Assembly: GCF_009601505.1 (NCBI RefSeq)
Contig: NZ_WITC01000124.1
Location: 62,001-126,000, forward strand
Length of the DNA stretch: 64,000 bases
Origin: Sinorhizobium terangae
GTDB taxonomy: Bacteria; Pseudomonadota; Alphaproteobacteria; Rhizobiales; Rhizobiaceae
Direction of reading: 5' to 3'
The notes beneath the pieces are model-generated. The model did no database searches and was not told the DNA's origin. It was given only the letters and a program-made list of their open reading frames with translations. Positions 1 to 64,000 of this stretch are shown piece after piece (within the stretch, counting starts at the first letter, position 1; each line of letters begins with the position of its first letter). Both the position numbers and the translations under genes were made by a program.

Positions 1-2
1 CC

Positions 3-317
3 GACCGCGACCAGGTGATCCCGGACTTCTATTCGACGCTCGATTCGGTTGCGATCGTGTTGCGCAAGTTCAACCGCACGCTGATCGACGTCGACGGCCA
101 CACCGATTCGACCGGCAGCGCCGCCCACAACCAGGCTCTCTCCGAGCGCCGCGCGGCTTCGGTTGCCAACTATCTCGGCAGCCGCGGCATCGACCAGCGC
201 CGCATTTCCACCATGGGCTACGGCATGGAGCGGCCGATCGCGTCGAACGCCACCGAGGCCGGCCGTGCGCAAAACCGCCGCGTCGAAATCTCGATCGCTC
301 CGATCAAGCAGGGCTGA
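3..317 (+). CDS. OmpA-family C-terminal domain protein (5' end outside window)
   Basis: The reading frame is open from the first bases, so this is the 3' part of a gene starting upstream. The visible 104 residues are an OmpA C-terminal domain, which binds peptidoglycan diaminopimelate. The core signature runs DVDGHTDSTGS, then NQALSERRAASV, then a GYG(M)ERP segment and a final QNRRVEI. The aspartate and arginine of these motifs are the family's peptidoglycan contacts. The missing upstream part could be a lipoprotein signal, a glycine-zipper region or a beta barrel. The protein should sit in the outer membrane or periplasm. A clear rho-independent terminator follows the stop codon. Confidence 0.9.
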   Translation, partial: DRDQVIPDFYSTLDSVAIVLRKFNRTLIDVDGHTDSTGSAAHNQALSERRAASVANYLGSRGIDQRRISTMGYGMERPIASNATEAGRAQNRRVEISIAPIKQG

Positions 318-340
318 TCGCAAGATCACGGATACGACAA

Positions 341-369
341 GGGCCGCCGGCATGCCGCGCGGCCCTTTT
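341..369 (+). terminator. Rho-independent terminator of the OmpA-like gene
   Basis: A 7-bp GC stem (GGGCCGC at 341-347 with GCGGCCC at 359-365) and an 11-base loop are followed by TTTT, 23 bases after the stop codon. Confidence 0.8.
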
Positions 370-442
370 CCTTTCGGGGATGCAGACCATCTTCGCCGAA
401 GCCTCTCCCGGCGCGTCTGCAGTGCCGGCCGCGTTCCCGGCA

Positions 443-1891
443 CTAATGCATGTCTTGGTTCTGCATATGTCGGTTGGGGCCTGCGCCAAGCGCCCTCCGG
501 GCAGAGACGACGCCCGAAGCCGGCGCGAGTGCGAAGAGCCCAAAGAGCCAGATCGCTGCCGAGGTGGCGCCCGCCGCCGTGCCCTCGCCAATGCCGGCAA
601 GGTTGGCCGTCATGCCGGCAAGTGCGGCGCCGAGAGATGCGGCGAAGAGCTGGATCGTGGTGATCGACGCTGCCGCCTTTTCCTCCTCGCCAGCGGGCGC
701 TGCGGCATAGACCGCCGTGACGATGTGCGGCCACGCAACCCCGATGCCGAAGCCGACCGCAGCGATGCCGAGGCACAGCGGCACCGCGATCGCGGCGAAT
801 CCACCCGATATCATTGGCATGAAGGCGGCGATCGTCAGGAGACCGGCAAGGCCGAAGAACGGGCCGGCAGTAATCGTCTTGCGCGCGCGACTGCCTTCCC
901 AATGGGCGCTTGTCATCGAGCCGGCCGTCCAGCCGAGCGCCATCAATGCGGCAATGTAACCGGCAGCGAGGGGAGATCGCCCGTGCAGTTCCTGCAATAG
1001 ATAGGGAACGTAAATCTCCGGCTGCATGCCGATCATGGCCAGTGCAATGGTCGCATAGAGCGCCGCGAGCGGCGAGCGAGGGTTGAGAGCGCCCTGCGGC
1101 AACAGCCGCGCCGCCGCGCGGCGTTCGCCGGCGATGAGCATTGCGAAGAGAACGAGCGCGGCACTGACGCCGGCGATCTGTTCGGCGGTCGCCGTAAGGG
1201 TTCCGCTCACCGAGAGTACCAGGACGATGCCGATGAGAAGCGCAAGCTGCGTCAGCGGCAGTGGACCGCGCGCACCCGACGTCGTCCGCGGCAGGGTGGA
1301 GAGGGCGAGGGTCGCGAGCACTGCCGTCAGGGGCAGCAGCGACCAGAAGGCAGCCCGCCACGCGCCGTATTCGGCAAAGATGTCGCCGACGGCTGGGCCG
1401 ACGAGCGTCGCCGTGCCCCAGGTGGCGGATATGAGCCCGATCGCGCGGGCCCAGAGCGCGGCCGGGAAGACCATGCGGATGACGCCATAGGCGAGTGCGT
1501 AGAGAAGCCCGCCGCCGAAGCCCTGGATTGCGCGGCCGGCAAGCAGCAGGGCCATGCCGGGTGCGACGGCGCAGGTGAGCGAGCCCAGTCCGAAAACCAG
1601 CGCAGCGACGGCATAGGCGCCCCCGGCACCGGCCCGACCGAGCAGCCGCGCCGAGAGCGCCGCACCGAGAATGGACGCGGCAACGAAAAGCGTCGTGCTC
1701 CAGGCATAATAGCCGAGCCCGCCGATGTCCCGCACGATGGATGGCATGACGGTCGTGACGATATAGATGTTGAGCGCGTGCAACGCGACGCCGCCGCTGA
1801 GCACAAGCGAATGGATGGCATTACCGCCGAAGAAAAGGGTGAGCCAGCCGGCATCGGACGCGGCCGCGGCGTTCTTGGTCTTGTCGAGCAT
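443..1891 (-). CDS. MFS transporter, drug-efflux type
   Basis: A 482-residue integral membrane protein of the major facilitator superfamily. Hydrophobic helices cover nearly the whole length. The segment GRAIQGFGGG and the early pattern VVTTVMPSIVRDIGG-like (residues about 45-60) resemble the DHA2 drug:proton antiporters. It is the last gene of a leftward unit behind the ECF41 sigma factor (27-bp gap) and the carboxymuconolactone decarboxylase, so it may be co-transcribed with them. The substrate cannot be told from sequence. Efflux of an organic or oxidised compound would fit the neighbours, but that is inference. Confidence 0.85.
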   Translation of the reverse strand: MLDKTKNAAAASDAGWLTLFFGGNAIHSLVLSGGVALHALNIYIVTTVMPSIVRDIGGLGYYAWSTTLFVAASILGAALSARLLGRAGAGGAYAVAALVFGLGSLTCAVAPGMALLLAGRAIQGFGGGLLYALAYGVIRMVFPAALWARAIGLISATWGTATLVGPAVGDIFAEYGAWRAAFWSLLPLTAVLATLALSTLPRTTSGARGPLPLTQLALLIGIVLVLSVSGTLTATAEQIAGVSAALVLFAMLIAGERRAAARLLPQGALNPRSPLAALYATIALAMIGMQPEIYVPYLLQELHGRSPLAAGYIAALMALGWTAGSMTSAHWEGSRARKTITAGPFFGLAGLLTIAAFMPMISGGFAAIAVPLCLGIAAVGFGIGVAWPHIVTAVYAAAPAGEEEKAAASITTIQLFAASLGAALAGMTANLAGIGEGTAAGATSAAIWLFGLFALAPASGVVSARRALGAGPNRHMQNQDMH

Positions 1892-1918
1892 GTTGAGCCT
1901 CGTTGATCCGCGACCGTC

Positions 1919-2806
1919 TCAATGGACGGCTGCGTCGTCAAGATGAGCGAGCTTGTCCGGATTGCGGACGATGAAGATATCGGCCACCCGGTCGTCGTGG
2001 TCGTAGCCGAAGGAAACCGTTGCGGCGATGTCGCCATCGCTCCTGAGGACGATGCCTCGTCCGCCATTGAGCTCGGCGGTTTCCCACTGGTAGTGCGACC
2101 AGTATTCGGTCAGGCGCTCGGCAATGAAGGCCATGACGGTCTCCTTGCCGGCAACGATGCCGAGCACGGTCGCGGCCTTGCCGCCACCATCGGCGGTGAG
2201 CTTCACGTCGGCCGACAGCAGCGCTGAAAGGCCGGCAATGTTGCCGCCGTGAATGGCGTTGTGGAAGGCGGCAAGCAGTTCCTCCTGCCGTTCGCGCGGT
2301 GTCGCATGTCTGGTCCGGACCACACCGATGTTGGATTTCGCGCGTGAGACCAGCTTGCGTGTGGCTGCCTCCTGCATGTCGAGCGTTTCGGCGATCTCGT
2401 CATAGGGCTGGCCGAAAATCTCATGCAGCAGATAGGCAGCGCGTTCCTTGGGCGTCAGCCGCTCGAGCATCAGCAGGAATGCGGTCGTGAGGGAGGAGGT
2501 GAGCGCAAGCTTCTCCTCCACATTGTCGTCGCTTGCGGTGTGGATCGGTTCCGGCAGCCACGCGCCGACATAGTCGACGCGTTTGCGATGCGCGGATTTG
2601 AGCAGATCGAGGCAACGGCGCGTGCAGGCGGTGGTGAGCCAGGCGGCCGGATTTTCGACCGCGGAAAGATCGGTCGCCTGCCATTTCAGAAACGTGTCCT
2701 GCACAGCATCCTCGGCATCCGCACGCGAACCCAGAATGCGGTAGGCGAGGCCGAGGAGGCGCGGTTGCGCCTCCTCGAACATGCGGCCCTTGTCGTTGCG
2801 AACCAT
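1919..2806 (-). CDS. ECF41-group RNA polymerase sigma factor with SnoaL-like C-terminal domain
   Basis: A 295-residue sigma factor: sigma-70 region 2 at about residues 8-75, region 4 at about 110-165, and a C-terminal NTF2/SnoaL-like domain from about 175. Three features of group ECF41 are visible: WLPEP in the linker (83-87), DGGGK (206-210) and NPDKL near the end (282-286). In this group the C-terminal extension replaces a separate anti-sigma factor and tunes activity in cis. Group members usually sit beside a carboxymuconolactone decarboxylase, oxidoreductase or epimerase gene, and here the decarboxylase lies 1 bp upstream (TGACATG junction). A matching promoter lies upstream of that gene, so self-activation is likely. 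Confidence 0.93.
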   Translation of the reverse strand: MVRNDKGRMFEEAQPRLLGLAYRILGSRADAEDAVQDTFLKWQATDLSAVENPAAWLTTACTRRCLDLLKSAHRKRVDYVGAWLPEPIHTASDDNVEEKLALTSSLTTAFLLMLERLTPKERAAYLLHEIFGQPYDEIAETLDMQEAATRKLVSRAKSNIGVVRTRHATPRERQEELLAAFHNAIHGGNIAGLSALLSADVKLTADGGGKAATVLGIVAGKETVMAFIAERLTEYWSHYQWETAELNGGRGIVLRSDGDIAATVSFGYDHDDRVADIFIVRNPDKLAHLDDAAVH

Positions 2807-2807
2807 G

Positions 2808-3239
2808 TCAGTGCCTCGAAATCTGGATGCGGTTCCAAAGGTTGATCATTGCCACGGTCGAGGTGATGACGCTGATCTCGTTGTCGCTGAAGTGCTCGCG
2901 AAGCCGGGCACGGAGACTGGCGAAATCCGTCCGGGGTTCGAGTTCCGTCAAGGCCTCGGTCCAGGCGAGGGCGGCCTTTTCACGCTCGGAGAAATCGCCG
3001 ACCTGGTCCCAGACGATAATGCGGTCGAGCCGTTCGCTCGTCTCGCCGTCGGCACGGGCTTCCTTCGTATGCATCTTCACGCAGAAGCCGCAACGGTTGA
3101 TCTGCGAGGCACGCAGCTGCACGAGGTGGTGGATCGTCCGGTCGAGGCCGTGGCTGTCCATTTTGGTGTGCACGCCGGCAAGCGCGTCGAGCACATCCGG
3201 GATTTCCTGTTCGTAACGCACGGCTTTCATATCGGTCAT
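2808..3239 (-). CDS. Carboxymuconolactone decarboxylase family protein (AhpD-like)
   Basis: 143 residues, the usual size of the family. Cys50-x2-Cys53 followed by His57 (CGFCVKMH) is the AhpD-type redox/peroxidase signature, so a thiol redox role is more likely than true gamma-carboxymuconolactone decarboxylation. It is the first gene of a leftward unit, one base ahead of the ECF41 sigma gene, which is the standard genomic partner of this family. The start is preceded by GGAGACAG-type purine-rich sequence. The ECF41-type promoter at 3281-3307 lies about 42 bp upstream of the start codon. The substrate is unknown. Confidence 0.9.
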   Translation of the reverse strand: MTDMKAVRYEQEIPDVLDALAGVHTKMDSHGLDRTIHHLVQLRASQINRCGFCVKMHTKEARADGETSERLDRIIVWDQVGDFSEREKAALAWTEALTELEPRTDFASLRARLREHFSDNEISVITSTVAMINLWNRIQISRH

Positions 3240-3280
3240 GGTCTGTCTCCATTGAGGTCAATTGAAGCTTTCGACCAGTT

Positions 3281-3307
3281 GACGATTGACCGTCGGCGCC
3301 TGTGACG
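3281..3307 (-). promoter_or_regulatory. Candidate ECF41-type promoter
   Basis: On the minus strand the sequence reads CGTCACA, 16 bases, CGTC. The described ECF41 promoter is TGTCACA-N16-CGTC, so only the first base differs and the spacing is exact. It lies just upstream of the decarboxylase-sigma-MFS unit, as expected for autoregulation. Confidence 0.75.
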
Positions 3308-3329
3308 TGCGCTGCGAATTTTTCGGAAG

Positions 3330-4382
3330 TCAGCCGCCGGGCGGATAGGCGTGCTCGTTTCCGCGGAAATCGGTGATGGTGTAGCAGCCGCCCCCTTCCG
3401 CAGCGATCGTGCTTGCGCTGATGACGGCCTTGCCGTGACCGCCGGGGATGTCGAGGATATAGGTCGGCTGGCAGAGGCCGGAAACGCGGCCGCGAAGCGC
3501 GGCGACGAGTTTCTGTCCCTCCTCGATCGACAACCGGAAATGGCCGGTGCCGGGCGCGAGATCGGGGTGATGCAGGTAATAGGGCTTGATCCGTGTTTCG
3601 ACGAAGGCGCGCATCAGTTCCGCAAGCACGTTCGCATCGTCGTTGACGCCCTTGAGCAGCACCGACTGGCTGACCATGACGATGCCCGCGTCGATGAGGC
3701 GGGCCGAAGCGGCGCGCGCCTCGGGCGTCAGCTCGCGCGGGTGGTTAGCATGAAGTGCCACATAGGTCGCCTTGCCGCTCGCCTTCAACGCCGCGATAAG
3801 GGCCGCATCGACGCGCTCCGGTTCGACGACGGGCACGCGTGTGTGGAAGCGGACGATCTTGAGATGCTCGATCGCGCCGAGCCGCTCCATGATTTCGCCG
3901 AGCCGGCGGGGCGAAAGAACCAGCGGATCGCCGCCGGTGAGGATCACTTCCCAGATTTCCGAATGGTGCGCAATGTAAGCGATCGCGGCGTCGAGCTCGG
4001 CAGGCGTCAACGTGCCGAGCCCCTGCGGCCCGACCATTTCGCGACGGAAACAGAAGCGGCAATAGACGGGGCACACATGCACCGCCTTGAGCAGCACGCG
4101 GTCGGGATAGCGGTGGACGATCCCGGTAACCGGGCTGTGCGAACCGTCGCCAATCGGATCGGCGCGCTCTTCCGGCGTGAGCGTCAGCTCGGCCGCGTTC
4201 GGCACGAATTGCCGGGCGATCGGGTCGTCCTGGTCCTGGCGGTCGATGAGATCCGCAATGGCCGGGCTGATCGAAACGGCATAGCGCGACGCCACGCGGA
4301 AAACCGCCTCCTCGTCCGTCGGCGCGACAAGACCGGCATCGACGAGCTCGCGCGCCGTTCTGATGGAGCGCTGTGCAGTCAT
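3330..4382 (-). CDS. epmB: EF-P beta-lysylation radical SAM enzyme (lysine 2,3-aminomutase family)
   Basis: 350 residues from the ATG that overlaps the epmA stop codon (ATGA, 4379-4382); a longer in-frame start exists but is less likely. Radical SAM cluster ligands are Cys104, Cys108 and Cys111 (CPVYCRFC), followed by the family's GGDPL segment. It lacks the long extensions of fermentative lysine 2,3-aminomutase. EpmB makes (R)-beta-lysine, which EpmA attaches to elongation factor P. Both epmA and efp are adjacent, so this assignment is strong. Translation is probably coupled to epmA. Confidence 0.92.
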   Translation of the reverse strand: MTAQRSIRTARELVDAGLVAPTDEEAVFRVASRYAVSISPAIADLIDRQDQDDPIARQFVPNAAELTLTPEERADPIGDGSHSPVTGIVHRYPDRVLLKAVHVCPVYCRFCFRREMVGPQGLGTLTPAELDAAIAYIAHHSEIWEVILTGGDPLVLSPRRLGEIMERLGAIEHLKIVRFHTRVPVVEPERVDAALIAALKASGKATYVALHANHPRELTPEARAASARLIDAGIVMVSQSVLLKGVNDDANVLAELMRAFVETRIKPYYLHHPDLAPGTGHFRLSIEEGQKLVAALRGRVSGLCQPTYILDIPGGHGKAVISASTIAAEGGGCYTITDFRGNEHAYPPGG

Positions 4383-5431
4383 GCGCTTGCCTCCGCGACC
4401 GGCGCCCACAGCACCTGATCGATGCGCGAAGCCCCCGTCGCCAGCATCACCAGGCGATCGAAGCCGAGCGCGATGCCACTCGCCTCGGGCATGATTGCGA
4501 GAGCCGACAGGAAGTCTTCGTCGAGCGGATAGGTTTCGCCATAAACGCGCGCCTTTTCCGCCATTTCGAGTTCGAAGCGGCGGCGCTGCTCCGCTGCATC
4601 GGTCAGTTCGCCGAAGGCATTGGCAAGCTCGACGCCGCAGGCATAGAGCTCGAAACGTTCGGCAACGCGGCGGTCTCGCGCGGTCGGTCTGGCGAGCGCC
4701 GCCTCGGCTGTCGGATATTCGTCGAGGATCGTCGGCCGGCCGAAACCGAGATTTGGCTCGACCTTTTCCACGAGCACGCGGCTGAAGAGGTCAGCCCAGG
4801 TGTCATCGTCGGCGACGCGCAAGCCCGAAACCCTCATGGCCGCGGCCAGCCGGTGGCGATCCGTCGCCCCGTCCTCGGCGATAGAGGCGAGCAGGTCGAT
4901 GCCCGCAAAGCGCTCGAAGGCTTCGGCCAACGAAAGCCGCTCCGGTTCAAGAAACGGGTCGGTGGTCCTGCCCTGGTAAGAGAGGGAGCGTGTGCCGGTC
5001 GTCTCGGCGGCAAGTGCGAGGATTTCGGCGCAGTCGCGCATCAGCGCCTCGTAGCTCTCGCCGGCGCGATACCATTCGAGCATGGTGAATTCGGGATGGT
5101 GCAGCGGCCCGCGCTCCCGGTTGCGGTAGACATGGGCAAAACAGGCGATGCGCTTTTCGCCCGCGGCAAGCAATTTCTTGCAGGCGAATTCCGGCGAGGT
5201 GTGAAGATAAAGCGGTTGGGCGGAGCCGTCGTGGCCGAGCGCCTGCGTTGCAAAGGCATGCAGATGGGCTTCGTTGCCCGGAGATACCTGAAGGCTCGCC
5301 GTATCGACCTCGGTGAAATCCCGCTCGTCGAAGTAACGCCGCAATGCCGATTGGATGCGGTTGCGCCCGATCAGAAACGGGCGCCGATCGGCATGGACAT
5401 CCGGTGTCCACCAGGGAGAAGCATGCGGCAT
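4379..5431 (-). CDS. epmA: EF-P--lysine ligase, lysyl-tRNA synthetase-like
   Basis: A class II aminoacyl-tRNA synthetase core without an anticodon-binding domain, about 350 residues, typical for EpmA/PoxA/GenX. Visible motifs are TSPEFACKKLL and FAHVYRNRERGPLHHPEFTM-like motif 2, and a C-terminal GIALGFDRLVML motif 3. It ligates beta-lysine to Lys34 of EF-P. I chose the ATG at 5431; an in-frame TTG at 5464 would add 11 residues. It is divergent from efp and overlaps epmB by 4 bp, so the three genes form the complete EF-P modification module. Confidence 0.92.
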   Translation of the reverse strand: MPHASPWWTPDVHADRRPFLIGRNRIQSALRRYFDERDFTEVDTASLQVSPGNEAHLHAFATQALGHDGSAQPLYLHTSPEFACKKLLAAGEKRIACFAHVYRNRERGPLHHPEFTMLEWYRAGESYEALMRDCAEILALAAETTGTRSLSYQGRTTDPFLEPERLSLAEAFERFAGIDLLASIAEDGATDRHRLAAAMRVSGLRVADDDTWADLFSRVLVEKVEPNLGFGRPTILDEYPTAEAALARPTARDRRVAERFELYACGVELANAFGELTDAAEQRRRFELEMAEKARVYGETYPLDEDFLSALAIMPEASGIALGFDRLVMLATGASRIDQVLWAPVAEASA

Positions 5432-5607
5432 GATCGGTCTGTCCAAACTTTCTTCGCGTGCCAAGTTTCTTCGCGAGAGAGCCGGCGCAGGCTGGCTATT
5501 TGCGCGAATTTAGGGTAGTTGCGGCGCGAAATCCTAGTTTTCGCGTCCTGCAGGGCCGGGTTTCCCGGCTCGCCGTGTCGCGCATACCTCTGTTACAAGG
5601 AAGACTA

Positions 5608-6177
5608 ATGGTCAAGGTCATCGCTTCTTCTGTCCGCAAGGGCAACGTTCTCGACGTCGACGGCAAGCTGTATGTCGTGCTTACCGCACAGAACTTCCAC
5701 CCGGGCAAGGGCACGCCGGTCACGCAGGTCGACATGCGCCGCATTTCCGATGGCGTGAAGGTTTCCGAGCGCTACCGCACGACCGAGCAGGTCGAGCGCG
5801 CTTTCGTCGAAGACCGCGAACACACGTTTCTCTATGAAGACGGCGAAGGGTTCCACTTCATGAACCCGGAAAGCTATGACCAGCTCGTCATGTCGGCTGA
5901 AGACATCGGCGACCAGAAGGCCTATCTCCAGGAAGGCATGGCCGTGATGCTGTCGATCCACGAAGGTGTTGCGATCGCCATCGACCTGCCGCGGCACGTC
6001 ATCCTCGAGATCACCGAGACCGAACCGGTGGTCAAGGGCCAGACGGCGTCGTCCTCCTACAAGCCGGCGCTTCTCTCGAATGGCGTGCGCACCTCCGTGC
6101 CGCCGCACATCCAGGCCGGCACCCGCGTCGTCATCGCGACGGAAGACGGATCCTATGTCGAACGCGCCAAGGACTGA
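5608..6177 (+). CDS. efp: Elongation factor P
   Basis: 189 residues with the usual three beta-barrel layout. The modification loop carries Lys34 in NFHPGKGTP, the residue lysylated by EpmA. The start is the ATG with AAGGAAG just upstream; the frame extends further 5' but without a good start. EF-P relieves ribosome stalling at consecutive prolines. It lies back to back with epmA-epmB (gap 5432-5607), which must hold both promoters. A strong terminator follows. No epmC (hydroxylase) gene is seen nearby. Confidence 0.97.
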
Positions 6178-6202
6178 TTGAGAAACCCGCATGGGAAATC
6201 AA

Positions 6203-6238
6203 ACGGGGACGGTTGTCGCTGACTGCCGTCCCCGTTTT
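6203..6238 (+). terminator. Rho-independent terminator of efp
   Basis: A 10-bp stem, ACGGGGACGG at 6203-6212 pairing with CCGTCCCCGT at 6226-6235, followed by a T-run. Confidence 0.85.
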
Positions 6239-6390
6239 CGATTCACATTCGGCTGCCTATACCTGCAAATAGGGGGCGCATTTTGTGAAGCCGGTGCTAG
6301 GATGCCGCCGTCCGAAGCGGGGCGCGACGCAAAGTGGCTTGCCAACTGCGTCCTTTCTCATCTCGGCGATCCTGTCACGCGAGGTTTTGC

Positions 6391-7632
6391 ATGTTCCCAT
6401 TGTCGCATATGATGAAGTCCTTCATTCGCAAGGGTCGCCTGACGGTGATCGATGCCGATGGCAAGCGCCACGTCTTCTCCGGAGAGCCCGGGCCACACGT
6501 GACGATGCGGCTGACGGACAAGCGGCTTTACCGCACCCTCGTCTTCAATGCCGAGCTTGCGGCCGGCGAGGCCTATATGGACGGCACGATGCGCTTCGAG
6601 GAGGGCTCGACGCTCCGGGACTTTCTCACGCTGTTCTCGATCAACCGGCTCTCGCTCGGTTCCTATCCGATCCAGAAGGTCTTGCGCGCAATCAAGATGC
6701 GCTTCCGCAAGCGCCAGCAGGCAAACCCCAAGGGCAAGGCGCAGCAGAACGTTGCGCACCACTACGATCTCGGCAACGATTTCTACAAGCTCTTCCTCGA
6801 CGAGAACATGCTCTATTCCTGCGCCTATTTCCGCGCTCCCGACGAGACGCTGGAGGCGGCGCAGCGAAACAAGCTCCGGCTGCTTGCCGCGAAACTCTGC
6901 CTGAAGCCGGGGATGAAGGTGCTCGATATCGGCTGCGGCTGGGGCGATCTGGCGCTCTACCTGGCGGCGCTCGAGAATGTCGAGGTTCTGGGCGTGACGC
7001 TCTCGAAGGAGCAGCAGGCGCTCGCGTCCGAGCGGGCTCGCAAGGCGGGCATGGCCGATCGCGTGCGCTTCGAGCTCAAGGATTACCGCGACGTCCAGGG
7101 CCCCTTCGATCGCATCGTCTCGGTCGGCATGTTCGAGCATGTCGGCGTTCACCACTATGACGAGTTCTTCAAGAAGCTGAATGCGTTGATGCCGGACGAC
7201 GGGCTCGCGGTGCTACACTCGATCGGGCACATGAGCCCGCCCGGCATGGCGAGTTCGTGGCTGCGCAAATACATCTTCCCCGGCGCCTATTCGCCGGCGC
7301 TTTCGGAAGTCTTCTCGGTTGTCGAGCAGAACAGCCTGTGGGTGACCGATCTGGAATTCCTGCGGGTGCACTATGCGACGACGCTGGCTCACTGGGGCAA
7401 GCGCTTCGAGGAAAACCGCGACAAGGTGATCGCGATGTACGACGAGCGCTTCGCCAGGATGTGGGAGTTCTACCTGATCAGCGCGGAGATGATGTTCCGC
7501 ACCGGCAGCCAGCTCGTCTTCCACATGCAATTGTCGCGCTCCCGCGACGCCGCCCCGATCGTCCGCGACTACATCACCGATCAGCAGCGCGCCTATATCG
7601 ACCAGGAACGGGCGCTCAATCTCGCGATCTGA
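6391..7632 (+). CDS. cfa: Cyclopropane-fatty-acyl-phospholipid synthase
   Basis: 413 residues from the ATG at 6391, which has GAGG 6 bases upstream; an ATG pair at 6409/6412 is also possible. The SAM-binding motif is VLDIGCGWGDLALYLA. The Cfa signature HYDLGNDFYKLFLDE followed by MLYSCAYF precedes it, and VGMFEHVG follows. The enzyme methylenates cis double bonds of membrane phospholipid acyl chains, a stationary-phase and acid-stress trait of rhizobia. The N-terminal domain of about 100 residues is normal for the family. It stands alone; the downstream gap holds a RIME-like repeat. Confidence 0.93.
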   Translation: MFPLSHMMKSFIRKGRLTVIDADGKRHVFSGEPGPHVTMRLTDKRLYRTLVFNAELAAGEAYMDGTMRFEEGSTLRDFLTLFSINRLSLGSYPIQKVLRAIKMRFRKRQQANPKGKAQQNVAHHYDLGNDFYKLFLDENMLYSCAYFRAPDETLEAAQRNKLRLLAAKLCLKPGMKVLDIGCGWGDLALYLAALENVEVLGVTLSKEQQALASERARKAGMADRVRFELKDYRDVQGPFDRIVSVGMFEHVGVHHYDEFFKKLNALMPDDGLAVLHSIGHMSPPGMASSWLRKYIFPGAYSPALSEVFSVVEQNSLWVTDLEFLRVHYATTLAHWGKRFEENRDKVIAMYDERFARMWEFYLISAEMMFRTGSQLVFHMQLSRSRDAAPIVRDYITDQQRAYIDQERALNLAI

Positions 7633-7639
7633 GTTCTCA

Positions 7640-7826
7640 CCCTAAGCCTTCACCCCTCCCCAACCATCCCCACAAGGCATCCACAAGGGGAAGGGGTTGC
7701 TGGTCCGCTCTGTTCACGCCTCAGGGAGACCTGTACGGCAGGCGCGAAGGTTGGAAATGGCAGGGAAGTGTGTCGCGGTGCCTGGCCCTCCCTCTTGTGG
7801 GGAGGGGTTGGGGAGGGTCTGTTCTA
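7640..7826. repeat. RIME-like intergenic mosaic element
   Basis: Two GC-rich palindromes in inverted arrangement flank a spacer: a CCCCTCCCCAACC / CCACAAGGGGAAGGGG block at 7652-7697 and a CTTGTGGGGAGGGGTTGGGGAGGG block at about 7785-7820. This is the architecture of the rhizobial RIME family. With the iron control element it fills the 322-bp gap between cfa and mbfA. Confidence 0.75.
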
Positions 7827-7924
7827 GGTGCGGGAGAAGGTCGCGGCAGCGAGATGAGCGGGCGTTACTGCGCCGCAAGGCTCGCCCGCACCGAGCCTTG
7901 ACGCTCCATGTTCCGGCTCCTATT

Positions 7925-7941
7925 TTTAGAATTATTCTAAA
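7925..7941. promoter_or_regulatory. Iron control element (Irr box) of mbfA
   Basis: TTTAGAATTATTCTAAA is a perfect 17-bp palindromic match to the rhizobial iron control element TTTAGAA-N3-TTCTAAA. It ends 13 bp before the mbfA start, over the promoter or leader, so Irr binding under low iron should repress the gene. Confidence 0.88.
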
Positions 7942-7954
7942 GAAGGTTTCACCA

Positions 7955-8938
7955 ATGCTTTCCCGCCTCTTCTCCCGCTTCAAGCGTCCCTTTCTTTCCT
8001 TAAGCGAACAGGAAATCCTGGCGCTGGCGATCTCCTCGGAGGAGGACGATGGCCGCATCTATCTCGCCTATGCGGATGCGCTGCGCGCAAAATATCCGCA
8101 CTCGGCCAAGGTCTTTGAGGATATGGCGGAGGAGGAAAGCCATCATCGCCAGGCGCTGATCGACCTGCATGTCGCCCGTTTCGGCAACCGCATTCCGCTC
8201 ATCCGGCGCGAACACGTGCGCGACTTCCCGGAGCGCAAGCCCGATTGGCTGATCGCCGAGATGCCGATCGAAAAGGCGCGCGACGAGGCGGAAGCGATGG
8301 AGGAGGCGGCCCACCGTTTCTATGTCGAGGCGGCCGCGCGCACAGGGGATGCGGCGACGCGCAAATTGCTCGGAGACCTCGCAATTGCCGAGAAGTCGCA
8401 TGAATCGCTCGCCCGCCGGCTTGGCGAGAAGCACACGCCCGAAGATGTGCGAGCGGAGGAAGAGCAGACGTCGCGCCGGCAGTTCATTCTCACTTACGTG
8501 CAGCCGGGCCTTGCCGGCCTGATGGACGGATCGGTCTCGACGCTGGCGCCGATCTTTGCTGCCGCCTTTGCGACCCAGGACACCTGGCAGACCTTTCTCG
8601 TAGGCCTTTCGGCCTCGGTCGGTGCCGGCATTTCCATGGGCTTCACCGAGGCTGCTCATGACGATGGCAAGCTTTCCGGGCGCGGCTCACCGATCAAGCG
8701 CGGGCTTGCCTCGGGCATCATGACGGCGCTCGGAGGGCTCGGCCATGCGCTGCCCTATCTGATCCCGCACTTCTGGACGGCGACGGTGACGGCGGCCGCG
8801 ATCGTCTTTTTCGAGCTTTGGGCGATCGCCTTCATCCAGAACCGCTATATGGAGACGCCGTTCCTCAGGGCAGCCTTCCAGGTCGTGCTCGGCGGCAGTC
8901 TGGTACTCGCCGCCGGCGTCCTGATCGGCAATGCCTGA
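7955..8938 (+). CDS. mbfA: Membrane-bound ferritin-like iron exporter MbfA
   Basis: 327 residues. The N-terminal half (about 15-165) is a ferritin-like erythrin domain with carboxylate/histidine ligands, for example EEESHH and EKSHE. The C-terminal half is a CCC1/VIT1-type membrane domain: four to five helices and the segment LAGLMDGSVSTLAPIFAAAF. This fusion is MbfA, an inner-membrane exporter of ferrous iron protecting rhizobia and agrobacteria from iron and peroxide stress. Irr control is expected, and a perfect Irr box lies 13 bp before the start. The in-frame region upstream of this ATG is repeat and leader, so the short start is used. A two-way terminator follows. Confidence 0.93.
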   Translation: MLSRLFSRFKRPFLSLSEQEILALAISSEEDDGRIYLAYADALRAKYPHSAKVFEDMAEEESHHRQALIDLHVARFGNRIPLIRREHVRDFPERKPDWLIAEMPIEKARDEAEAMEEAAHRFYVEAAARTGDAATRKLLGDLAIAEKSHESLARRLGEKHTPEDVRAEEEQTSRRQFILTYVQPGLAGLMDGSVSTLAPIFAAAFATQDTWQTFLVGLSASVGAGISMGFTEAAHDDGKLSGRGSPIKRGLASGIMTALGGLGHALPYLIPHFWTATVTAAAIVFFELWAIAFIQNRYMETPFLRAAFQVVLGGSLVLAAGVLIGNA

Positions 8939-8988
8939 TGCATGCCGCCGCAGTTTCGAGGTAACGCCATGTGGCGAAAAACGACATG

Positions 8989-9018
8989 AAAAAAGGGCCG
9001 CGCAAACCGGCCCTTTTT
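8989..9018. terminator. Bidirectional terminator between mbfA and the BTLCP gene
   Basis: AAAAAAGGGCCG, a short loop, then CGGCCCTTTTT. The A-run and T-run make it work for both the rightward mbfA and the leftward gene ending at 9040. Confidence 0.85.
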
Positions 9019-9039
9019 AATAGCGCGTCTTCTGGCTTG

Positions 9040-9660
9040 TCAGTTGCCGACCGAGCCGACGACGATCTCGCCGCTGTTGTCGATGGTCACCCAGCGGCCG
9101 CTGTTATAGGACGCCTGGCGCTTCAGATAGCGATAAGGCGTTTGTGTCCAGAGCTTCACCCTGTTTTCGAGATTGTCGAGGATGAAGTCGCCCTGCGCGG
9201 TGCGGACGGTCAGGACCGCATGGCCCTCGCCATCAGGCTTGCGCACGACGGTCATCAGCAACTGGCTGGCAGAAAAGCCCCGCTTCATCAGCCGGCGACG
9301 TTTTTCGAGTGCGAAGTCTTCACAATCTCCGGTGGTGGTCGGGTAGGACCAGACCTCGTCCCTGCCGAAAACCTGCTGGTCGGTCACGGGCGTGATCTCG
9401 CGGTTGACCTGAGCATTGATCTGTCGGATGACGGCCCAGCCGCGGTCGGTAACACGCGGCGCGACGGTGGTCTTGGACCGCGCACGGCATTCACCGCGAT
9501 ATTTCTGGCAAAACTCGTAATGCCCGATCGGCTGGGAGGTTACCGAGCCGGTCTGCATCCATGGAGAGGGCCCTGCCTGGGCGGGAATTGCCGTGTTTGC
9601 TGAAATGAATACTGCGCAGAAAGCCGCAATGCTTGCCTTAACCCCTGTCCAAGACGTCAT
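9040..9660 (-). CDS. Bacterial transglutaminase-like cysteine proteinase (BTLCP)
   Basis: 206 residues from the ATG at 9660. A signal peptide ends near PAQA-G (about residue 30), so the protein is exported. The papain/transglutaminase-like core shows a Cys in TGDCEDFAL, a His in EGHAVL and an Asp in ILDNL, in the right order for the catalytic triad. BTLCP proteins are frequent in alphaproteobacteria, and the best known relatives (LapG type) cut surface adhesins. No adhesin or LapD-like gene is seen here, so the target is unknown. It is a single gene ending at a shared terminator. Confidence 0.88.
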   Translation of the reverse strand: MTSWTGVKASIAAFCAVFISANTAIPAQAGPSPWMQTGSVTSQPIGHYEFCQKYRGECRARSKTTVAPRVTDRGWAVIRQINAQVNREITPVTDQQVFGRDEVWSYPTTTGDCEDFALEKRRRLMKRGFSASQLLMTVVRKPDGEGHAVLTVRTAQGDFILDNLENRVKLWTQTPYRYLKRQASYNSGRWVTIDNSGEIVVGSVGN

Positions 9661-9925
9661 ACAGATCCCCTGCAACGCGGCGTACCGGCTCTTCCTGTCC
9701 GGACCTGTCCGCGCAATCCTGAGTTGACGACAGCTTCTGTAGGATTTCCCCCGACTGCTGCTCTAATCGTTAACAAAGAGTTAATATTGTTAGATCGATG
9801 GAGTCAATCTTCTGATTCGCGGATCGGCCGTTATGGTTAAAAACGCCAAGAATTGGCGGCAATAACGCTTGCGCCGCAATGGCATTGCGCGGCGCGCAGT
9901 GAAAAGATGCCTCGCTATGCGATCG

Positions 9926-10735
9926 TCAGGCTTGCGTCAGCATCGCGCCGATCGCCTGTTTCAATTTGGCAATATCCTCGTCGCGCGAGAGCCGATGGTC
10001 GCCGTCGCGAATAAGGGTCATCACCACATCGTCCGCCGGCATGTGCTCCATCAGCTTCAGCGCATGGCTGTAGGGCACATCGGGATCGCGCATGCCCTGC
10101 AGGATATGGACCGGGCAGCCCGTCTCGACGGGGCCCAAGAGCACGCGATTGGCGCGGCCGTCCTCGATCAGCGCCCGCGTAAAGATGTTGGGCTCGGGGC
10201 TGTATTGCGACGGCTCCTCGAAATAGCCGCGTTCGGCAAGCGAGGTTTTCTCGGCCTCGGTGAGATTGGGTTCGATCAGTTCCGCCGTGAAGTCCGGGGC
10301 GGGGGCGATCAGTACAAGGCCGGCGACGCGACCCGCCTCGCCGCGCCGTTTGAGCTCCTGAATGAGACGCAAGGCGACCCAGCCGCCCATCGAGGAGCCT
10401 ATGAGGATCAGGCGCGATGCCGGCGCGGCGTGGTCGATGACCGCAAGGCTTTCCTCGATCCAGCGCGAGATCGTGCCGTCCCGGAAATCGCCGCCCGAGG
10501 CGCCGTGGCCGGAATAGTCGAAACGGATGCAGTCGGTTCCGGCTGCGCGGGCATAGTGCTCGACCTCGACGGCCTTCGTGCCGGTCATATCGGAGCGATA
10601 GCCGCCGAGCCACACGAGCGCGGGGCGCTGAGAGCGCGGCTCGGTGCGAAAGATCCGCATGGCGATCGTGCGCGCGGATGCACCGCTGCCCACCTCGATC
10701 CGCGTGATTTCAGTTTCGGCTGATGCTGTTGACAT
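9926..10735 (-). CDS. Alpha/beta hydrolase
   Basis: 269 residues from the ATG at 10735; the frame runs on upstream but without family-like sequence. The nucleophile elbow is GSSMGG (Ser near residue 110), followed by the acid in a MRDPDVPY segment and a catalytic His in DGDHRLS. The fold resembles ABHD10-type and carboxylesterase-like hydrolases, acting on esters or thioesters in the cytoplasm (no signal peptide). It is divergent from infC with a 221-bp gap. The substrate is unknown. Confidence 0.85.
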   Translation of the reverse strand: MSTASAETEITRIEVGSGASARTIAMRIFRTEPRSQRPALVWLGGYRSDMTGTKAVEVEHYARAAGTDCIRFDYSGHGASGGDFRDGTISRWIEESLAVIDHAAPASRLILIGSSMGGWVALRLIQELKRRGEAGRVAGLVLIAPAPDFTAELIEPNLTEAEKTSLAERGYFEEPSQYSPEPNIFTRALIEDGRANRVLLGPVETGCPVHILQGMRDPDVPYSHALKLMEHMPADDVVMTLIRDGDHRLSRDEDIAKLKQAIGAMLTQA

Positions 10736-10956
10736 CGGATGTCCTCTTGAAAGACGGCGGCGGGCGCAAGATTTCCTTCTAAAACAGATTCGCCTATGCT
10801 TCGACAGAGGGTGATTTTCCTTGCGAGCCATGCTATTGACTCTGGCGCCGCAATTCACACATTGCCGTCGGTGACAGTTTCAAGCGCTTCGCCTGAGATC
10901 GCGCTGACCGTTCAAGCAGACCAAAGATACGTCAATAGCTCGAGGAGAGTACGACC

Positions 10957-11493
10957 ATTCGCAGACCGTTCAAAGCGGACGCCCCGGTTAAAGAGGGACC
11001 GCGCTCAAACAAGGAAATCCGGGTCCCCCGGGTTCAGCTTATCGATGCCGAAGGCCAGAATGTCGGCGTCGTTCCGATCGACCAGGCGCTCCGCATGGCG
11101 GACGAAGCCGGTCTTGATCTGGTAGAGATCGCACCGAATTCCGAACCGCCGGTGTGCAAGATTCTTGATCTGGGCAAGCTGAAATACGCCAACCAGAAGA
11201 AGGCCGCCGAAGCGCGCAAGAAACAAAAGATCGTCGAGATCAAAGAAATCAAGATGCGTCCGAACATCGACACCCATGACTATGAGGTGAAGATGAAGGC
11301 CATGAACCGCTTCTTCGAGGAAGGTGACAAGGTCAAGGTGACGCTGAAGTTCCGCGGTCGCGAAATGGCCCACCAGGAACTCGGCATGAAGCTGCTCTTG
11401 CAGGTGAAGGACGACACCCAGGCGATCGCCAAGGTGGAAGCCGAACCGAAGCTCGAAGGCCGCCAGATGATGATGGTGCTCGCACCGAAGTGA
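10957..11493 (+). CDS. infC: Translation initiation factor IF-3 with ATT start
   Basis: 178 residues if read from ATT at 10957. The next ATG in frame (11095) would delete the first 46 residues, including [18 protein letters not shown] and most of the N-terminal domain, which are universally conserved. GAGGAGAG at 10942-10949 is a strong ribosome site 7 bases upstream of the ATT. ATT/AUU starts are the hallmark of IF-3 genes, because IF-3 itself rejects non-canonical starts, giving autoregulation. The C-terminal domain (about 90-175) includes [13 protein letters not shown]. Unlike in E. coli, infC is 4 kb away from rpmI-rplT and ends with its own terminator. Confidence 0.96.
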
Positions 11494-11520
11494 TCGGGAA
11501 ACCCGTCGCGTTTCCAGCAA

Positions 11521-11551
11521 GAAGCCGCCGTTAGGCGGCTTCTTCGCTTTT
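11521..11551 (+). terminator. Rho-independent terminator of infC
   Basis: A perfect 9-bp stem, GAAGCCGCC and GGCGGCTTC, with a GTTA loop, followed by TTCGCTTTT. Confidence 0.88.
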
Positions 11552-11617
11552 GGCCCCGCAGCATGTTCTCCCCGAGTCGGAGCCGATTAAACCCATTCAG
11601 CAATTCCACGTGCTCCA

Positions 11618-11691
11618 GCGATCTTTGCGCGTCTCTTAAGACGCGCGGCGTTGTAAAGCGCGTCGCGTGAGTCCGATTGAACGCGACGCGC
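11618..11691. repeat. Intergenic palindromic repeat, two hairpins
   Basis: First hairpin GCGCGTCT-ctta-AGACGCGC (11627-11646), with the flanks TCTTT and GGCGTTGTAA of the module found at 24103, 34560 and 43987. Directly after it is a second, perfect 11-bp palindrome, GCGCGTCGCGT at 11658-11668 pairing with 11681-11691. Confidence 0.75.
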
Positions 11692-11722
11692 GTTAGATGT
11701 GCTCCGCTGTCGCCGATCCTGC

Positions 11723-11739
11723 CTGACAGAACGCTGACA
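11723..11739 (+). promoter_or_regulatory. Direct repeat CTGACA-N5-CTGACA, candidate response-regulator site
   Basis: CTGACAGAACGCTGACA holds two identical hexamers starting 11 bp apart, the usual helical spacing for OmpR-family regulators. It lies 74 bp upstream of the first Ser/Gly-rich gene, in the same locus as an OmpR-family regulator. A third, inverted CTGTCAG lies at about 11755. Confidence 0.4.
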
Positions 11740-11812
11740 AGGCGGCTCAGCGAGCTGTCAGCGACGGTATGCCATTCTTCCGGGGTTGGTAGGCGAAGGG
11801 AAGGATGGAAAC

Positions 11813-12373
11813 ATGCAATCCAAGTTCAGGAATTTGTTTTTGGCGACGACCCTCGGTGTCTTCAGTGCGGCGGCGGGACCATTTGCCTCGTCTCTGCTTG
11901 CCCCTGATTCGGCAAATCCTCTTTCGGCCGATGCGGTTGCGAGCGGCAGCGGTTCCGGCAGCGGCAAGTCGGGTGGCGGTAGCAGCGGATCGGGCGGCGG
12001 CAGCCATTCCGGCAGCGGCCATTCCGGCGGTCAGGGAAGCAATGGCGGTTCTGGCGGCGGAAATGGCGGTGGCGGTCACGGACAGGACAACGACAATGGC
12101 GACGACCGCCGCGCCGGCAATGACGACGACGATGATCGCAGGCGCGACAGGCCGGATCGCCCGGAAGTCGCGTTGAAGGTCCCCGAAGAAAGACTTCGTG
12201 GTCTCCTCAATGGCTCGCTGGTCGCCGTCGACAATCTCGGGCGGGTCCTGGAGGTCGAGGTAGAATTCGAGCACGGCGCTCGTTTCGTCACCGTCAAGCC
12301 GCACGGGTCGGATGCGCGCCGCAATCCGGGGCCGATCGGGTCCGTCTCGATCAGGTCTGCGCGGACGCCGTGA
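11813..12373 (+). CDS. Exported Ser/Gly-rich low-complexity protein
   Basis: 186 residues. The ATG at 11813 has GGGAAGG about 9 bases upstream. A signal-peptide-like N-terminus (1-40) is followed by a Ser/Gly-rich linker (about 44-90, with SGSGSGSGK and GGGGHGQD), a very acidic/basic stretch of Asp and Arg (about 92-125), and a folded C-terminal part of about 60 residues with an EERLRGLLNGSL helix. I do not recognise a named domain in the tail; it may be a diverged PepSY-like unit. The downstream gene has the same architecture and the same length. Both precede a two-component system, so an envelope-sensing or modulator role is possible but not shown. Confidence 0.75.
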   Translation: MQSKFRNLFLATTLGVFSAAAGPFASSLLAPDSANPLSADAVASGSGSGSGKSGGGSSGSGGGSHSGSGHSGGQGSNGGSGGGNGGGGHGQDNDNGDDRRAGNDDDDDRRRDRPDRPEVALKVPEERLRGLLNGSLVAVDNLGRVLEVEVEFEHGARFVTVKPHGSDARRNPGPIGSVSIRSARTP

Positions 12374-12440
12374 CGGGCACTTCGCGATCGTGACGGCGCG
12401 ATGAGGTGAGTTGCGAGCCCGGCCGCGCCCGCTTGCCCGA

Positions 12441-12472
12441 ATATCCCACGCTTTGGGTCGCGTGGGATTTTC
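12441..12472 (+). terminator. Rho-independent terminator between the two Ser/Gly-rich genes
   Basis: A 9-bp stem ATCCCACGC (12443-12451) with GCGTGGGAT (12460-12468), then TTTT. It implies that the second gene has its own promoter. Confidence 0.8.
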
Positions 12473-12600
12473 GACGTCGCGGCGTCCCATAAGCGAACGC
12501 GCCGTTCGGCTCTTGCTGTAGGCTTGACGAAGCGCCATCACTGCGACGTATTAACGTCTCCGCGTCCGCGTAGCGGCACCTCTGTCGATTGGTCAATGTC

Positions 12601-13161
12601 ATGCGGGTGAAACGCCGCCTCTTCATTGCGCTTCTTAGCTGCTGCGTTTTCCCCTTGCTGGCGCCGCATCCGGTGGATTTTGCTGCCCATGCCGCAAGCG
12701 GCAGCGGCAGCAGCGGCTCCGGCAGCAGCGGCTCCGGCAGCAGTGGCTCCGGCAGCAGCGGGAGCAACAGTGGCTCTGGCAGTAGTGGCAGCAATAGCGG
12801 CTCGGGCGGCAGCAACAGTGGCTCGGGCGGCAGCAACAGTGGCTCGGGCAGCAGCAATAGCGGGTCTGGCAGCAGCGGCCACGGAGGTCACGGACAGGAT
12901 GATGACGGCGAGGACGCCGGCGGCCGCCGGAGTGATCAGGAGCGCGTCCGCGACGCGGTAGTTGAAGGGCGGATCCTGCCGCTCAAGGACGTGCTGCGCC
13001 TCGTCGACGAGGACAAGTACGGCGCCGTCATCGGCATCGATCTGAGGCGCTACGGCGGGAGCGACGTCTACCGGCTGACGACCCGTGACGGCAAGGGCGT
13101 CATCCGTGATCTCAGGATCAACGCGCGTACCGGTAAATTCATGAATATTCTCGGATTTTGA
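12601..13161 (+). CDS. Exported Ser/Gly-repeat protein with C-terminal PepSY-like domain
   Basis: 186 residues from the ATG at 12601 (a TTG 12 bases upstream is also in frame). A signal peptide (1-36, ending near AHA-A) leads into a Ser/Gly/Asn repeat (about 37-98), then GHGGHGQDDDGED. A C-terminal region (about 115-186) matches the PepSY pattern: a helix RVRDAVVEGRILPLKDVLRLV, then strands with YRLTTRDGKGVIRDLRI and a final NARTGKF. PepSY proteins of this size are periplasmic and often sit next to a response regulator and kinase. Here the regulator starts 7 bp after the stop, so co-transcription is likely. It could modulate the sensor from the periplasm. Confidence 0.82.
   Translation: MRVKRRLFIALLSCCVFPLLAPHPVDFAAHAASGSGSSGSGSSGSGSSGSGSSGSNSGSGSSGSNSGSGGSNSGSGGSNSGSGSSNSGSGSSGHGGHGQDDDGEDAGGRRSDQERVRDAVVEGRILPLKDVLRLVDEDKYGAVIGIDLRRYGGSDVYRLTTRDGKGVIRDLRINARTGKFMNILGF
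12694..12885 (+). repeat. Tandem Ser/Gly coding repeat
   Basis: Within the PepSY-like gene. Near-identical 15-base units (AGCAGCGGCTCCGGC) at the start are followed by 21-base units encoding GGSNSGS. The unit identity at DNA level suggests recent expansion and possible length variation. Confidence 0.7.
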
Positions 13162-13168
13162 GGCGGGC

Positions 13169-13834
13169 ATGCGTATTCTTCTGGCCGAGGATGATCCCAA
13201 TATCGCCGCCCATGTCGCGGCCAGGCTGAGCGTAAACGGCTATGAAGTCGATACCGTCGCCTTTGGCCCGGACGTTTGGGAGAGGGGCGAACAGGATGCC
13301 TACGCTGCGATCGTTCTCGATCTTGGCCTGCCTGGCATGGACGGGTTGTCGATTCTAAAGCGCTGGCGCGAAGCGGGCGTGGAGACGCCGGTGCTGGTTC
13401 TGACGGCGCGCGGATCCTGGATGGAACGTGTCGACGGCTTCGACGCCGGGGCGGACGACTATTTGCCGAAACCCTTCCGGACCGAGGAGCTCCTCGCCCG
13501 ACTGAAGGCGCTGCTGCGACGCGCAGGACCGCGCCTGCGCGGCATCAGGGCCGCGGGGCGCTTCACGCTTGACGAGGAAAGGCGGCGGGTGACCTTCGAT
13601 GGAAAGGTGCTCGATCTCAGCCCTCTCGAATACCGCATGGTCGCGCTCTTCATCGAGCGAAAAGGCCAGGTGGTGACGCAGCTCGAGCTCGCAAGCCATG
13701 TTCAGGGGCGGGAGGATGACGCCGCCAAGAACGCGGTTGAGGCGATGATCGCCCGGCTGCGGAAAAAGACGGACAGCGGCGCGATCGAGACGCGCCGGGG
13801 TTTCGGCTACATCCTGCCGGACGATCAACCATGA
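13169..13834 (+). CDS. OmpR-family response regulator
   Basis: 221 residues. The receiver domain (1-115) has the acidic pocket at residues 7-9 (EDD), phospho-acceptor Asp51 in VLDLGLPGMDG and the conserved Lys in YLPKPF. A winged-helix DNA-binding domain covers about 125-218 and ends with the typical RRGFGYIL. The start lies 7 bp after the PepSY-like gene, and the stop overlaps the kinase start by ATGA. It should receive phosphate from the downstream kinase. The overall type is close to PhoP/FeuP regulators that control envelope and magnesium genes, but the specific regulon is unknown. Confidence 0.93.
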   Translation: MRILLAEDDPNIAAHVAARLSVNGYEVDTVAFGPDVWERGEQDAYAAIVLDLGLPGMDGLSILKRWREAGVETPVLVLTARGSWMERVDGFDAGADDYLPKPFRTEELLARLKALLRRAGPRLRGIRAAGRFTLDEERRRVTFDGKVLDLSPLEYRMVALFIERKGQVVTQLELASHVQGREDDAAKNAVEAMIARLRKKTDSGAIETRRGFGYILPDDQP

Positions 13835-15168
13835 TGCGGTCGCTGCGCCTGCGGCTGGCGATTGGGGCGATGATTGCGATCGCATTCGTCCTGCTGATGG
13901 CATGGATCTCCTTGAGCAGGCTCTTCACCGACTATGTGCTGAAGCAGTATCGAGCAGAGATGACGTCGATCATCGACACCATTGCCGCCGAGACGACCGC
14001 CTCGGGCGGCGGACTGCAGCTGGAACGCGAGCCTGCCGATCCGCGCTTTCGCCTCCCGACAGGCGGGCGCTACTGGCAGATCTCTCCAGCGTCGGGCGAG
14101 CCCCAGCGGTCGCGATCGCTGTGGGACGTCGTGATTGATACGGATTCGCCGCCGGTACACGCCTACCAAGGCTTCGCGCAGGTCGAGGGCCCCGACGGCT
14201 CGCCGATGCTCGTCCACAGCGAACACCTATCGCTTGGCGACGGACCTGCGGCGGTGTCCTTCACGGCGTATGCGGGCTTTTCCCGCAAGGAACTGGACGA
14301 CGCGCTTGGCGCATTCCACGACCGCATGCGGCTGATGCTCCTCGCCATGGCTGGCGTGCTTGCGGGCGCGGCTTTTCTTCAGGGTGCAATCGGCCTCATG
14401 CCGCTTCAGCGCCTGCGGCAGCGGGCCGCCGCCGTACGTGCCGGTCGGGAGAGCGATTTCGGCACGGCCGGCCCGAGCGAGGTGCAGCCGCTCGTCAGTG
14501 AGATCAACATGCTGCTCGCCGAACGCGAGTCTGCGCTCGAACGTGCGCGGGCGCGGGCGAGCGATCTCGCTCACGGCCTCAAGACGCCCTTGACGGTACT
14601 GGCGCATCTTGCCGAGCACCTGCCGCCGGACGAGCGCGCGGCCGCGCTTCAGCAGGTGGATGCCGTGCGTCAGCGTGCCGATCGGCAATTGCAGGCCGCT
14701 CGCATGGGCGTCGAACGCATGGCCGCGACCACTGTCGCCGAGCTCGGCACAAGGGTGGTCAATGTATTGCGACCGGTCACCGTCGAAAAAGGCATCGCCT
14801 GGGAGGTCGACATCGAGCCGGCTCTGTCGCTCGATATCGATCCCGCGGACTTCGCCGAGTGCATCGGCAACTTGCTCGACAATGCGAGCAAGTGGGCGCG
14901 CTCGCGTATACGCCTCGGTGCGCGCAACGCCGAGGATTGCGTCGTGATCGAGATCGACGACGACGGACCTGGGGTCGACGATAAGAACCGCGAGTTGGTC
15001 CTGAGGCGCGGCGCGCACCTCGACGACCATGGCCCCGAACAGCGCTCTGGCTCGGGTCTGGGTCTCGCGATCAGCGCTGATATCGCCGAGGCCTATGGGG
15101 CGACGCTGAGGCTGGCGCGTTCCCCTCTTGGCGGATTGCAGGCCGCGTTGATTTTTCCGCGGCGGTAG
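13831..15168 (+). CDS. Sensor histidine kinase
   Basis: 445 residues. Transmembrane helix 1 (about 8-30), a periplasmic sensor region (about 31-165) and transmembrane helix 2 (about 168-188) are followed by HAMP-like sequence. The phospho-acceptor is His248 in DLAHGLKTPLTVL. The ATP-binding domain shows N-box NLLDNASKWA, G1 DDDGPGV and G2 GSGLGLAI. It overlaps the response regulator by 4 bp and so forms its partner. The topology and the H-box HGLKTPL are like PhoQ/FeuQ kinases. A periplasmic PepSY-like protein two genes upstream is a natural candidate to touch its sensor domain. Confidence 0.93.
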   Translation: MMRSLRLRLAIGAMIAIAFVLLMAWISLSRLFTDYVLKQYRAEMTSIIDTIAAETTASGGGLQLEREPADPRFRLPTGGRYWQISPASGEPQRSRSLWDVVIDTDSPPVHAYQGFAQVEGPDGSPMLVHSEHLSLGDGPAAVSFTAYAGFSRKELDDALGAFHDRMRLMLLAMAGVLAGAAFLQGAIGLMPLQRLRQRAAAVRAGRESDFGTAGPSEVQPLVSEINMLLAERESALERARARASDLAHGLKTPLTVLAHLAEHLPPDERAAALQQVDAVRQRADRQLQAARMGVERMAATTVAELGTRVVNVLRPVTVEKGIAWEVDIEPALSLDIDPADFAECIGNLLDNASKWARSRIRLGARNAEDCVVIEIDDDGPGVDDKNRELVLRRGAHLDDHGPEQRSGSGLGLAISADIAEAYGATLRLARSPLGGLQAALIFPRR

Positions 15169-15229
15169 CGCGCGCGATCGGGCGGCCGCTGTGCCTGTTT
15201 CGCCTCGCGCATTGCCGGCGTTTGCCTGC

Positions 15230-15258
15230 TTGCGTTTTTCAGGGCGTGCGGTTATAAG
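15230..15258 (+). promoter_or_regulatory. Candidate promoter of rpmI-rplT
   Basis: TTGCGT at 15230-15235 and TATAAG at 15253-15258 with an exact 17-base spacer. It predicts a leader of about 95 bases before rpmI, long enough for ribosomal-protein feedback control. Confidence 0.5.
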
Positions 15259-15361
15259 CCCCCGTCCGAACGGTCCGGCAGGGCATGCCGTGGCCGTTCT
15301 TAACGCTGGAAACGGGCCTCGTCTGCCTGTTTCGCACTATTAAGAACAATGGAGTAGCAAA

Positions 15362-15565
15362 ATGCCCAAGATGAAGACGAAATCGTCTGCCAAGAAGCGG
15401 TTCAAAGTCACCGCTACCGGCAAGGTCCGCGCTGCCGCTGCTGGCAAGCGCCACGGCATGATCAAGCGGTCCAACAAGTTCATTCGCGACGCACGCGGAA
15501 CCATGGTTCTCGCTGAGCCTGATGGCAAGAAGGTCGTCAAGAACTACCTGCCTAACGGTCTCTAA
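15362..15565 (+). CDS. rpmI: 50S ribosomal protein L35
   Basis: 67 residues, standard length. It is highly basic, with the family start [21 protein letters not shown] and a central HGMIKRS. It is followed by rplT after 36 bp, the conserved rpmI-rplT pair. The leader upstream could hold an L20-binding structure, as known for other bacteria, but I could not confirm one by eye. Confidence 0.98.
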
Positions 15566-15601
15566 GACGTCTGGCGATTTGGATTTTAAGGAGATCATGA
15601 C

Positions 15602-16006
15602 ATGGCACGTGTAAAACGCGGTGTGACCGCCCACGCCAAGCACAAGAAGACGCTCAAGGCCGCCAAGGGTTTCTACGGCCGCCGCAAGAACACCATTCGC
15701 GCCGCCAAGGCCGCAGTGGATCGTTCCAAGCAGTACGCCTACCGCGACCGCAAGGTTAACAAGCGCAACTTCCGCGCTCTCTGGATCCAGCGCATCAACG
15801 CTGCCGTCCGCGAGCATGGCCTGACCTATGGCCGCTTCATCGACGGTCTCAACAAGGCCGGCATTGAAGTCGACCGCAAGGTCCTGTCCGACATGGCAAT
15901 CCATGAGACGGCTGCATTCACGGCGCTGGTCGAAGCTGCCAAGAAGGCGCTCGCCTACCTCAAGGAAGCCGGCACGGCAAACGAGTTTGAAAGCGCTGTC
16001 CGTTAA
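15602..16006 (+). CDS. rplT: 50S ribosomal protein L20
   Basis: 134 residues with the basic N-terminal extension [19 protein letters not shown], the GFYGRRKN motif and the globular tail with [13 protein letters not shown]20 is an early assembly protein binding 23S rRNA and is the usual repressor of its own operon. GGAGATCATGAC lies just before the start. A terminator follows. Confidence 0.98.
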
Positions 16007-16044
16007 GCCAGCGTTTTCCCAAGACCGTTTCTGAAATTGTTGGG

Positions 16045-16082
16045 AAACCCGCGCTGGCAGGGCTGGCGCGGGTTTTTCTTTT
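16045..16082 (+). terminator. Rho-independent terminator of rplT
   Basis: A 10-bp stem AAACCCGCGC (16045-16054) with GCGCGGGTTT (16066-16075), then TTTCTTTTC. Confidence 0.88.
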
Positions 16083-16198
16083 CGGCTCGCCAGCAGTGGT
16101 CGCAGCCACAGTCGACCCCTCCGACCGACATTGCGCGATCACATTGCTGAAGAATTGAACCGATATACCGAACCATTCCCGCATCGAGGCAGGACAGA

Positions 16199-17281
16199 AT
16201 GAGCGAATTGGAAACATTGGAACGAACATTGCTGGCGGAAATCGACGCCGCCGGCGACGAGGGAGCGATCGAGGCGGTGCGCGTCGGCGCTCTCGGCAAG
16301 AAGGGCTCCATTTCCGAACTCTTGAAGACGCTCGGCACGATGACGCCGGAGGAGCGCCAGACGCGCGGCGCCCAGATCAATGCGCTGAAGAACACGGTAA
16401 CGGATGCAATTTCCGCCCGTAAGCTGGCGCTCAAGGATGCGGCAATCGCCGAGCGGCTGGCGCGCGAAACGGTGGACATCAGCCTGCCGGTGCGCTCCTC
16501 GCCGGCCGAGCGCGGGCGCATCCATCCGATCAGCCAGATCGTTGACGAGATCACGGCGATCTTCGGCGACATGGGCTTCTCGATCGCCGAAGGGCCGGAC
16601 ATCGAGACGGATTACTACAACTTCACGGCGCTGAACTTCCCCGAAGGCCATCCAGCCCGCGAGATGCACGACACCTTCTTCTTCCATCCGGACGAGAAGG
16701 GCGAGCGCAAGGTGCTGCGCACGCACACCTCGCCGGTGCAAATTCGCACGATGGAAGCGCAGAAGCCGCCGATCCGCATCATCATTCCCGGCAAGACCTA
16801 CCGGCAGGACTCGGACGCTACCCACTCGCCGATGTTCCACCAGGTCGAGGGCCTGGTGATCGACAGGACGGCGAATGTCGCCAACATGCGCTGGGTCCTG
16901 GAAGAATTCTGCAAGGCCTTCTTCGAGGTCGATCAGGTGACGATGCGATTCCGCCCGTCCTTCTTCCCCTTCACCGAACCGTCCTTCGAGGTCGATATCC
17001 AGTGCGACCGTTCCGGCCCGATCGTCAAGTTCGGCGAAGGCAAGGACTGGATGGAAATCCTCGGCTGCGGCATGGTCCATCCGAACGTGCTGCGCGCCGG
17101 CGGTCTCGATCCGGACGAGTATCAGGGCTTCGCCTGGGGCATGGGCCTCGACCGCATCGCCATGCTGAAATACGGCATGCCGGATCTCCGCGACTTCTTC
17201 AACGCCGATGTCCGTTGGATGACGCACTACGGCTTCCGCCCGCTCGACATGCCGACGCTCTTCGGCGGCCTCTCCGCTTGA
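16199..17281 (+). CDS. pheS: Phenylalanyl-tRNA synthetase alpha subunit
   Basis: 360 residues. The N-terminal coiled-coil arm (1-90) is followed by the class II catalytic core. Motif 2 is at [16 protein letters not shown] and motif 3 at [13 protein letters not shown]. Substrate-site sequence includes [10 protein letters not shown]. It charges tRNA-Phe as an alpha2-beta2 enzyme with PheT, whose gene starts 35 bp downstream. The conserved order rplT-pheS-pheT is kept. Confidence 0.98.
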
Positions 17282-17316
17282 CCGCGCGCTGATATTTTTG
17301 GGACACAGGTGAAAAC

Positions 17317-19743
17317 ATGAAATTCACGCTTTCCTGGCTGAAGGACCATCTGGAAACCGACGCCACGCTCGAGGAAATCTGCGCCCGCCTGACGATGATC
17401 GGGCTGGAAGTCGAGGACGTCGACGACAAGGCGGCGTTCAAGCCCTTCGTCATCGCCAAGGTCGTCTCCGCCGAGCAGCATCCGAACGCCGACAAGCTGA
17501 AGGTGCTGATGGTCGACGCCGGCAACGGCCAGCCGGTGCAGGTCGTCTGCGGCGCACCGAACGCGCGCAAGGGTCTTATCGGCGCTTTCGCGGCCCCCGG
17601 CACCTATGTGCCCGGCATCGATGTAACGCTTTCGGTCGGCAATATCCGCGGCGTCGAAAGCCGCGGCATGATGTGCTCGGAAAAGGAATTGGAGATTTCC
17701 GACGATCACACCGGCATCATTGACCTTCCGGAGGATGCTCCGATCGGCACGAGCTATGCGGCTTACGCCGGCCTCGACGACCCGGTCATCGAGATCAACC
17801 TGACGCCGAACCGGCCCGACTGCACCAGCGTTCACGGCATCGCCCGCGATCTCGCCGCCTCCGGTCTCGGCACCTTGAAGGCCCAACCGGCACCATCCTT
17901 CGCCGTCGAAGGCAATACGCCGGTCAAGGTGAGCCTCGATCTCGGTGAAGACAAGCACCTCTGCCCCGGCTTCGCGCTCCGCCTCGTGCGCGGCGTCAAG
18001 AATGGCCCGAGCCCGGCCTGGATGCGCCAGCGGCTGACGGCCATCGGTCTCCGACCGATCAACGCGCTTGTCGACATCACCAACTACCTGACCTTCGACC
18101 AGGGCCGTCCGCTGCACGTCTTCGATGCCGCCAAGGTCACCGGCAACCTCACGGTCCGCCGGGCGAAGGAGGGCGAGAAGGTGCTGGCGCTCGACACGCG
18201 CGAATACACGCTGTCGCCGGCCAATGTGGTGATTGCGGACGAGGACGGCATCGAGTCGATCGGCGGCGTCATGGGCGGCGAGCACTCCGGCTGCGACGAG
18301 AACACCACGGACGTGCTGATCGAATCGGCGCTCTGGGATCCCATGAACATTGCCAAGACCGGCCGCATGCTCGGCATCATCACCGATGCGCGCTATCGCT
18401 TCGAGCGCGGCGTCGATCCGGAATACATGGTGCCGGGCCTGGAGCGGGCGACCGAGTTGGTGTTGGAACTCTGCGGTGGAACGGCCGCCAAGCTGGATGT
18501 AGTCGGCTACGAGGGGCACACGCCCAAGGTCGTCGACTTCCCGGTTTCTGAGGTGAAGCGGCTGACCGGCCTCGAGGTGTCGACCGAGGAAAGCGTCTCG
18601 ATCCTGACCAAGCTTGGCTTCGGCGTCGATGGCTCCGGCGAGCGCTTCCGCGTCACCGTACCCTCCTGGCGCCCGGACGTGGATGGCAAGGCGGATCTCG
18701 TCGAGGAAGTCATGCGCATTCACGGCGTCGACAACATTGTTGCGGCCCCGCTCGAAAGCCACAATGTCGTCAACGGCAAGATCCTGACGACATTGCAGAT
18801 CCGCACGCGCCAGGCCAAACGCACGCTCGCCAGCCGCGGCATGCTCGAAGCGGTTACCTGGTCGTTCATTTCAGAAGAGCAGGCGAAGCTCTTCGGCGGC
18901 GGCCAGCCGGCGCTGAAACTCGCCAATCCGATCGCCGCTGACATGTCCGACATGCGGCCCTCGCTGTTGCCGGGGCTTCTCACTGCCGCGCAGCGCAATG
19001 CCGACAAGGGCTATGGCGACGTGGCGATCTTCGAGGTTTCCGGGACTTATGAAGACGATACGCCGGAAGGCCAGCGCCGTGTCGCCGGCGGTGTCCGCCG
19101 CGGTACCGCGTCGCTGAACGGCTCCGGCCGGCTCTGGTCGAATGTGGCCAAGGGCGGCGGCAAGCCGGTCGATGTTTTCGACGCCAAGGCCGATGCCATC
19201 GCCGTGCTCGAGGCTTGCGGCGTGCCGATGGGCAATGTCCAGTTCGAGGCCGGTGGCCCGGCCTGGTATCACCCCGGCCGCTCCGGCACGATCAAGCTTG
19301 GTCCGAAGATCGTTCTCGGCAGCTTCGGCGAGTTCCACCCGAAGGCGCTCGATGCCCTCGACGTATCGGGCGCGCTTTGCGGGTTCGAGGTCTATATCGA
19401 CGCCATGCCCGAGCCGAAGAAAAAGGCAACGCGCACCAAGCCGGCGCTGGAGCTTTCGCCATTCCAGGCGGTCAAGCGCGATTTCGCCTTCGTCGTCGAC
19501 AGGACGGTCGAGGCGGCTGCGATCCTGAGGGCGGCGTCCGGTGCGGACCGCAAGCTGGTGACCGGCGTCAACGTCTTCGACGTGTTCGAGGGGGCCTCCC
19601 TTGGCGAGGGCAAGAAGTCGGTGGCGATCGAGGTGACGATCCAGCCGGTCGAACGCACGCTGACCGACGAGGATTTCGAGGCTTTGACTTCGAAGATCAT
19701 CGCCAATGTGGCGAAGAGCACGGGTGGCGTGCTCCGCGCCTGA
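17317..19743 (+). CDS. pheT: Phenylalanyl-tRNA synthetase beta subunit
   Basis: 808 residues, full length. Domains in order: tRNA-binding OB fold (about 40-150, [18 protein letters not shown]), B3/B4 editing domain (about 210-385), B5 domain (about 405-475), catalytic-like core, and C-terminal FDX-ACB domain (about 710-808, [13 protein letters not shown]). The editing domain hydrolyses mischarged Tyr-tRNA-Phe. It partners PheS. Confidence 0.98.
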
Positions 19744-19849
19744 TGAAACATAAGAGGCCGCCGCAGGAGGCGGCGGGCTTGTTCGGCCAAAAAGTCTGGC
19801 AATCCGAGACCGAGACGATGTGTTCTTTGCGCCGCGCTCGCCCCTCATC

Positions 19850-19955
19850 CGGCGTGCCGGCCACTTTCTCCCCGTTTTGACGGGGCGAAGGGGACTGGTG
19901 GCGCCCACTCAGTCCCCTCTCGCCGCAAGCGGGGAGAGGGCCAGGGTGAGGGGCA
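19850..19955. repeat. Intergenic palindromic repeat (second RIME-like family)
   Basis: CCCCTCATCCGGCGTGCCGG and TTTCTCCCCG-ttttga-CGGGGCGAA on one side, and CCCTCTCGCCGCAAGCGGGGAGAGGG on the other. The same sequence type recurs at 36196 and 42379. It fills most of the pheT-VOC gap. Confidence 0.7.
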
Positions 19956-19991
19956 AGGCGCGTCGCCTAACGATCGGCCCGTCGGAAGCGA

Positions 19992-20393
19992 TCAGTCTAA
20001 GGGCTGCATCAACTCAATCCGATTGCCGAACGGGTCGCGGACATACCGGCGGACGAATCCCGCAAGCAACTCGTCCTCCGTTACTTGAAATCCAGCCGCC
20101 TCAAGGCGCGCGATCAACGCGAATAGATCATCGACGATGAAGGCGGGGTGCGCCTTGCCGGCGGGTGAGAAGTCCTTCTCGACACCGAGGTGGACTTTGA
20201 GTCCGGGACGCTCGAACCAGCAGCCGCCGCGCGCGGCAAGGTTGGATGGTTTCGGCACCTCAGGAATGCCGAGAAGGCCGGAATAGAAACGCCGCGCTTC
20301 GCCTTCGCCGCCCTCCGGCATCGCGAGTTGCACGTGATCGATCCCGATCACGATTCCAGCGGCCGACATTGGCTCGTCCGCGCCAGCACTCAT
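19992..20393 (-). CDS. VOC (glyoxalase/bleomycin-resistance fold) family protein
   Basis: 133 residues from the ATG that overlaps the upstream stop codon by ATGA (20390-20393). The two beta-alpha-beta-beta-beta repeats are visible: IDHVQLAMPEGGEGEARRFYSGLLG first, then HPAFIVDD and a closing YVRDPFGNRIELMQ. The metal ligand positions (His near the start, Glu at IEL) are present. Family members are dioxygenases, isomerases or resistance proteins, and the exact reaction cannot be called. It is probably translated together with the NTF2-like gene. Confidence 0.85.
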   Translation of the reverse strand: MSAGADEPMSAAGIVIGIDHVQLAMPEGGEGEARRFYSGLLGIPEVPKPSNLAARGGCWFERPGLKVHLGVEKDFSPAGKAHPAFIVDDLFALIARLEAAGFQVTEDELLAGFVRRYVRDPFGNRIELMQPLD

Positions 20394-20749
20394 GAATGGA
20401 CGTGCCAGACCTTGTTGACGATCAGCCACCGCCCGTCGACTTTCAGCAGCGAGAGGTAATCCGTATAGCGTGAGCCGGCGAATTCATCGACGACCTTCAC
20501 GCTCGCCGCGTCACCGGTGATTTGGATCATTTCCACGTCCATGAGCGGCTGTGTTTCCGGCGGTGCCGAGCCTTCCTTCAGGATCGCTGCTATGAAGGCG
20601 TCGCGGGTCAGCCACTCGATGGCCCCCTCATAATTACCGACGATCGAGGCGTTCGGGTGGAAGGCCTTGCGCAGCGCCGCCTCGTTGGCGAAGGCCATGC
20701 CGTCGACGTAGAGATGGACCACTGCGCTGATCGCCTGCTCTTCGGACAT
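20390..20749 (-). CDS. NTF2-like / nuclear transport factor 2 family protein
   Basis: 119 residues, a single cone-shaped NTF2 fold of the lumazine-binding-like type: VVHLYVDGMAFANEAALRKAFHPNASIVG helix and strand, then a final strand pair with GRWLIVNKVWHVHS. It may be a small enzyme or ligand binder; no catalytic residues are diagnostic. The downstream VOC gene overlaps it by 4 bp, so the two form a unit. Confidence 0.85.
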   Translation of the reverse strand: MSEEQAISAVVHLYVDGMAFANEAALRKAFHPNASIVGNYEGAIEWLTRDAFIAAILKEGSAPPETQPLMDVEMIQITGDAASVKVVDEFAGSRYTDYLSLLKVDGRWLIVNKVWHVHS

Positions 20750-20850
20750 TCCTTATCCTCCTCCATTGGGGGCCGACTGCACTATAGGTAGGGCATCGCA
20801 GACGAAATGCGATGCCTACCGCATGCCGGAATGTCCGGAGGTGAATGCGT

Positions 20851-21846
<996 letters not shown>

Positions 21847-22045
21847 GGGAGGTCCTTTCAGGCTGCAACATGGGGAGCGCGCATTCAAGGTACGCCGCGT
21901 AGGCGGGCGGTTCGGGCCGATGGATGCGTTCGCAGAGTGGTCTCTTCATCCAGCGCCGACGCCAGATGTCGAGGCGAAGATAGGGCGGTCGTCGATAGTT
22001 GAAAATCTCTGTCAATTCTCACGGGTTGTTCTATTATTTCGACCA

Positions 22046-22936
22046 ATGAACCGCACCCAGCTTTCCCAACTCGCCGTTCTGTCCGCTGTCGCCGCGCATG
22101 GCAGTTTCCGCGGCGCGGCAAAGGAACTCGGTGTCGCTCCATCCGCCGTCAGCCATGCCGTCGGCAGCCTCGAGGCGAGCCTCGGCGTCCGCCTGCTCTC
22201 CCGCACCACCCGCAGCGTCGCGCCGACGGAAGAGGGGCGGCGGCTTCTGGAACGGCTGCGCCCGGCACTCGACGAAATCGCCCATGCGCTGGAGGCTGCG
22301 GCCGAGGCACGCGAGCGCGCGGCAGGAAACCTGCGCATTACCGCGCCGCGCTTCGCCGCCGATCTCATCCTTGCGCCTCGTCTCGGCGCCTTTCTCAATC
22401 GCTATCCCGATATCGTTCTCGAGATCGCCAACGAGGACGGCTTCACCGACATCGTCGAACAGGGCTATGACGCGGGCATCAGGCTCGGCGAAAGCCTGGA
22501 AGCCGACATGATCGCGGTGAAGGTCGGTCCGGACCTGACGAGCGCCGTGGTTGCGGCGCCTTCCTATTTCGAACGTCACGGAAGGCCCTCCCACCCGCGC
22601 GATCTCGCCGGGCATCGCTGTATTCGCCGGCGCTTTTCGAACGGCACGCTCTATCGTTGGGAATTCGAGAAGGAAGGCGAGGAGGTAACCGTGTCGGTGG
22701 CGGGCCCTTTGATCCTCGGCGAGGACCGCCCGATCATCAAGGCGGCGCTCGGCGGAGCCGGCCTCGCTTATCTCTTCGAAACGCGGGTGGCAGAATACGT
22801 AGTCGCGGGCAGACTGGAGCGTGTGCTCGAAGATTGGTGCGCCCCCTATGCCGGGCCTTATCTCTATTATCCCAGTCGTCGCCAGATGCGCCCGGCGCTG
22901 AGAGCCTTCATCGATTTCTTCCGGCATGTGGAGTGA
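22046..22936 (+). CDS. LysR-family transcriptional regulator
   Basis: 296 residues from the ATG at 22046. The N-terminal winged helix (about 5-65) includes SFRGAAKELGVAPSAVSHAVGSLEASLGVRLLSRTTRSV. The effector-binding domain (about 90-296) is of the CrgA/PA-type subgroup with LRITAPRFAADLILAPRL. It faces away from the aldo/keto reductase gene at 20851-21846, the standard layout of a LysR regulator and its target. No clear T-N11-A operator could be singled out in the gap. Confidence 0.92.
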   Translation: MNRTQLSQLAVLSAVAAHGSFRGAAKELGVAPSAVSHAVGSLEASLGVRLLSRTTRSVAPTEEGRRLLERLRPALDEIAHALEAAAEARERAAGNLRITAPRFAADLILAPRLGAFLNRYPDIVLEIANEDGFTDIVEQGYDAGIRLGESLEADMIAVKVGPDLTSAVVAAPSYFERHGRPSHPRDLAGHRCIRRRFSNGTLYRWEFEKEGEEVTVSVAGPLILGEDRPIIKAALGGAGLAYLFETRVAEYVVAGRLERVLEDWCAPYAGPYLYYPSRRQMRPALRAFIDFFRHVE

Positions 22937-22949
22937 CGGCGACCGGCGT

Positions 22950-23048
22950 CTACAGCGCCGCGCGTGTTATGAGACGCGCAAAAGACGCTGTAGTACTTTG
23001 CTGCATGTTTTGATCCTTAAATCGGCTACGATTTAAGGAAACATGCAG
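22950..23048 (-). repeat. Two-module composite intergenic repeat, reverse copy
   Basis: Module 2 is an 8-bp outer stem CTACAGCG/CGCTGTAG (22950-22957 and 22986-22993) around a GCGCGT/ACGCGC inner stem. Module 1 is CCTTAAATCG (23015-23024) with CGATTTAAGG (23029-23038), enclosed by CTGCATG/CATGCAG. The same two modules occur in opposite orientation at 43927-44030. In the rest of this 342-bp gap (23049-23278) I see only the leader of the SDR gene. Confidence 0.85.
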
Positions 23049-23278
23049 TAGCGCCGGCCGCCAACGATCATGCAGCCTTCCTGTTCGCCGGTGTCGTTGC
23101 GGGCTTTGCGGTAACCCCCCCGCGATCCTGTCGGACCGCGTTTGTTCCGGGCACTGCGTAGATGCGTTCCTCACGTCGACTATCCGGTGAAACCGGCGCT
23201 CTCGCGGCCTCGGGAATCGGGTGGCCGCCTCGCGCCGGATCTGCGACTCCTTCGTCGCTATCGAGAAAGGAATCCGTG

Positions 23279-24049
23279 ATGCCAAGACTTGAAGGAAAGA
23301 TCGCGATCGTAACCGGGGCAAGTTCGGGTATCGGCCGCGCCGCCGCCGTGCTTTTTGCTCGCGAGGGCGCAAAGCTCGTCGTCACTGCGCGGCGCGAGCG
23401 CGAACTCACGCTGCTTGCGCGGGAAATCGAGGGCGAGGGCGGTGAGGCCGCCTTCCTTGCCGGCGAAATCCGTGACGAGGCACTGAACGAGGCGCTGGTC
23501 GCTCTGGCGATCCGCCGCTTCGGCGGGTTGGATATCGCCTTCAACAATGCCGGGACGGTGGGCGCGATGGGCGAACTCCCATCGCTTTCCATCGACGACT
23601 GGCGGGAAACGCTCGACATCAATCTGACGAGCGCTTTCCTGGCAGCCAAGCATCAGCTACCGGCGATGGTGGCCCGTGGCGGCGGCTCGCTCGTCTTCAC
23701 GGCGAGTTTCGTCGGACACACCGCCGGCTTTCCCGGCACCACCGCCTATGCGGCGAGCAAGGCCGGCCTTGTTGGCCTCACACAATCGCTGGCGGTCGAA
23801 TTCGGAACGCGGGGCGTGCGCGTCAACGCGCTGCTGCCGGGCGGGACCGATACGCCGTCCAACCACGCGAACCTGCCGGGCGCTAGCCCGGAAACACGAG
23901 GCTTCATCGAGAGCCTGCATGCGCTGAAGCGGTTGGCGCGCCCCGAGGAGATCGCCGAAGCCGCGCTCTATCTCGCCTCCGACGCCGCGAGCTTTGTCAC
24001 GGGAGCGGCGCTGCTCGTCGACGGCGGCGTCTCGATCAACCGGACCTGA
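23279..24049 (+). CDS. Short-chain dehydrogenase/reductase
   Basis: 256 residues, typical classical SDR. The cofactor motif is TGASSGIG (about 12-19), followed by NNAG and the catalytic Tyr-x3-Lys in AYAASKAG. The C-terminal LLVDGGVSI closes the fold. The ATG at 23279 has GAAAGGAATCC upstream. Arg residues after the second strand (TARRERE) suggest NADP preference. It stands alone between two repeats, and the substrate is not predictable. Confidence 0.92.
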   Translation: MPRLEGKIAIVTGASSGIGRAAAVLFAREGAKLVVTARRERELTLLAREIEGEGGEAAFLAGEIRDEALNEALVALAIRRFGGLDIAFNNAGTVGAMGELPSLSIDDWRETLDINLTSAFLAAKHQLPAMVARGGGSLVFTASFVGHTAGFPGTTAYAASKAGLVGLTQSLAVEFGTRGVRVNALLPGGTDTPSNHANLPGASPETRGFIESLHALKRLARPEEIAEAALYLASDAASFVTGAALLVDGGVSINRT

Positions 24050-24102
24050 TCTTGCAATCACCGAGCGCATGGTCACAGTGCGGTCTCGCAGCAATCAGAG
24101 CG

Positions 24103-24146
24103 CAACAGCATCCTTTGCGCGTCCGGTTGGACGCGCGGCGCTGTAG
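24103..24146 (+). repeat. Palindromic repeat, module 2 only
   Basis: ACAGCATCCTTT, then GCGCGTCC-ggtt-GGACGCGC, then GGCGCTGTAG. It matches the second module of the composite element. It ends at the Shine-Dalgarno sequence GGGAGG (24146-24151) of the next gene. Confidence 0.8.
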
Positions 24147-24158
24147 GGAGGTCGGAGC

Positions 24159-24785
24159 ATGAAGAAACCCGGATCGATGAAATCGCTCGAGGACCTCGGT
24201 CGCGCCCGGCTCTCGCAGAACTTCTTCCTTCGGGACTTCCTGCATTCCGAGATTGCCGATTTCTATCGCATTCCGAACATTCCGGACGATCCGGACCTCG
24301 CCATCGAGGCGGGCAGCAGGCTGTGTGAAGAACTGCTTGAACCGCTGCAGGCGACCTTCGGTCGCCTCCACATCCGCTCGGCCTATCGCAATCGTGCGGT
24401 CAACGCTTTCGGTAACGCCAACAAGCTCAACTGCTCCACCAATGCGGCGACGGCGGCCGACCACATATGGGATATGCGCGATGCCGACGGATGCATGGGC
24501 GCAACCGCCTGCATCGTCATTCCCTGGGTCTGGGATCGTGAGCGTGAGGACGGCGGCTGGCAGAGCCTTGCCTGGTGGATCCACGACCACCTGCCTTATG
24601 CCTCGCTCTGCTTCTTTCCAAAACTCTGGGCCTTCAACATCCAGTGGCACGAGAGGCCGCGCCGCACCATCAGAAGCTATGCCGAACCGCGCGGGCTTTT
24701 GACGAAACCGGGCATGGCCAATCACGAGGGCAGCCACGCCCAGCATTATGCGGGCTTTCCATCGCTTGTGACGGTGAGCTCATAA
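24159..24785 (+). CDS. Peptidase M15-like protein of unknown function
   Basis: 208 residues. The ATG has GGGAGG 7 bases upstream; Met7 is an alternative start. No signal peptide. The central part (about 70-175) contains LHIRSAYRNRAVNAFGN, then AADHIWDMRDADG and WWIHDHLPYASLCFFPKLWAFNIQWHERP. The Ser-Ala-Tyr-Arg, His/Asp and paired His pattern resembles M15/VanY-type zinc D-Ala-D-Ala peptidases, a family that reads SxYRxxxxN and HxxxxAxD. I do not recognise a named gene. A role on cell wall peptides would need export, which is not evident. Confidence 0.65.
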   Translation: MKKPGSMKSLEDLGRARLSQNFFLRDFLHSEIADFYRIPNIPDDPDLAIEAGSRLCEELLEPLQATFGRLHIRSAYRNRAVNAFGNANKLNCSTNAATAADHIWDMRDADGCMGATACIVIPWVWDREREDGGWQSLAWWIHDHLPYASLCFFPKLWAFNIQWHERPRRTIRSYAEPRGLLTKPGMANHEGSHAQHYAGFPSLVTVSS

Positions 24786-24840
24786 TTCTGCCCAACAGCT
24801 CAACAAGGGCCAACGGTCAAGACCAAATGCGAACGCTGCC

Positions 24841-24880
24841 CCCGGGCAGCCGCTCCCCCTTGTGGGGAGGGGTTTTGCGC
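24841..24880. repeat. Half RIME-like palindrome
   Basis: CCGCTCCCCCTTGTGGGGAG followed by GGGTTTTGCGCC, one end of the RIME-like element seen complete at 7640 and 48730. It sits at the 3' end of the reductase gene and could act as its terminator hairpin. Confidence 0.6.
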
Positions 24881-24886
24881 CTTCCG

Positions 24887-25837
24887 CTACTCGCTCACGT
24901 CGTTCAGCCTGCCGATCGCCTCGTCGGAAAGCTTGAGTTCCGCAGACCTCACGAGGCTCGCCAGTTGATCGAGATTGGTTGCGCTGGCGATCGGCGCGGT
25001 CACACCTTTGCGGGCGATGATCCAGGCAAGCGCGATTTCCGCCTGTTTCGCCCCGGTTTCCTCGGCGATTTCATCCAGGACGCCGAGGATGCGCATGCCG
25101 CGCCCGTCGAGGTATTTCTCGACGCCGCCGCCGCGGGCGGAACCCTCGAGGTCGATGTGCGAACGGTATTTGCCGGAAAGGAATCCCCTCGCCAGGCTGA
25201 AATAGGTGATGACACCGATTTCCTCGGCGATGCAGAGTTCTCGCAAGGGGCCGTCAAAGGACGCCCGGTCATAGAGATTGTATTCCGGTTGCAGCACGGC
25301 GTAGCGTGGCAGCCCCTCCATTGCCGAGACGTCGAGGGCGTCGCGCAACTGCGTCGCATCGAGGTTCGATGCGCCGATGGCGCGGACCTTGCCCTCGGCG
25401 AGAAGCGCATCGTAGGCGGCAAGCGTTTCCTCATAGGGTGTCTCCGGATCCGGCCAATGCGACAGGTAGAGATCAATATGGTCTGTCTGCAGACGGCGCA
25501 GCGAATCCTCGACCGCCTGCATGATCCAGCGTCGCGACAGGCCCTTGCGGTCCGGCCCCAGCTCCGACCCGACCTTGGTGACGATGACCGCCTCATCGCG
25601 CGCACGGCCCGACCGCTTCAGCCACTTGCCGATAATCGTTTCGGATTCTCCGCCCTTGTTTCCGGGCACCCATGAGGAATAGACGTCCGCCGTATCGACG
25701 GCGTTGAAGCCGGCGTCGAAAAAGCCGTCGAGCAGGGCGAAGGATGTCTTCTCATCTGCGGTCCAGCCGAAGACGTTGCCGCCGAAAACGAGCGGCGCGA
25801 TCGAGAGGCCGGTTCGGCCAAGTCTGCGCTTTTCCAT
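24887..25837 (-). CDS. Aldo/keto reductase
   Basis: 316 residues from the ATG at 25837 (MEKRRLGRTGL). The AKR signature is complete: NAVDTADVYSSW with Asp and Tyr, Lys in IVTKVGS and His in LYLSHWPD. The C-terminal cofactor segment is PIASATNLDQLASL. It belongs to the same superfamily as the gene at 20851 but shows low similarity, so it is not a recent duplicate. It is divergent from the Gfo/Idh/MocA oxidoreductase, with 179 bp between the two genes, perhaps sharing control. The substrate is unknown. Confidence 0.9.
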   Translation of the reverse strand: MEKRRLGRTGLSIAPLVFGGNVFGWTADEKTSFALLDGFFDAGFNAVDTADVYSSWVPGNKGGESETIIGKWLKRSGRARDEAVIVTKVGSELGPDRKGLSRRWIMQAVEDSLRRLQTDHIDLYLSHWPDPETPYEETLAAYDALLAEGKVRAIGASNLDATQLRDALDVSAMEGLPRYAVLQPEYNLYDRASFDGPLRELCIAEEIGVITYFSLARGFLSGKYRSHIDLEGSARGGGVEKYLDGRGMRILGVLDEIAEETGAKQAEIALAWIIARKGVTAPIASATNLDQLASLVRSAELKLSDEAIGRLNDVSE

Positions 25838-26016
25838 GGTTTCGCTCCACAAGGTTGGATGAAAACAAGTTTGCGATCGGGAGGATTGCGGGCTCAAAAG
25901 ATAGGCCACCATTGCGCAGAATGACACCTGCTAGCCGACGTTTTTCTGCGTGCCGCACAGTTGCTAGGTACGTACCTCGGAGCTAGTGTCGGCGCAGCCA
26001 GGGAAGGAGTCTAACC

Positions 26017-27003
26017 ATGCTGCGTTTCGGAATTCTGTCGACGGCCAAGATTGGCCGCGAACTCGTCGTGCCTGCCATTCAGGATGCGGAAAACTGCGTG
26101 GTCTCGGCAATCGCCAGTCGCGATCTCGCCAAGGCGAGGGCGATGGCCGACCGCTTCTCGGTGCCGCATGCGTTTGGATCCTACGAGGAAATGCTGGCAT
26201 CCGATGTGATCGATGCCGTCTACATTCCGCTGCCGACCTCGCAGCACGTGGAATGGACCATCAAGGCCGCCGATGCCGGCAAGCACGTGCTCTGCGAAAA
26301 GCCAATCGCGCTCAAGGCGGAGGAGATCGACGCGCTGATCGCGGCGCGCGACCGCAACAAGGTTCTGGTTTCGGAAGCCTTCATGGTGACCTACAGCCCC
26401 GTGTGGCGGAAGGTGCGCTCGCTGCTTGCGGAAGGGGCGATCGGCAAGCTCAGGCATGTCCAAGGCGCCTTCACCTATTACAATCGCGATCCCGCCAACA
26501 TGCGCAACGTCCCGGAACTCGGCGGCGGCGGCCTGCCGGATATCGGCGTCTATCCGACGATCACGACCCGTTTCGTGACCGGCAAGGAACCCGTTCGCGT
26601 CCAGGCCAATACCGACCGCGATCCGGAATTCGGCACCGACATCTATTCGAGCGTGCGCGCCGATTTCGGCGATTTCGAGCTGAGCTTCTACATTTCGACC
26701 CAGCTTGCTGCCCGTCAGGTCATGGTTTTCCACGGCGACAAGGGCTACATCGAGGTGAAGTCGCCCTTCAATGCCGACCGCTACGGCCGCGAGGAGGTGG
26801 AACTGACCAACCAAAACCACGGCCAGTCGCAACTCTTCCGCTTCCAGGATGCGCGCCAGTACAAGCTCGAGGCCGAGGCCTTCTCGCGCGCAGCAACCGG
26901 CGAACAGGAGGAAGTGGTGACGCTCGAGAACTCGCGCCTCAACCAGAAACTTATCGACGCCATCTACCGGGCAAGCGAAAAGGACGGTTGGGAGACGGTC
27001 TAA
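26017..27003 (+). CDS. Gfo/Idh/MocA-family oxidoreductase
   Basis: 328 residues. The N-terminal Rossmann fold (1-120) starts [20 protein letters not shown] and has the family EKP motif ([14 protein letters not shown]). The C-terminal alpha/beta domain binds substrate. The start has a perfect AAGGAG 8 bases upstream. Family members oxidise or reduce sugars, inositols or trans-dihydrodiols with NAD(P). The ending and the [12 protein letters not shown] segment resemble the dihydrodiol/xylose dehydrogenase subgroup. Confidence 0.9.
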
Positions 27004-27154
27004 ATCCAACACATTAGCCGACGAATGATGGCACGCCTTGAGCGGGCCTTCTGCTGGGAGTTGCGGCAGGCGATCATCAAGCCGATTACCTCAGAGGTAA
27101 TGGATTTTGCACTTCCGTCGGGCCAATCTCCCGGCGCACGGAGGAAAGACATCC

Positions 27155-27934
27155 ATGGAATTCGGCCGTCACCTGAAGGAATGGCGCGGGCATCGCCGCA
27201 TGAGCCAGCTCGATCTAGCGGTCGCGGCAGGAATTTCGGCACGCCACCTTTCATTCCTGGAAAACGGCCGCTCGAAACCGTCCGAGGGGATGATCCTGCG
27301 GCTGGCATCGGTGCTCGATATTCCGGCTCGGGATCAGGGCTCGCTCTTCACCGCAGCAGGCTACCGGCCGCGGATGACGACGCGTCCCGCTCGTGGGCTC
27401 GACGCCATGCCTGCCGCCGTAGCAAGCGCAATTAGGCTGATGCTCGATCGCCATGCTCCCTATCCCGGTCTCGTCTTTGACCACGAATATACCGTGCTGC
27501 TCACGACTCCCGCCTTTGCCGCGCTTGCGGAAGCCACCAATATTCCTATCAACCCCGGTCAGAACTTCCTCGACGCCTTTCTCGGATCGGAGAGCATCCG
27601 TGCGCTCGTCATAAACTGGGAGACGGCCGCCGCGGACCTTGTCCAGAGAGTGCGCATGGAGGCTTGGCTGCAGGGGCCGCGAAGTCCCTTGCAAAGACGG
27701 CTTGATCGGCTCGTCGCCGATCCTGCGGTCGCGCGGGCAATCGACAACTATCCCGAGACCGACCGGCTGCCGGTGCTGCCGGTTGAACTGCGCGTCGGTG
27801 CTGCCGAACTGCGTTTCATCACGACGCTTTCGACCTTTGGTTCCACTCAGGACGCACTGGTTGAGGGTGTCTTGATCGAATCCTTCTTTCCGGCTGACGA
27901 CGCGACGCGGCGCTTCTTCGAGCAACCGGATTGA
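27155..27934 (+). CDS. XRE-family regulator with MmyB-like ligand domain
   Basis: 259 residues. The N-terminal helix-turn-helix (about 8-65) reads WRGHRRMSQLDLAVAAGISARHLSFLENGRSKPS. The C-terminal MmyB-like domain (about 95-255), a PAS-related fold that binds fatty acids in described members, includes PYPGLVFDHEYTVL. This architecture is common in actinobacteria and rhizobia, usually near an oxidoreductase it controls. The upstream Gfo/Idh/MocA gene is a possible target. The ATG is preceded by GGAGGAAAGACATCC. Confidence 0.9.
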   Translation: MEFGRHLKEWRGHRRMSQLDLAVAAGISARHLSFLENGRSKPSEGMILRLASVLDIPARDQGSLFTAAGYRPRMTTRPARGLDAMPAAVASAIRLMLDRHAPYPGLVFDHEYTVLLTTPAFAALAEATNIPINPGQNFLDAFLGSESIRALVINWETAAADLVQRVRMEAWLQGPRSPLQRRLDRLVADPAVARAIDNYPETDRLPVLPVELRVGAAELRFITTLSTFGSTQDALVEGVLIESFFPADDATRRFFEQPD

Positions 27935-27963
27935 TATTTGTGAGAAGCCAGGACGAGCTCGGT

Positions 27964-28329
27964 TCAGGAGTTTATGACGATCATGCCGCCTATGATCAGG
28001 GCGGCGCCGGCGGCATAGCGAACGGTGAGCGCCTCGCCGAGAAAAACGGCCGCAAACAGCGGTACGAAGCAGAATGTCAGCGCCATGAAGGAGTAGGCAA
28101 GCGTCAGCGGCACGGACCTTAAGGTGAAGATCCAGATGATCGTACCGAGGCCATAGAGGGCCAGCGCCGTGAGCAGCATTGGATTGGACATTAGCGCCGC
28201 AAGGCCGCGGATGTCGAAGCCGCCCGTTCTGGCGCTGGTCAGCTTGAACAGGATCTGCCCGGTCGAAATCAGGATCGGCGTGAAGATCAGCCCGAACCAG
28301 ACGGCCGGCGCGAGATTGAAAGCCGTCAT
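27964..28329 (-). CDS. Small four-helix membrane protein of the EamA/SMR type
   Basis: 121 residues from the ATG at 28329, with four hydrophobic helices (about 8-27, 45-65, 70-90, 98-118). The pattern ALYGLGTIIWIFTLRSVPLTLAYSF is that of ArnE/ArnF-like and small multidrug resistance proteins. Lying 13 bp behind a methyltransferase and a GT2 glycosyltransferase, it may be the flippase part of a lipid-linked sugar unit. A stand-alone drug exporter is the alternative. It has no partner subunit in view, so it would work as a homodimer. Confidence 0.75.
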   Translation of the reverse strand: MTAFNLAPAVWFGLIFTPILISTGQILFKLTSARTGGFDIRGLAALMSNPMLLTALALYGLGTIIWIFTLRSVPLTLAYSFMALTFCFVPLFAAVFLGEALTVRYAAGAALIIGGMIVINS

Positions 28330-28342
28330 CCGTTGAGCCTCA

Positions 28343-29035
28343 TCACTTATCTTCGCGATAGAAAATGTCGCGCCCGATGTCGACGCACTCATGGCGTTCC
28401 GGTACCGGATGCATCGCCCGCAGGAAAGAATGCGTGTAGGGGAAGAAGTTGAAATGCGGGTTGAAGGTGTAGCGGTATTCCCGCTCGCGCGGCACGACGA
28501 TGATCACGCGCTGCCGAGCGATACGCCGGAGCTCGGATATCGCCCGGCGATAGTCGAGAATATGTTCGATCACATGGGTGCAGACGACCGTGTCGAATTC
28601 TCCGTCCGAAAACGGCAGTTCCTCGATCTTGGCGGCAACATATTCGACACCGTCGATCGCCGAGGCATCGTCGATGGCGAAATCGACGCCGGCGAGCCGT
28701 TCCAGAGTCGGGTTGGCGCTTCTGATCCGCTTGAGAAGCGCGCCCGTGCCGCAGCCGACGTCGCAGACGCTGGTGCCGCGGATCCCGGCCGTGATCTTGC
28801 GGATGCAGGCCTCGGAGTTATCGGTTCCTTCATGCACGCGCGGATGCTGCCGGTAGAGCTGCTCGTACTCCACGGCCGAGAGGAATGGCGCCCTTTCGCG
28901 AAAGCGCGCGAGATGGGAGATATGGTCCCCCCAGGCAAGGCTCGCCATCCCCTTAAACAGGCGCGAGTCGCGCAGGATGGGCGGGATGACGTCCTCGATG
29001 ACGAAGCGTATGCGGTTTGTCGTTTCCCGGTTCAT
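28343..29035 (-). CDS. Class I SAM-dependent methyltransferase
   Basis: 230 residues. The SAM-binding motif I is VCDVGCGTGALLKRI, followed by an acidic loop (VDFAIDD) and VVCTHVIEHILDYRRAI. The N-terminal 60 residues have the look of a substrate-specific cap. Such enzymes methylate sugars or lipids in polysaccharide clusters. It lies in a leftward unit behind the GT2 gene (81-bp gap with a repeat) and 13 bp ahead of the small membrane protein. Confidence 0.87.
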   Translation of the reverse strand: MNRETTNRIRFVIEDVIPPILRDSRLFKGMASLAWGDHISHLARFRERAPFLSAVEYEQLYRQHPRVHEGTDNSEACIRKITAGIRGTSVCDVGCGTGALLKRIRSANPTLERLAGVDFAIDDASAIDGVEYVAAKIEELPFSDGEFDTVVCTHVIEHILDYRRAISELRRIARQRVIIVVPREREYRYTFNPHFNFFPYTHSFLRAMHPVPERHECVDIGRDIFYREDK

Positions 29036-29049
29036 CGGCAGTGTCCCTC

Positions 29050-29112
29050 GAGCAATTCCAGGAAAAGTGCCTAGCGGTTTTCCGCCCGGAATTGCGTAAG
29101 TTCAAAGAGTTA
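29050..29112. repeat. Intergenic stem-loop repeat inside the glycan unit
   Basis: Outer stem CAATTCC (29053-29059) with GGAATTG (29088-29094) around an inner GCGG-tttt-CCGC hairpin (29074-29085), ending TTCAAAGAG. A related GAGCA...AAGTG...GCGGTTTTCCGC layout occurs at 34608-34646. Confidence 0.7.
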
Positions 29113-29116
29113 GGTC

Positions 29117-30103
29117 TCAGGCTTTCCTGACCTGCGGCTTCGGCAGGGAGGCAGGAGGCGATTTTTCATCGCGGCGCGGTCTTTGCCGGGCGATTGTCAT
29201 GTAGTGGATCCGCAACTGCTCCGTTCGAGCGCGCGAAACGGAGTCGAGAATGAGGCCGGCGGTGAAAAGCATGATCGCCACCAGCATGAGCGCCATCGAA
29301 AGCACCCAGGTCGGCATGCGCGGCACGAGGCCGGTTTCGAAATATACGATGAGCACTGGCGCCATGAAGATGAGGCTCGCACCCATGAACGCCGCGCTGA
29401 TCAGGCCGAAAAACGCGAAGGGCCGCGTCTCCTTCATCAGCATGGCGAACATCCAGAGAATCCTGGCGCCATCCCTGAAGGTCGAAAGTTTCGAATGCGA
29501 ACCCTCCGGTCTCCGGCCATAGTCGAGTTCGAGTTCGCTGACGGGCAGCTTGAGCCGGGATGCGTGCACGGACATTTCCGTCTCGATTTCGAATCCATTG
29601 GAGACGGCGGGAAAACTCTTCACGAAGCGGCGCGAAAACGCCCGGTAGCCCGAGAAGACATCGCTGAAATCGGTACCGAAGATCGAACGGTAAAGAAAAT
29701 TGAAGATATGGTTGCCGAAGGCGTGACCCTGGCGTCCCGCTTCGACCCTGATATCCCTGCGGGTCCCGACCACCATATCGGCCTGCTCGGTCAGAAGCGT
29801 GCGGATGAGGTCTTCGGCATCCGCAGGAGAGTAGGTGCCGTCCCCATCGGCCATCACATAGATGTCCGCGTCGACGTCGGCGAACATGCGCCGGACGACA
29901 TGGCCCTTTCCCTGACGGCGCTCGCGCACGACCGTGGCTCCGGCGAGCATCGCCTGCAGCGGCGTGCCGTCGACCGAATTGTTGTCGTAGACATAGATGC
30001 GCGCGGACGGCAGCGCCGCCCTGAAGCCGCGCACCACCTGACCGATCGTCGATGCCTCATTGTAGCAAGGCAGGAGGACGGCGATGTCTAGCTGATCGGA
30101 CAT
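29117..30103 (-). CDS. Family 2 glycosyltransferase (polyprenyl-phosphate sugar transferase type)
   Basis: 328 residues from the ATG at 30103. The GT-A domain begins IAVLLPCYNEASTIGQVV and has the DGDGTYSP metal site (DxD-like). A DPM1/Pgl-type GYRAFSRRFVKSFP segment follows. Two hydrophobic helices at the C-terminus (about 250-310) anchor it in the inner membrane. This layout transfers a sugar from a nucleotide donor to a polyprenyl phosphate. It heads a leftward unit with a methyltransferase and a flippase-like protein, and a GT-C-type membrane protein starts divergently, so the four could build and transfer one sugar. Confidence 0.9.
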   Translation of the reverse strand: MSDQLDIAVLLPCYNEASTIGQVVRGFRAALPSARIYVYDNNSVDGTPLQAMLAGATVVRERRQGKGHVVRRMFADVDADIYVMADGDGTYSPADAEDLIRTLLTEQADMVVGTRRDIRVEAGRQGHAFGNHIFNFLYRSIFGTDFSDVFSGYRAFSRRFVKSFPAVSNGFEIETEMSVHASRLKLPVSELELDYGRRPEGSHSKLSTFRDGARILWMFAMLMKETRPFAFFGLISAAFMGASLIFMAPVLIVYFETGLVPRMPTWVLSMALMLVAIMLFTAGLILDSVSRARTEQLRIHYMTIARQRPRRDEKSPPASLPKPQVRKA

Positions 30104-30366
30104 GGATCGCTGCTCCGGTGGCGGGAACTCAGGCGATCCTACACGCGGTGCGGTTAACAAGACGCTATGCCTGCCGGGACTTTGCTGCGTGATCGGGAAG
30201 CGTGTCGGCTGCGGCTTTACGCTTTCTTGATTGCCGCTCGCTAAGATTGCGGCGCATTTCAAGCGAAAGCCGTGACGCGGTTCTTCGCATCCAATTGACC
30301 GATCACGCAGCGCTCTTGGATCGCGTCCAGTCGCGGCCGTGATCCCGGCGGCGGGCGGACAGTCTG

Positions 30367-32220
30367 ATGGCAGAGACGGTTGGGACATTGATTGCGTCGG
30401 ATGAGCACGCCGGTGCAAGGCACGCTCCGCTTTGGTCGCGCTTGCCGTGGATGGTCTTCGCCTACGGCCTGCCGGTCATTGCTTTCTTCCTCGTCAGGAT
30501 GCTATACGCCGAGGACTATGTCGGCCGCGACAACGACGACGCGATGCGGCTTGTTCAGGTTCGCGATCTGCTGGCCGGGCAAAGCTGGTTCGACCTCACT
30601 CAGACGAGGCTCGGCCTTGATGGCGGCACGTTGATGCACTGGTCGCGTCTCATCGACCTGCCGCTTGCCGCACTCATCGCCCTCTTCGAGCCGATCGCAG
30701 GTCCCGAGCGAGCCGAAATGATCGCCTTGGCGATCTGGCCGTTCCTGCTGGTCTTTCCGCTGCTTACCGTCATGGGGCTGGCGGGCAGGCGCATTGGCGG
30801 CCCACAATGCATGCATTTCTGCCTCGGATTGACCGCGATCTTCGTCGCGACCAGTAACCGCTTCCTGGCGGGAGCGATTGACCACCACAATGTCCAACTC
30901 GTCCTGGCGGCGACAATGGTGGCGATGGTGGTCGATCAGCGATATCGGGTGATCAACTTCGCGATCGCCGGTGCCGCCGCGGCGCTGGCACTCGCCATCG
31001 GCGTCGAGACGACACCCTTCGTTGCCGTGGTATGCCTTGTCGTCGCTGTCATCTGGGCGTGCGAGGGGCAGGTATTCGCCGCTGCGGCCGCCGCCTTCGG
31101 TGCAGCTCTTGCGACCACCGTGAGCGCCGCGTTCTTTCTGACCGTGTCGCCTGATCTCTATCGAACCGTTACATGCGATAGCCTGTCGATCGCTTTTTAT
31201 GCTCTGTCGATGACGGGCGGCGTCTTGCTTGCGGTCGCGGCCGCGGTGGCAAGCCGCCTTGCCCGACCCGCGCGGTTTGCAGTCCTCGCCGGCAACGGCG
31301 TCGTGGCCGCTGGCGTGCTTCTCGGCATTGCGCCGGAGTGCCTGCGAAATCCGCTTTCCGATCTCGATCCGCTCCTGCGCGAGCTGTGGCTCGACCGTGT
31401 TATCGAGGCACGATCGTTCCTGTTCATCGCGGGGCAGGATTCGGGCAGCCTCGGCGGTTTCTACGCAGCGGGCCTCCTTGCCGCCGGGCTCTGCCTCTGG
31501 CGCATCTGGCGGGGCGAACGCGCCGGCCTGTCGCTCATCCTGCTGGCCGTGGTTGCCGTCAATTGGGGCATCGCGCTGATGCAGGTTCGCGCCGCCGTCT
31601 TCTCCAATCTGCTTTCCATCCTGCCGATTTCGCTTCTGCTTGTCGATCTAAGGTCGAGGATGATGCAGGGGCGTGGCGGTCCGTTCGCATCCGGCATCTA
31701 TGCCTTGGCTGTGCTCGCTTCCGTCCCCGCCGTCTGGGCGCTGGCGGGTGAATTGACGGTTAACGGCACCAAGGAGATGGGAGGCGGCGCGGCCAATGGG
31801 CAGAAGAAGGCGGAGCGTTGCTATTCGGCGGCGGCGATGGCGGATCTGCAGAAGATCAAGCCGACCCTCGTTGTCGACCCCTCCAACATGGGCGCCTCGA
31901 TCCTGCGCTTCACGGCGCACCGCGCACTGAGTGCGCCTTATCACAGAAATCCGCAAGGTATGCTGGCGGAGCTCAGAATCGGATTGGCAGCACCGGGTGA
32001 GGCAGCGGGGATGCTCAAGGCGCTGGGCGAGCCTGTTTTGGCCTTCTGCGCGGACGATCCGCAGACGCGGACGATCGTCGAGAGGGAGCCCAAGGGGTTT
32101 TATGGCCGTCTCGCCGCGGGAGAAATACCGGATTTCCTCGAACCATTGCCGGTTACGGCGGAGACGGGGGTAAAACTCTTCCGACTCAAGGGGAATTTTC
32201 TACCGCAAGTCGCGGAATGA
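30367..32220 (+). CDS. Polytopic membrane protein, GT-C glycosyltransferase-like
   Basis: 617 residues, with about 11-12 transmembrane helices in the first 460 and a soluble C-terminal domain (about 470-617). After helix 1 comes a loop with RDNDDAMRLVQVRDLL, an acidic DxD-like site as in GT-C enzymes. A second conserved-looking loop is AGAIDHHNVQLVL. GT-C enzymes use polyprenyl-phosphate sugars as donors, which the divergent GT2 gene would supply. I do not recognise a named gene. The C-terminal domain shows VVDPSNMGASIL and two Cys (CYSAA, FCADD). Confidence 0.7.
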   Translation: MAETVGTLIASDEHAGARHAPLWSRLPWMVFAYGLPVIAFFLVRMLYAEDYVGRDNDDAMRLVQVRDLLAGQSWFDLTQTRLGLDGGTLMHWSRLIDLPLAALIALFEPIAGPERAEMIALAIWPFLLVFPLLTVMGLAGRRIGGPQCMHFCLGLTAIFVATSNRFLAGAIDHHNVQLVLAATMVAMVVDQRYRVINFAIAGAAAALALAIGVETTPFVAVVCLVVAVIWACEGQVFAAAAAAFGAALATTVSAAFFLTVSPDLYRTVTCDSLSIAFYALSMTGGVLLAVAAAVASRLARPARFAVLAGNGVVAAGVLLGIAPECLRNPLSDLDPLLRELWLDRVIEARSFLFIAGQDSGSLGGFYAAGLLAAGLCLWRIWRGERAGLSLILLAVVAVNWGIALMQVRAAVFSNLLSILPISLLLVDLRSRMMQGRGGPFASGIYALAVLASVPAVWALAGELTVNGTKEMGGGAANGQKKAERCYSAAAMADLQKIKPTLVVDPSNMGASILRFTAHRALSAPYHRNPQGMLAELRIGLAAPGEAAGMLKALGEPVLAFCADDPQTRTIVEREPKGFYGRLAAGEIPDFLEPLPVTAETGVKLFRLKGNFLPQVAE

Positions 32221-32298
32221 GCCGCCATCACGCAGAAAAACGGTAGATAGGGGCGCGCGGCTGCTGATCTTCGCGGCGCTGTCGGTTACAAAGGGCGC

Positions 32299-33897
32299 AT
32301 GAACTCGTTCTTCGATTCCCCTGCGCCGTCGAATCTCGCCGAATATTCGGTTTCGGAGCTTTCCGGTTCGATCAAGCGAACCGTCGAGCAGGCGTTCGAC
32401 CAGGTTCGTGTCCGCGGCGAGATTTCCGGCTATCGCGGTCCGCACTCCTCGGGCCACGCCTATTTTTCGCTGAAGGATGATCGCGCCCGCATCGACGCGG
32501 TGATCTGGAAAAGCGCGTTTTCGCGGCTGAAGTTCCGCCCGGAAGAGGGGATGGAGGTCATCGCCACCGGCAAGGTAACGACCTTCCCCGGCTCGTCCAA
32601 ATACCAGATCGTCATCGAATCTTTAGAGCCGGCGGGCGCCGGCGCGCTCATGGCGCTGCTCGAGGAGCGCAAGCGCAAGCTTGCCGCCGAGGGTCTGTTC
32701 GATGCCGGGCGCAAGCGGCCGCTGCCATTCATGCCCAGGGTGGTCGGCGTGGTGACCTCGCCGACCGGCGCCGTCATCCGCGATATCCTCCACCGCATAT
32801 CCGACCGTTTCCCGGTCCATGTCGTCGTCTGGCCGGTGCGTGTCCAGGGCGACGGTTCGGGTGAAGAAGTGGCAGCGGCGATACGCGGCTTCAATGCGCT
32901 GGAGACCGGCGGGCCGATTCCGCGGCCGGACGTGCTGATCGTCGCGCGCGGCGGCGGCAGCCTCGAAGACCTCTGGAGCTTCAACGACGAGGCCGTCGTG
33001 CGTGCGGCGGCCGCTTCCCATATTCCGCTGATCTCGGCCGTTGGCCACGAGACGGACTGGACCCTGATCGATTATGCCGCCGACCAGCGGGCGCCGACGC
33101 CGACTGGCGCCGCCGAAATGGCAGTGCCGGTGAAGGCCGACCTCGAGGCGGAGGTGTCCGCATTGTCCGCACGGCTGAAGGCGGCCGCGACACGGCAGAT
33201 GGACAACCGCCGGCAGGAACTGCGCGCGCTTTCCCGCGCCCTGCCTTCGCTCGATCAACTGCTGGCTCTGCCGCGACGCCGTTTCGACGAGGCGTCGGCC
33301 GGTCTTGGCCGTGGCCTGCAAATGAATACGGCCAACAAGCGCCGTGCCTTTGAGCGGATCGGTGCGCATCTCCGCTCGGATCTGCTGACGACGCGGATCA
33401 GCGACCGCCGGCGGCGTCTCTCGGAGGCGATGAACCGTGCCGAGCGGATCGTCGAGCGTCAGGTCCACCGCGGCCAGTCGCGCGTCTCTGCCGCCGACGC
33501 CTCGCTTCGCGCCCTGCCGTCGCGGCTGATCGGACAGCTCCACCGCGCCTCTGATCGCGTCGCAGGCCTTTGCGCACGGTCTGATGCTGCCATTGCCGGC
33601 GAGATACGCAGGCTCAAGGGCGTGCTCACTGCGCAGGACCGGGTGCTGCAATCGCTATCCTATCGCAACGTCCTGAAGCGCGGCTTTGCGCTGGTGCGCG
33701 ATGCTGCAGGGCAGCCGGTGAAACAGGCGGCGGCGGTCGCGCCCGGCATGGCGCTTTCGCTGGAATTCGCCGATGGCAGTGTATCGGCAATCGCGGGCGA
33801 GGGCGGCACGCCCCCTTCGCCGCAAGAGCCGAAAAAGCGTCCGTCACGGTCGCCGGAGCCTGCTTCCGGGCCGCCCAAGCAGGGCAGCCTATTTTGA
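32299..33897 (+). CDS. xseA: Exodeoxyribonuclease VII large subunit
   Basis: 532 residues, longer than the about 450 of E. coli. Order: N-terminal OB-fold (about 15-115, [29 protein letters not shown]), catalytic domain (about 140-340) with [30 protein letters not shown] and [11 protein letters not shown], then a long coiled-coil and a C-terminal Pro/Ser-rich tail (about 500-532) that accounts for the extra length. The enzyme degrades single-stranded DNA together with XseB, whose gene is not in the window. Confidence 0.96.
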
Positions 33898-33907
33898 GTG
33901 AGGTACG

Positions 33908-34498
33908 ATGCGCATCCTGATGGTGCTTGCTCATCCACTCGAAGATAGCTTTGCGGCGAGCGTCGCGCGGATAGCCAAAGAGACGCTGGAAGCGAATGGG
34001 CACACGGTCGATCTGCTCGATCTTTATCGCGAGGATTTCGACCCGCGGCTGAGTGCGAGAGAGCGCGGCAGCTATTTCTCCGATCGCTACGACTCCTCGG
34101 CGGCAGCCTCGTGGATTGCCCGGTTGCGGGCGGCCGACGGACTCGTACTCGTCTTTCCGCAGTGGTGGTTCAATTTTCCGGCGATCCTCAAGGGCTTCTT
34201 CGATCGCGTCTTCGCACCCGGCGTCGCCTTCGATCATGATCCGGCGGGCGGGAGGATAGTCCCGCGGCTCGGCAACATCAAGCTATTCTGGGCGCTGACC
34301 ACTACGGGTTCGCCTTGGTGGGTCGTGCATCTTTACATGGGCAATCCGGTGGGGCGACTGCTCAAGCGCGGCATCGCCGCCTTCTGCGGCAAGGGTCTCG
34401 ACTTCCGCATGATCAGCCTTCACGACATGGACCGGGCGACAGAGGCGAAGCGCAAGCGCCATCTCGAACGCGTGGGCGCTTTGGTGAGCCGGATCTAG
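33908..34498 (+). CDS. NAD(P)H quinone oxidoreductase, flavodoxin-like fold
   Basis: 196 residues. Flavodoxin-like fold of the MdaB/KefF/NQO family: MRILMVLAHPLEDSFAASVA at the start, DLYREDFDPRLS, then FPQWWFNFPAILKGFFDRVF, which is the family's FMN/FAD and quinone pocket motif. It performs two-electron reduction of quinones. It starts 10 bp after xseA, so read-through is likely. The stop codon touches a palindromic repeat. Confidence 0.92.
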   Translation: MRILMVLAHPLEDSFAASVARIAKETLEANGHTVDLLDLYREDFDPRLSARERGSYFSDRYDSSAAASWIARLRAADGLVLVFPQWWFNFPAILKGFFDRVFAPGVAFDHDPAGGRIVPRLGNIKLFWALTTTGSPWWVVHLYMGNPVGRLLKRGIAAFCGKGLDFRMISLHDMDRATEAKRKRHLERVGALVSRI

Positions 34499-34600
34499 AG
34501 CATCCCGCTTTCAAGTGGAATCACTGAAAGCGGATAAGATGCTCTAGAATCAAAGTGCTAGAGCGTGCTTTGTGCGTTCATTTGAACGCACGGCGCTCTT
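34498..34600 (+). repeat. Composite two-module repeat, variant family
   Basis: Module 1: GAGCATC/GATGCTC outer stem (34498-34504, 34538-34544) around CCGCTTTCA/TGAAAGCGG (34505-34513, 34525-34533). The linker AATCAAAGTGCTA follows. Module 2: AGAGCG/CGCTCT around GTGCGTTC-attt-GAACGCAC (34572-34591). Same order and linker as at 43927 but with different stem bases that still pair. Confidence 0.8.
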
Positions 34601-34607
34601 AGAGCAG

Positions 34608-34646
34608 GATGAGGATAAGTGTGCGCGGTTTTCCGCATCTCGCTCC
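34608..34646. repeat. Stem-loop repeat related to 29050-29112
   Basis: TTAGAGCAGGATGAGGATAA then GTGT and GCGCGGTTTTCCGC with a closing CTCGCTC. The inner GCGG-tttt-CCGC hairpin and AAGTG are shared with the element in the glycan unit. It lies at the 3' end of the MarR gene. Confidence 0.6.
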
Positions 34647-34655
34647 AAGGTGATT

Positions 34656-35153
34656 TCATTCAAACGTCGCCAGGAATTTCCGGAGCATCGCGTCGAGCGC
34701 TTTCCGCTCCTCTGGGTCAAGGCTGGCGACCAGGCGTTGCTGGTTGGCGACATGGGCCGTTACCGCCGCGTCGATGCGCTTTTTCCCCTCCGGCGTCAGG
34801 GCGATGATCACACCGCGCCGGTCTTCTGGATTGTCGAGCCGCTCGACGAGACCGGCCTTCTCGAGCTGGTCGATACGATTGGTCATCGTGCCGGAGGTGA
34901 CCATGGTCGCCGCAAGCAATTCGCCGGGGGAAAGCTGAAAAGGGGGACCGGAGCGCCGGAGCGTGGCCAGCACGTCGAAGCTCGCCGATGTCAGCTCGTA
35001 TTCGGCGAAGACCGCTTCCTGCTGCCGGGCGATATGGGCCCTCAGCCGGCCCAGGCGCCCGAGAAGGCCCATCGCCTGAACGTCGAGCTCCGGCCGCTCC
35101 CGGCGCCACTGCGCCAGGATCCTGTCCACGTGGTCCTTATTTGGCTCTTCCAT
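34656..35153 (-). CDS. MarR-family transcriptional regulator
   Basis: 165 residues with a winged helix-turn-helix centred at about 60-125: LSPGELLAATMVTSGTMTNRIDQLEKAGLVERLDNPEDRRGVIIALTPEG-type sequence, typical of MarR/SlyA/MhqR. It is divergent from an EamA transporter gene, with two palindromic sites of one sequence type in the 135-bp gap. The likely circuit is repression of both genes, released by a small aromatic or quinone-like ligand. The quinone reductase upstream of it fits such a stress theme, but the ligand is inferred. Confidence 0.93.
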   Translation of the reverse strand: MEEPNKDHVDRILAQWRRERPELDVQAMGLLGRLGRLRAHIARQQEAVFAEYELTSASFDVLATLRRSGPPFQLSPGELLAATMVTSGTMTNRIDQLEKAGLVERLDNPEDRRGVIIALTPEGKKRIDAAVTAHVANQQRLVASLDPEERKALDAMLRKFLATFE

Positions 35154-35219
35154 ATCGATCCGCCACAGCGAGGCAGCGCCGAACCGTTCCGCGCCGTCAT
35201 GTCCGCTCTAATCTGCAGA

Positions 35220-35237
35220 TATCTTGACGTCAAGATA
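35220..35237. promoter_or_regulatory. MarR operator 1
   Basis: TATCTTGACGTCAAGATA, a perfect 18-bp palindrome midway between the divergent MarR and EamA genes. Confidence 0.8.
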
Positions 35238-35256
35238 ATTGCGGATAGAATGGAGA

Positions 35257-35274
35257 TATCTTGACATAAAGATA
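35257..35274. promoter_or_regulatory. MarR operator 2
   Basis: TATCTTGACATAAAGATA matches operator 1 at 16 of 18 positions. It is 37 bp further on and ends 14 bp before the transporter start. Confidence 0.75.
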
Positions 35275-35288
35275 CTTGAGACAAAGAC

Positions 35289-36164
35289 ATGACTACACGC
35301 AACTTCGACATCGGCCTGACGGCCGTAGCACCGGCGATCTGGGGGAGCACCTATCTCGTCACCACGGAATTCCTGCCGCCCGGCTACCCGATCACCGTCG
35401 CGATGCTGAGGGCTCTCCCGGCGGGGTTGCTCCTGCTGCTCCTCGTCCGGCAAATGCCAAAGGGCATCTGGTGGCTGCGCAGCTTTCTGTTGGGGGCGCT
35501 CAACTTCTCGTTCTTCCAGACGATGCTCTTCGTCTCCGCCTATCGCCTGCCCGGCGGCGTCGCCGCGACCGTCGGCGCCATCCAGCCACTGATCGTCGTC
35601 GTCTTGTCGCGGATCATTCTCGGCTCCCCGATCAGGGTCTTGAGCATCGTGGCTGGGGTCGCGGGCATGGTCGGCGTGGCATTGCTGGTGCTGACGCCGG
35701 CAGCCACTCTCGACCGAGTGGGTGTTGCAGCCGGCCTCGCGGGCGCCGTCTCCATGGCCTTCGGTACGGTGCTCACCCGCCATTGGGTACCGCCCGTCTC
35801 GCCGCTGACCTTCACCGCCTGGCAACTGGCCGCCGGCGGCTTCCTGCTGGCGCCGGTGGCGCTGATTTTCGAGCCGGCCTTGCCGCCGCTCACCGCCGCA
35901 AACTTCATGGGTTTTGCCTATCTCGGCCTGATCGGCGCCGCATTCACCTACCTGCTCTGGTTCCGCGGCCTGTCACGGCTGGAGCCGTCCCAAGTCTCGC
36001 CGCTCGGATTCCTGAGCCCGGTCGTGGCGATATTGCTTGGCTGGGGCGTGCTCGATCAGCAACTGACGGCCCTGCAGGTGTTCGGGATCATCGTCGTGTT
36101 CGTGAGCGTCTGGATGAGTCAGCAGGCACAGATGCGGCGTCGTGCAGCGCCCGTCCGGGCGTAG
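35289..36164 (+). CDS. EamA/DMT-family transporter
   Basis: 291 residues with ten predicted helices in two EamA repeats (about 5-140 and 150-285). APAIWGSTYLVTTEFLPPGYP and RALPAGLLLLLL are typical of the RhaT/YdcZ-like 10-TMS group, which exports amino acids, metabolites or drugs. It is under the two MarR operators upstream. Efflux of the MarR ligand is the simplest guess. Confidence 0.9.
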   Translation: MTTRNFDIGLTAVAPAIWGSTYLVTTEFLPPGYPITVAMLRALPAGLLLLLLVRQMPKGIWWLRSFLLGALNFSFFQTMLFVSAYRLPGGVAATVGAIQPLIVVVLSRIILGSPIRVLSIVAGVAGMVGVALLVLTPAATLDRVGVAAGLAGAVSMAFGTVLTRHWVPPVSPLTFTAWQLAAGGFLLAPVALIFEPALPPLTAANFMGFAYLGLIGAAFTYLLWFRGLSRLEPSQVSPLGFLSPVVAILLGWGVLDQQLTALQVFGIIVVFVSVWMSQQAQMRRRAAPVRA

Positions 36165-36195
36165 TGGGATGCGGCACGAATCGCAAGAGTAGGGC

Positions 36196-36298
36196 GGATT
36201 TGCCCCTCTCCTCGCAAGCGGGGAGAAGGTGGCCGGTAGGCCGGATGAGGGGCTGGCCGGCAGGCGGATGAGGGGGCGGATGCCCGGGCGGAAGACCG
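36196..36298. repeat. Intergenic palindromic repeat (second RIME-like family)
   Basis: CCCCTCTCCTCGCAAGCGGGGAGAAG followed by GTGGCCGGTAGGCCGGATGA and a second partial copy GGCCGGCAGGCGGATGAGGG. It matches the units at 19850 and 42379. Confidence 0.7.
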
Positions 36299-36299
36299 A

Positions 36300-37556
36300 T
36301 CAGGCCCACTCGCCCTTCCGCATGACCGGCACGCGGCTCCCATCCACCCGTACGCCGTCGATATCGACCTTGTCGGAGCCGATCATCCAGTCGATGTGGA
36401 TCAGGCTCGAATTGCCGCCCTGCACCCGGATCTGTTCCTGGCTGAGGTTGGCGCCATCGAGGAAGCACTTCGAGTAGCATTGGCCAAGCGCGATGTGGCA
36501 GGAGGCATTTTCATCGAAGAGGGTGTTGTAGAAGAGGATGCCGCTCGCAGAGATCGGCGAGGAATGCGGCACCAGCGCCACTTCGCCGAGCCGGCGCGCG
36601 CCCTCGTCGGTATCGAGAACCTTCTTCAGCACCTCTTCGCCGCGCGAGGCCTTGGCCTCGACGATCCGGCCGCCTTCGAAGCGCACCTGGATATCGTCGA
36701 TCAGCGTACCCTGGTGGGAGAGCGGCTTGGTGCTCGAGACGTGTCCCTCGACGCGGAGCGCATGCGGCGTCGTGAACACCTCTTCGGTTGGGATGTTCGG
36801 GTTGCAGGTGATGCCGTTCTTGGCGGTCGAGGCACCGCCGTGCCATTCGTGGCCATCCGCAAGCCCGACAGTCAGGTCGGTACCCGGGCCGGAGAAATGC
36901 AGCGCGGCGAAGCGCTCGCCGTTCAGCCATGCGGAGCGCCTGCTGAGATTGGCGTTGTGCTCCTTCCAGGCGGCGATCGGGTCGTCGATGTCGACGCGGG
37001 AGGCGGCAAAGATGGCATTCGCAAGCTTCTCGACGGCGACCGTCTCGGGATCATCCGGAAACATCTGCTTCGCCCAGGACGGGTTCGGATAGGAGACGAT
37101 GTTCCAGTTGATGTCGAAGTTGGAGATTTTTTCGAGCGCCGGCTTGTAGGCGATCGAGTTCGCCTTGTTCGCCCGGGCGACCTTCGCCGGATCCTGAGCG
37201 GAAAGCATCATCGGGTTGTCGCCGGCAATGGCGAGCCGCGCGGCGCCGCCTGCATAGGCCTTGGCCATGCCTTCGTAGAGCCAGTCGCTTGCGCGATCAA
37301 AGCTCTCGTCCGGTGCATGGGCGTAGCGGGCAAGAGTGGTCTCCTCATCGGAATAGAACGTCGTCACCAGGCCCGCGCCAGCAACATAGGCGTGTTTGGT
37401 GATGAGGCGGACGAGCGGCAGCGCCGCGATCGGCGCTGTCACCACGAGGTCCTGGCCCCTCTGCAACTGCAGGCCGACCTTGACGGCGACCTCCGCGAGC
37501 TTTTCGAGTTTTACGGGATCGACGGGATTCCTGGCGGATTGAAGGGGGGCGTTCAT
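36300..37556 (-). CDS. M29-family aminopeptidase
   Basis: 418 residues, matching the size of thermophilic-type (AmpS/PepS) M29 metallopeptidases. The two-metal site segments are in the C-terminal half: NIPTEEVFTTPHALRVEG with acidic ligands, EVALVPHSSPISASGILFYNTLFDENASCHIALG with His/Glu/His, and IHIDWMIGSDKVDIDG with His and Asp. It removes N-terminal residues from peptides in the cytoplasm. No signal peptide. It is a single gene between a repeat and a 151-bp gap. Confidence 0.93.
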   Translation of the reverse strand: MNAPLQSARNPVDPVKLEKLAEVAVKVGLQLQRGQDLVVTAPIAALPLVRLITKHAYVAGAGLVTTFYSDEETTLARYAHAPDESFDRASDWLYEGMAKAYAGGAARLAIAGDNPMMLSAQDPAKVARANKANSIAYKPALEKISNFDINWNIVSYPNPSWAKQMFPDDPETVAVEKLANAIFAASRVDIDDPIAAWKEHNANLSRRSAWLNGERFAALHFSGPGTDLTVGLADGHEWHGGASTAKNGITCNPNIPTEEVFTTPHALRVEGHVSSTKPLSHQGTLIDDIQVRFEGGRIVEAKASRGEEVLKKVLDTDEGARRLGEVALVPHSSPISASGILFYNTLFDENASCHIALGQCYSKCFLDGANLSQEQIRVQGGNSSLIHIDWMIGSDKVDIDGVRVDGSRVPVMRKGEWA

Positions 37557-37707
37557 CGCGGCTCCTGCTGTCCTCTCGCGCCGTTCCCGACGATGGACGC
37601 TGCCGGTGGAAACGAGCGCATGGCTTTTGCGTGCCGTCGCCGCCTTGCACGTCGGGGACGCGCGCGGTCGAGCGGTGCGCTCGTTTTAGACCGGTTCAAG
37701 CCGCATG

Positions 37708-38394
37708 TCACGCGGCGGCGCGCCTTGAGCGAAGAAGCGCCGCGTCATGTTTCTCGAGAAACGCCATCAATCGCTCGGGATAGTCCTGGGTTACCGCCGC
37801 CTTCACGCTTGCCCTTGCGGCAAGCGCCTTCCGCCAGGCGGCGACGCGCGGCAGTCCGTCGAATATGCCCATGTCCGAAATCGTGTCGAACACGTCGAAA
37901 TAGCGGAAGATGGGCGCGAAGACGGCGTCGACCAGGCTGAAATCGATGCCTGCAAAATAGTGGCCGTCGCCGAGCTCTGCTTCGACGGTCGCAAATTTCG
38001 TCCGGAGCACGCCACGTTTGGTTTCGAGCACGTCGGCGTCCTGGGTGGTTTCATAGGTCCAGAGGTCGGAAAGAATCGCCGATCCGAACTCCATCCATCC
38101 GCGATGGCGCGCCCGGGTCAGGGGGTCGGCCGGGTGCAGTTTCGCTCCCGGCTGGGTCTCCTCCAGATATTCGCAGATCACTGTGCTTTCGAAGAGGATC
38201 GCTTCGCCGCCGTCCTGCGGGATGCGGAGCAGGGGCACCTTGCCGAGCGGCGAGATTTTCAGGAACCAGTCCGGTTTGTTGGCGAGATCGATATAGACGC
38301 GTTCGAACGGCACGCCTTTTTCGGCGAGCGCGATTGCGGCGCGCTGGACGTATGGGCAGAGATGATGGCTGATCAGGGTCAGTGGCGCGGTCAT
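37708..38394 (-). CDS. Glutathione S-transferase family protein
   Basis: 228 residues from the ATG at 38394. The thioredoxin-like N-domain (1-80) contains HHLCPYVQRAAIALAEKGVPFE, with Cys in the omega-type active position rather than Ser/Tyr. This suggests thiol-transferase, dehydroascorbate or dehalogenase-like activity. The helical C-domain spans 90-220. It is divergent from a MarR gene whose operators overlap the shared promoter region, so it is probably that regulator's target. Confidence 0.9.
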   Translation of the reverse strand: MTAPLTLISHHLCPYVQRAAIALAEKGVPFERVYIDLANKPDWFLKISPLGKVPLLRIPQDGGEAILFESTVICEYLEETQPGAKLHPADPLTRARHRGWMEFGSAILSDLWTYETTQDADVLETKRGVLRTKFATVEAELGDGHYFAGIDFSLVDAVFAPIFRYFDVFDTISDMGIFDGLPRVAAWRKALAARASVKAAVTQDYPERLMAFLEKHDAALLRSRRAAA

Positions 38395-38420
38395 CGATAT
38401 TCTCCCTGTTTGGGGCAATG

Positions 38421-38438
38421 TAGATGCAACTGCATATA
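38421..38438. promoter_or_regulatory. Candidate MarR operator, site 1
   Basis: TAGATGCAACTGCATATA is an imperfect palindrome (7 of 9 pairs) 27 bp before the GST start. It shares GATG(C/T)AA-TGCAT with site 2. Confidence 0.6.
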
Positions 38439-38462
38439 TATCGGCTTGCAAAATCAGTCAAG

Positions 38463-38482
38463 ATAGATGTAATTGCATCTAT
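38463..38482. promoter_or_regulatory. Candidate MarR operator, site 2
   Basis: ATAGATGTAATTGCATCTAT is a 20-bp palindrome with 9 of 10 pairs. It overlaps the first two bases of the MarR start codon at 38481, so binding should block the regulator's own expression. Confidence 0.7.
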
Positions 38483-38930
38483 GAATGAAAGATCAGCAGA
38501 CTACGAGCCGACATTGGCGGCCACGCGGGCGTGGGTCGCGCTCATGCGCGCACAGCGGCGCGTGCTTTCGGCGATCGAGAAGGATTTCAAGGAGGCAGGC
38601 CTGCCTCCGCTTGGCTGGTACGATGTGCTTTGGGAACTGGTGCGCGCCGAAGCCGGCAGGCTCAGGCCATTCGAGATCGAGGCCCGCACGCTGCTTGCCC
38701 AATACAACCTCTCGCGCCTGATCGATCGGCTGGAAAAGGAAGACCTGGTGCGCCGGGAAGCCTTCGACGAGGACGCGCGAGGCTGTTGGATCGTCGTGAC
38801 CGAGACGGGCCGTCAGATGCGAGCCCGCATGTGGCAAACCTATGCGCGCTCAATTGAAAGGCATGTCGGCGCAAAGTTCGGCGAGGATGAGGCGGGCAAG
38901 CTCGCCGAACTGCTTTCGCGGCTGGCCTGA
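38481..38930 (+). CDS. MarR-family transcriptional regulator
   Basis: 149 residues from the ATG at 38481. An upstream in-frame ATG at 38424 would run through the operators and is less likely. Winged helix (about 45-115) with LLAQYNLSRLIDRLEKEDLVRREAFDEDARGCWIVVTETG. It is divergent from a GST gene, with two similar palindromes in the gap. A leaderless or nearly leaderless start is possible because the operator reaches the ATG. Confidence 0.9.
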   Translation: MNERSADYEPTLAATRAWVALMRAQRRVLSAIEKDFKEAGLPPLGWYDVLWELVRAEAGRLRPFEIEARTLLAQYNLSRLIDRLEKEDLVRREAFDEDARGCWIVVTETGRQMRARMWQTYARSIERHVGAKFGEDEAGKLAELLSRLA

Positions 38931-38940
38931 GACGGCCGGA

Positions 38941-39414
38941 TCAGGCTATCAGCGGAGCAGTGATCGCCTTCAGGACCGACTGCGCATCCTTTGGCGCGAG
39001 CCGCACCTGCAGACCACGCTGGCCGCCATTGATATAGACAAGCGTTTCGGCAAGCGCTGCCTCCTCGATCGCGGTCGGAACGATCTTCTTCTGGCCGAAG
39101 GGGCTGATGCCGCCGACATGGTAGCCGGTCAGGCGCTCGGCGTCGGCGGGCTTCATCATGCTGGCCGACTTTCCGCCGAAGGCCGCGGCGAGCTTCTTCA
39201 TGCTGACTTCGCGGTCGGAGGGCACGATGCAGCAGACAGGCTTGCCGTCCACTTCGGCCATCAGCGTCTTCAGCACGCGGGAAGGATCCTCTCCCAGCGC
39301 CTCGGCCGCCTGCAGGCCCACGCGCTCGGCACCGGGATCGTAGTCGTAGCTGTGCACGGTGAAGGAAACGCCAGCCTTTGCAAGCGTCTGCGTGGCGCGG
39401 GTCGTCTTCGACAT
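38941..39414 (-). CDS. ybaK: YbaK/EbsC-type aminoacyl-tRNA deacylase
   Basis: 157 residues, single-domain trans-editing protein. It starts with TRATQTLAKAGVSFTVHSYDYDP and keeps VLKTLMAEVDGKPVCCIVPSDREVSMKKLAAAF and the VGGISPFGQKK motif of the YbaK group. The invariant Lys is in LKTLM. It hydrolyses mischarged Cys-tRNA-Pro after release from ProRS. It is followed 11 bp upstream-side by an ArsC-like gene in the same direction (39425-39775), possibly one unit. Confidence 0.93.
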   Translation of the reverse strand: MSKTTRATQTLAKAGVSFTVHSYDYDPGAERVGLQAAEALGEDPSRVLKTLMAEVDGKPVCCIVPSDREVSMKKLAAAFGGKSASMMKPADAERLTGYHVGGISPFGQKKIVPTAIEEAALAETLVYINGGQRGLQVRLAPKDAQSVLKAITAPLIA

Positions 39415-39424
39415 CGACTGCCTC

Positions 39425-39775
39425 TTACGCGCCGAACCGGGCTTCGTAGAGCTCCGGCTTGAAGCCGATCATGAGCTTGCCGTCGGCATCGAGCACCGGG
39501 CGTTTGATCATCGACGGCTGCTTGAGCATGAGCGCGATGGCCTTTTCAGCCGTCATGTCCTGCTTGTCCTCCTCCGGCAGATTGCGGAAGGTCGTGCCCG
39601 AGCGATTGAGCACTGTTTCCCAACCGAATTCGTCGCACCAGCGCTGAAGATGCGCCCGGTCAATCCCTTCTTGCTTGTAGTCGTGGAACCGGTAGGCGAC
39701 GCCGTGGTCTTCGAGCCAGCTGCGCGCCTTCTTCATCGTGTCGCAGTTCTTGATTCCGTAGATCGTAACCGTCAT
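39425..39775 (-). CDS. ArsC/Spx-family reductase-like protein (YffB type)
   Basis: 116 residues from the ATG at 39775; the frame runs further upstream but without matching sequence. Thioredoxin-like fold with a single early Cys in YGIKNCDTMKKARSWLE. The C-terminal KRPVLDADGKLMIGFKPELYEARF is the Arg-Pro signature of the YffB/ArsC branch. YffB proteins are glutathione-linked reductases of uncertain substrate. No arsenic genes are nearby. It lies just ahead of ybaK. Confidence 0.9.
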   Translation of the reverse strand: MTVTIYGIKNCDTMKKARSWLEDHGVAYRFHDYKQEGIDRAHLQRWCDEFGWETVLNRSGTTFRNLPEEDKQDMTAEKAIALMLKQPSMIKRPVLDADGKLMIGFKPELYEARFGA

Positions 39776-39855
39776 GCCGAATCTCTTCCCGTCTCTACCA
39801 ATGCGGGCAACAAATAGCGGGGCGACGCCTCGGAGAAAAGCCCGGAAGCGCCCGC

Positions 39856-40491
39856 TCAGGTTACGCCGACATAACGGCCGGGCTTGTGGTTGATCGCGAG
39901 GATCATGTTGACGACAGAAGCGCCAACGATCGAGAGCACGAGGTTCGCCGGCGGCAACACGAAGAAGGCGGCTGCCAGGATCGCCAGATCGACGGCAAGC
40001 TGGAAATAGCCGGCGCGGATCCCCCATTTCTCCTGCAGATAGATCGCCACGATGTTGATGCCGCCGAGACCGGTGCGGTGCCGGAAGAGGACGAGCAGGC
40101 CCATTCCCATCAACCCGCCGCCGACAACGGCGGCGTAGATCGGATCTACATGCGCGAACTCCACCCACCGCGCCGTCAGGCGGCAAAACAGCGAGACAAG
40201 GCTGACGGCGAGAAACGTGCGCAACGCGAACGGCCAGCCAAGCCGCCCGACCGCAAGAACGTAAAAGGGCAGGTTGACGAGCGAGAAGACCAGCCAGAAT
40301 CCGGCACCGGTTGCGTATTGCAGAAGCAGGGCGAGGCCGGCCGTGCTGCCGGTCAAAAGCACCGCCTTGCTGTAGATCACCACGCCGAGCGAGACGATGA
40401 GCGTGCCGGTCAGGATGGCAAGCGCATCCTCGTAAAGCCTGTGGCGCTCGGTGGGCGCAACGGCAATGCTTCCCTCTCCGTCGACCTCCAT
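39856..40491 (-). CDS. YitT-family membrane protein
   Basis: 211 residues with about five transmembrane helices (first at about 22-45). The family features are GVVIYSKAVLLTGSTAGLALLLQY and FRHRTGLGGINIVAIYLQEKWG. YitT proteins are putative transporters of unknown substrate. The usual C-terminal cytosolic DUF2179 domain is absent, so this is the short form. It starts 14 bp after the aminotransferase gene's stop (40506), so co-transcription is likely. Confidence 0.88.
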   Translation of the reverse strand: MEVDGEGSIAVAPTERHRLYEDALAILTGTLIVSLGVVIYSKAVLLTGSTAGLALLLQYATGAGFWLVFSLVNLPFYVLAVGRLGWPFALRTFLAVSLVSLFCRLTARWVEFAHVDPIYAAVVGGGLMGMGLLVLFRHRTGLGGINIVAIYLQEKWGIRAGYFQLAVDLAILAAAFFVLPPANLVLSIVGASVVNMILAINHKPGRYVGVT

Positions 40492-40505
40492 CCCCGCTGT
40501 CTCCC

Positions 40506-41675
40506 TCAGAGGCTCGTGAAATTGCCGACGACGCCGGCGACTTCCGCCGTTTTCAGCCCGGCGATGTTGATGCGGCCCGATGTCGGCATGTAGATGCCAT
40601 GCTCGCTTCTAAGCCGCAGCACCTCCGCTTCCGAGAGCGGCAGCATCGAGAACATGCCCTCCTGAGCGGCGATCGCGCCGAGCGCCTGCCAGCGGGTTCT
40701 CAGTCCTTCCGCAAGCGCCCGGCGGATGCCGGTCATGCGCAGGCGCATCGCCTCCAGCTCCTCTGCCCAGCTGCGTGCGAGGTCCTTGTCCGAGAGGATC
40801 GTGCGCACGACGGCGGCGCCATGATCCGGCGGCATGGAATAGCTGGTGCGGGCGAGCCCGGCGAGATTGGACCGCACGGTGTCGGCGGAGCTCGCCGAGG
40901 CGGTGAGCGCGTAGATGGCGCCGGTGCGTTCGCGATAGAGGCCGAAGGATTTCGAGCAGGAAACGGCGACGAGCGCTTCTGGGACTACGCCGATGAGATG
41001 CCTCAGGCCTGCAACGTCTTCGTTGAGGCCGCGGCCGAAGCCCTGATAGGCGAGATCGACCAGCGGCAGGAGCCCACGCTCCGCGACAAGCGCGGCGATT
41101 TCCAGCCACTGCGCTTCTGTCAGCGCGCCGCCGGTCGGGTTGTGGCAGCTTGCATGCAGCAGGACGGCGTCACCGGCCGCCGCACCCTCGAGCGCGCTGA
41201 TGACATTGTCGAAGAGCACCGCCTGCGACGGAATGTCGAAGAACTCGTAGCTTGCCGTTTCGAGGCCCGCCGCCTTGAAGATTGCCGCATGGTTCGGCCA
41301 GCTCGGCAGGCCGAGCCAGATCCGCCGGCCGCCCACGCGGTGTATAAGGTCGGCCGCGAGCCTGAGCGCGCCCGAGCCGCCCGGCGTCTGCACACTTGCC
41401 ATATGGCTCCGTTCGACCGTATCGCCGCCGACAAGCGTCCAGAGATGGTCTAGGAACACGTGGTCCCCTTCAGGTCCGACGTAGGCCTTGGTGTCCTGCG
41501 TCTCCAGCAGCCGCTTCTCCGCCGCTTTCACGGCCCGGAAGATCGGCGTGTGGGCGGTTTCGTCACGGTAGACGCCGACGCCAAGGTCCACCTTGCCGGG
41601 GCGCGCGTCGTTTCGGTAGAGGCCGATCAGGGCCAGCAACGGGTCGTCGGGTTGACGGGCGAGAGCATCGAACAT
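40506..41675 (-). CDS. Aromatic/aspartate aminotransferase
   Basis: 389 residues, fold type I PLP enzyme of the AspC/TyrB subfamily: KVDLGVGVYRDE at the N-terminus, HASCHNPTG, DLAYQGFGRGLNED with the PLP Asp/Tyr, and the Schiff-base Lys in SCSKSFGLYRERTGA. Arg near the end binds the alpha-carboxylate (GRINIAGL). The substrate is probably tyrosine, phenylalanine or aspartate with 2-oxoglutarate. A divergent Lrp/AsnC regulator starts at 41894 and probably controls it. YitT follows. Confidence 0.93.
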   Translation of the reverse strand: MFDALARQPDDPLLALIGLYRNDARPGKVDLGVGVYRDETAHTPIFRAVKAAEKRLLETQDTKAYVGPEGDHVFLDHLWTLVGGDTVERSHMASVQTPGGSGALRLAADLIHRVGGRRIWLGLPSWPNHAAIFKAAGLETASYEFFDIPSQAVLFDNVISALEGAAAGDAVLLHASCHNPTGGALTEAQWLEIAALVAERGLLPLVDLAYQGFGRGLNEDVAGLRHLIGVVPEALVAVSCSKSFGLYRERTGAIYALTASASSADTVRSNLAGLARTSYSMPPDHGAAVVRTILSDKDLARSWAEELEAMRLRMTGIRRALAEGLRTRWQALGAIAAQEGMFSMLPLSEAEVLRLRSEHGIYMPTSGRINIAGLKTAEVAGVVGNFTSL

Positions 41676-41893
41676 GCCGGGTTCCCTCTGGTGCTAACAA
41701 TTGGGGCATAGTTGTTTTGGGCAGGCGGAAAGGCAAGCCGTATGCGCGACTTGTCCGCAACCTCTGTAAGCTAGTCTGAACGCAAATTCGACGCACAGTT
41801 TGCCCACGTTCCAAGATCGCTTATATGTTTTTGCGCAGGTCGGCCAGATTTTTCTACGGATTTGCTCGGTTATGGAGTTGGAGCGAGTTTGCG

Positions 41894-42364
41894 ATGGAGC
41901 GCGGAAAAACGGAACTGGATGCGATCGACCGGCGGATCATCCGCCTGCTCGTCGAAGACGCATCGAGAAGCAACAACGAACTGGCGGAAAAGGTCGGCCT
42001 CTCGCCGGCGCCACTGTCGCGACGGCTGGCGCGCCTCTATTCGGCAGGCATCATCCGCCAAACGGTTGTGGTGGACCCACAGGCGGCCGGCATCGGCTTC
42101 CAGGCCTTTGTCGAGGTGACGCTGGAGCGCACCGCGAGCAAAGTGGGGCAGCGGTTCATCGAGTTGGTCTCGCGCATGCCGGAAGTGGTCGAATGCCACA
42201 CGGTTGCCGGCGATTTCGATTTCCTGCTGAAGATCGCCGTCAGCGATGTTGCGGATTACAAGCGCCTGCTCTGGAGCGAGTTCGAGCAGATCGCCGAAAT
42301 CAAGACGCTCCGCTCGACCATCCTTCTCGACAGTCCGAAAATGCAAGCTGGTGCCACGCCGTAG
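41894..42364 (+). CDS. Lrp/AsnC-family transcriptional regulator
   Basis: 156 residues from the ATG at 41894 (an upstream in-frame ATG at 41825 gives a non-conserved 23-residue extension). N-terminal AsnC helix-turn-helix (about 7-60): DAIDRRIIRLLVEDASRSNNELAEKVGLSPAPLSRRLARLYSAGII. C-terminal RAM domain (about 70-145) with VECHTVAGDFDFLLKIAV binds amino acids and assembles octamers. It is divergent from the aminotransferase gene and is its probable regulator. Confidence 0.93.
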   Translation: MERGKTELDAIDRRIIRLLVEDASRSNNELAEKVGLSPAPLSRRLARLYSAGIIRQTVVVDPQAAGIGFQAFVEVTLERTASKVGQRFIELVSRMPEVVECHTVAGDFDFLLKIAVSDVADYKRLLWSEFEQIAEIKTLRSTILLDSPKMQAGATP

Positions 42365-42378
42365 GTGGTAGCTCAACG

Positions 42379-42560
42379 GCCCCTCATCCCGCTGCCACAA
42401 CCTTCTCCCCGTTTGGACGGGGAGAAGGGACAATGCCGCACCCGCCAGTCTCCTCCTCCGCCGCGCAGGGACGGGGATTTGGGGAGCGGCGCGTTACCGC
42501 GAGTCTCCTTCGCCCCGCTTGCGGGGAGAAGGTGGCCGGCAGGCCGGATGAGGGGGCATC
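42379..42560. repeat. Intergenic palindromic repeat (second RIME-like family, complete)
   Basis: CCCCTCATCCCGCTGCCACA with CTTCTCCCCG-tttggA-CGGGGAGAAG at one end, and CCCCGCTTGCGGGGAGAAGG with GGCCGGATGAGGGGGC at the other, in inverted arrangement around a spacer. It fills the 204-bp gap. Confidence 0.75.
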
Positions 42561-42568
42561 TCAGAGGA

Positions 42569-43630
42569 TCAGGCCTCCAGCGTGCCCGGCTTGCGCACCG
42601 CTCGCGAAGGCTCCTCGCAGGCAATCTTCATCAGGTCCGACCTACGGCGTGCGAAGCGGGTGGAGACCCGGGTGACGATCAGCCCGTCCTGCGGCGCCCG
42701 GACCTCGATCGCGCCTTCCGGAGTGCCGGGCTTGGCAAGGATCGTCGCGAGCAGGTCTCCCGCATGGACGCTTTCACCGATATCGCGATGGAAGAGGATC
42801 GCGCCGGCTGCGGGCGCGCGGATCATCTCGATGTTGTCGAGTGGCACGGCCTTGCCGGAGAAGGCTGGAACATCGGTGCGTGCCCCGAAAACCACGCCGC
42901 GGGCGAGAAGAAACTGCCAGACGCCGTCGGCATCCTTGCTTGCGGTTGCCGGATAGACGTCACGCGTGCCGCGCAGCTCCACGGTTACGGAAAGCCGGCC
43001 GGGCAGGGACGTTTTCTTCCGGCTCTTGTCCTCGTTTTTCCAGGCATGGCCGACCGCTTCTTCGAAAGCGGAGCTTTCGCCATCGGAGAGAAACACGGCT
43101 TTCATATCGAGCGCAGCAGCGAGGTCCGCGGCTTCCGGCCAGAAGGCCTCGTTGATATAGGCATATTGCAGCCCCTCGTCGTCGCAGTGGAGGTCGAGCA
43201 CCAGCTCGGCGCCAAGCGCCATATGGAGCAGCTGCCGCTTCAGTCGGTCGGTCGCCGAGTACCGGTCGAGATCCTCGACCAGGCCGTCGCGTTCGCCAAG
43301 GGAAATCAGCGGGAAGTCACGGTTGAAATTGGTGCGGGAGCCGAGATCGAAGCGACCTTGCAACTCGCCGAAATGCGACTGCGCCGAACCGATCGGATTT
43401 GCTTGCGGAACGACCGTGATATCGCCGAGGATCGCGCCTTCGGCATCCGCCCGGCGCAGCTTCCCCAGAAGGAAATGCGAGAGCGCCGTGCCCGGCAGTT
43501 CGTTCGCATGAAGCGCCGCCTGGACATAGGTCCGCGGTGCTTCCGGTTTTGTCCCCTTGAACCGGAACACCGGCAGCCGCCATTCGACGCCCGGCGTATC
43601 GCCGGCGATGATGATCTCCGTAATTTCCAC
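42569..43630 (-). CDS. Succinylglutamate desuccinylase/aspartoacylase-family deacylase
   Basis: 353 residues, M14-like zinc fold. Zinc ligands are His and Glu in AALHANELPG and His in LDLHCDDEG. Arg residues of the substrate pocket lie near SRTNFNRDFP. The C-terminal part (about 260-353) is a beta-rich domain with an IRAPAAGAILFHRDIGESV biotinyl-like shape. Family members remove an acyl group from N-acyl amino acids, as in ectoine (DoeB) or arginine catabolism. The exact substrate is unknown, and no ectoine or arginine pathway genes are adjacent. Confidence 0.87.
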   Translation of the reverse strand: MEITEIIIAGDTPGVEWRLPVFRFKGTKPEAPRTYVQAALHANELPGTALSHFLLGKLRRADAEGAILGDITVVPQANPIGSAQSHFGELQGRFDLGSRTNFNRDFPLISLGERDGLVEDLDRYSATDRLKRQLLHMALGAELVLDLHCDDEGLQYAYINEAFWPEAADLAAALDMKAVFLSDGESSAFEEAVGHAWKNEDKSRKKTSLPGRLSVTVELRGTRDVYPATASKDADGVWQFLLARGVVFGARTDVPAFSGKAVPLDNIEMIRAPAAGAILFHRDIGESVHAGDLLATILAKPGTPEGAIEVRAPQDGLIVTRVSTRFARRRSDLMKIACEEPSRAVRKPGTLEA

Positions 43631-43688
43631 TTTTGCTGTCCCTCGATAGGCGATCCGTCGGAATGCGGTTTATGGGACTTTGAAGTGC

Positions 43689-43865
43689 TCAGCGCAACCG
43701 GGGAACCTCCTTCCACAGCGGCTTTGTGACCGAGTCGATCACGGCAATTGCCTTAACCTCCGGGAACGTCATCCAGGCGCGAGTGATGATATCCACCGCC
43801 AGGCGGTAGTCGCGCTGGCGCTTGAGCTGGCAGCGGTTCTGGCTATCGATTTCGGCGCGCCGCAG
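43689..43865 (-). pseudogene. C-terminal remnant of a nucleotidyltransferase-like gene
   Basis: On the minus strand about 58 codons are open and end at TGA (43689). The sequence reads QLKRQRDYRLAVDII then AWMTFPEVKAIAVID then SVTKPLWKEVPRLR, which has the look of a conserved protein tail or core, with a degenerate GS-like motif (IDSVTK) of nucleotidyltransferases. There is no start codon and a TAG lies just upstream, so only a fragment remains. From memory, similar sequences occur in rhizobial genomes; no search was possible. Confidence 0.45.
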
Positions 43866-43926
43866 CTACTTGCTCCCTCATGAAACGCGGGGTCAGATGA
43901 TCCCCCACGGGGTAGCATCCTGTCTA

Positions 43927-44030
43927 CTGCATGATTCCTTAAATCGGAATCGATTTAAGGATAAAATCACGCAGCAAATCAAAGTGCTACAGCGACCTTT
44001 GCGCGTCCGATTGGACGCGCGGCGCTGTAG
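43927..44030 (+). repeat. Two-module composite intergenic repeat, forward copy
   Basis: Module 1: CTGCATGATT/AATCACGCAG around CCTTAAATCG-gaat-CGATTTAAGG (43937-43960). Linker CAAATCAAAGTG. Module 2: CTACAGCG/CGCTGTAG around GCGCGTCC-gatt-GGACGCGC (44001-44020). It is the reverse-orientation twin of 22950-23048. It lies at the 3' end of guaA and accounts for the rest of the 454-bp gap with the pseudogene. Confidence 0.87.
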
Positions 44031-44084
44031 TGCGCGACGCGACAAGCTGGGTTGATGATCGATGCGGCGACGTGGAGAGTGGGA

Positions 44085-45647
<1,563 letters not shown>

Positions 45648-45737
45648 AGCGGGCCTTCAAGCTTGATCATGGCGAGCCTTTAATGAAAGCCCGCCTTTGG
45701 CGCAACGATTACATTGCACCCCGACAATTTAGGACTT

Positions 45738-46376
45738 TCAGAGCCTGATTTCACCGGTTCCGAGTGCTGCCTCCAGCCGGTCGATCGCGGCGGCGAGCTT
45801 CTCGTCGATCACATGGAGATATTCCTTCCAGTCGTCGACATGCTTCAATTCCGCCTTGCCGTCCGAAATGCCGCGCAGGCCGATCAGCGGCAGGCCGAAG
45901 GACTGGCAGGCGCGCAGGACCGCGAAGGTCTCCATCTCGACCATGTCTGCGTCGATGCCGTCATAGGCCTTTCCCGAGACGATGTTGGCGCCGGTCGAAA
46001 GCCGGGCCTCCTTCACGCCCGGGATGCGCAACGGCAGTTTGACGACCGCGGGAAGATCGAGGAACGGCGTCGCCCCCTTCTCGAAACCGAGTACGGACGC
46101 GTCCATGTCGCGATAGCCGACAGACGTCGCCTGGTAGACTTCGGTCTGTTCGAGGGTGGCGGACCCGGCCGAGCCGAGCGAGACGACGAGATCGGGCAGG
46201 CTGTCGGCTGCATCGAGTTTGGCGAGCGCCCTCGTCAAGGTGACGGCGGCTTCGACCGGGCCGACCCCGGTCATCAGCGGCGCGATGCGGGTGCGCAGGC
46301 TGGGCCCGTATTCGGCATCGACCGCCATCACGTAGAGGATCGTCTTGCCTGCCACGGACTTCAGTTCAAAGCTCAT
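45738..46376 (-). CDS. mtnN: 5'-methylthioadenosine/S-adenosylhomocysteine nucleosidase
   Basis: 212 residues of the nucleoside phosphorylase fold: ILYVMAVDAEYG at the N-terminus (Glu acid position), MTGVGPVEAAVTL, VSLGSAGS and the ribose-binding DADMVEMETFAVLRAC with the Met-Glu pair. A final GISDGKAE holds the catalytic Asp. It splits methylthioadenosine and S-adenosylhomocysteine, recycling SAM by-products. Its start overlaps the upstream thioesterase stop by ATGA (46373-46376). Confidence 0.9.
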   Translation of the reverse strand: MSFELKSVAGKTILYVMAVDAEYGPSLRTRIAPLMTGVGPVEAAVTLTRALAKLDAADSLPDLVVSLGSAGSATLEQTEVYQATSVGYRDMDASVLGFEKGATPFLDLPAVVKLPLRIPGVKEARLSTGANIVSGKAYDGIDADMVEMETFAVLRACQSFGLPLIGLRGISDGKAELKHVDDWKEYLHVIDEKLAAAIDRLEAALGTGEIRL

Positions 46377-46825
46377 CCCTCGATCCCTTCACGTCCGCGT
46401 ACCACCATCATGGTTCCCGTCATCGAGGCGATCAGCTTTGCCGGCCCGTCCGGCCGGATGGCATAGGCCCGTCCGTCCGAAACGATGATCGTCGTGCCAG
46501 GCTTCGTCACCTCGCCGCGGAAAAGGAAGCGGTCGCCGCGGCCAGGCGAAAGCAGGTTCACCTTGAACTCGATGGTCAGCAGCGACGCGTCGGGGTCGAT
46601 CACGGAATAGGCGGCATAGGTGCCGGCGGCATCGAGCGCGGCGGAAATCACGCCGGCATGCAGCAGGCCGTGCTGCTGCGTCAGCTTGGGATCGAAGGGC
46701 AGCTCGATCTCGACCGTGCCCGGTTCGATGCGCGTCAGCTCCGCGCCGATGGTGTGCATGGCCGCCTGGCGGTCGAAGCTTTCCCGGATGCGGGCGTGAA
46801 AATCATGCGGCTCGTCGTCGATCAA
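46373..46825 (-). CDS. PaaI-family hotdog thioesterase
   Basis: 150 residues from a TTG at 46825 (upstream AAAGG); an ATG at 46882 would add 19 residues without family likeness. The hotdog fold shows QQHGLLHAGVISAALDAAGTYAAYSV, with the family His-Gly segment and acidic helix, then LLTIEFKVNLLSPG. It hydrolyses acyl- or phenylacetyl-CoA type thioesters. It overlaps mtnN by 4 bp, so the two are translated together. Confidence 0.85.
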   Translation of the reverse strand: MIDDEPHDFHARIRESFDRQAAMHTIGAELTRIEPGTVEIELPFDPKLTQQHGLLHAGVISAALDAAGTYAAYSVIDPDASLLTIEFKVNLLSPGRGDRFLFRGEVTKPGTTIIVSDGRAYAIRPDGPAKLIASMTGTMMVVRGREGIEG

Positions 46826-47034
46826 TAGAAAAGGCCTTTCCGAGGGCGGGGCCGAGCGCCCGCTTCGGGCCGACAGTGGCATGCGAGTGGAGGCAGGACA
46901 AGCGCGGGCGAGGTGGAAAATCGCCACGCTCGGACGCCACCGGGCCCGATACGCGGTACACGAACCACATCCGGGGCGAAATATGCGCCGATTGGAGTGC
47001 GCGCTTGCTTTCGCGAACCCCGCCTGATCCTTAT

Positions 47035-47598
47035 ATGTCTACGATGAGGAACTTCAGACGCATTGAAATCCGACCGGCCGAGCCCGACGATGTCCTGATG
47101 ATGGCATCGGTGCTCGTCGAAACCTGGCGGTCGACGTTTCGGGGCATCATCTCCGACGCGTATCTCGATGCGATGACGGTCGAGGATCACGCGATCCGGC
47201 ATGCGCGGCGAATGCGTGCCGCGGCCGCTTTCCATTTGGTCGCTGCCGATATGACCTCGAAGAAGGTAATCGGTCTGGCGAGTTACGGGCGAGCACGGGG
47301 AATGCCACCGGCCTTCGATCGCGAACTCTACACGCTCTACCTGCTGGAGGAGTTCCAGGGCGCCGGCATCGGCTCCGCGCTGGTACGCACGATTGCGCGG
47401 CATTGCCGGGACACGGGCGCCTCGTCGCTTTTTGCCTGGGTGCTGGCGGGCAATCCAAACCGCGCGTTTTATGAACGGCTCGGTGCGCGTGTCGTCGGGC
47501 GAGGGCGCGTCAGCGTCGGCGGTGAAAGTTATGATCAGGTCGCCTATCGCTGGGACGATCTCGCGACGCTTTCAGGCGTCGGATATGCCGCGATGTGA
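47035..47598 (+). CDS. GNAT-family N-acetyltransferase
   Basis: 187 residues from the ATG at 47035. The acetyl-CoA binding motif A reads LYLLEEFQGAGIGSALVRTIA, with motif B NPNRAFYERLGARVVG. The N-terminal EIRPAEPDDVLMMASVLVETWRSTFRGIISDAYLD is typical of the RimI/YhhY-like branch. The substrate cannot be told. It is divergent from the PaaI gene and convergent with the DUF1513 gene (15-bp gap). Confidence 0.9.
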   Translation: MSTMRNFRRIEIRPAEPDDVLMMASVLVETWRSTFRGIISDAYLDAMTVEDHAIRHARRMRAAAAFHLVAADMTSKKVIGLASYGRARGMPPAFDRELYTLYLLEEFQGAGIGSALVRTIARHCRDTGASSLFAWVLAGNPNRAFYERLGARVVGRGRVSVGGESYDQVAYRWDDLATLSGVGYAAM

Positions 47599-47612
47599 CC
47601 TAGTCTCCACCT

Positions 47613-48926
47613 CTACCCCAACCTGACGATATGCTGGTCCCAGGCAACGGCGCTTTTGCGGTCGTTGAAGTGGCCATCATAGGAGGAGACGGCGAAGCCG
47701 TGTTCGGCCGCGGCGACGCCTGCGGCCTCCGCGATGAACTCCTCATTCAAGACGGCGCCTGTGCGCGCATCGACCGTGACGGCGACGTTCCCCTTCGGCG
47801 ATGTCAGTCCGACGAGCCCTTCGCGACGGTTGACGGCGATGGCGCCGACATAGTTGGCGAGCGCCTCGGTCGTTCGCTCGGGAAGGGGGATAAAGGCAAG
47901 GTTCTCACCTCGCGAGAAATGGCCGACGAGTGGGGGCAGGTCGTTGCGCGGCCCTTCGTATTGGCAGGCGAACCAGATCTTTCCGTCGGTTCCGATGTCC
48001 ACATGCCGCGTTGATAGCCGGCTAAGCTCCCTCGGCAGCACATGCTTTTCGATGAGCGCCCCCGTGACTGTGTCGACCAGTGTCAGGCTCGGCTCCATAT
48101 GGTCGAGATTGAGCTTGGTGCGGCCGAAGTCCGGATGGGTCTCGATGCCGCCATTGGCGATCGCGAGCGTCCGCCGGTCGGCCGCAAGAGTCATGTCATG
48201 CGGCCCGATGCCGTAGGTCGGAAATTCGCCGATCCGGGCAAATCCCCTCGTGCCGTCGTAAATACCGATCATGCCGCGATTGGCGGAAAAGTCGTTCTCG
48301 GTCGCATAGAGCAAGCGGCCATCGGCGGAGAAACAGCCGTGGCCGAAGAAGTGTCGGCCTTCAGCGGCTGTAATCACGACGGGTTCGGCGGCACCATCGG
48401 TCGAAAGGACCATCGCATAGGTGCCAGGCCGGCGGGCAAAGGCGACGGCGCGCCGGCTTTCCGGGGAGAAGGCCATGCCATGCGCCCGCGCCGGCAGCAG
48501 CGTCCGGTCGATGATCTGGCCCTCGTCCGTCAGGGTCGCGACGCCGTAGCTTCCGTCCGGCGCCATGAAGGCCGAGGCGAAGACGGCGTCGGTTCTTTCA
48601 AGCGCGAAAGCGCTACGCGGGGTAAGCGTCGCCAGCCAGGCGGCGCCCGCCATTTTGACGAAGCTGCGTCGATCGATGAGGTTCCGGGTATTGATATGAT
48701 TTTGCTGGCGGAGGCGCTTTCCCGTGGCAAGCCCCTCCCCAGCCCCTCCCGACAAGGGCGAGGGGCTCGCCTCCGTGACCCGCTCAATCCCAGCTCCGAC
48801 GTCCGAATGCCCGGGAATGTTGAGATTGAACGAAGCCGGCGCAGCGTCGTAAGTCCCTCCTCCTTGTGGGGAGGGGTTGGGGAGGGGTTGTGCGGGAAAA
48901 GTCCGGGAAGAGTGCGCCATCGTCAC
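47613..48926 (-). CDS. DUF1513 beta-propeller-like periplasmic protein, with repeat-derived N-terminus
   Basis: 437 residues from the GTG at 48926, which overlaps the corA stop (GTGA). From about residue 82, NLIDRRSFVKMAGAAWLATLTPRSAFA is a twin-arginine signal. After it come propeller-like repeats with GHGCFSADGRLLYATEND and GIGPHDMTL. DUF1513 genes typically end imelysin/di-heme iron loci, and here the gene closes such a run. Residues about 10-65 are a translated RIME-like element (PLPNPSPQGGG, SPSPLSGGAGEGL). They push the Tat signal far from the N-terminus, so either translation starts at an unusual internal codon or export is affected. The stop is at 47613. Confidence 0.85.
   Translation of the reverse strand: MTMAHSSRTFPAQPLPNPSPQGGGTYDAAPASFNLNIPGHSDVGAGIERVTEASPSPLSGGAGEGLATGKRLRQQNHINTRNLIDRRSFVKMAGAAWLATLTPRSAFALERTDAVFASAFMAPDGSYGVATLTDEGQIIDRTLLPARAHGMAFSPESRRAVAFARRPGTYAMVLSTDGAAEPVVITAAEGRHFFGHGCFSADGRLLYATENDFSANRGMIGIYDGTRGFARIGEFPTYGIGPHDMTLAADRRTLAIANGGIETHPDFGRTKLNLDHMEPSLTLVDTVTGALIEKHVLPRELSRLSTRHVDIGTDGKIWFACQYEGPRNDLPPLVGHFSRGENLAFIPLPERTTEALANYVGAIAVNRREGLVGLTSPKGNVAVTVDARTGAVLNEEFIAEAAGVAAAEHGFAVSSYDGHFNDRKSAVAWDQHIVRLG
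48730..48896. repeat. RIME-like element inside the DUF1513 coding start
   Basis: Palindrome AGCCCCTCCCCAGCCCCTCC through GACAAGGGCGAGGGGCT at one end, and CCTCCTTGTGGGGAGGGG with TTGGGGAGGGG at the other, in inverted arrangement. Same architecture as 7640-7826. The whole element is an open frame in the DUF1513 gene. Confidence 0.8.
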
Positions 48927-49912
48927 AGCCACCCTCTCTGTTTGAAATAGAGATAGGGCAACAGCGCCGAAAGCACCATCATGCCGAGAGCATAGGGATA
49001 GCCGAGGTCCCAGAACAGTTCCGGCATCGACTGAAAGTTCATGCCGTAGATCGAGGCGACCAGCGTCGGCGGCAGGAACACGACCGCTGCCACCGAGAAG
49101 ATCTTGATGATCTGGTTCTGTTCGAGATTGATGAGGCCGAGCGTCGCGTCGAGCAGGAAATTGATCTTGTTCGACAGGAACAGCGCGTGATCGCCGAGCG
49201 AGGTTGCGTCGCGCTGGATCAGCTTGATCCGCTGCCGGCTCTCCTTGGCTGCCTTGCGCTGTCCGTTGCCCTCGATCGCCACGTGGTAGGCGACGAGCCT
49301 GCCGACGCTCACCAGACTTTCACGAATGATCGTCAAGAGGTCACCCTTCTGGCCGATCTGCTCGATCAGCGACTGCAGGTTGCGCGTCTTCTTGGTGGCG
49401 TTGGCGTGCGACTTACGGAAAACTTCGCGCGAAATCGCATCGACCTCGTTGCCGGCGCGCTCCAGCGCATCCGCCGTGCGGTCGATCATCGCCTCGAGAA
49501 GCCCCAGCATCACCAGTTCCCCGGTTTCGCACGCCGCCCCGTTCGGCCTCTGGATGCGGGTCGCATAGACCTGGAACGGCTTCGGATCGGCGTGGCGCAC
49601 CGTGACGAGACTCGGTCCCTTGAGAATGAACGTCACCGGCACTTTTGCCGGATTGTCGCTGTCGATTTTCGCCACGGCGGTCATCGTCATGAACTCGGCG
49701 CCGTCCTCCTGGTAGAGGCGGTCGGAAAGCTCGATTTCCTGCATCTCGTCCCGTGTCGGGATGGCGATCGCCAGCCTCTCTTCGACCAGCCGGGTTTCCT
49801 CGGCGGAAGGACTGAAGAGGTCGAACCAGATCACCGGTACCTGGGATGCCAGGCCGTTGAGGAGGTCGACGGGCGCGAGATGGTTGTTCTGGCCTTTGTA
49901 GATGCGCAGCAT
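48923..49912 (-). CDS. corA: CorA-family divalent metal ion transporter
   Basis: 329 residues from the ATG at 49912, which has GGAG 7 bases upstream; ATGs at 49924 and 49936 are also in frame. A large cytosolic alpha/beta domain and long stalk helix (1-265) precede two C-terminal transmembrane helices. The signature YGMNF lies between them (about residue 290). The protein takes up magnesium or another divalent ion as a pentamer. It sits between the di-heme/imelysin genes and DUF1513 of the iron run and overlaps DUF1513 by 4 bp. Whether it moves iron-related metals here is unknown. Confidence 0.93.
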   Translation of the reverse strand: MLRIYKGQNNHLAPVDLLNGLASQVPVIWFDLFSPSAEETRLVEERLAIAIPTRDEMQEIELSDRLYQEDGAEFMTMTAVAKIDSDNPAKVPVTFILKGPSLVTVRHADPKPFQVYATRIQRPNGAACETGELVMLGLLEAMIDRTADALERAGNEVDAISREVFRKSHANATKKTRNLQSLIEQIGQKGDLLTIIRESLVSVGRLVAYHVAIEGNGQRKAAKESRQRIKLIQRDATSLGDHALFLSNKINFLLDATLGLINLEQNQIIKIFSVAAVVFLPPTLVASIYGMNFQSMPELFWDLGYPYALGMMVLSALLPYLYFKQRGWL

Positions 49913-50143
49913 TTGGGGCTCCATGGGGCGAGTCATCCGACCGCCCGGAGCCCTGATCAATCAGGATCGGACGGCCGTGAGCGTGAAGGCTCGACTTCGA
50001 CTGTCGGGGTTCATTCCGGTTGATCCTTGCTAGGTGAAACATGCCCGCGACAGCGGACACGACTTGCGCTTTGCGCCCAAAAGAGCGGCTTGTCAACCGC
50101 TGGCCGGCGGGGCCCCTTCACGTTGCCGTGTCAACGTGCAATG

Positions 50144-51271
50144 TCAATCGCCGTCGGCAAAGGAAAAGCCGGCGCCAAGGCCGATGGCGCCCCCGAATTC
50201 GCGATTGAAGCGATCGAGGAGATCAGCGGTGTTGAGCGCGATGAAGTCGAGCGTGGCACGCTGGTTCTCGTCCGCAAGCGCCGCGTCGATCGGTCCCTCG
50301 ATGCGGTCCGCGGCGCGGATCAGCGCCTTGAAGAGGAAATTGATCGAACCGGCGATCGAGCGGCTGTCGGCTGGAAGCAGGCTCTCCATGCCGGCCGTAT
50401 CGAAGAGCATCTGCAGGGCCCGCAGATTCGCGGAAATGGCGGCCATCGTATTGACTGAGCGCCAGTAGATGGCGAGCCTTGGACGGCCCTTGTCGGGCTT
50501 TCCATCGAGCGTGCCGGTGTAAAAGGGCCGCAGCCGCTGGTCCTTCACCATCTCGACGCTGTGGACGAGAATGCCGAGGAGCTCGGTTGCGGCCTCCCTG
50601 CTGTCGCGGAAGAGCGGATTGTCGGGACCGGGCTTCTTCCAGGCGGCCTGGATTCCATCCGGCCTTTCCCATTCGGTGAGGAGCTCGCCCGCGATCGCCT
50701 TCAGGTTCTCCGATATCGCGACGCCGTAACGGCAGCGAAAGGCGCCGTCCTTCCCGGCAAGCGTTTCTGCCCCGGTGCCGTAGAGTACGTATTCGAGCGC
50801 GCCGAGGCCTTGGACAGCGACGCTTTTTTTCTTGAGGCTTTCTACCTGCGTTGCGCTTTCGTCTTCTTTCGCAAGAATCGCCTGTACCTGCTTGAGGCCG
50901 GTGCTCTTGCGGTCGGGATAAAACAGGAAGCGCTCGAAGCGGTTCTGTTCGAGGGCCGGGCCGAGGCGGATGATCTCGATCGCCGACCATCTCCGCACGA
51001 CGCCCGAAAAGGCCGAGCGGGCAGCCTCGAGCGCCGCTGCCGAGGGCGCCTCGCAAAGCGCGGCGCTCGTTTCCGCAAGGCCGACCGTCGCTTCCGCGAG
51101 ACCGCGATAGCCGGGGATGATGAAGCCGTCCACGGCTTTTGCCATGACGCCCGGCACGGCGGCCTCGTCGACGACGCGCGGCGACAGCGCTCCACCTTCT
51201 TGCGCGGCCGTCGGGATGGCGGTGGCCGCAAACAGGAGGACGGCCAGTGTTAGGGGAAGGCTCGGGCGCAT
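50144..51271 (-). CDS. Imelysin-family (M75) periplasmic protein, second copy
   Basis: 375 residues with a signal peptide (1-23, PTAAQ-E). It shares the all-helical imelysin fold with the gene at 53169, for example GLGALEYVLYGTGAETLAG, which replaces the GxHxxE motif with Gly-Leu-Gly-Ala-Leu-Glu: the His is lost and the Glu kept. The ATG overlaps the di-heme gene stop by one base (TGATG). This family, also called iron-regulated protein A or EfeO-like, is linked to periplasmic iron handling rather than proven proteolysis. It is the third gene of the leftward run. Confidence 0.88.
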   Translation of the reverse strand: MRPSLPLTLAVLLFAATAIPTAAQEGGALSPRVVDEAAVPGVMAKAVDGFIIPGYRGLAEATVGLAETSAALCEAPSAAALEAARSAFSGVVRRWSAIEIIRLGPALEQNRFERFLFYPDRKSTGLKQVQAILAKEDESATQVESLKKKSVAVQGLGALEYVLYGTGAETLAGKDGAFRCRYGVAISENLKAIAGELLTEWERPDGIQAAWKKPGPDNPLFRDSREAATELLGILVHSVEMVKDQRLRPFYTGTLDGKPDKGRPRLAIYWRSVNTMAAISANLRALQMLFDTAGMESLLPADSRSIAGSINFLFKALIRAADRIEGPIDAALADENQRATLDFIALNTADLLDRFNREFGGAIGLGAGFSFADGD

Positions 51272-53121
51272 CAGAGTGACTCCAGGAATGTGATCAGGGC
51301 TTTTCGGTCGTCCTTCGGCAGGGCGGCAAAGGCGTTGCGAGCCTTTTCCGCCTCACCGCCGTGCCAAAGGACGGCCTCGGTAAGGTTACGGGCGCGGCCA
51401 TCGTGAAGGAAGAAGGTGTGGCCGCTGACGGTTTGCGTCAGTCCGATCCCCCAGAGCGGCGGCGTGCGCCACTCTCGGCCATTGGCGACGCCGACTTGTT
51501 GGCCGTCTGCGAGACCTTCACCCATGTCGTGCAGCAGGAAATCCGAATAGGGCCAGATCAACTGGAACGCCTGCTCCTTGTGCGATGCATCGCGCCGGGT
51601 CACGAATTTCGGCGCATGGCAGGCCACGCAGCCGGATTCGTAGAAGAGCTGCTTGCCCCTCAAGGTTTCCGGAAAGCTTGCCTTTCGGCGGGCGGGCACG
51701 GCCAGGTTGGAGGCGTAGAAGGTGACCAGCCCAAGCACCGGATCGGGTGCTTCGACGGGGCCGAGCCGTTCCTGAACGCCGGTCGGAAGCGCCTGGCAGC
51801 CGGTCTGCGCCTCGGTGCAATCGCCATGGCTGCGATCGTTGTCGGGGTTGGATATGCCGATGTCGATGGCGAAGGCGTCGGCGGCTTGTTGTCGGAGCGT
51901 CGGGCTTTGGGCCTTCCAGCCGAAGCGGCCAAGCGTTACGGTTCCGGTTTTGGCATCGCGGACCAGCGCGGGCCGCCCGCTGATGCCGTCCCCGTCGCGG
52001 TCCTCCGGATCTGCGCGCGCGAAAATGTCGGCCTCGTGGATCGCCTCGATCAGGCCGAGACCGATCATCGGGGAGGCGACGCGCGGCGAAAGCGTCGTTG
52101 TCGGATCGAGCGGGCCATAGCCGAGGCCGGCGACCGTGTAATGCGGCTTCCGCAGAAAAGCCGTCTCGCCGTCCGCAAGCCTCACCTGCTCTTCCGTATA
52201 CGTGATCGCTACGCGCCCTTCGGCTGCAAGCCCCGGCACGGCACTGTCCTGGAGTTGCGCACCGTAAACAGGATCGGGAAAATTGAGCGCGGCATGGGCG
52301 GCGACCATCTCCCGTTCGGCGTCATCGCGCGGCGCACGCGCAAAGCGATAGAACATCGATGTTGAGTCGGACGCGCCTACCGGCGGTCGGCCGCGTCCGT
52401 CGCGGAGATGACAGCTCTCGCAGGAGCGGGCGTTGTAGAGCGGGCCGAGCCCGTCGGAGGCTTGCGTGGAGGAGGGCGCCGAAACCCAGAGCTTCTCGAA
52501 GAGCGCCTTGCCGAGCTTGAAGTTCTGCTCGGCCTCGAAGGGAAGGTTCGCCGAAAACTGGGAGAAGACTTGCCGGTCGACCGGCGCGATTGTCGTCGCG
52601 GCGCCGGCGGAAAGGGCCTCGAACTGTTCGGCCTTGAAGAAATCCGTCGTTGGTCGGGTGACGGTCAGCACGCGTTCGCGGTCGTGCTCGGAAAGGTCCT
52701 GGCGTGCAGGGCGAGGCGAGGTTTGGTTGTCTGCGACCTGTCCGGCGCTGCACCCCCCTCTGCCCTGCCGGGCATCTCCCCCACAAGGGGGGAGATCGGC
52801 AGGGGGCGATGCCCCGCTCAAGCTATTAACCTGCGCATACGCCGTTGAATTCTGCGCGTGTGCCTTTGAACGCAATTCCGACCTCTGCGCGGTTATTACC
52901 GGGCAAGGCTTTGCTTCCGGCCAATCTCCCCCCTTGTGGGGGAGATGCCCGGCAGCGCAGAGGGGGGTATCGACGCCGCCTATCCCGATTTCAGCCTTTG
53001 GTATCCCTTGGGGTTCCGCTTTGACGACGAGGCCGGGACCGTCGCCCGTCGCCGCTGCTGTTGCGGTGATGCTGATGAGCGCGGCGATGGGCAGCCCGAA
53101 GAGGCGGGAGGTCACATGCAT
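51271..53121 (-). CDS. Di-heme c-type cytochrome oxidoreductase (DUF1111) with in-frame repeat insertion
   Basis: 616 residues from the ATG at 53121. A signal-like N-terminus (1-25) is followed by a repeat-derived stretch (about 52-123, see 52753-52967). The conserved part starts near DFFKAEQFEALSAGAAT. Two CxxCH heme sites are present: CESCH and CVACH. Other family motifs are LPTGVQERLG and HTFFLHDGRARNLTEAVLWHGGEAE. DUF1111 proteins are periplasmic, often between imelysin genes, and may oxidise ferrous iron for uptake or dispose of electrons. The gene lies 47 bp behind imelysin 1 and overlaps imelysin 2 by one base. Confidence 0.9.
   Translation of the reverse strand: MHVTSRLFGLPIAALISITATAAATGDGPGLVVKAEPQGIPKAEIGIGGVDTPLCAAGHLPHKGGDWPEAKPCPVITAQRSELRSKAHAQNSTAYAQVNSLSGASPPADLPPCGGDARQGRGGCSAGQVADNQTSPRPARQDLSEHDRERVLTVTRPTTDFFKAEQFEALSAGAATTIAPVDRQVFSQFSANLPFEAEQNFKLGKALFEKLWVSAPSSTQASDGLGPLYNARSCESCHLRDGRGRPPVGASDSTSMFYRFARAPRDDAEREMVAAHAALNFPDPVYGAQLQDSAVPGLAAEGRVAITYTEEQVRLADGETAFLRKPHYTVAGLGYGPLDPTTTLSPRVASPMIGLGLIEAIHEADIFARADPEDRDGDGISGRPALVRDAKTGTVTLGRFGWKAQSPTLRQQAADAFAIDIGISNPDNDRSHGDCTEAQTGCQALPTGVQERLGPVEAPDPVLGLVTFYASNLAVPARRKASFPETLRGKQLFYESGCVACHAPKFVTRRDASHKEQAFQLIWPYSDFLLHDMGEGLADGQQVGVANGREWRTPPLWGIGLTQTVSGHTFFLHDGRARNLTEAVLWHGGEAEKARNAFAALPKDDRKALITFLESL
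52753..52967. repeat. RIME-type inverted repeat inside the di-heme gene
   Basis: The left end reads CCCCCCTCTGCCCTGCCGGG then CATCTCCCCCACAAGGGGGG. The right end carries the same about 44 bases in reverse orientation with few differences. They enclose about 115 bases, and the whole is open in the di-heme frame (residues about 52-123). Confidence 0.85.
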
Positions 53122-53168
53122 TGGACTTGGGCCGGGCCGCACCTTTTCGGAGCGGCCCGCCTTTCGGC

Positions 53169-54449
53169 TCATTGGAAGACGGCGCTAGGATTATCCAGGC
53201 TGTCGGAACCTTCAAGCTCGATCGTGCCGAGATCGAGCGAGGCGATGACGCGTTCGACGGTCTTCGCCTGTGCGATCAGGCCGTCGATCGCGGCCTGGAC
53301 GGTGGCGTTACCCTCCGCATTGCCTTCGCCGATCATCTGGTCATAGGCCTCGACCGTTTCGGCGCGCTTAGCCATCGCCTGCATCTTTTCGACCGTGGCG
53401 GCAAGGTTGTCCTTCAGTTCCTTGTCCAGCGCCGCATCCTTCGCGGCAACGAGTTCGGAAATCGAGGGACCGGTGAGCTTCGTGCCGTCGACACGGGTAT
53501 ATTCGCCGGTATAGGCGGACTGGATGCCGATCGCGTCATGGAGATGCGAGTTGTGCGTGTTGTCCGAGAAGCAATCGTGCTCTTCTTCCGGATCATGCAG
53601 CAGCAGGCCGAGCTTCATGCGCTCGCCCGCGAGTTCCCCGTAGGAAAGCGAGCCTATGCCGGTGAGGATGGTGGCGAGGCCGGCCTTGGGATCGGCCTCC
53701 ACCGCCTTGGTGGCGGCGCCATCCGGCGTCCAGTTGGCGACCATTTCCTTGAGGTCGGAAACGAGCAGACTGGTGGCTGCCTTCAGGTAGGCGGCTCGGC
53801 GATCGCAGTTGCCGTTCGTGCAGGCCTTGGTATCGAAGTCGGTATAGGAGCGGTTGCCGGCGCCGGGGCCTGTGCCGTTCAGGTCCTGTCCCCAGAGCAG
53901 GAATTCGATCGCATGGTAGCCGGTCGCAACGTTCGCCTCGATGCCGCCTGCTTCCTGCAGCGTCCCGGACAGGAATTCCGGCGTGATGTTCGTCGCGTCG
54001 ACGTCATTGCCGTCGATCTTGATCGACTTGTTGGCGATCACATTGGCAACGAAAAGAGCGTTCTCGTCGCTTTCGGTGCCATAGCTCTGGTCGACATAGT
54101 CGATCAGACCTTCGTCGAGCGGCCAGGCGTTCACCTTGCCTTCCCACTCATCGACGATCGCGTTGCCGAAACGATAGACCTCGGTTTCCTGATAGGGGTT
54201 GCGCGCCTTGAGCCAGGCGTCACGCGCGGCCTTCAAGGTCTCTTCGCTCGGGCTTGCGATCAGCGCGTCAACCGCCTTGTCGAGGGCTTCGGCCGTCGTC
54301 AGGGCATCTTCGTATTTGGCGTGTGCAACGGCAGCATAGTGCTTGACCACCTGAGCGGCGTCGGTGGCGGCATTCGCCGGTTGCAAAGCCAGCGTAGACG
54401 TTGCCGTCATGAGCGCCAGCGCGGCGGCGCGGATGCAATTCTTGGTCAT
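53169..54449 (-). CDS. Imelysin-family (M75) iron-regulated periplasmic protein
   Basis: 426 residues. Signal peptide about 1-27 (QPANA-A). The family's GxHxxE motif is GYHAIEFLLWGQDLN (about residue 175), in a helical bundle with a duplicated half. A Cys-rich insertion (CTNGNC) and the HNSHLHDAIGIQSAYTGEY segment are typical of the IrpA/ICMP group. The family was first described as insulin-cleaving, but gene context points to iron uptake. It is first in the leftward run to the di-heme cytochrome and second imelysin. An Irr-box-like half site and a TTGACA lie upstream. Confidence 0.92.
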   Translation of the reverse strand: MTKNCIRAAALALMTATSTLALQPANAATDAAQVVKHYAAVAHAKYEDALTTAEALDKAVDALIASPSEETLKAARDAWLKARNPYQETEVYRFGNAIVDEWEGKVNAWPLDEGLIDYVDQSYGTESDENALFVANVIANKSIKIDGNDVDATNITPEFLSGTLQEAGGIEANVATGYHAIEFLLWGQDLNGTGPGAGNRSYTDFDTKACTNGNCDRRAAYLKAATSLLVSDLKEMVANWTPDGAATKAVEADPKAGLATILTGIGSLSYGELAGERMKLGLLLHDPEEEHDCFSDNTHNSHLHDAIGIQSAYTGEYTRVDGTKLTGPSISELVAAKDAALDKELKDNLAATVEKMQAMAKRAETVEAYDQMIGEGNAEGNATVQAAIDGLIAQAKTVERVIASLDLGTIELEGSDSLDNPSAVFQ

Positions 54450-54511
54450 GACCCTCTCCTTGGCTTGTTCCAGGGCCGAGCAGACGCCTCGAGACCCGTT
54501 GAAGCGGCTTT

Positions 54512-54566
54512 GTCATGGACCAAAAGTAAACTTGTGTCAAAGTGTATAGTTTAGAATATTTTCAAT
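54512..54566 (-). promoter_or_regulatory. Candidate iron-regulated promoter of the imelysin run
   Basis: On the minus strand TTGACA (54540-54535) is a good -35 hexamer, though the -10 17 bases on (CATGAC) is poor. Just upstream at 54550-54566 lies TTTAGAATATTTTCAAT (plus strand): one perfect half of the TTTAGAA-N3-TTCTAAA iron control element, with the other half degenerate. Confidence 0.35.
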
Positions 54567-54610
54567 CTTTTCCCGGCGCGGCGGCCGAAATGCCGGCCTG
54601 TTATCGGGCT

Positions 54611-55900
54611 TTAGCTCCTTCGGCCCATAAGGCAGAAGAAAAACCCATCCGTGCCGGTCGAGGCGGGTGTCAGCGTGACCGTCTTCATGTCGGCGGACCA
54701 CGGCTGCGGTTTGTCGGTACCGAAGAGTGCCGCCCATGTGTCGGCGGCCGAGAGGATCTCGAATTCCGGATTGTCCTCGCAGAAACCGTAGACCTGCGAC
54801 TCGTTCTCCTCGGGAAGCACCGAGCACGTCACGTAGATCAGATGTCCGCCCGGCCGGACGAAGTGGGCGGCGCTCGCCAGCGCTTCCTCCTGCTGGGCCA
54901 GCCTCTCCTCCAGGTTTTTCTGCGTGAGCCGCCATTTTGTGTCCGGGCGGCGGCGCCACGTGCCGGTCCCGGTGCAGGGCGCATCCACAAGCACGCGATC
55001 GAAGCGCCCGGCAAGCGGCGCCAGGGATTCCGCCGATTCATGCACCTGCACGTTGCGCGTGCCGGCGCGCTTCAGCCGCTCGATGATCGGCGCCAGCCGC
55101 TTGCGATCGGTGTCGTAGGCGTGGACCTGGCCCTTGTTGTTCATCGCTGCCGACATGGCGAGTGTCTTGCCGCCGCCACCGGCGCAGTAGTCGAGCACCT
55201 GCTCGCCCTCCTGCGGGAAAACGAGGTCGGCGACGATCTGCGAGCCTTCGTCCTGAACTTCGAACCAGCCCTTCTGGAACGAGATCTCCGCTGTAACGTT
55301 CGGAAGGCGCGAGGCGCCTTCACCGGCCGGGATGCGCACCCCGTGGCGCGCGATCGTCGCCGGTTCGGCGCCGCTGCGCTCGAGCGCCTTCAACACCTTG
55401 TCGCGGTTCGCCTTCAGCGTATTGACGCGCAGGTCCAGCGTTGGCCGGCCGGCAAGCGCCTGGGCCTCCTCGAGCCAGTGGTCGGAGAAGTTTTCCTCGA
55501 AAGAGGCCTGCGTCCATTCCGGAATATCTGCCTGCACATGCTTGGGCGCGTCTTCTAGCCGACGCTTGGCAAAGGCGTTCATCATTTCCGCTGAAGGCGC
55601 CTCAGGCGCGAACTTGTCGTCGGCGAGCTCCGCGGCAAGCGTCTCGGGGGAAAAGCCCCATTGCCGATACATGACCGCGTGACCAAGCGCCGCGGCGCTG
55701 TCGCTGTCCATCAGGTAGGCGTGCGACAGTTTCATCCGCAGCGCGTCATAGACGATGTTGCCGATGGCGGCACGGTCGCCCGATCCGGCGAAGCGGTGCG
55801 AAAGACCCCAGTCCTTGAGCGCGTCGGCGACGGGACGCTTCCGTTTCTCTATGTCGTCAAGAACCTCGATGGCTCCGGCGAGCCTTCCGCCCAATCGCAT
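54611..55900 (-). CDS. RsmB/NOP-family rRNA (cytosine-5) methyltransferase
   Basis: 429 residues from the ATG at 55900; the frame runs on upstream but without homologous sequence. The SAM motif reads VLDYCAGGGGKTLAMSAAM. The two catalytic cysteines of the m5C family are seen in DAPCTGTGTWRRRP and YVTCSVLPEEN. A C-terminal FFFCLMGRR strand closes the fold. The N-terminal region (1-130) is a helical NusB-like domain. It probably methylates 16S rRNA (RsmB type), but a tRNA substrate cannot be excluded. Confidence 0.92.
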   Translation of the reverse strand: MRLGGRLAGAIEVLDDIEKRKRPVADALKDWGLSHRFAGSGDRAAIGNIVYDALRMKLSHAYLMDSDSAAALGHAVMYRQWGFSPETLAAELADDKFAPEAPSAEMMNAFAKRRLEDAPKHVQADIPEWTQASFEENFSDHWLEEAQALAGRPTLDLRVNTLKANRDKVLKALERSGAEPATIARHGVRIPAGEGASRLPNVTAEISFQKGWFEVQDEGSQIVADLVFPQEGEQVLDYCAGGGGKTLAMSAAMNNKGQVHAYDTDRKRLAPIIERLKRAGTRNVQVHESAESLAPLAGRFDRVLVDAPCTGTGTWRRRPDTKWRLTQKNLEERLAQQEEALASAAHFVRPGGHLIYVTCSVLPEENESQVYGFCEDNPEFEILSAADTWAALFGTDKPQPWSADMKTVTLTPASTGTDGFFFCLMGRRS

Positions 55901-56037
55901 CTTCGATGAACTCCTTTTTCGCCGTGGTAACGGCGATGACACCGAAGAGCAAGACGGATGCGGTATAAATGCGAGAGACCCGCAGTCTCCATAAACAAAT
56001 CTGCCCGGAGCGATAATCGGGCGGAAGTATTGGCGTA

Positions 56038-56412
56038 TCAGGAATTGATGACCTGGTAACAGATGCTGGCGGTTCCCGAGCGGATCATGCCGATTTGCGA
56101 GGCGGCCGCCTTCGACAGATCGAGCACGCGGCCGCGAATGAATGGACCGCGATCGTTGATGCGGACGACGACCGTCTTGCCGTTGCGCTTGTTGGTGACT
56201 GCGACCTTCGTGCCGAATTTGAGGCTGCGGTGGGCGGCGGTGAGCCGCGCGGCGTTCATTCTTTCGCCGGACGCGGTCTTGGAGGTCAGCGCGTACCAGG
56301 ATGCACCGCCGCAAGCGGACCCTGCTGCCTGACTATCGGATGCCGAGACCAACCCCATCCCGACGGTGAATAGCACTGCTGCGGCAGCAGTTTTAATGTT
56401 CGCTGGTTTCAA
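56038..56412 (-). CDS. RlpA-like double-psi beta-barrel protein
   Basis: 124 residues. Signal peptide about 1-29 (SQAA-G). The barrel begins [42 protein letters not shown] and keeps [24 protein letters not shown], the RlpA signature with its catalytic-like Asp. It lacks the SPOR domain and lipobox of full RlpA, so it is the short form common in rhizobia. RlpA proteins act on naked peptidoglycan glycan at the septum. A 460-bp intergenic region lies upstream. Confidence 0.92.
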
Positions 56413-56872
56413 GCGACGACCCCCACGGTTTGAAAGTTTAGTTAATTTCCCTGCTGATCGACGTAATTGAGGCGAAAAATGGCAAAACCGTGCTTCAACC
56501 GTTAACTGTCTATTAGGTATTCTTGAAAAGCAGTGGAAATTTAAAATGGGAGATTGTTTGAATTATTTTAAATCGTGGTGCGAAGTTCCTAGGAATCAGG
56601 GGTTAGACGTCGAACGCGACGCAAGGCAGAGTGCAGGCTCCCCGCGTTCGAAAAAAAACATTTAAAATTTCGATTCGCATGAATTTCCATGAATCCCGTT
56701 CGTGGAAATCCGCTAACTAGCGCGTAGGTTGTGCGATTGGGCGAAGTATAGGCCAAATATGGGCAAGCGTTAGGCAGTCAAACGAAAGTCGAGTTCACTG
56801 TTACTATCGGATGATCTGAAGACATGCTTTCATCCGAACGGATTATTCTGGATACGCGAATTGTGGGGGAGT
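56413..56872. other. 460-bp AT-richer intergenic region
   Basis: No plausible coding frame on either strand. It is clearly less GC-rich than its surroundings (56660-56720 holds A8 and ATTTAAAATTT). It must contain the rlpA promoter. Apart from the stem-loop at 56683-56709 I see no recognisable repeat of the families found elsewhere. Confidence 0.6.
56683..56709. other. 11-bp stem-loop in the rlpA upstream region
   Basis: ATTTCCATGAA-tcccg-TTCGTGGAAAT forms an 11-bp stem with one T-G wobble and a 5-base loop. No T-run follows, so it is not a standard terminator. It could be a protein site or part of a small RNA. Confidence 0.45.
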
Positions 56873-57748
56873 CTACTTGCCGCGCCAGGCGCCGGATTGC
56901 CACAACTGTGCAAGCGACACGCGATAGTTCGGGAAGGCGAATTGGAAGCCAGCCTCGCGAAGGCGTGCATTCGAGACGCGCTTGTTCTCGCCATAGAAGG
57001 AGCGCGCCATTGGCGATAGTTCGGCGGTCTCGAAGGGAATTTCCGGTGGCGGCTCGACGCCCATGAGCCGGGCGGCTTCCGCGACCACGTCCTGCGGCGC
57101 GGCCGGCTCATCGTCGGTGACGTTGAAGACTCCACCCATGCCACGGTTGGCGAGAAAGGCGGCAGCCGATCCGATGTCTTCGACACGAATGCGGTTGAAG
57201 ACCTGGTTTGGCTTCACTAGCCGGCGTGCCGTGCCTTCGGCGAGATTGCGAAAGGCATTGCGCCCCGGACCGTAGATGCCGGCAAGGCGCAGGATCGCGA
57301 CGGGAATGCGCTGCTGCGCACCGTAGTGAAGCCAGGCATCCTCAGCCTCGACCCGCTCGACCGAACGCTGGGAAACCGGCTTGTAGGGCGTTTCCTCCGT
57401 CACCCAGGCGCCCTTGTGGTCGCCATAGACGCCGACGGTGGAAAGATAGCCGATCCAGCGAAGGTTCGGCAAAAGCTCGGGCAACGGCTGGACGCCGGCG
57501 CGGAACATCGGGTCGCCGTCGCGCCCCGGGGCAATTGACTGGATGAGGTGGGTTGCCTGGCGCATAGCGTCCGCGAGCTCGGCGGATATCGCCGTTCCAT
57601 CGTAAAGGAGGGGGCGAATCCCGGCTTGTGCGAGTTCGGAGAGCCTTTCGGGCGAACGAGTTGTGCCGGTCACGGACTGGGCGGCAGGCGCCAGCGCTTT
57701 CGCGATCGCCGTGCCGGAATAGCCGGCGCCAAGAATCAGGACATGCAT
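56873..57748 (-). CDS. NAD-dependent epimerase/dehydratase-family (extended SDR) protein
   Basis: 291 residues from the ATG at 57748. The Rossmann motif is [32 protein letters not shown] gives the Ser-Thr-Tyr active region, but the usual YxxxK is not obvious, as in the YeeZ-like group. [14 protein letters not shown] and [10 protein letters not shown] are typical extended SDR features. It overlaps the queG stop region by 13 bp, so translation may be coupled. The substrate is unknown. Confidence 0.87.
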
Positions 57749-58908
57749 CGGCTTACTCCTGCCATTTCCCATTCGGAAAGAACGTCGTTGTCGGTTTCCA
57801 GCTCACACTGCCCGGCGAAGGCGACAAGTTCGTCGCGCGGCAATAGCCGCGAGAGCGCCCAGATGGCCATGCCCCTTACTGTTGGGGAAGCGTCGCGCAC
57901 CAATGCCTTGCAATGCGGTATCAGACCTTTTTCGCCGGAATTGCCGGCCGCGATCAAGGCGTTTCTGACGAAACGGTCGCGGCCGATGCGTTTAACCGGA
58001 GAACCGGAGAAGAAAGTGCGAAACGCCGCATCGTCCAAGGTCAGCAGGAAATTCAACTCCGGCTCCTTCAGGTCGTCGCGGGGCTTGAGCTTCATCTCAG
58101 AGGCCGAACGCGCGAACTTGTTCCACGGGCAGGCCGCAAGACAGTCGTCGCAGCCATAGATCCGGTTGCCGATCAGAGGGCGGAGCTCGGGCTCGATCGG
58201 CCCCTTGTGCTCGATCGTCAGGTAGGAAATGCAGCGCCGTGCGTCGATCTGGTAAGGCGCCGGAAAGGCGCCGGTCGGGCAGGCATCGAGGCAGGCGCGA
58301 CAGGAGCCGCAATGGTCGCGTTCGGGCTCGTCGAAATCGAGATCGGCGGTCGTGAAAAGGCTGCCGAGAAACAGCCACGAACCGTATTCGCGGCTGACGA
58401 GATTAGTGTGCTTGCCCTGCCAGCCGATACCGGCCTTCTCGGCGAGCGGCTTTTCCATGACCGGGGCCGTGTCCACGAAGACTTTCACGTCCTCGCCGGC
58501 GCGGGCGGCAAAGCGCGTCGCGATCTCCTTGAGCCGCCCCTTGACGACATCGTGGTAATCGCGGTTCTGCGCATAAACCGAAATCGCCCCCCGCTCCCGC
58601 CTGCTGAGGATCGCGCGCGGATCGTCCTCTGGACCGTAGTTCATGCCGAACATGACGATCGAGCGGACGTTGCTCCACAGCACGCGGGGATCGGACCGGC
58701 GTTCTGCCGTTTCGGCGAGCCACTCCATCGTGCCATGGGCGCCTTCGGCCAGAAACTGTCTCAGCCGTGCGGGCGCCTCAGGAATGGCGTCCGGCTTGGT
58801 GATGCGACAGATATCGAAGCCTTTGTCTGCCGCCTCGCTCTTCAGGAACGCGGTCAGTGTGCTGCGTTTCCTCCCCTGGTTCTCCGCTCTTACAGCGTCG
58901 CCAGGCAT
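57736..58908 (-). CDS. queG: Epoxyqueuosine reductase
   Basis: 390 residues from the ATG at 58908. The two ferredoxin-type [4Fe-4S] sites are [12 protein letters not shown] and [10 protein letters not shown]. The B12-binding and catalytic N-domain includes [29 protein letters not shown] with the family's conserved Asp. The C-terminal HEAT-like repeat ([19 protein letters not shown]) is typical. It reduces epoxyqueuosine to queuosine in tRNA, the last step of Q synthesis. It lies 10 bp behind a GST gene. Confidence 0.96.
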
Positions 58909-58918
58909 TGCCTTGTCC

Positions 58919-59611
58919 TCAAAAATCGAGGTCCGCATAGTGCGAAACCGGTGTGACGCCCCGCACGCGCTCACCGAGCAGCGGCCGGAAGGACGGGCGG
59001 GATTTCAGTCGCTGATACCACTCCTTGGCCGTCGGCGCCTCGGACCAGTCGATCTCGCCGAGGTAGTCGAGCACGGAGATCGCGGCCGCCGCGGCGAGGT
59101 CTGCATAGGAGATGCGGTCGCCCGCAAGCCACGGGCGCGAGGCCGCGAGCCAGGAGAGATATTTCATGTGCTGGCGGATATTGGCGCGCGAGGTGCGAAG
59201 GATTTTCGAATCCGGCGCACCTCCACCCTGATCCGGGGTCATCTGCAGCTTGAAGATGCGTTCGCGCACCAAGGGGCGTGTCACGTCGGCTTCCATCTTC
59301 TGCAGGAACCATTCGGTGAGCCGGCGGATCTCTGCTCGCTGGAACGGGTCCTCGGCGAGCAAACGGCGGTCGCGCTTCATGATGCCGCTGGTCTCATCGA
59401 GATATTCCGAAATGATCGTCGCGCCGCAGAGCGCGCGCATGCTGTCGTCGACATAGACAGGCAGCGTGCCCGCCGGATTGAGCGCCAGAAAGTCCCGCCG
59501 GTTCTCCCAGGGCTGCTCCTCGCTCAGCTCTGTCTGGTAGCCGTATTCCGAAAGAATCAGGCGTACGAACCGGGAGGCGGAGGACATGGGGTGATGATAG
59601 AGTGTCGGCAT
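58919..59611 (-). CDS. Glutathione S-transferase family protein
   Basis: 230 residues from the ATG at 59611. The thioredoxin-like N-domain begins [27 protein letters not shown]; Ser at the CxxS-like position replaces a catalytic Cys. [11 protein letters not shown] has the cis-Pro. The helical C-domain covers about 90-225. It is a different branch from the GST at 37708. It is just upstream of queG in the same direction. Confidence 0.9.
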
Positions 59612-59780
59612 CAAGGGTCGGCTTCGTGGATCTGTTTTTTCGGGAGCGCTACAGTAGCATCGTGACACATGTGTCTGGCCACGGCTTGTCATAAAAACGA
59701 GCTATAGGTAGTTCAGGTGGCAAACACAAGCAAATCGACCTTCTCCTCCCACACCCCAACATGTCAGGAACATCTTATTT

Positions 59781-60587
59781 ATGGCGGATCAATCGATCAT
59801 CAGCGCGCTCGTTCTCGGGCTTGTCGAGGGACTGACCGAGTTCATCCCCGTGTCGTCGACGGCGCATGTTCTTCTTGCCGGCCACTTCCTCGGCTTCAGG
59901 TCACCCGGGAATACCTTCGCCGTTCTCATCCAGCTCGGTGCGATCCTCGCGATCCTGCTGGTCTATTTCCACCGGCTGCTCAAGATCGCGCTGGCCTTGC
60001 CGTCGAGCGCGCTGGCACGTCGCTTCGTGCTCTCGGTGCTCATCGCCTTTCTTCCGGCGGCGGTTATTGGTGCCGCGGCCCACGGCTTCATCAAGTCGGT
60101 GCTTTTTGAAACACCGATGCTGATCTGTATCGTGTTAATCGTCGGCGGCGTCATCCTCTACGCGATTGACCATCTGCCGCTTAAACCCCGTTACACCGAT
60201 GTGATGGACTATCCGCCATCGCTGGCTTTCAAAATCGGCCTCTTTCAGTGCCTTGCGATGATTCCGGGCACGTCGCGTTCCGGCGCCACGATTGCCGGTG
60301 CTCTGCTGATGGGAACCGACAAGCGTTCCGCGGCAGAGTTTTCCTTCTTTCTTGCCATGCCGACGATGGTCGGCGCCTTCACCATCGATCTCTACAAGAA
60401 CCGCGATGCGCTGTCCTTCGACGATATGACGCTGATTGCGGTCGGCTTCATCGCCGCCTTCGTGGCCGGGGTGTTTGTCGTGCGCTCGCTGCTCGATTTC
60501 GTCTCGTACCGCGGCTTCACGCCCTTCGCGATCTGGCGGATCATCATCGGCGTCGCAGGTCTGATCGGCCTTTGGCTTCTTGGATAG
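59781..60587 (+). CDS. uppP: Undecaprenyl-diphosphatase
   Basis: 268 residues with eight predicted helices. Family motifs are [21 protein letters not shown], which supplies the catalytic Glu and Ser-Ser-Thr, and [12 protein letters not shown] (Arg/Ser of the active site). It recycles the C55 lipid carrier by removing a phosphate, and mild bacitracin resistance is the known trait. It is divergent from the GST-queG unit. Confidence 0.97.
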
Positions 60588-60599
60588 GCAAAGAATAAA

Positions 60600-60630
60600 G
60601 CCGCATGCGCTCTTTCGAGACGCATGCGGC
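60600..60630. terminator. Hairpin at the uppP 3' end
   Basis: A perfect 10-bp stem, GCCGCATGCG with CGCATGCGGC, around an 11-base loop, 13 bp after the uppP stop. There is no T-run, so termination is uncertain. Confidence 0.45.
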
Positions 60631-60716
60631 TCCCTGGCCCCCGCCAAAACTAAAATGTCACCGTCGCAGTGCCGTCCGTCTCTGGGGGGACCGCTCTTTA
60701 TGCGACAGGTGCCGGC

Positions 60717-60878
60717 TTACTCGCCGGAAAACTCGATAGACGCCGTCGTGCAGGGATCGACGCCATAGGCGGGCGCGCATCCCTTGCTGCTGCTTGCCAC
60801 GGTGCCCGGAGCCATGAATGAGCCAGCAAGAATGATCAGTGCCGCAGACGCAAAAAAGATTGCGATCGACTTGCCCAT
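60717..60878 (-). CDS. Small exported peptide of 53 residues
   Basis: An ATG at 60878 opens a 53-codon frame ending in TAA. The N-terminus MGKSIAIFFASAALIILAG is a signal-peptide-like hydrophobic helix, with a cleavage site near GTVASS. The mature part is about 25 residues with two Cys (KGCAPAYGVDPCTT) and ends in EFSGE. GAAAGG lies 11 bases before the start. It is an isolated gene between uppP and an NDUFA9-like gene. The hydrophobic N-terminus, ribosome site and Cys pair argue for a real gene, but it resembles no family I know. Confidence 0.6.
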   Translation of the reverse strand: MGKSIAIFFASAALIILAGSFMAPGTVASSSKGCAPAYGVDPCTTASIEFSGE

Positions 60879-61060
60879 GGGACGTTATGCCTTTCGAGTG
60901 TGATGTTGGCACCGACTGCGCTCGCCGAGCGATGTGGTGCGAGGGGGTGTTTATTCGCCGGACATGTCATGATCAATATCAGGACATGCTGAATCTGCGG
61001 TAAACGCTATTGGCGTTTTGCTACTGCGGCAGAACTGCAACGGTGTTGCGTCATTGCAAC

Positions 61061-61089
61061 AAACAAAAACCGCCGGCAGGGCCGGCGGT
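61061..61089 (-). terminator. Rho-independent terminator of the NDUFA9-like gene
   Basis: On the minus strand, ACCGCCGGC-cct-GCCGGCGGT, then TTTTTGTTT. The 9-bp stem lies about 30 bp after the stop. Confidence 0.85.
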
Positions 61090-61119
61090 CACAGAGCGAA
61101 AATCCGGAAGAGTGAGATA

Positions 61120-62100
61120 TCAGGCCGCCCGTCCGCCGCGCTGATACTGCCCATGCGGGCGATAGCGCACCAGATAGCTCGGCAGGACCGATTCGAGCAT
61201 CGTCGCTTGGATGCCGATTCCGGCGAGCGTCCGCCCCTCGGTTTCGGCCTGTGCGGAGACGATATTGTCGGATTTGAGCAACACTACCTGGTCTGCGGTG
61301 AGCGGCGGCGTGATGAACGGCACCAGCGACACGACCCTGCCCATCAGCGAAGCGACGCCGAAGGGCAGCGACACGAGGCGGCGCTTGCGGTCGATCGTCT
61401 TCAGCATGAGCTCGAGACATTCGCGGAACGACAGGACCTGCGGCCCGCCAAGCTCATAGATCTTGCCTTTCTCGACCTTGCCGTCGACGGCGCGGGCGAC
61501 CGCTTCGGCAACATCGGTCACGTAGACCGGCTGAAACTTCGTGCGGCCGCCGCCGACGAGCGGCAGGAGTGGCGAGAACCGGGCCATTTCGGCGAACTTG
61601 TTGAAGAAGCCGTCCTCGGGCCCGAAAATGATCGACGGCCGCAGGATGATGGCTTCGGGTAGGGTTTCGAGGATCGCCGCCTCGGCTCGGCCCTTGGTGC
61701 GGGCATAGCTCGACTCGGACTTGGCGTCGGCCCCGATCGCCGAGATATGGGTCAGCGTCGCCCCGGCCGCCCGAGCCGCTTCGGCGACTGCCCGCGCTCC
61801 GAAATCCTGGACCGCGTCGAACGTGTTGCGGCCGCTCTGGAACAGGATGCCGACACAGTTGATCACATGGTCGGCACCTTCGACGGCGCGGTCGATCGAT
61901 TTGCGATAGCGCAGATTGGCCTGAACGAAGGAAATCTGGCCGACATTGCCGAGCGGCTGGAGATGGCCGGCGAGATCCGGCCGACGGACGGCGACACGAA
62001 TGCGATAACCGCGCTTGGCGAGCGCGCGCACCACATGACGGCCGACAAATCCGGATCCGCCGAAAATCGTCACCAGCGGCGGAAGGTTGGACAAGGTCAT
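61120..62100 (-). CDS. Complex I NDUFA9-like atypical SDR
   Basis: 326 residues. The cofactor motif VTIFGGSGFVGRHVVRALAKRGYRIRVAVRRP (Gly-x2-Gly-x2-Gly) is of the atypical SDR type that binds NADP without the YxxxK triad. It keeps INCVGILFQ, HISAIGAD, YARTKGRAE and RPSIIFGPEDGFFNKFA, all typical of the NDUFA9 family of complex I accessory subunits and their alphaproteobacterial relatives. A role with respiratory complex I or quinone synthesis is possible, but no nuo genes are nearby. It ends at a strong terminator. Confidence 0.9.
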   Translation of the reverse strand: MTLSNLPPLVTIFGGSGFVGRHVVRALAKRGYRIRVAVRRPDLAGHLQPLGNVGQISFVQANLRYRKSIDRAVEGADHVINCVGILFQSGRNTFDAVQDFGARAVAEAARAAGATLTHISAIGADAKSESSYARTKGRAEAAILETLPEAIILRPSIIFGPEDGFFNKFAEMARFSPLLPLVGGGRTKFQPVYVTDVAEAVARAVDGKVEKGKIYELGGPQVLSFRECLELMLKTIDRKRRLVSLPFGVASLMGRVVSLVPFITPPLTADQVVLLKSDNIVSAQAETEGRTLAGIGIQATMLESVLPSYLVRYRPHGQYQRGGRAA

Positions 62101-62219
62101 GGGAAACGCACTCCTGATATCATTGGGAAGAATTGCTTGCTACATAGCCCAAGCGGCGGGCGAGGTGAAGGCCAATCCACAGGGCCGCACCAGCACTTTC
62201 GTGACGCCTTCTGCGGGCT

Positions 62220-62507
62220 TCAGACGCCTTCCACCACCACCATCTCGGCGTCGGCCACTTCCTGGCGGATTGCCGCGGCAATCTGGTATTCTGGCGAGTT
62301 GTAACAGTCGACTGCGGCCTGAAGGGAAGGGAACTCGATGACGACGTTGCGGGAGCGAACCGCGCCTTCCAGGCGATGGAAATTGCCACCGCGGGCAAGG
62401 AATTTGGCGCCGTATTTCTCGAAGGCCGGCTTTGCCGCCGCTACATAGTCCTTGTAACGCTCCGGGTCCCGTATATCGACCCGAGCGATCCAATATCCCT
62501 TGGCCAT
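62220..62507 (-). CDS. DUF1330 domain-containing protein
   Basis: 95 residues, the full size of DUF1330, a dimeric alpha-beta barrel fold. It opens GYWIARVDIRDPERYKDYV and has VVIEFPSLQAAVDCYNSPEYQ, the family's signature. The function is unknown for the family. A GAGG-type ribosome site lies upstream (AGGAGC). It lies between two leftward genes with 119- and 139-bp gaps, so it is probably a separate unit. Confidence 0.93.
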   Translation of the reverse strand: MAKGYWIARVDIRDPERYKDYVAAAKPAFEKYGAKFLARGGNFHRLEGAVRSRNVVIEFPSLQAAVDCYNSPEYQIAAAIRQEVADAEMVVVEGV

Positions 62508-62646
62508 GATAAGCTCCTCGTCTTTCGGTAGAAATACACAGACGGGATCGTTACTTCCGGCAATTCGCGGTCAACGTCAAGCGCAGCTTCTCGTCAATGG
62601 AGGTAAGCTTGCAGAATAGCCGGCGAAGCTTGCCTTCGCGGACGGA

Positions 62647-63351
62647 TCAAGCCGAGAGCGTGCTCTCCATCTCGGTCAGTATCGCGCGGGCGGCTGTCAA
62701 TGGCTCCGCAGCCTGGACGATCGGCCGCGCGACGACGAGATGGCTCGATCCGGCGCGAAGCGCTTCGGCGGGCGTCATCACGCGCTTCTGGTCACCCTTG
62801 TCGGCACCGGCCGGCCGGATCCCGGGCGTGACGAGCGCCATGTCCGCTCCGATGATCTTGCGCACCGCCGCGGCCTCCTCGGCGGAGCAGACAATGCCGC
62901 CCATTCCCGCGGCGCGCGCCTGTTCGGCGCGGCGCAACACCAGCGTGTGCGGATCGTATTCGTAACCGGCATCGATGACGTCCTGCTCGTCCATGGAGGT
63001 CAGCACCGTAACGCCGAGCAGGCAGAGGCCGGATCCGCGCGCCGCCTCGACGGCCGCCCTCATCGCCTTGGGATAGGCATGCAGCGTCAGCATCGACACG
63101 CCCATCTTCACAATGTTCTCGACGCCCTTCGCCACCGTGTTGTCGATGTCGAGCAGCTTCATGTCGAGGAAGACCTTCCTGCCGCTCGCGACAAGATCGC
63201 GGGCGAATTCGAGCCCGCCGGCGAAGGCAAGCTGGTAGCCGATCTTGTAGAAAGCGATGCTGTCTCCAAGCGTCGAGACGATCTTTTCCGCCTCGGCAAC
63301 CGTCGGAATGTCAAGGCCGACGATCAGCCGGTCGCGCGCGCTCATGGTCAT
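62647..63351 (-). CDS. pyrF: Orotidine 5'-phosphate decarboxylase
   Basis: 234 residues from the ATG at 63351. The (beta/alpha)8 barrel has the catalytic Lys and Asp in [13 protein letters not shown] and the phosphate-binding VTPGIRP and [11 protein letters not shown]. It turns OMP into UMP in pyrimidine synthesis. The histidine phosphatase gene ends 7 bp upstream, so the two are probably in one unit. Confidence 0.97.
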
Positions 63352-63358
63352 GTCGAGA

Positions 63359-63952
63359 TCACCCCTGCCAGAATTCCATCGGCGTCCAGTCGCACGTGAC
63401 AGCGCGATCCGCAAGGCGAAAAGCAAAGAGGTTGCCGCCGCCGGCCGGCTGGTCCGCGTCGCGCGCGATCGCGGTGCCGGTCATGCGGCATTTGAGCAGC
63501 GTGCCGACGCCGCCATGGCCGACGAAGGCGATCGGAATCGCTGGGTCGTGGCGATCGAGAATGTAGGAAACCGCGTTCCAGATGCGCGTCTGCGCGTCGA
63601 TCGCCCGCTCCCATCCTTTGAAGCTTTCGTTCGGGTGGGCGAAAAACCAGTCGGCCGCCTCCTCGAATGCCTGTGGCGGCAGGAAGCCTGTCGCCGAACG
63701 ATCGTTCTCGCCCATCTCTTCGTCGGTCTCGATCGGGATTCCTGCCGCGCGCGCCAGTATGGCTGCGGTCTCCACGGCTTTCGTCTCGTGGCTGGATATG
63801 ATGCGGCCGAGGGACCGGACCCATGGGGTCGAGGCCGCTGCGCGGGCGCGGTCCCTGCCGAGCTCGGACAATCCCCATTTCGGCACGGCGATTGCCGGGT
63901 CGATCTTGACCCGCGGATGGGTCAGATAGACGCCGAACACGCGGCGCCTCAA
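63359..63952 (-). CDS. Histidine phosphatase (phosphoglycerate mutase-like) family protein
   Basis: 197 residues from a TTG at 63952 that overlaps the upstream stop codon (TTGA). The first histidine motif is changed: instead of RHG it reads [10 protein letters not shown], with His in THP. A second catalytic His is in FVGHGGVG, and [12 protein letters not shown] supplies the second Arg-like region. This variant is typical of a branch of the family in rhizobia, and its substrate is unknown. It lies just before pyrF. Confidence 0.85.
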
Positions 63953-64000
63953 TGCGCCTTGCGATAGACCCAGAGCTGAGCGGGCGGAATGTTGCGCACG
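63949..64000 (-). CDS. 3' end of an unidentified CDS
   Basis: The last 16 codons of a gene that continues beyond the window, ending [14 protein letters not shown]. The stop overlaps the start of the phosphatase gene, so they form one unit. The tail and my memory of rhizobial gene order suggest a phosphatidylethanolamine N-methyltransferase (PmtA-like), but this is only a guess. Confidence 0.5.
   Translation of the reverse strand, partial: VRNIPPAQLWVYRKAH

Follow-up and report, generated by a model that had tools for sequence, protein, structure and literature searches.

Palindromic repeats that lie in frame within genes are best known from Rickettsia, for which the primary accounts are reportedly those of Ogata in 2000 and 2002. 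The RIME repeats of rhizobia, reportedly described by Osteras in 1995, have a palindromic anatomy. In the available sections of the papers cited here, the Rickettsia palindromic elements (RPEs) are described as repeats of about 150 bp that lie in frame within various unrelated protein genes, at sites seemingly tolerant of extra residues (PMC10969869, PMC3733652), and the RIMEs as Rhizobium-specific intergenic mosaic elements, that is, as intergenic repeats (PMC2573895, PMC2245857). The same sections characterize REPs as palindromes of 20-40 bp, with GTAG and CGTC families, that occur within the ORFs of several species (PMC3733652), and the enterobacterial RU/ERIC sequences as MITE-like repeats with open frames fused to genes (PMC2759123).

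The window analyzed here is a stretch of 64,000 nucleotides from Sinorhizobium terangae. On its minus strand, which also carries the genes and element parts given below, a palindromic repeat element of 215 nt (52753-52967) lies in frame within a gene for a di-haem oxidoreductase and putative peroxidase (DHOR; 51271-53121). As far as the RPEs are characterized in the sections cited, the family of this element resembles them in lying in frame in unrelated genes, which in the window's own genome are DHOR, cobN (two elements), and ftsY (two elements). The likeness concerns the way of working. The family differs from the RPEs in that it inhabits a rhizobium whose genome is large, in that copies are also found outside genes, and in that the arms are conserved regardless of codon position across the genus.

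With the RIMEs the element shares an inverted-repeat anatomy and membership of a dispersed, multi-copy repeat family of a rhizobial genome. However, the DHOR copy is inside a gene, and so we call it RIME-like rather than a RIME; at least one other copy of the family is intergenic. The RIME-type identity given in the original prediction is plausible by anatomy and host rather than by RIME1 or RIME2 sequence. Over the 12 kb surrounding pckA in each of two genomes (G000 and G015), no copy was found at the two-component genes beside pckA, taken by eye to be chvI/chvG, and the sole copy in these stretches lies between hisF and coaA in the window's own genome. The shorter pckA loci of three other genomes (G006, G014, and G022) contained no copy. 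Like REPs, the DHOR element is a palindromic repeat within an ORF, but REPs measure 20-40 bp, and the 42-nt arm core of the present family, the part compared, contains neither GTAG nor CGTC. The element has the terminal inverted repeats of a MITE and, like RU/ERIC as they appear in the available part of PMC2759123, combines a MITE-like repeat with an open frame fused to a host gene; the hosts are unrelated, and that part of the paper mentions no test of age or of codon positions.

No description of rhizobial palindromic repeats in frame within genes was found in the open-licence literature, a scope outside which most subscription papers fall. As far as that literature was searched, the new points are the host group, the age of the insertion, the occurrence of the family in cobN and ftsY as well, and the evidence from codon positions against a constraint on the peptide. 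A genus with large genomes has in-frame palindromes in at least three conserved genes, and 33 genomes allow their age to be read. The role of dispersed palindromic repeats for their hosts becomes directly testable, with filled, half-deleted, and empty orthologous sites as natural controls.

The locus as a whole is very probably best explained by a single old in-frame insertion whose peptide is under no detectable selection and whose arms are held as nucleic acid. A dispersed palindromic repeat of the Rhizobiaceae, MITE-like and possibly a RIME, would have entered the DHOR linker once, before the split of the sampled Sinorhizobium species, and would have been in frame ever since. The element would be translated, exported, and tolerated at unstructured linkers, and its arms would be kept nearly fixed by constraint on, or homogenization of, the nucleic acid wherever the family sits.

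Anatomy of the element and of the DHOR gene

The complete palindromic repeat of the original prediction was recovered both by an inverted-repeat search and by RNA folding. It consists of a gene-distal arm of 45 nt (52753-52797), a loop of 121 nt (52798-52918) that diverges fast among full copies, and a gene-proximal arm of 49 nt (52919-52967) to which the distal arm is complementary. Both arms are conserved. Ends of about 44 bp had been proposed; they are indeed nearly complementary, but they are longer than that, because beyond the 49 and 45 nt that are conserved, an extended inverted repeat (52752-52813 and 52907-52968) has arms of 62 nt that are 89% complementary with 93 nt between them. 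Each arm accommodates two small hairpins, which can be drawn by eye in the gene-proximal arm. The first is of the type TGCCC-TGCC-GGGCA, broken here by one substitution, and the second is ATCTCCCCC-ACAAG-GGGGGAGAT. The predicted RNA fold of 52740-52980 has an energy of -177.9 kcal/mol compared with -105.1 (S.D. 5.2) for 200 shuffled sequences (z = -13.9), none of which folded as well.

The ORF is open through the element (51271-53172, 633 amino acids). Residues 189-633 match the Pfam DHOR family PF06537 with an E-value of 1.8e-96, which places the domain at 51274-52608, and a signal-peptide-like N-terminal stretch, MHVTSRLFGLPIAALISITATAAA, was read by eye at 53050-53121. This stretch is alike, as read by eye, in DHOR orthologues with and without the element. 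The element lies between the signal peptide and the heme domain, at about residues 69-141, and the prediction that it adds some 72 residues in frame at this position is borne out. As 215 is not divisible by 3, flanking bases share in the reading frame.

Judging from the orthologues, translation of DHOR most likely begins with the Met at 53121. This Met is in the same open frame as DHOR in 31 of the 33 Sinorhizobium genomes; the alternative in-frame ATG, at 53172, lacks such conservation, several orthologues having another codon there. The conserved Met, with its signal peptide, is upstream of the element, and translation from a start downstream of the element, a possibility raised with the original prediction, is rejected on that ground. 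The two genomes without the Met in the same frame (L030 and L074) are both frameshifted. In L030 (genome G008) the frameshift is between the signal peptide and the element, where one C is apparently missing from a run of six at the element edge. In L074 (G021) the frame changes within the heme domain, and either a real mutation or a sequencing error is possible.

Two genes for imelysin-type proteins (Peptidase_M75 by Pfam) flank DHOR, the imelysin gene upstream at 53169-54449 and the second gene downstream at 50144-51271. The ATG of the downstream gene overlaps the DHOR stop codon. The stretch separating the imelysin stop codon from the conserved start of DHOR (53121-53172) contains a GC-rich stem-loop, seen by eye, of the form GGGCCGC...GCGGCCC. 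The stem-loop is similar in some orthologues and could be an attenuator or a processing site. A search of 49000-57000 detected no known RNA family, the one sub-threshold match being to mir-326 at 51303-51379 (26.3 bits compared with a gathering threshold of 66). No solved structure related to the DHOR protein was found at an E-value of 0.001, and the AlphaFold model of the protein, with a mean pLDDT of 37.6, is too poor to use.

Distribution and age at the DHOR site

A DHOR orthologue is present in all 33 Sinorhizobium genomes. The element at the DHOR site is full in 20 of them, partly deleted in 4 (L018, L033, L038, and L074), and absent in 9 (L023, L031, L032, L034-L037, L072, and L073), with a few outer bases left in L023 and L032. 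Arms were sought only within the open frame running into the DHOR domain, and the 13 genomes lacking a full copy were read by eye. In L038 (G001) the element retains its outer ends, but its inside has been swapped for a different short palindrome, still in frame.

The insertion had been predicted to be recent, on the grounds that the ends are nearly identical as in an element that has just arrived. The 89% complementarity of the arms over 62 nt fits such an arrival. However, orthologue alignment shows that the same site is filled, fully or partly, in 24 of the 33 genomes. The loops are alike across both main branches of Sinorhizobium, and loop changes amount to 2.8-3.5 per site at every codon position compared with 2.7 at third positions of the domain. 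A recent arrival is therefore barely credible; on the alignment, recency is refuted unless all copies at the DHOR site are independent insertions. With the insertion present in 24 of 33 genomes, it is conservation of the arms, and not age, that accounts for the nearly identical ends.

In a tree of 48 DHOR rows, full copies are found on both main branches of Sinorhizobium. The tree omits L103, which shares a contig with L012, and L171, in which the motif was not found, and in it L119 carries the label "none." DHOR loops from the two main branches have a similarity of 0.927 per base (99 pairs), compared with a mean of 0.508 between DHOR loops and 29 dispersed loops and of 0.346 for shuffled loops. 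The nearest dispersed loops reach up to 0.82 on average against the DHOR loops, so the likeness of the loops is partly a subfamily trait. The simplest history would be one insertion before the sampled Sinorhizobium species split, followed by repeated loss. The branch that joins the meliloti-type species with the other element-bearing species has a support of only 89/82, which leaves it uncertain how many gains and losses took place, and the element may have passed between Sinorhizobium species by transfer.

The DHOR gene was found in 124 of the 199 family genomes searched. Outside the genus, none of the matches listed starts before residue 139, the element being at about residues 69-141; this family-wide protein search would miss an element in another frame, as is the case in L119. 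Among 80 named loci, this one, from Rhizobium sp. Root482, carries a member of the family at the corresponding DHOR junction, in another reading frame. The matches of its tree neighbors begin past the element position, and the L119 insertion is apparently independent. The recurrence suggests that the junction between the DHOR signal peptide and heme domain may be a permissive landing place.

Reading frame and codon positions

The frame used contains no stop codon in any of the 20 full copies, compared with stops in 20, 13, 18, 3, and 12 of the 20 in the other five frames. At the DNA level, the evidence for maintenance of the frame is the length of the loops, which range from 94 to 124 nt with seven different values and equal 1 modulo 3 in all 20 copies. 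At least 11 changes in insert length were counted on the tree by parsimony, in codon units, which cannot reveal frame-breaking changes.

Changes at codon positions 1, 2, and 3 were counted by parsimony over the 20 DHOR rows, L119 being left out as a member of another genus. They number 17, 21, and 23 in the arms (34 codons), 92, 98, and 115 in the loop (33 codons), and 388, 272, and 1268 in the heme domain (475 codons); the pattern of the arms differs from that of the domain with p = 3e-6. Diversity at four-fold sites is 0.045 in the arms (19 sites) compared with 0.369 in the heme domain (200 sites). Domain sites as low as the arms were obtained in none of 20,000 random draws of 19 sites and in none of 182 consecutive windows of the domain, for which the minimum was 0.279.

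The near-absence of codon periodicity in arms and loop indicates that the peptide is not detectably selected. As the arms change hardly more at third codon positions, their coding sequence is held by something other than the protein. A frame that is kept, a peptide without detectable selection, and arms that are nearly invariant together imply that the arms are constrained or homogenized as nucleic acid.

It is very unlikely that the insert is a functional peptide or a cytochrome domain kept for such a role, for example by virtue of its four cysteines. The maintained frame and the arm-encoded cysteines, which are mostly conserved, would be expected of such a peptide, but the lack of codon periodicity in arms and loop would not. 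The insert is moreover missing, wholly or partly, in 13 of the 33 genomes; in cobN, ftsY, and the Root482 gene the arms are read, in whole or in part, in different peptide frames; and no Pfam or NCBIfam family matches within the insert, where a true domain might have been expected had the prediction of an inserted repeat been wrong. The preferred reading is of a peptide under no detectable selection that is probably translated and exported. The exported protein apparently tolerates the linker, as predicted, presumably because the host sites, judged by sequence comparison, are unstructured linkers.

Other copies of the family and conservation of the arms

In the window's own genome (7.08 Mb), 105 pieces match the element. 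This count includes the element itself and both strands of the palindromic arms, so that pieces exceed copies, and 40 of the 55 first-look candidates were scored. Of 33 places fetched, 28 yielded further members of the family, in all 31 elements or pieces, of which 21 have both arms. The copy number is a lower bound, since several copies are at contig ends and not every candidate was scored. In two further ORFs of this genome, named by eye, the frame runs without a stop through an element close to the N terminus, one ORF being like penicillin-binding protein 1C (L046:3032-3277) and one like a lytic transglycosylase (L056:3012-3175); in both, the true start may be downstream.

The cobN gene of the same genome (TIGR02257) carries two in-frame elements (L042:2065-2277 and 3955-4224, contig C95) in a frame that differs from that used in DHOR. 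In the 30 of 33 Sinorhizobium genomes in which cobN was read, site 1 contains an element in 16 and site 2 in 16, some of these being truncated, and remnants are found elsewhere. The four-fold diversity of the cobN arms is 0.118, 0.054, 0.049, and 0.015 compared with 0.352 for 652 sites of the gene, and the arms exceed the remainder of cobN in change at codon positions 1 and 2. One comparison of filled with empty cobN sites (L196 and L199 with L211) suggests GTAC or TA, a candidate target-site duplication, at both ends of the element, but this sequence merges with the inverted repeat.

The ftsY gene (TIGR00064) of this genome has two in-frame elements and a third arm in the N-terminal linker (L054:2820-3469 and 3534-3573, contig C49). 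Arms are present in the FtsY linker in all 29 genomes read (29 of 30 loci fetched, L236 being excluded); 26 of these genomes have at least two distal arms, and 27 have one or more proximal arms. The four-fold diversity of the ftsY arms is 0.308 (4 sites only), 0.177, 0.094, and 0.131 compared with 0.304, so that one arm, that with 4 sites, shows no excess conservation. Because the frames differ wholly or partly, the peptides differ between the host genes. FtsY itself was matched in 120 family genomes. Outside the genus, arm matches with up to 11 mismatches were found in 8 of 28 loci fetched, and both arms at no more than 5 mismatches in L301, L306, and L312.

We offer the following generalization tentatively, as quite possible. 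Protein genes of the Rhizobiaceae may host conserved non-coding elements, here a palindromic repeat held by selection on the nucleic acid, as a binding site or a hairpin, even where it is translated. Peptide linkers would then be by-products of a DNA or RNA function, and the acidic linker of FtsY in Sinorhizobium would be largely two such elements.

One intergenic copy was followed across genomes. In G027 and G028 the locus is conserved at 79-80% identity, with the arms kept. Mismatches of its two arms to the 42-nt core are 3 and 2 in the window's own genome, 0 and 1 in G028, 5 and 0 in G016, and 1 and 12 in G027, in which the second arm is gapped.

Pairing within the arms was examined at core positions 9 and 18. 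The 51 arms of the window's own genome, including 8 at the cobN and ftsY loci, have C:G in 35, G:C in 11, T:A in 3, and a mixed combination in 2; among the cobN orthologues, 60 of 62 arms are paired (C:G or T:A) and 2 are mixed. The two positions change together, which supports pairing, in DNA or in RNA. In the pairing table the first small hairpin of the ftsY gene-proximal arm is one base out of register, and its cells were partly skipped. Wobble changes show no clear strand preference, with 50 sense and 40 antisense G-U cells over all sets (cells and not events), and thus do not favor RNA over DNA.

The arms might be kept as an RNA hairpin that sets the stability or processing of the imelysin-DHOR-imelysin mRNA. 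We consider this unlikely. The very stable predicted fold and the joint change of positions 9 and 18, in the genome's own arms and in cobN, are what such a hairpin would produce; DNA hairpins, however, explain the pairing equally well, and the G-U asymmetry is not clear. The 40 DHOR arms themselves show a single double change that preserves pairing. In addition, the intergenic copy and the copies in genes of unrelated function are similarly conserved.

Alternatively, gene conversion with the other copies of the genome could keep the DHOR arms alike without selection. The many copies per genome, the similarity of arms between loci, and a conservation that is independent of codon position are all consistent with conversion, which we nonetheless regard as the less favored, if possible, explanation. 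Positions 9 and 18 are C:G in all 20 proximal and in 19 of 20 distal DHOR arms (39 of 40), the exception being the distal arm of L015, in which a 3-nt gap is misplaced by ungapped matching and the mismatches are inflated; yet among the 43 arms of the window's own genome that lie elsewhere than in cobN and ftsY, 11 are G:C. The T:A type, common among cobN orthologues, is likewise confined in the window's own genome to the cobN and ftsY loci (3 arms). The DHOR arms compared across 20 genomes are no more diverse (π = 0.043 and 0.072) than are 27 arms of the same type from a single genome (0.074). Were conversion to act only between the arms within an element, it would not alone slow divergence between species. 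Like-type donors could be preferred, so these arguments are not decisive. With moderate confidence, we favor selection on the nucleic acid of the arms, as a DNA site or a hairpin, over conversion.

The window also contains copies or pieces of another repeat family, of about 105 bp with two palindromes, at 43925-44030, 22950-23050, 24090-24146, 11599-11655, and 34550-34597. This repeat, which we take to resemble the AB palindromes of S. meliloti, is very abundant in the genus, with 463-631 first-look candidates per genome.
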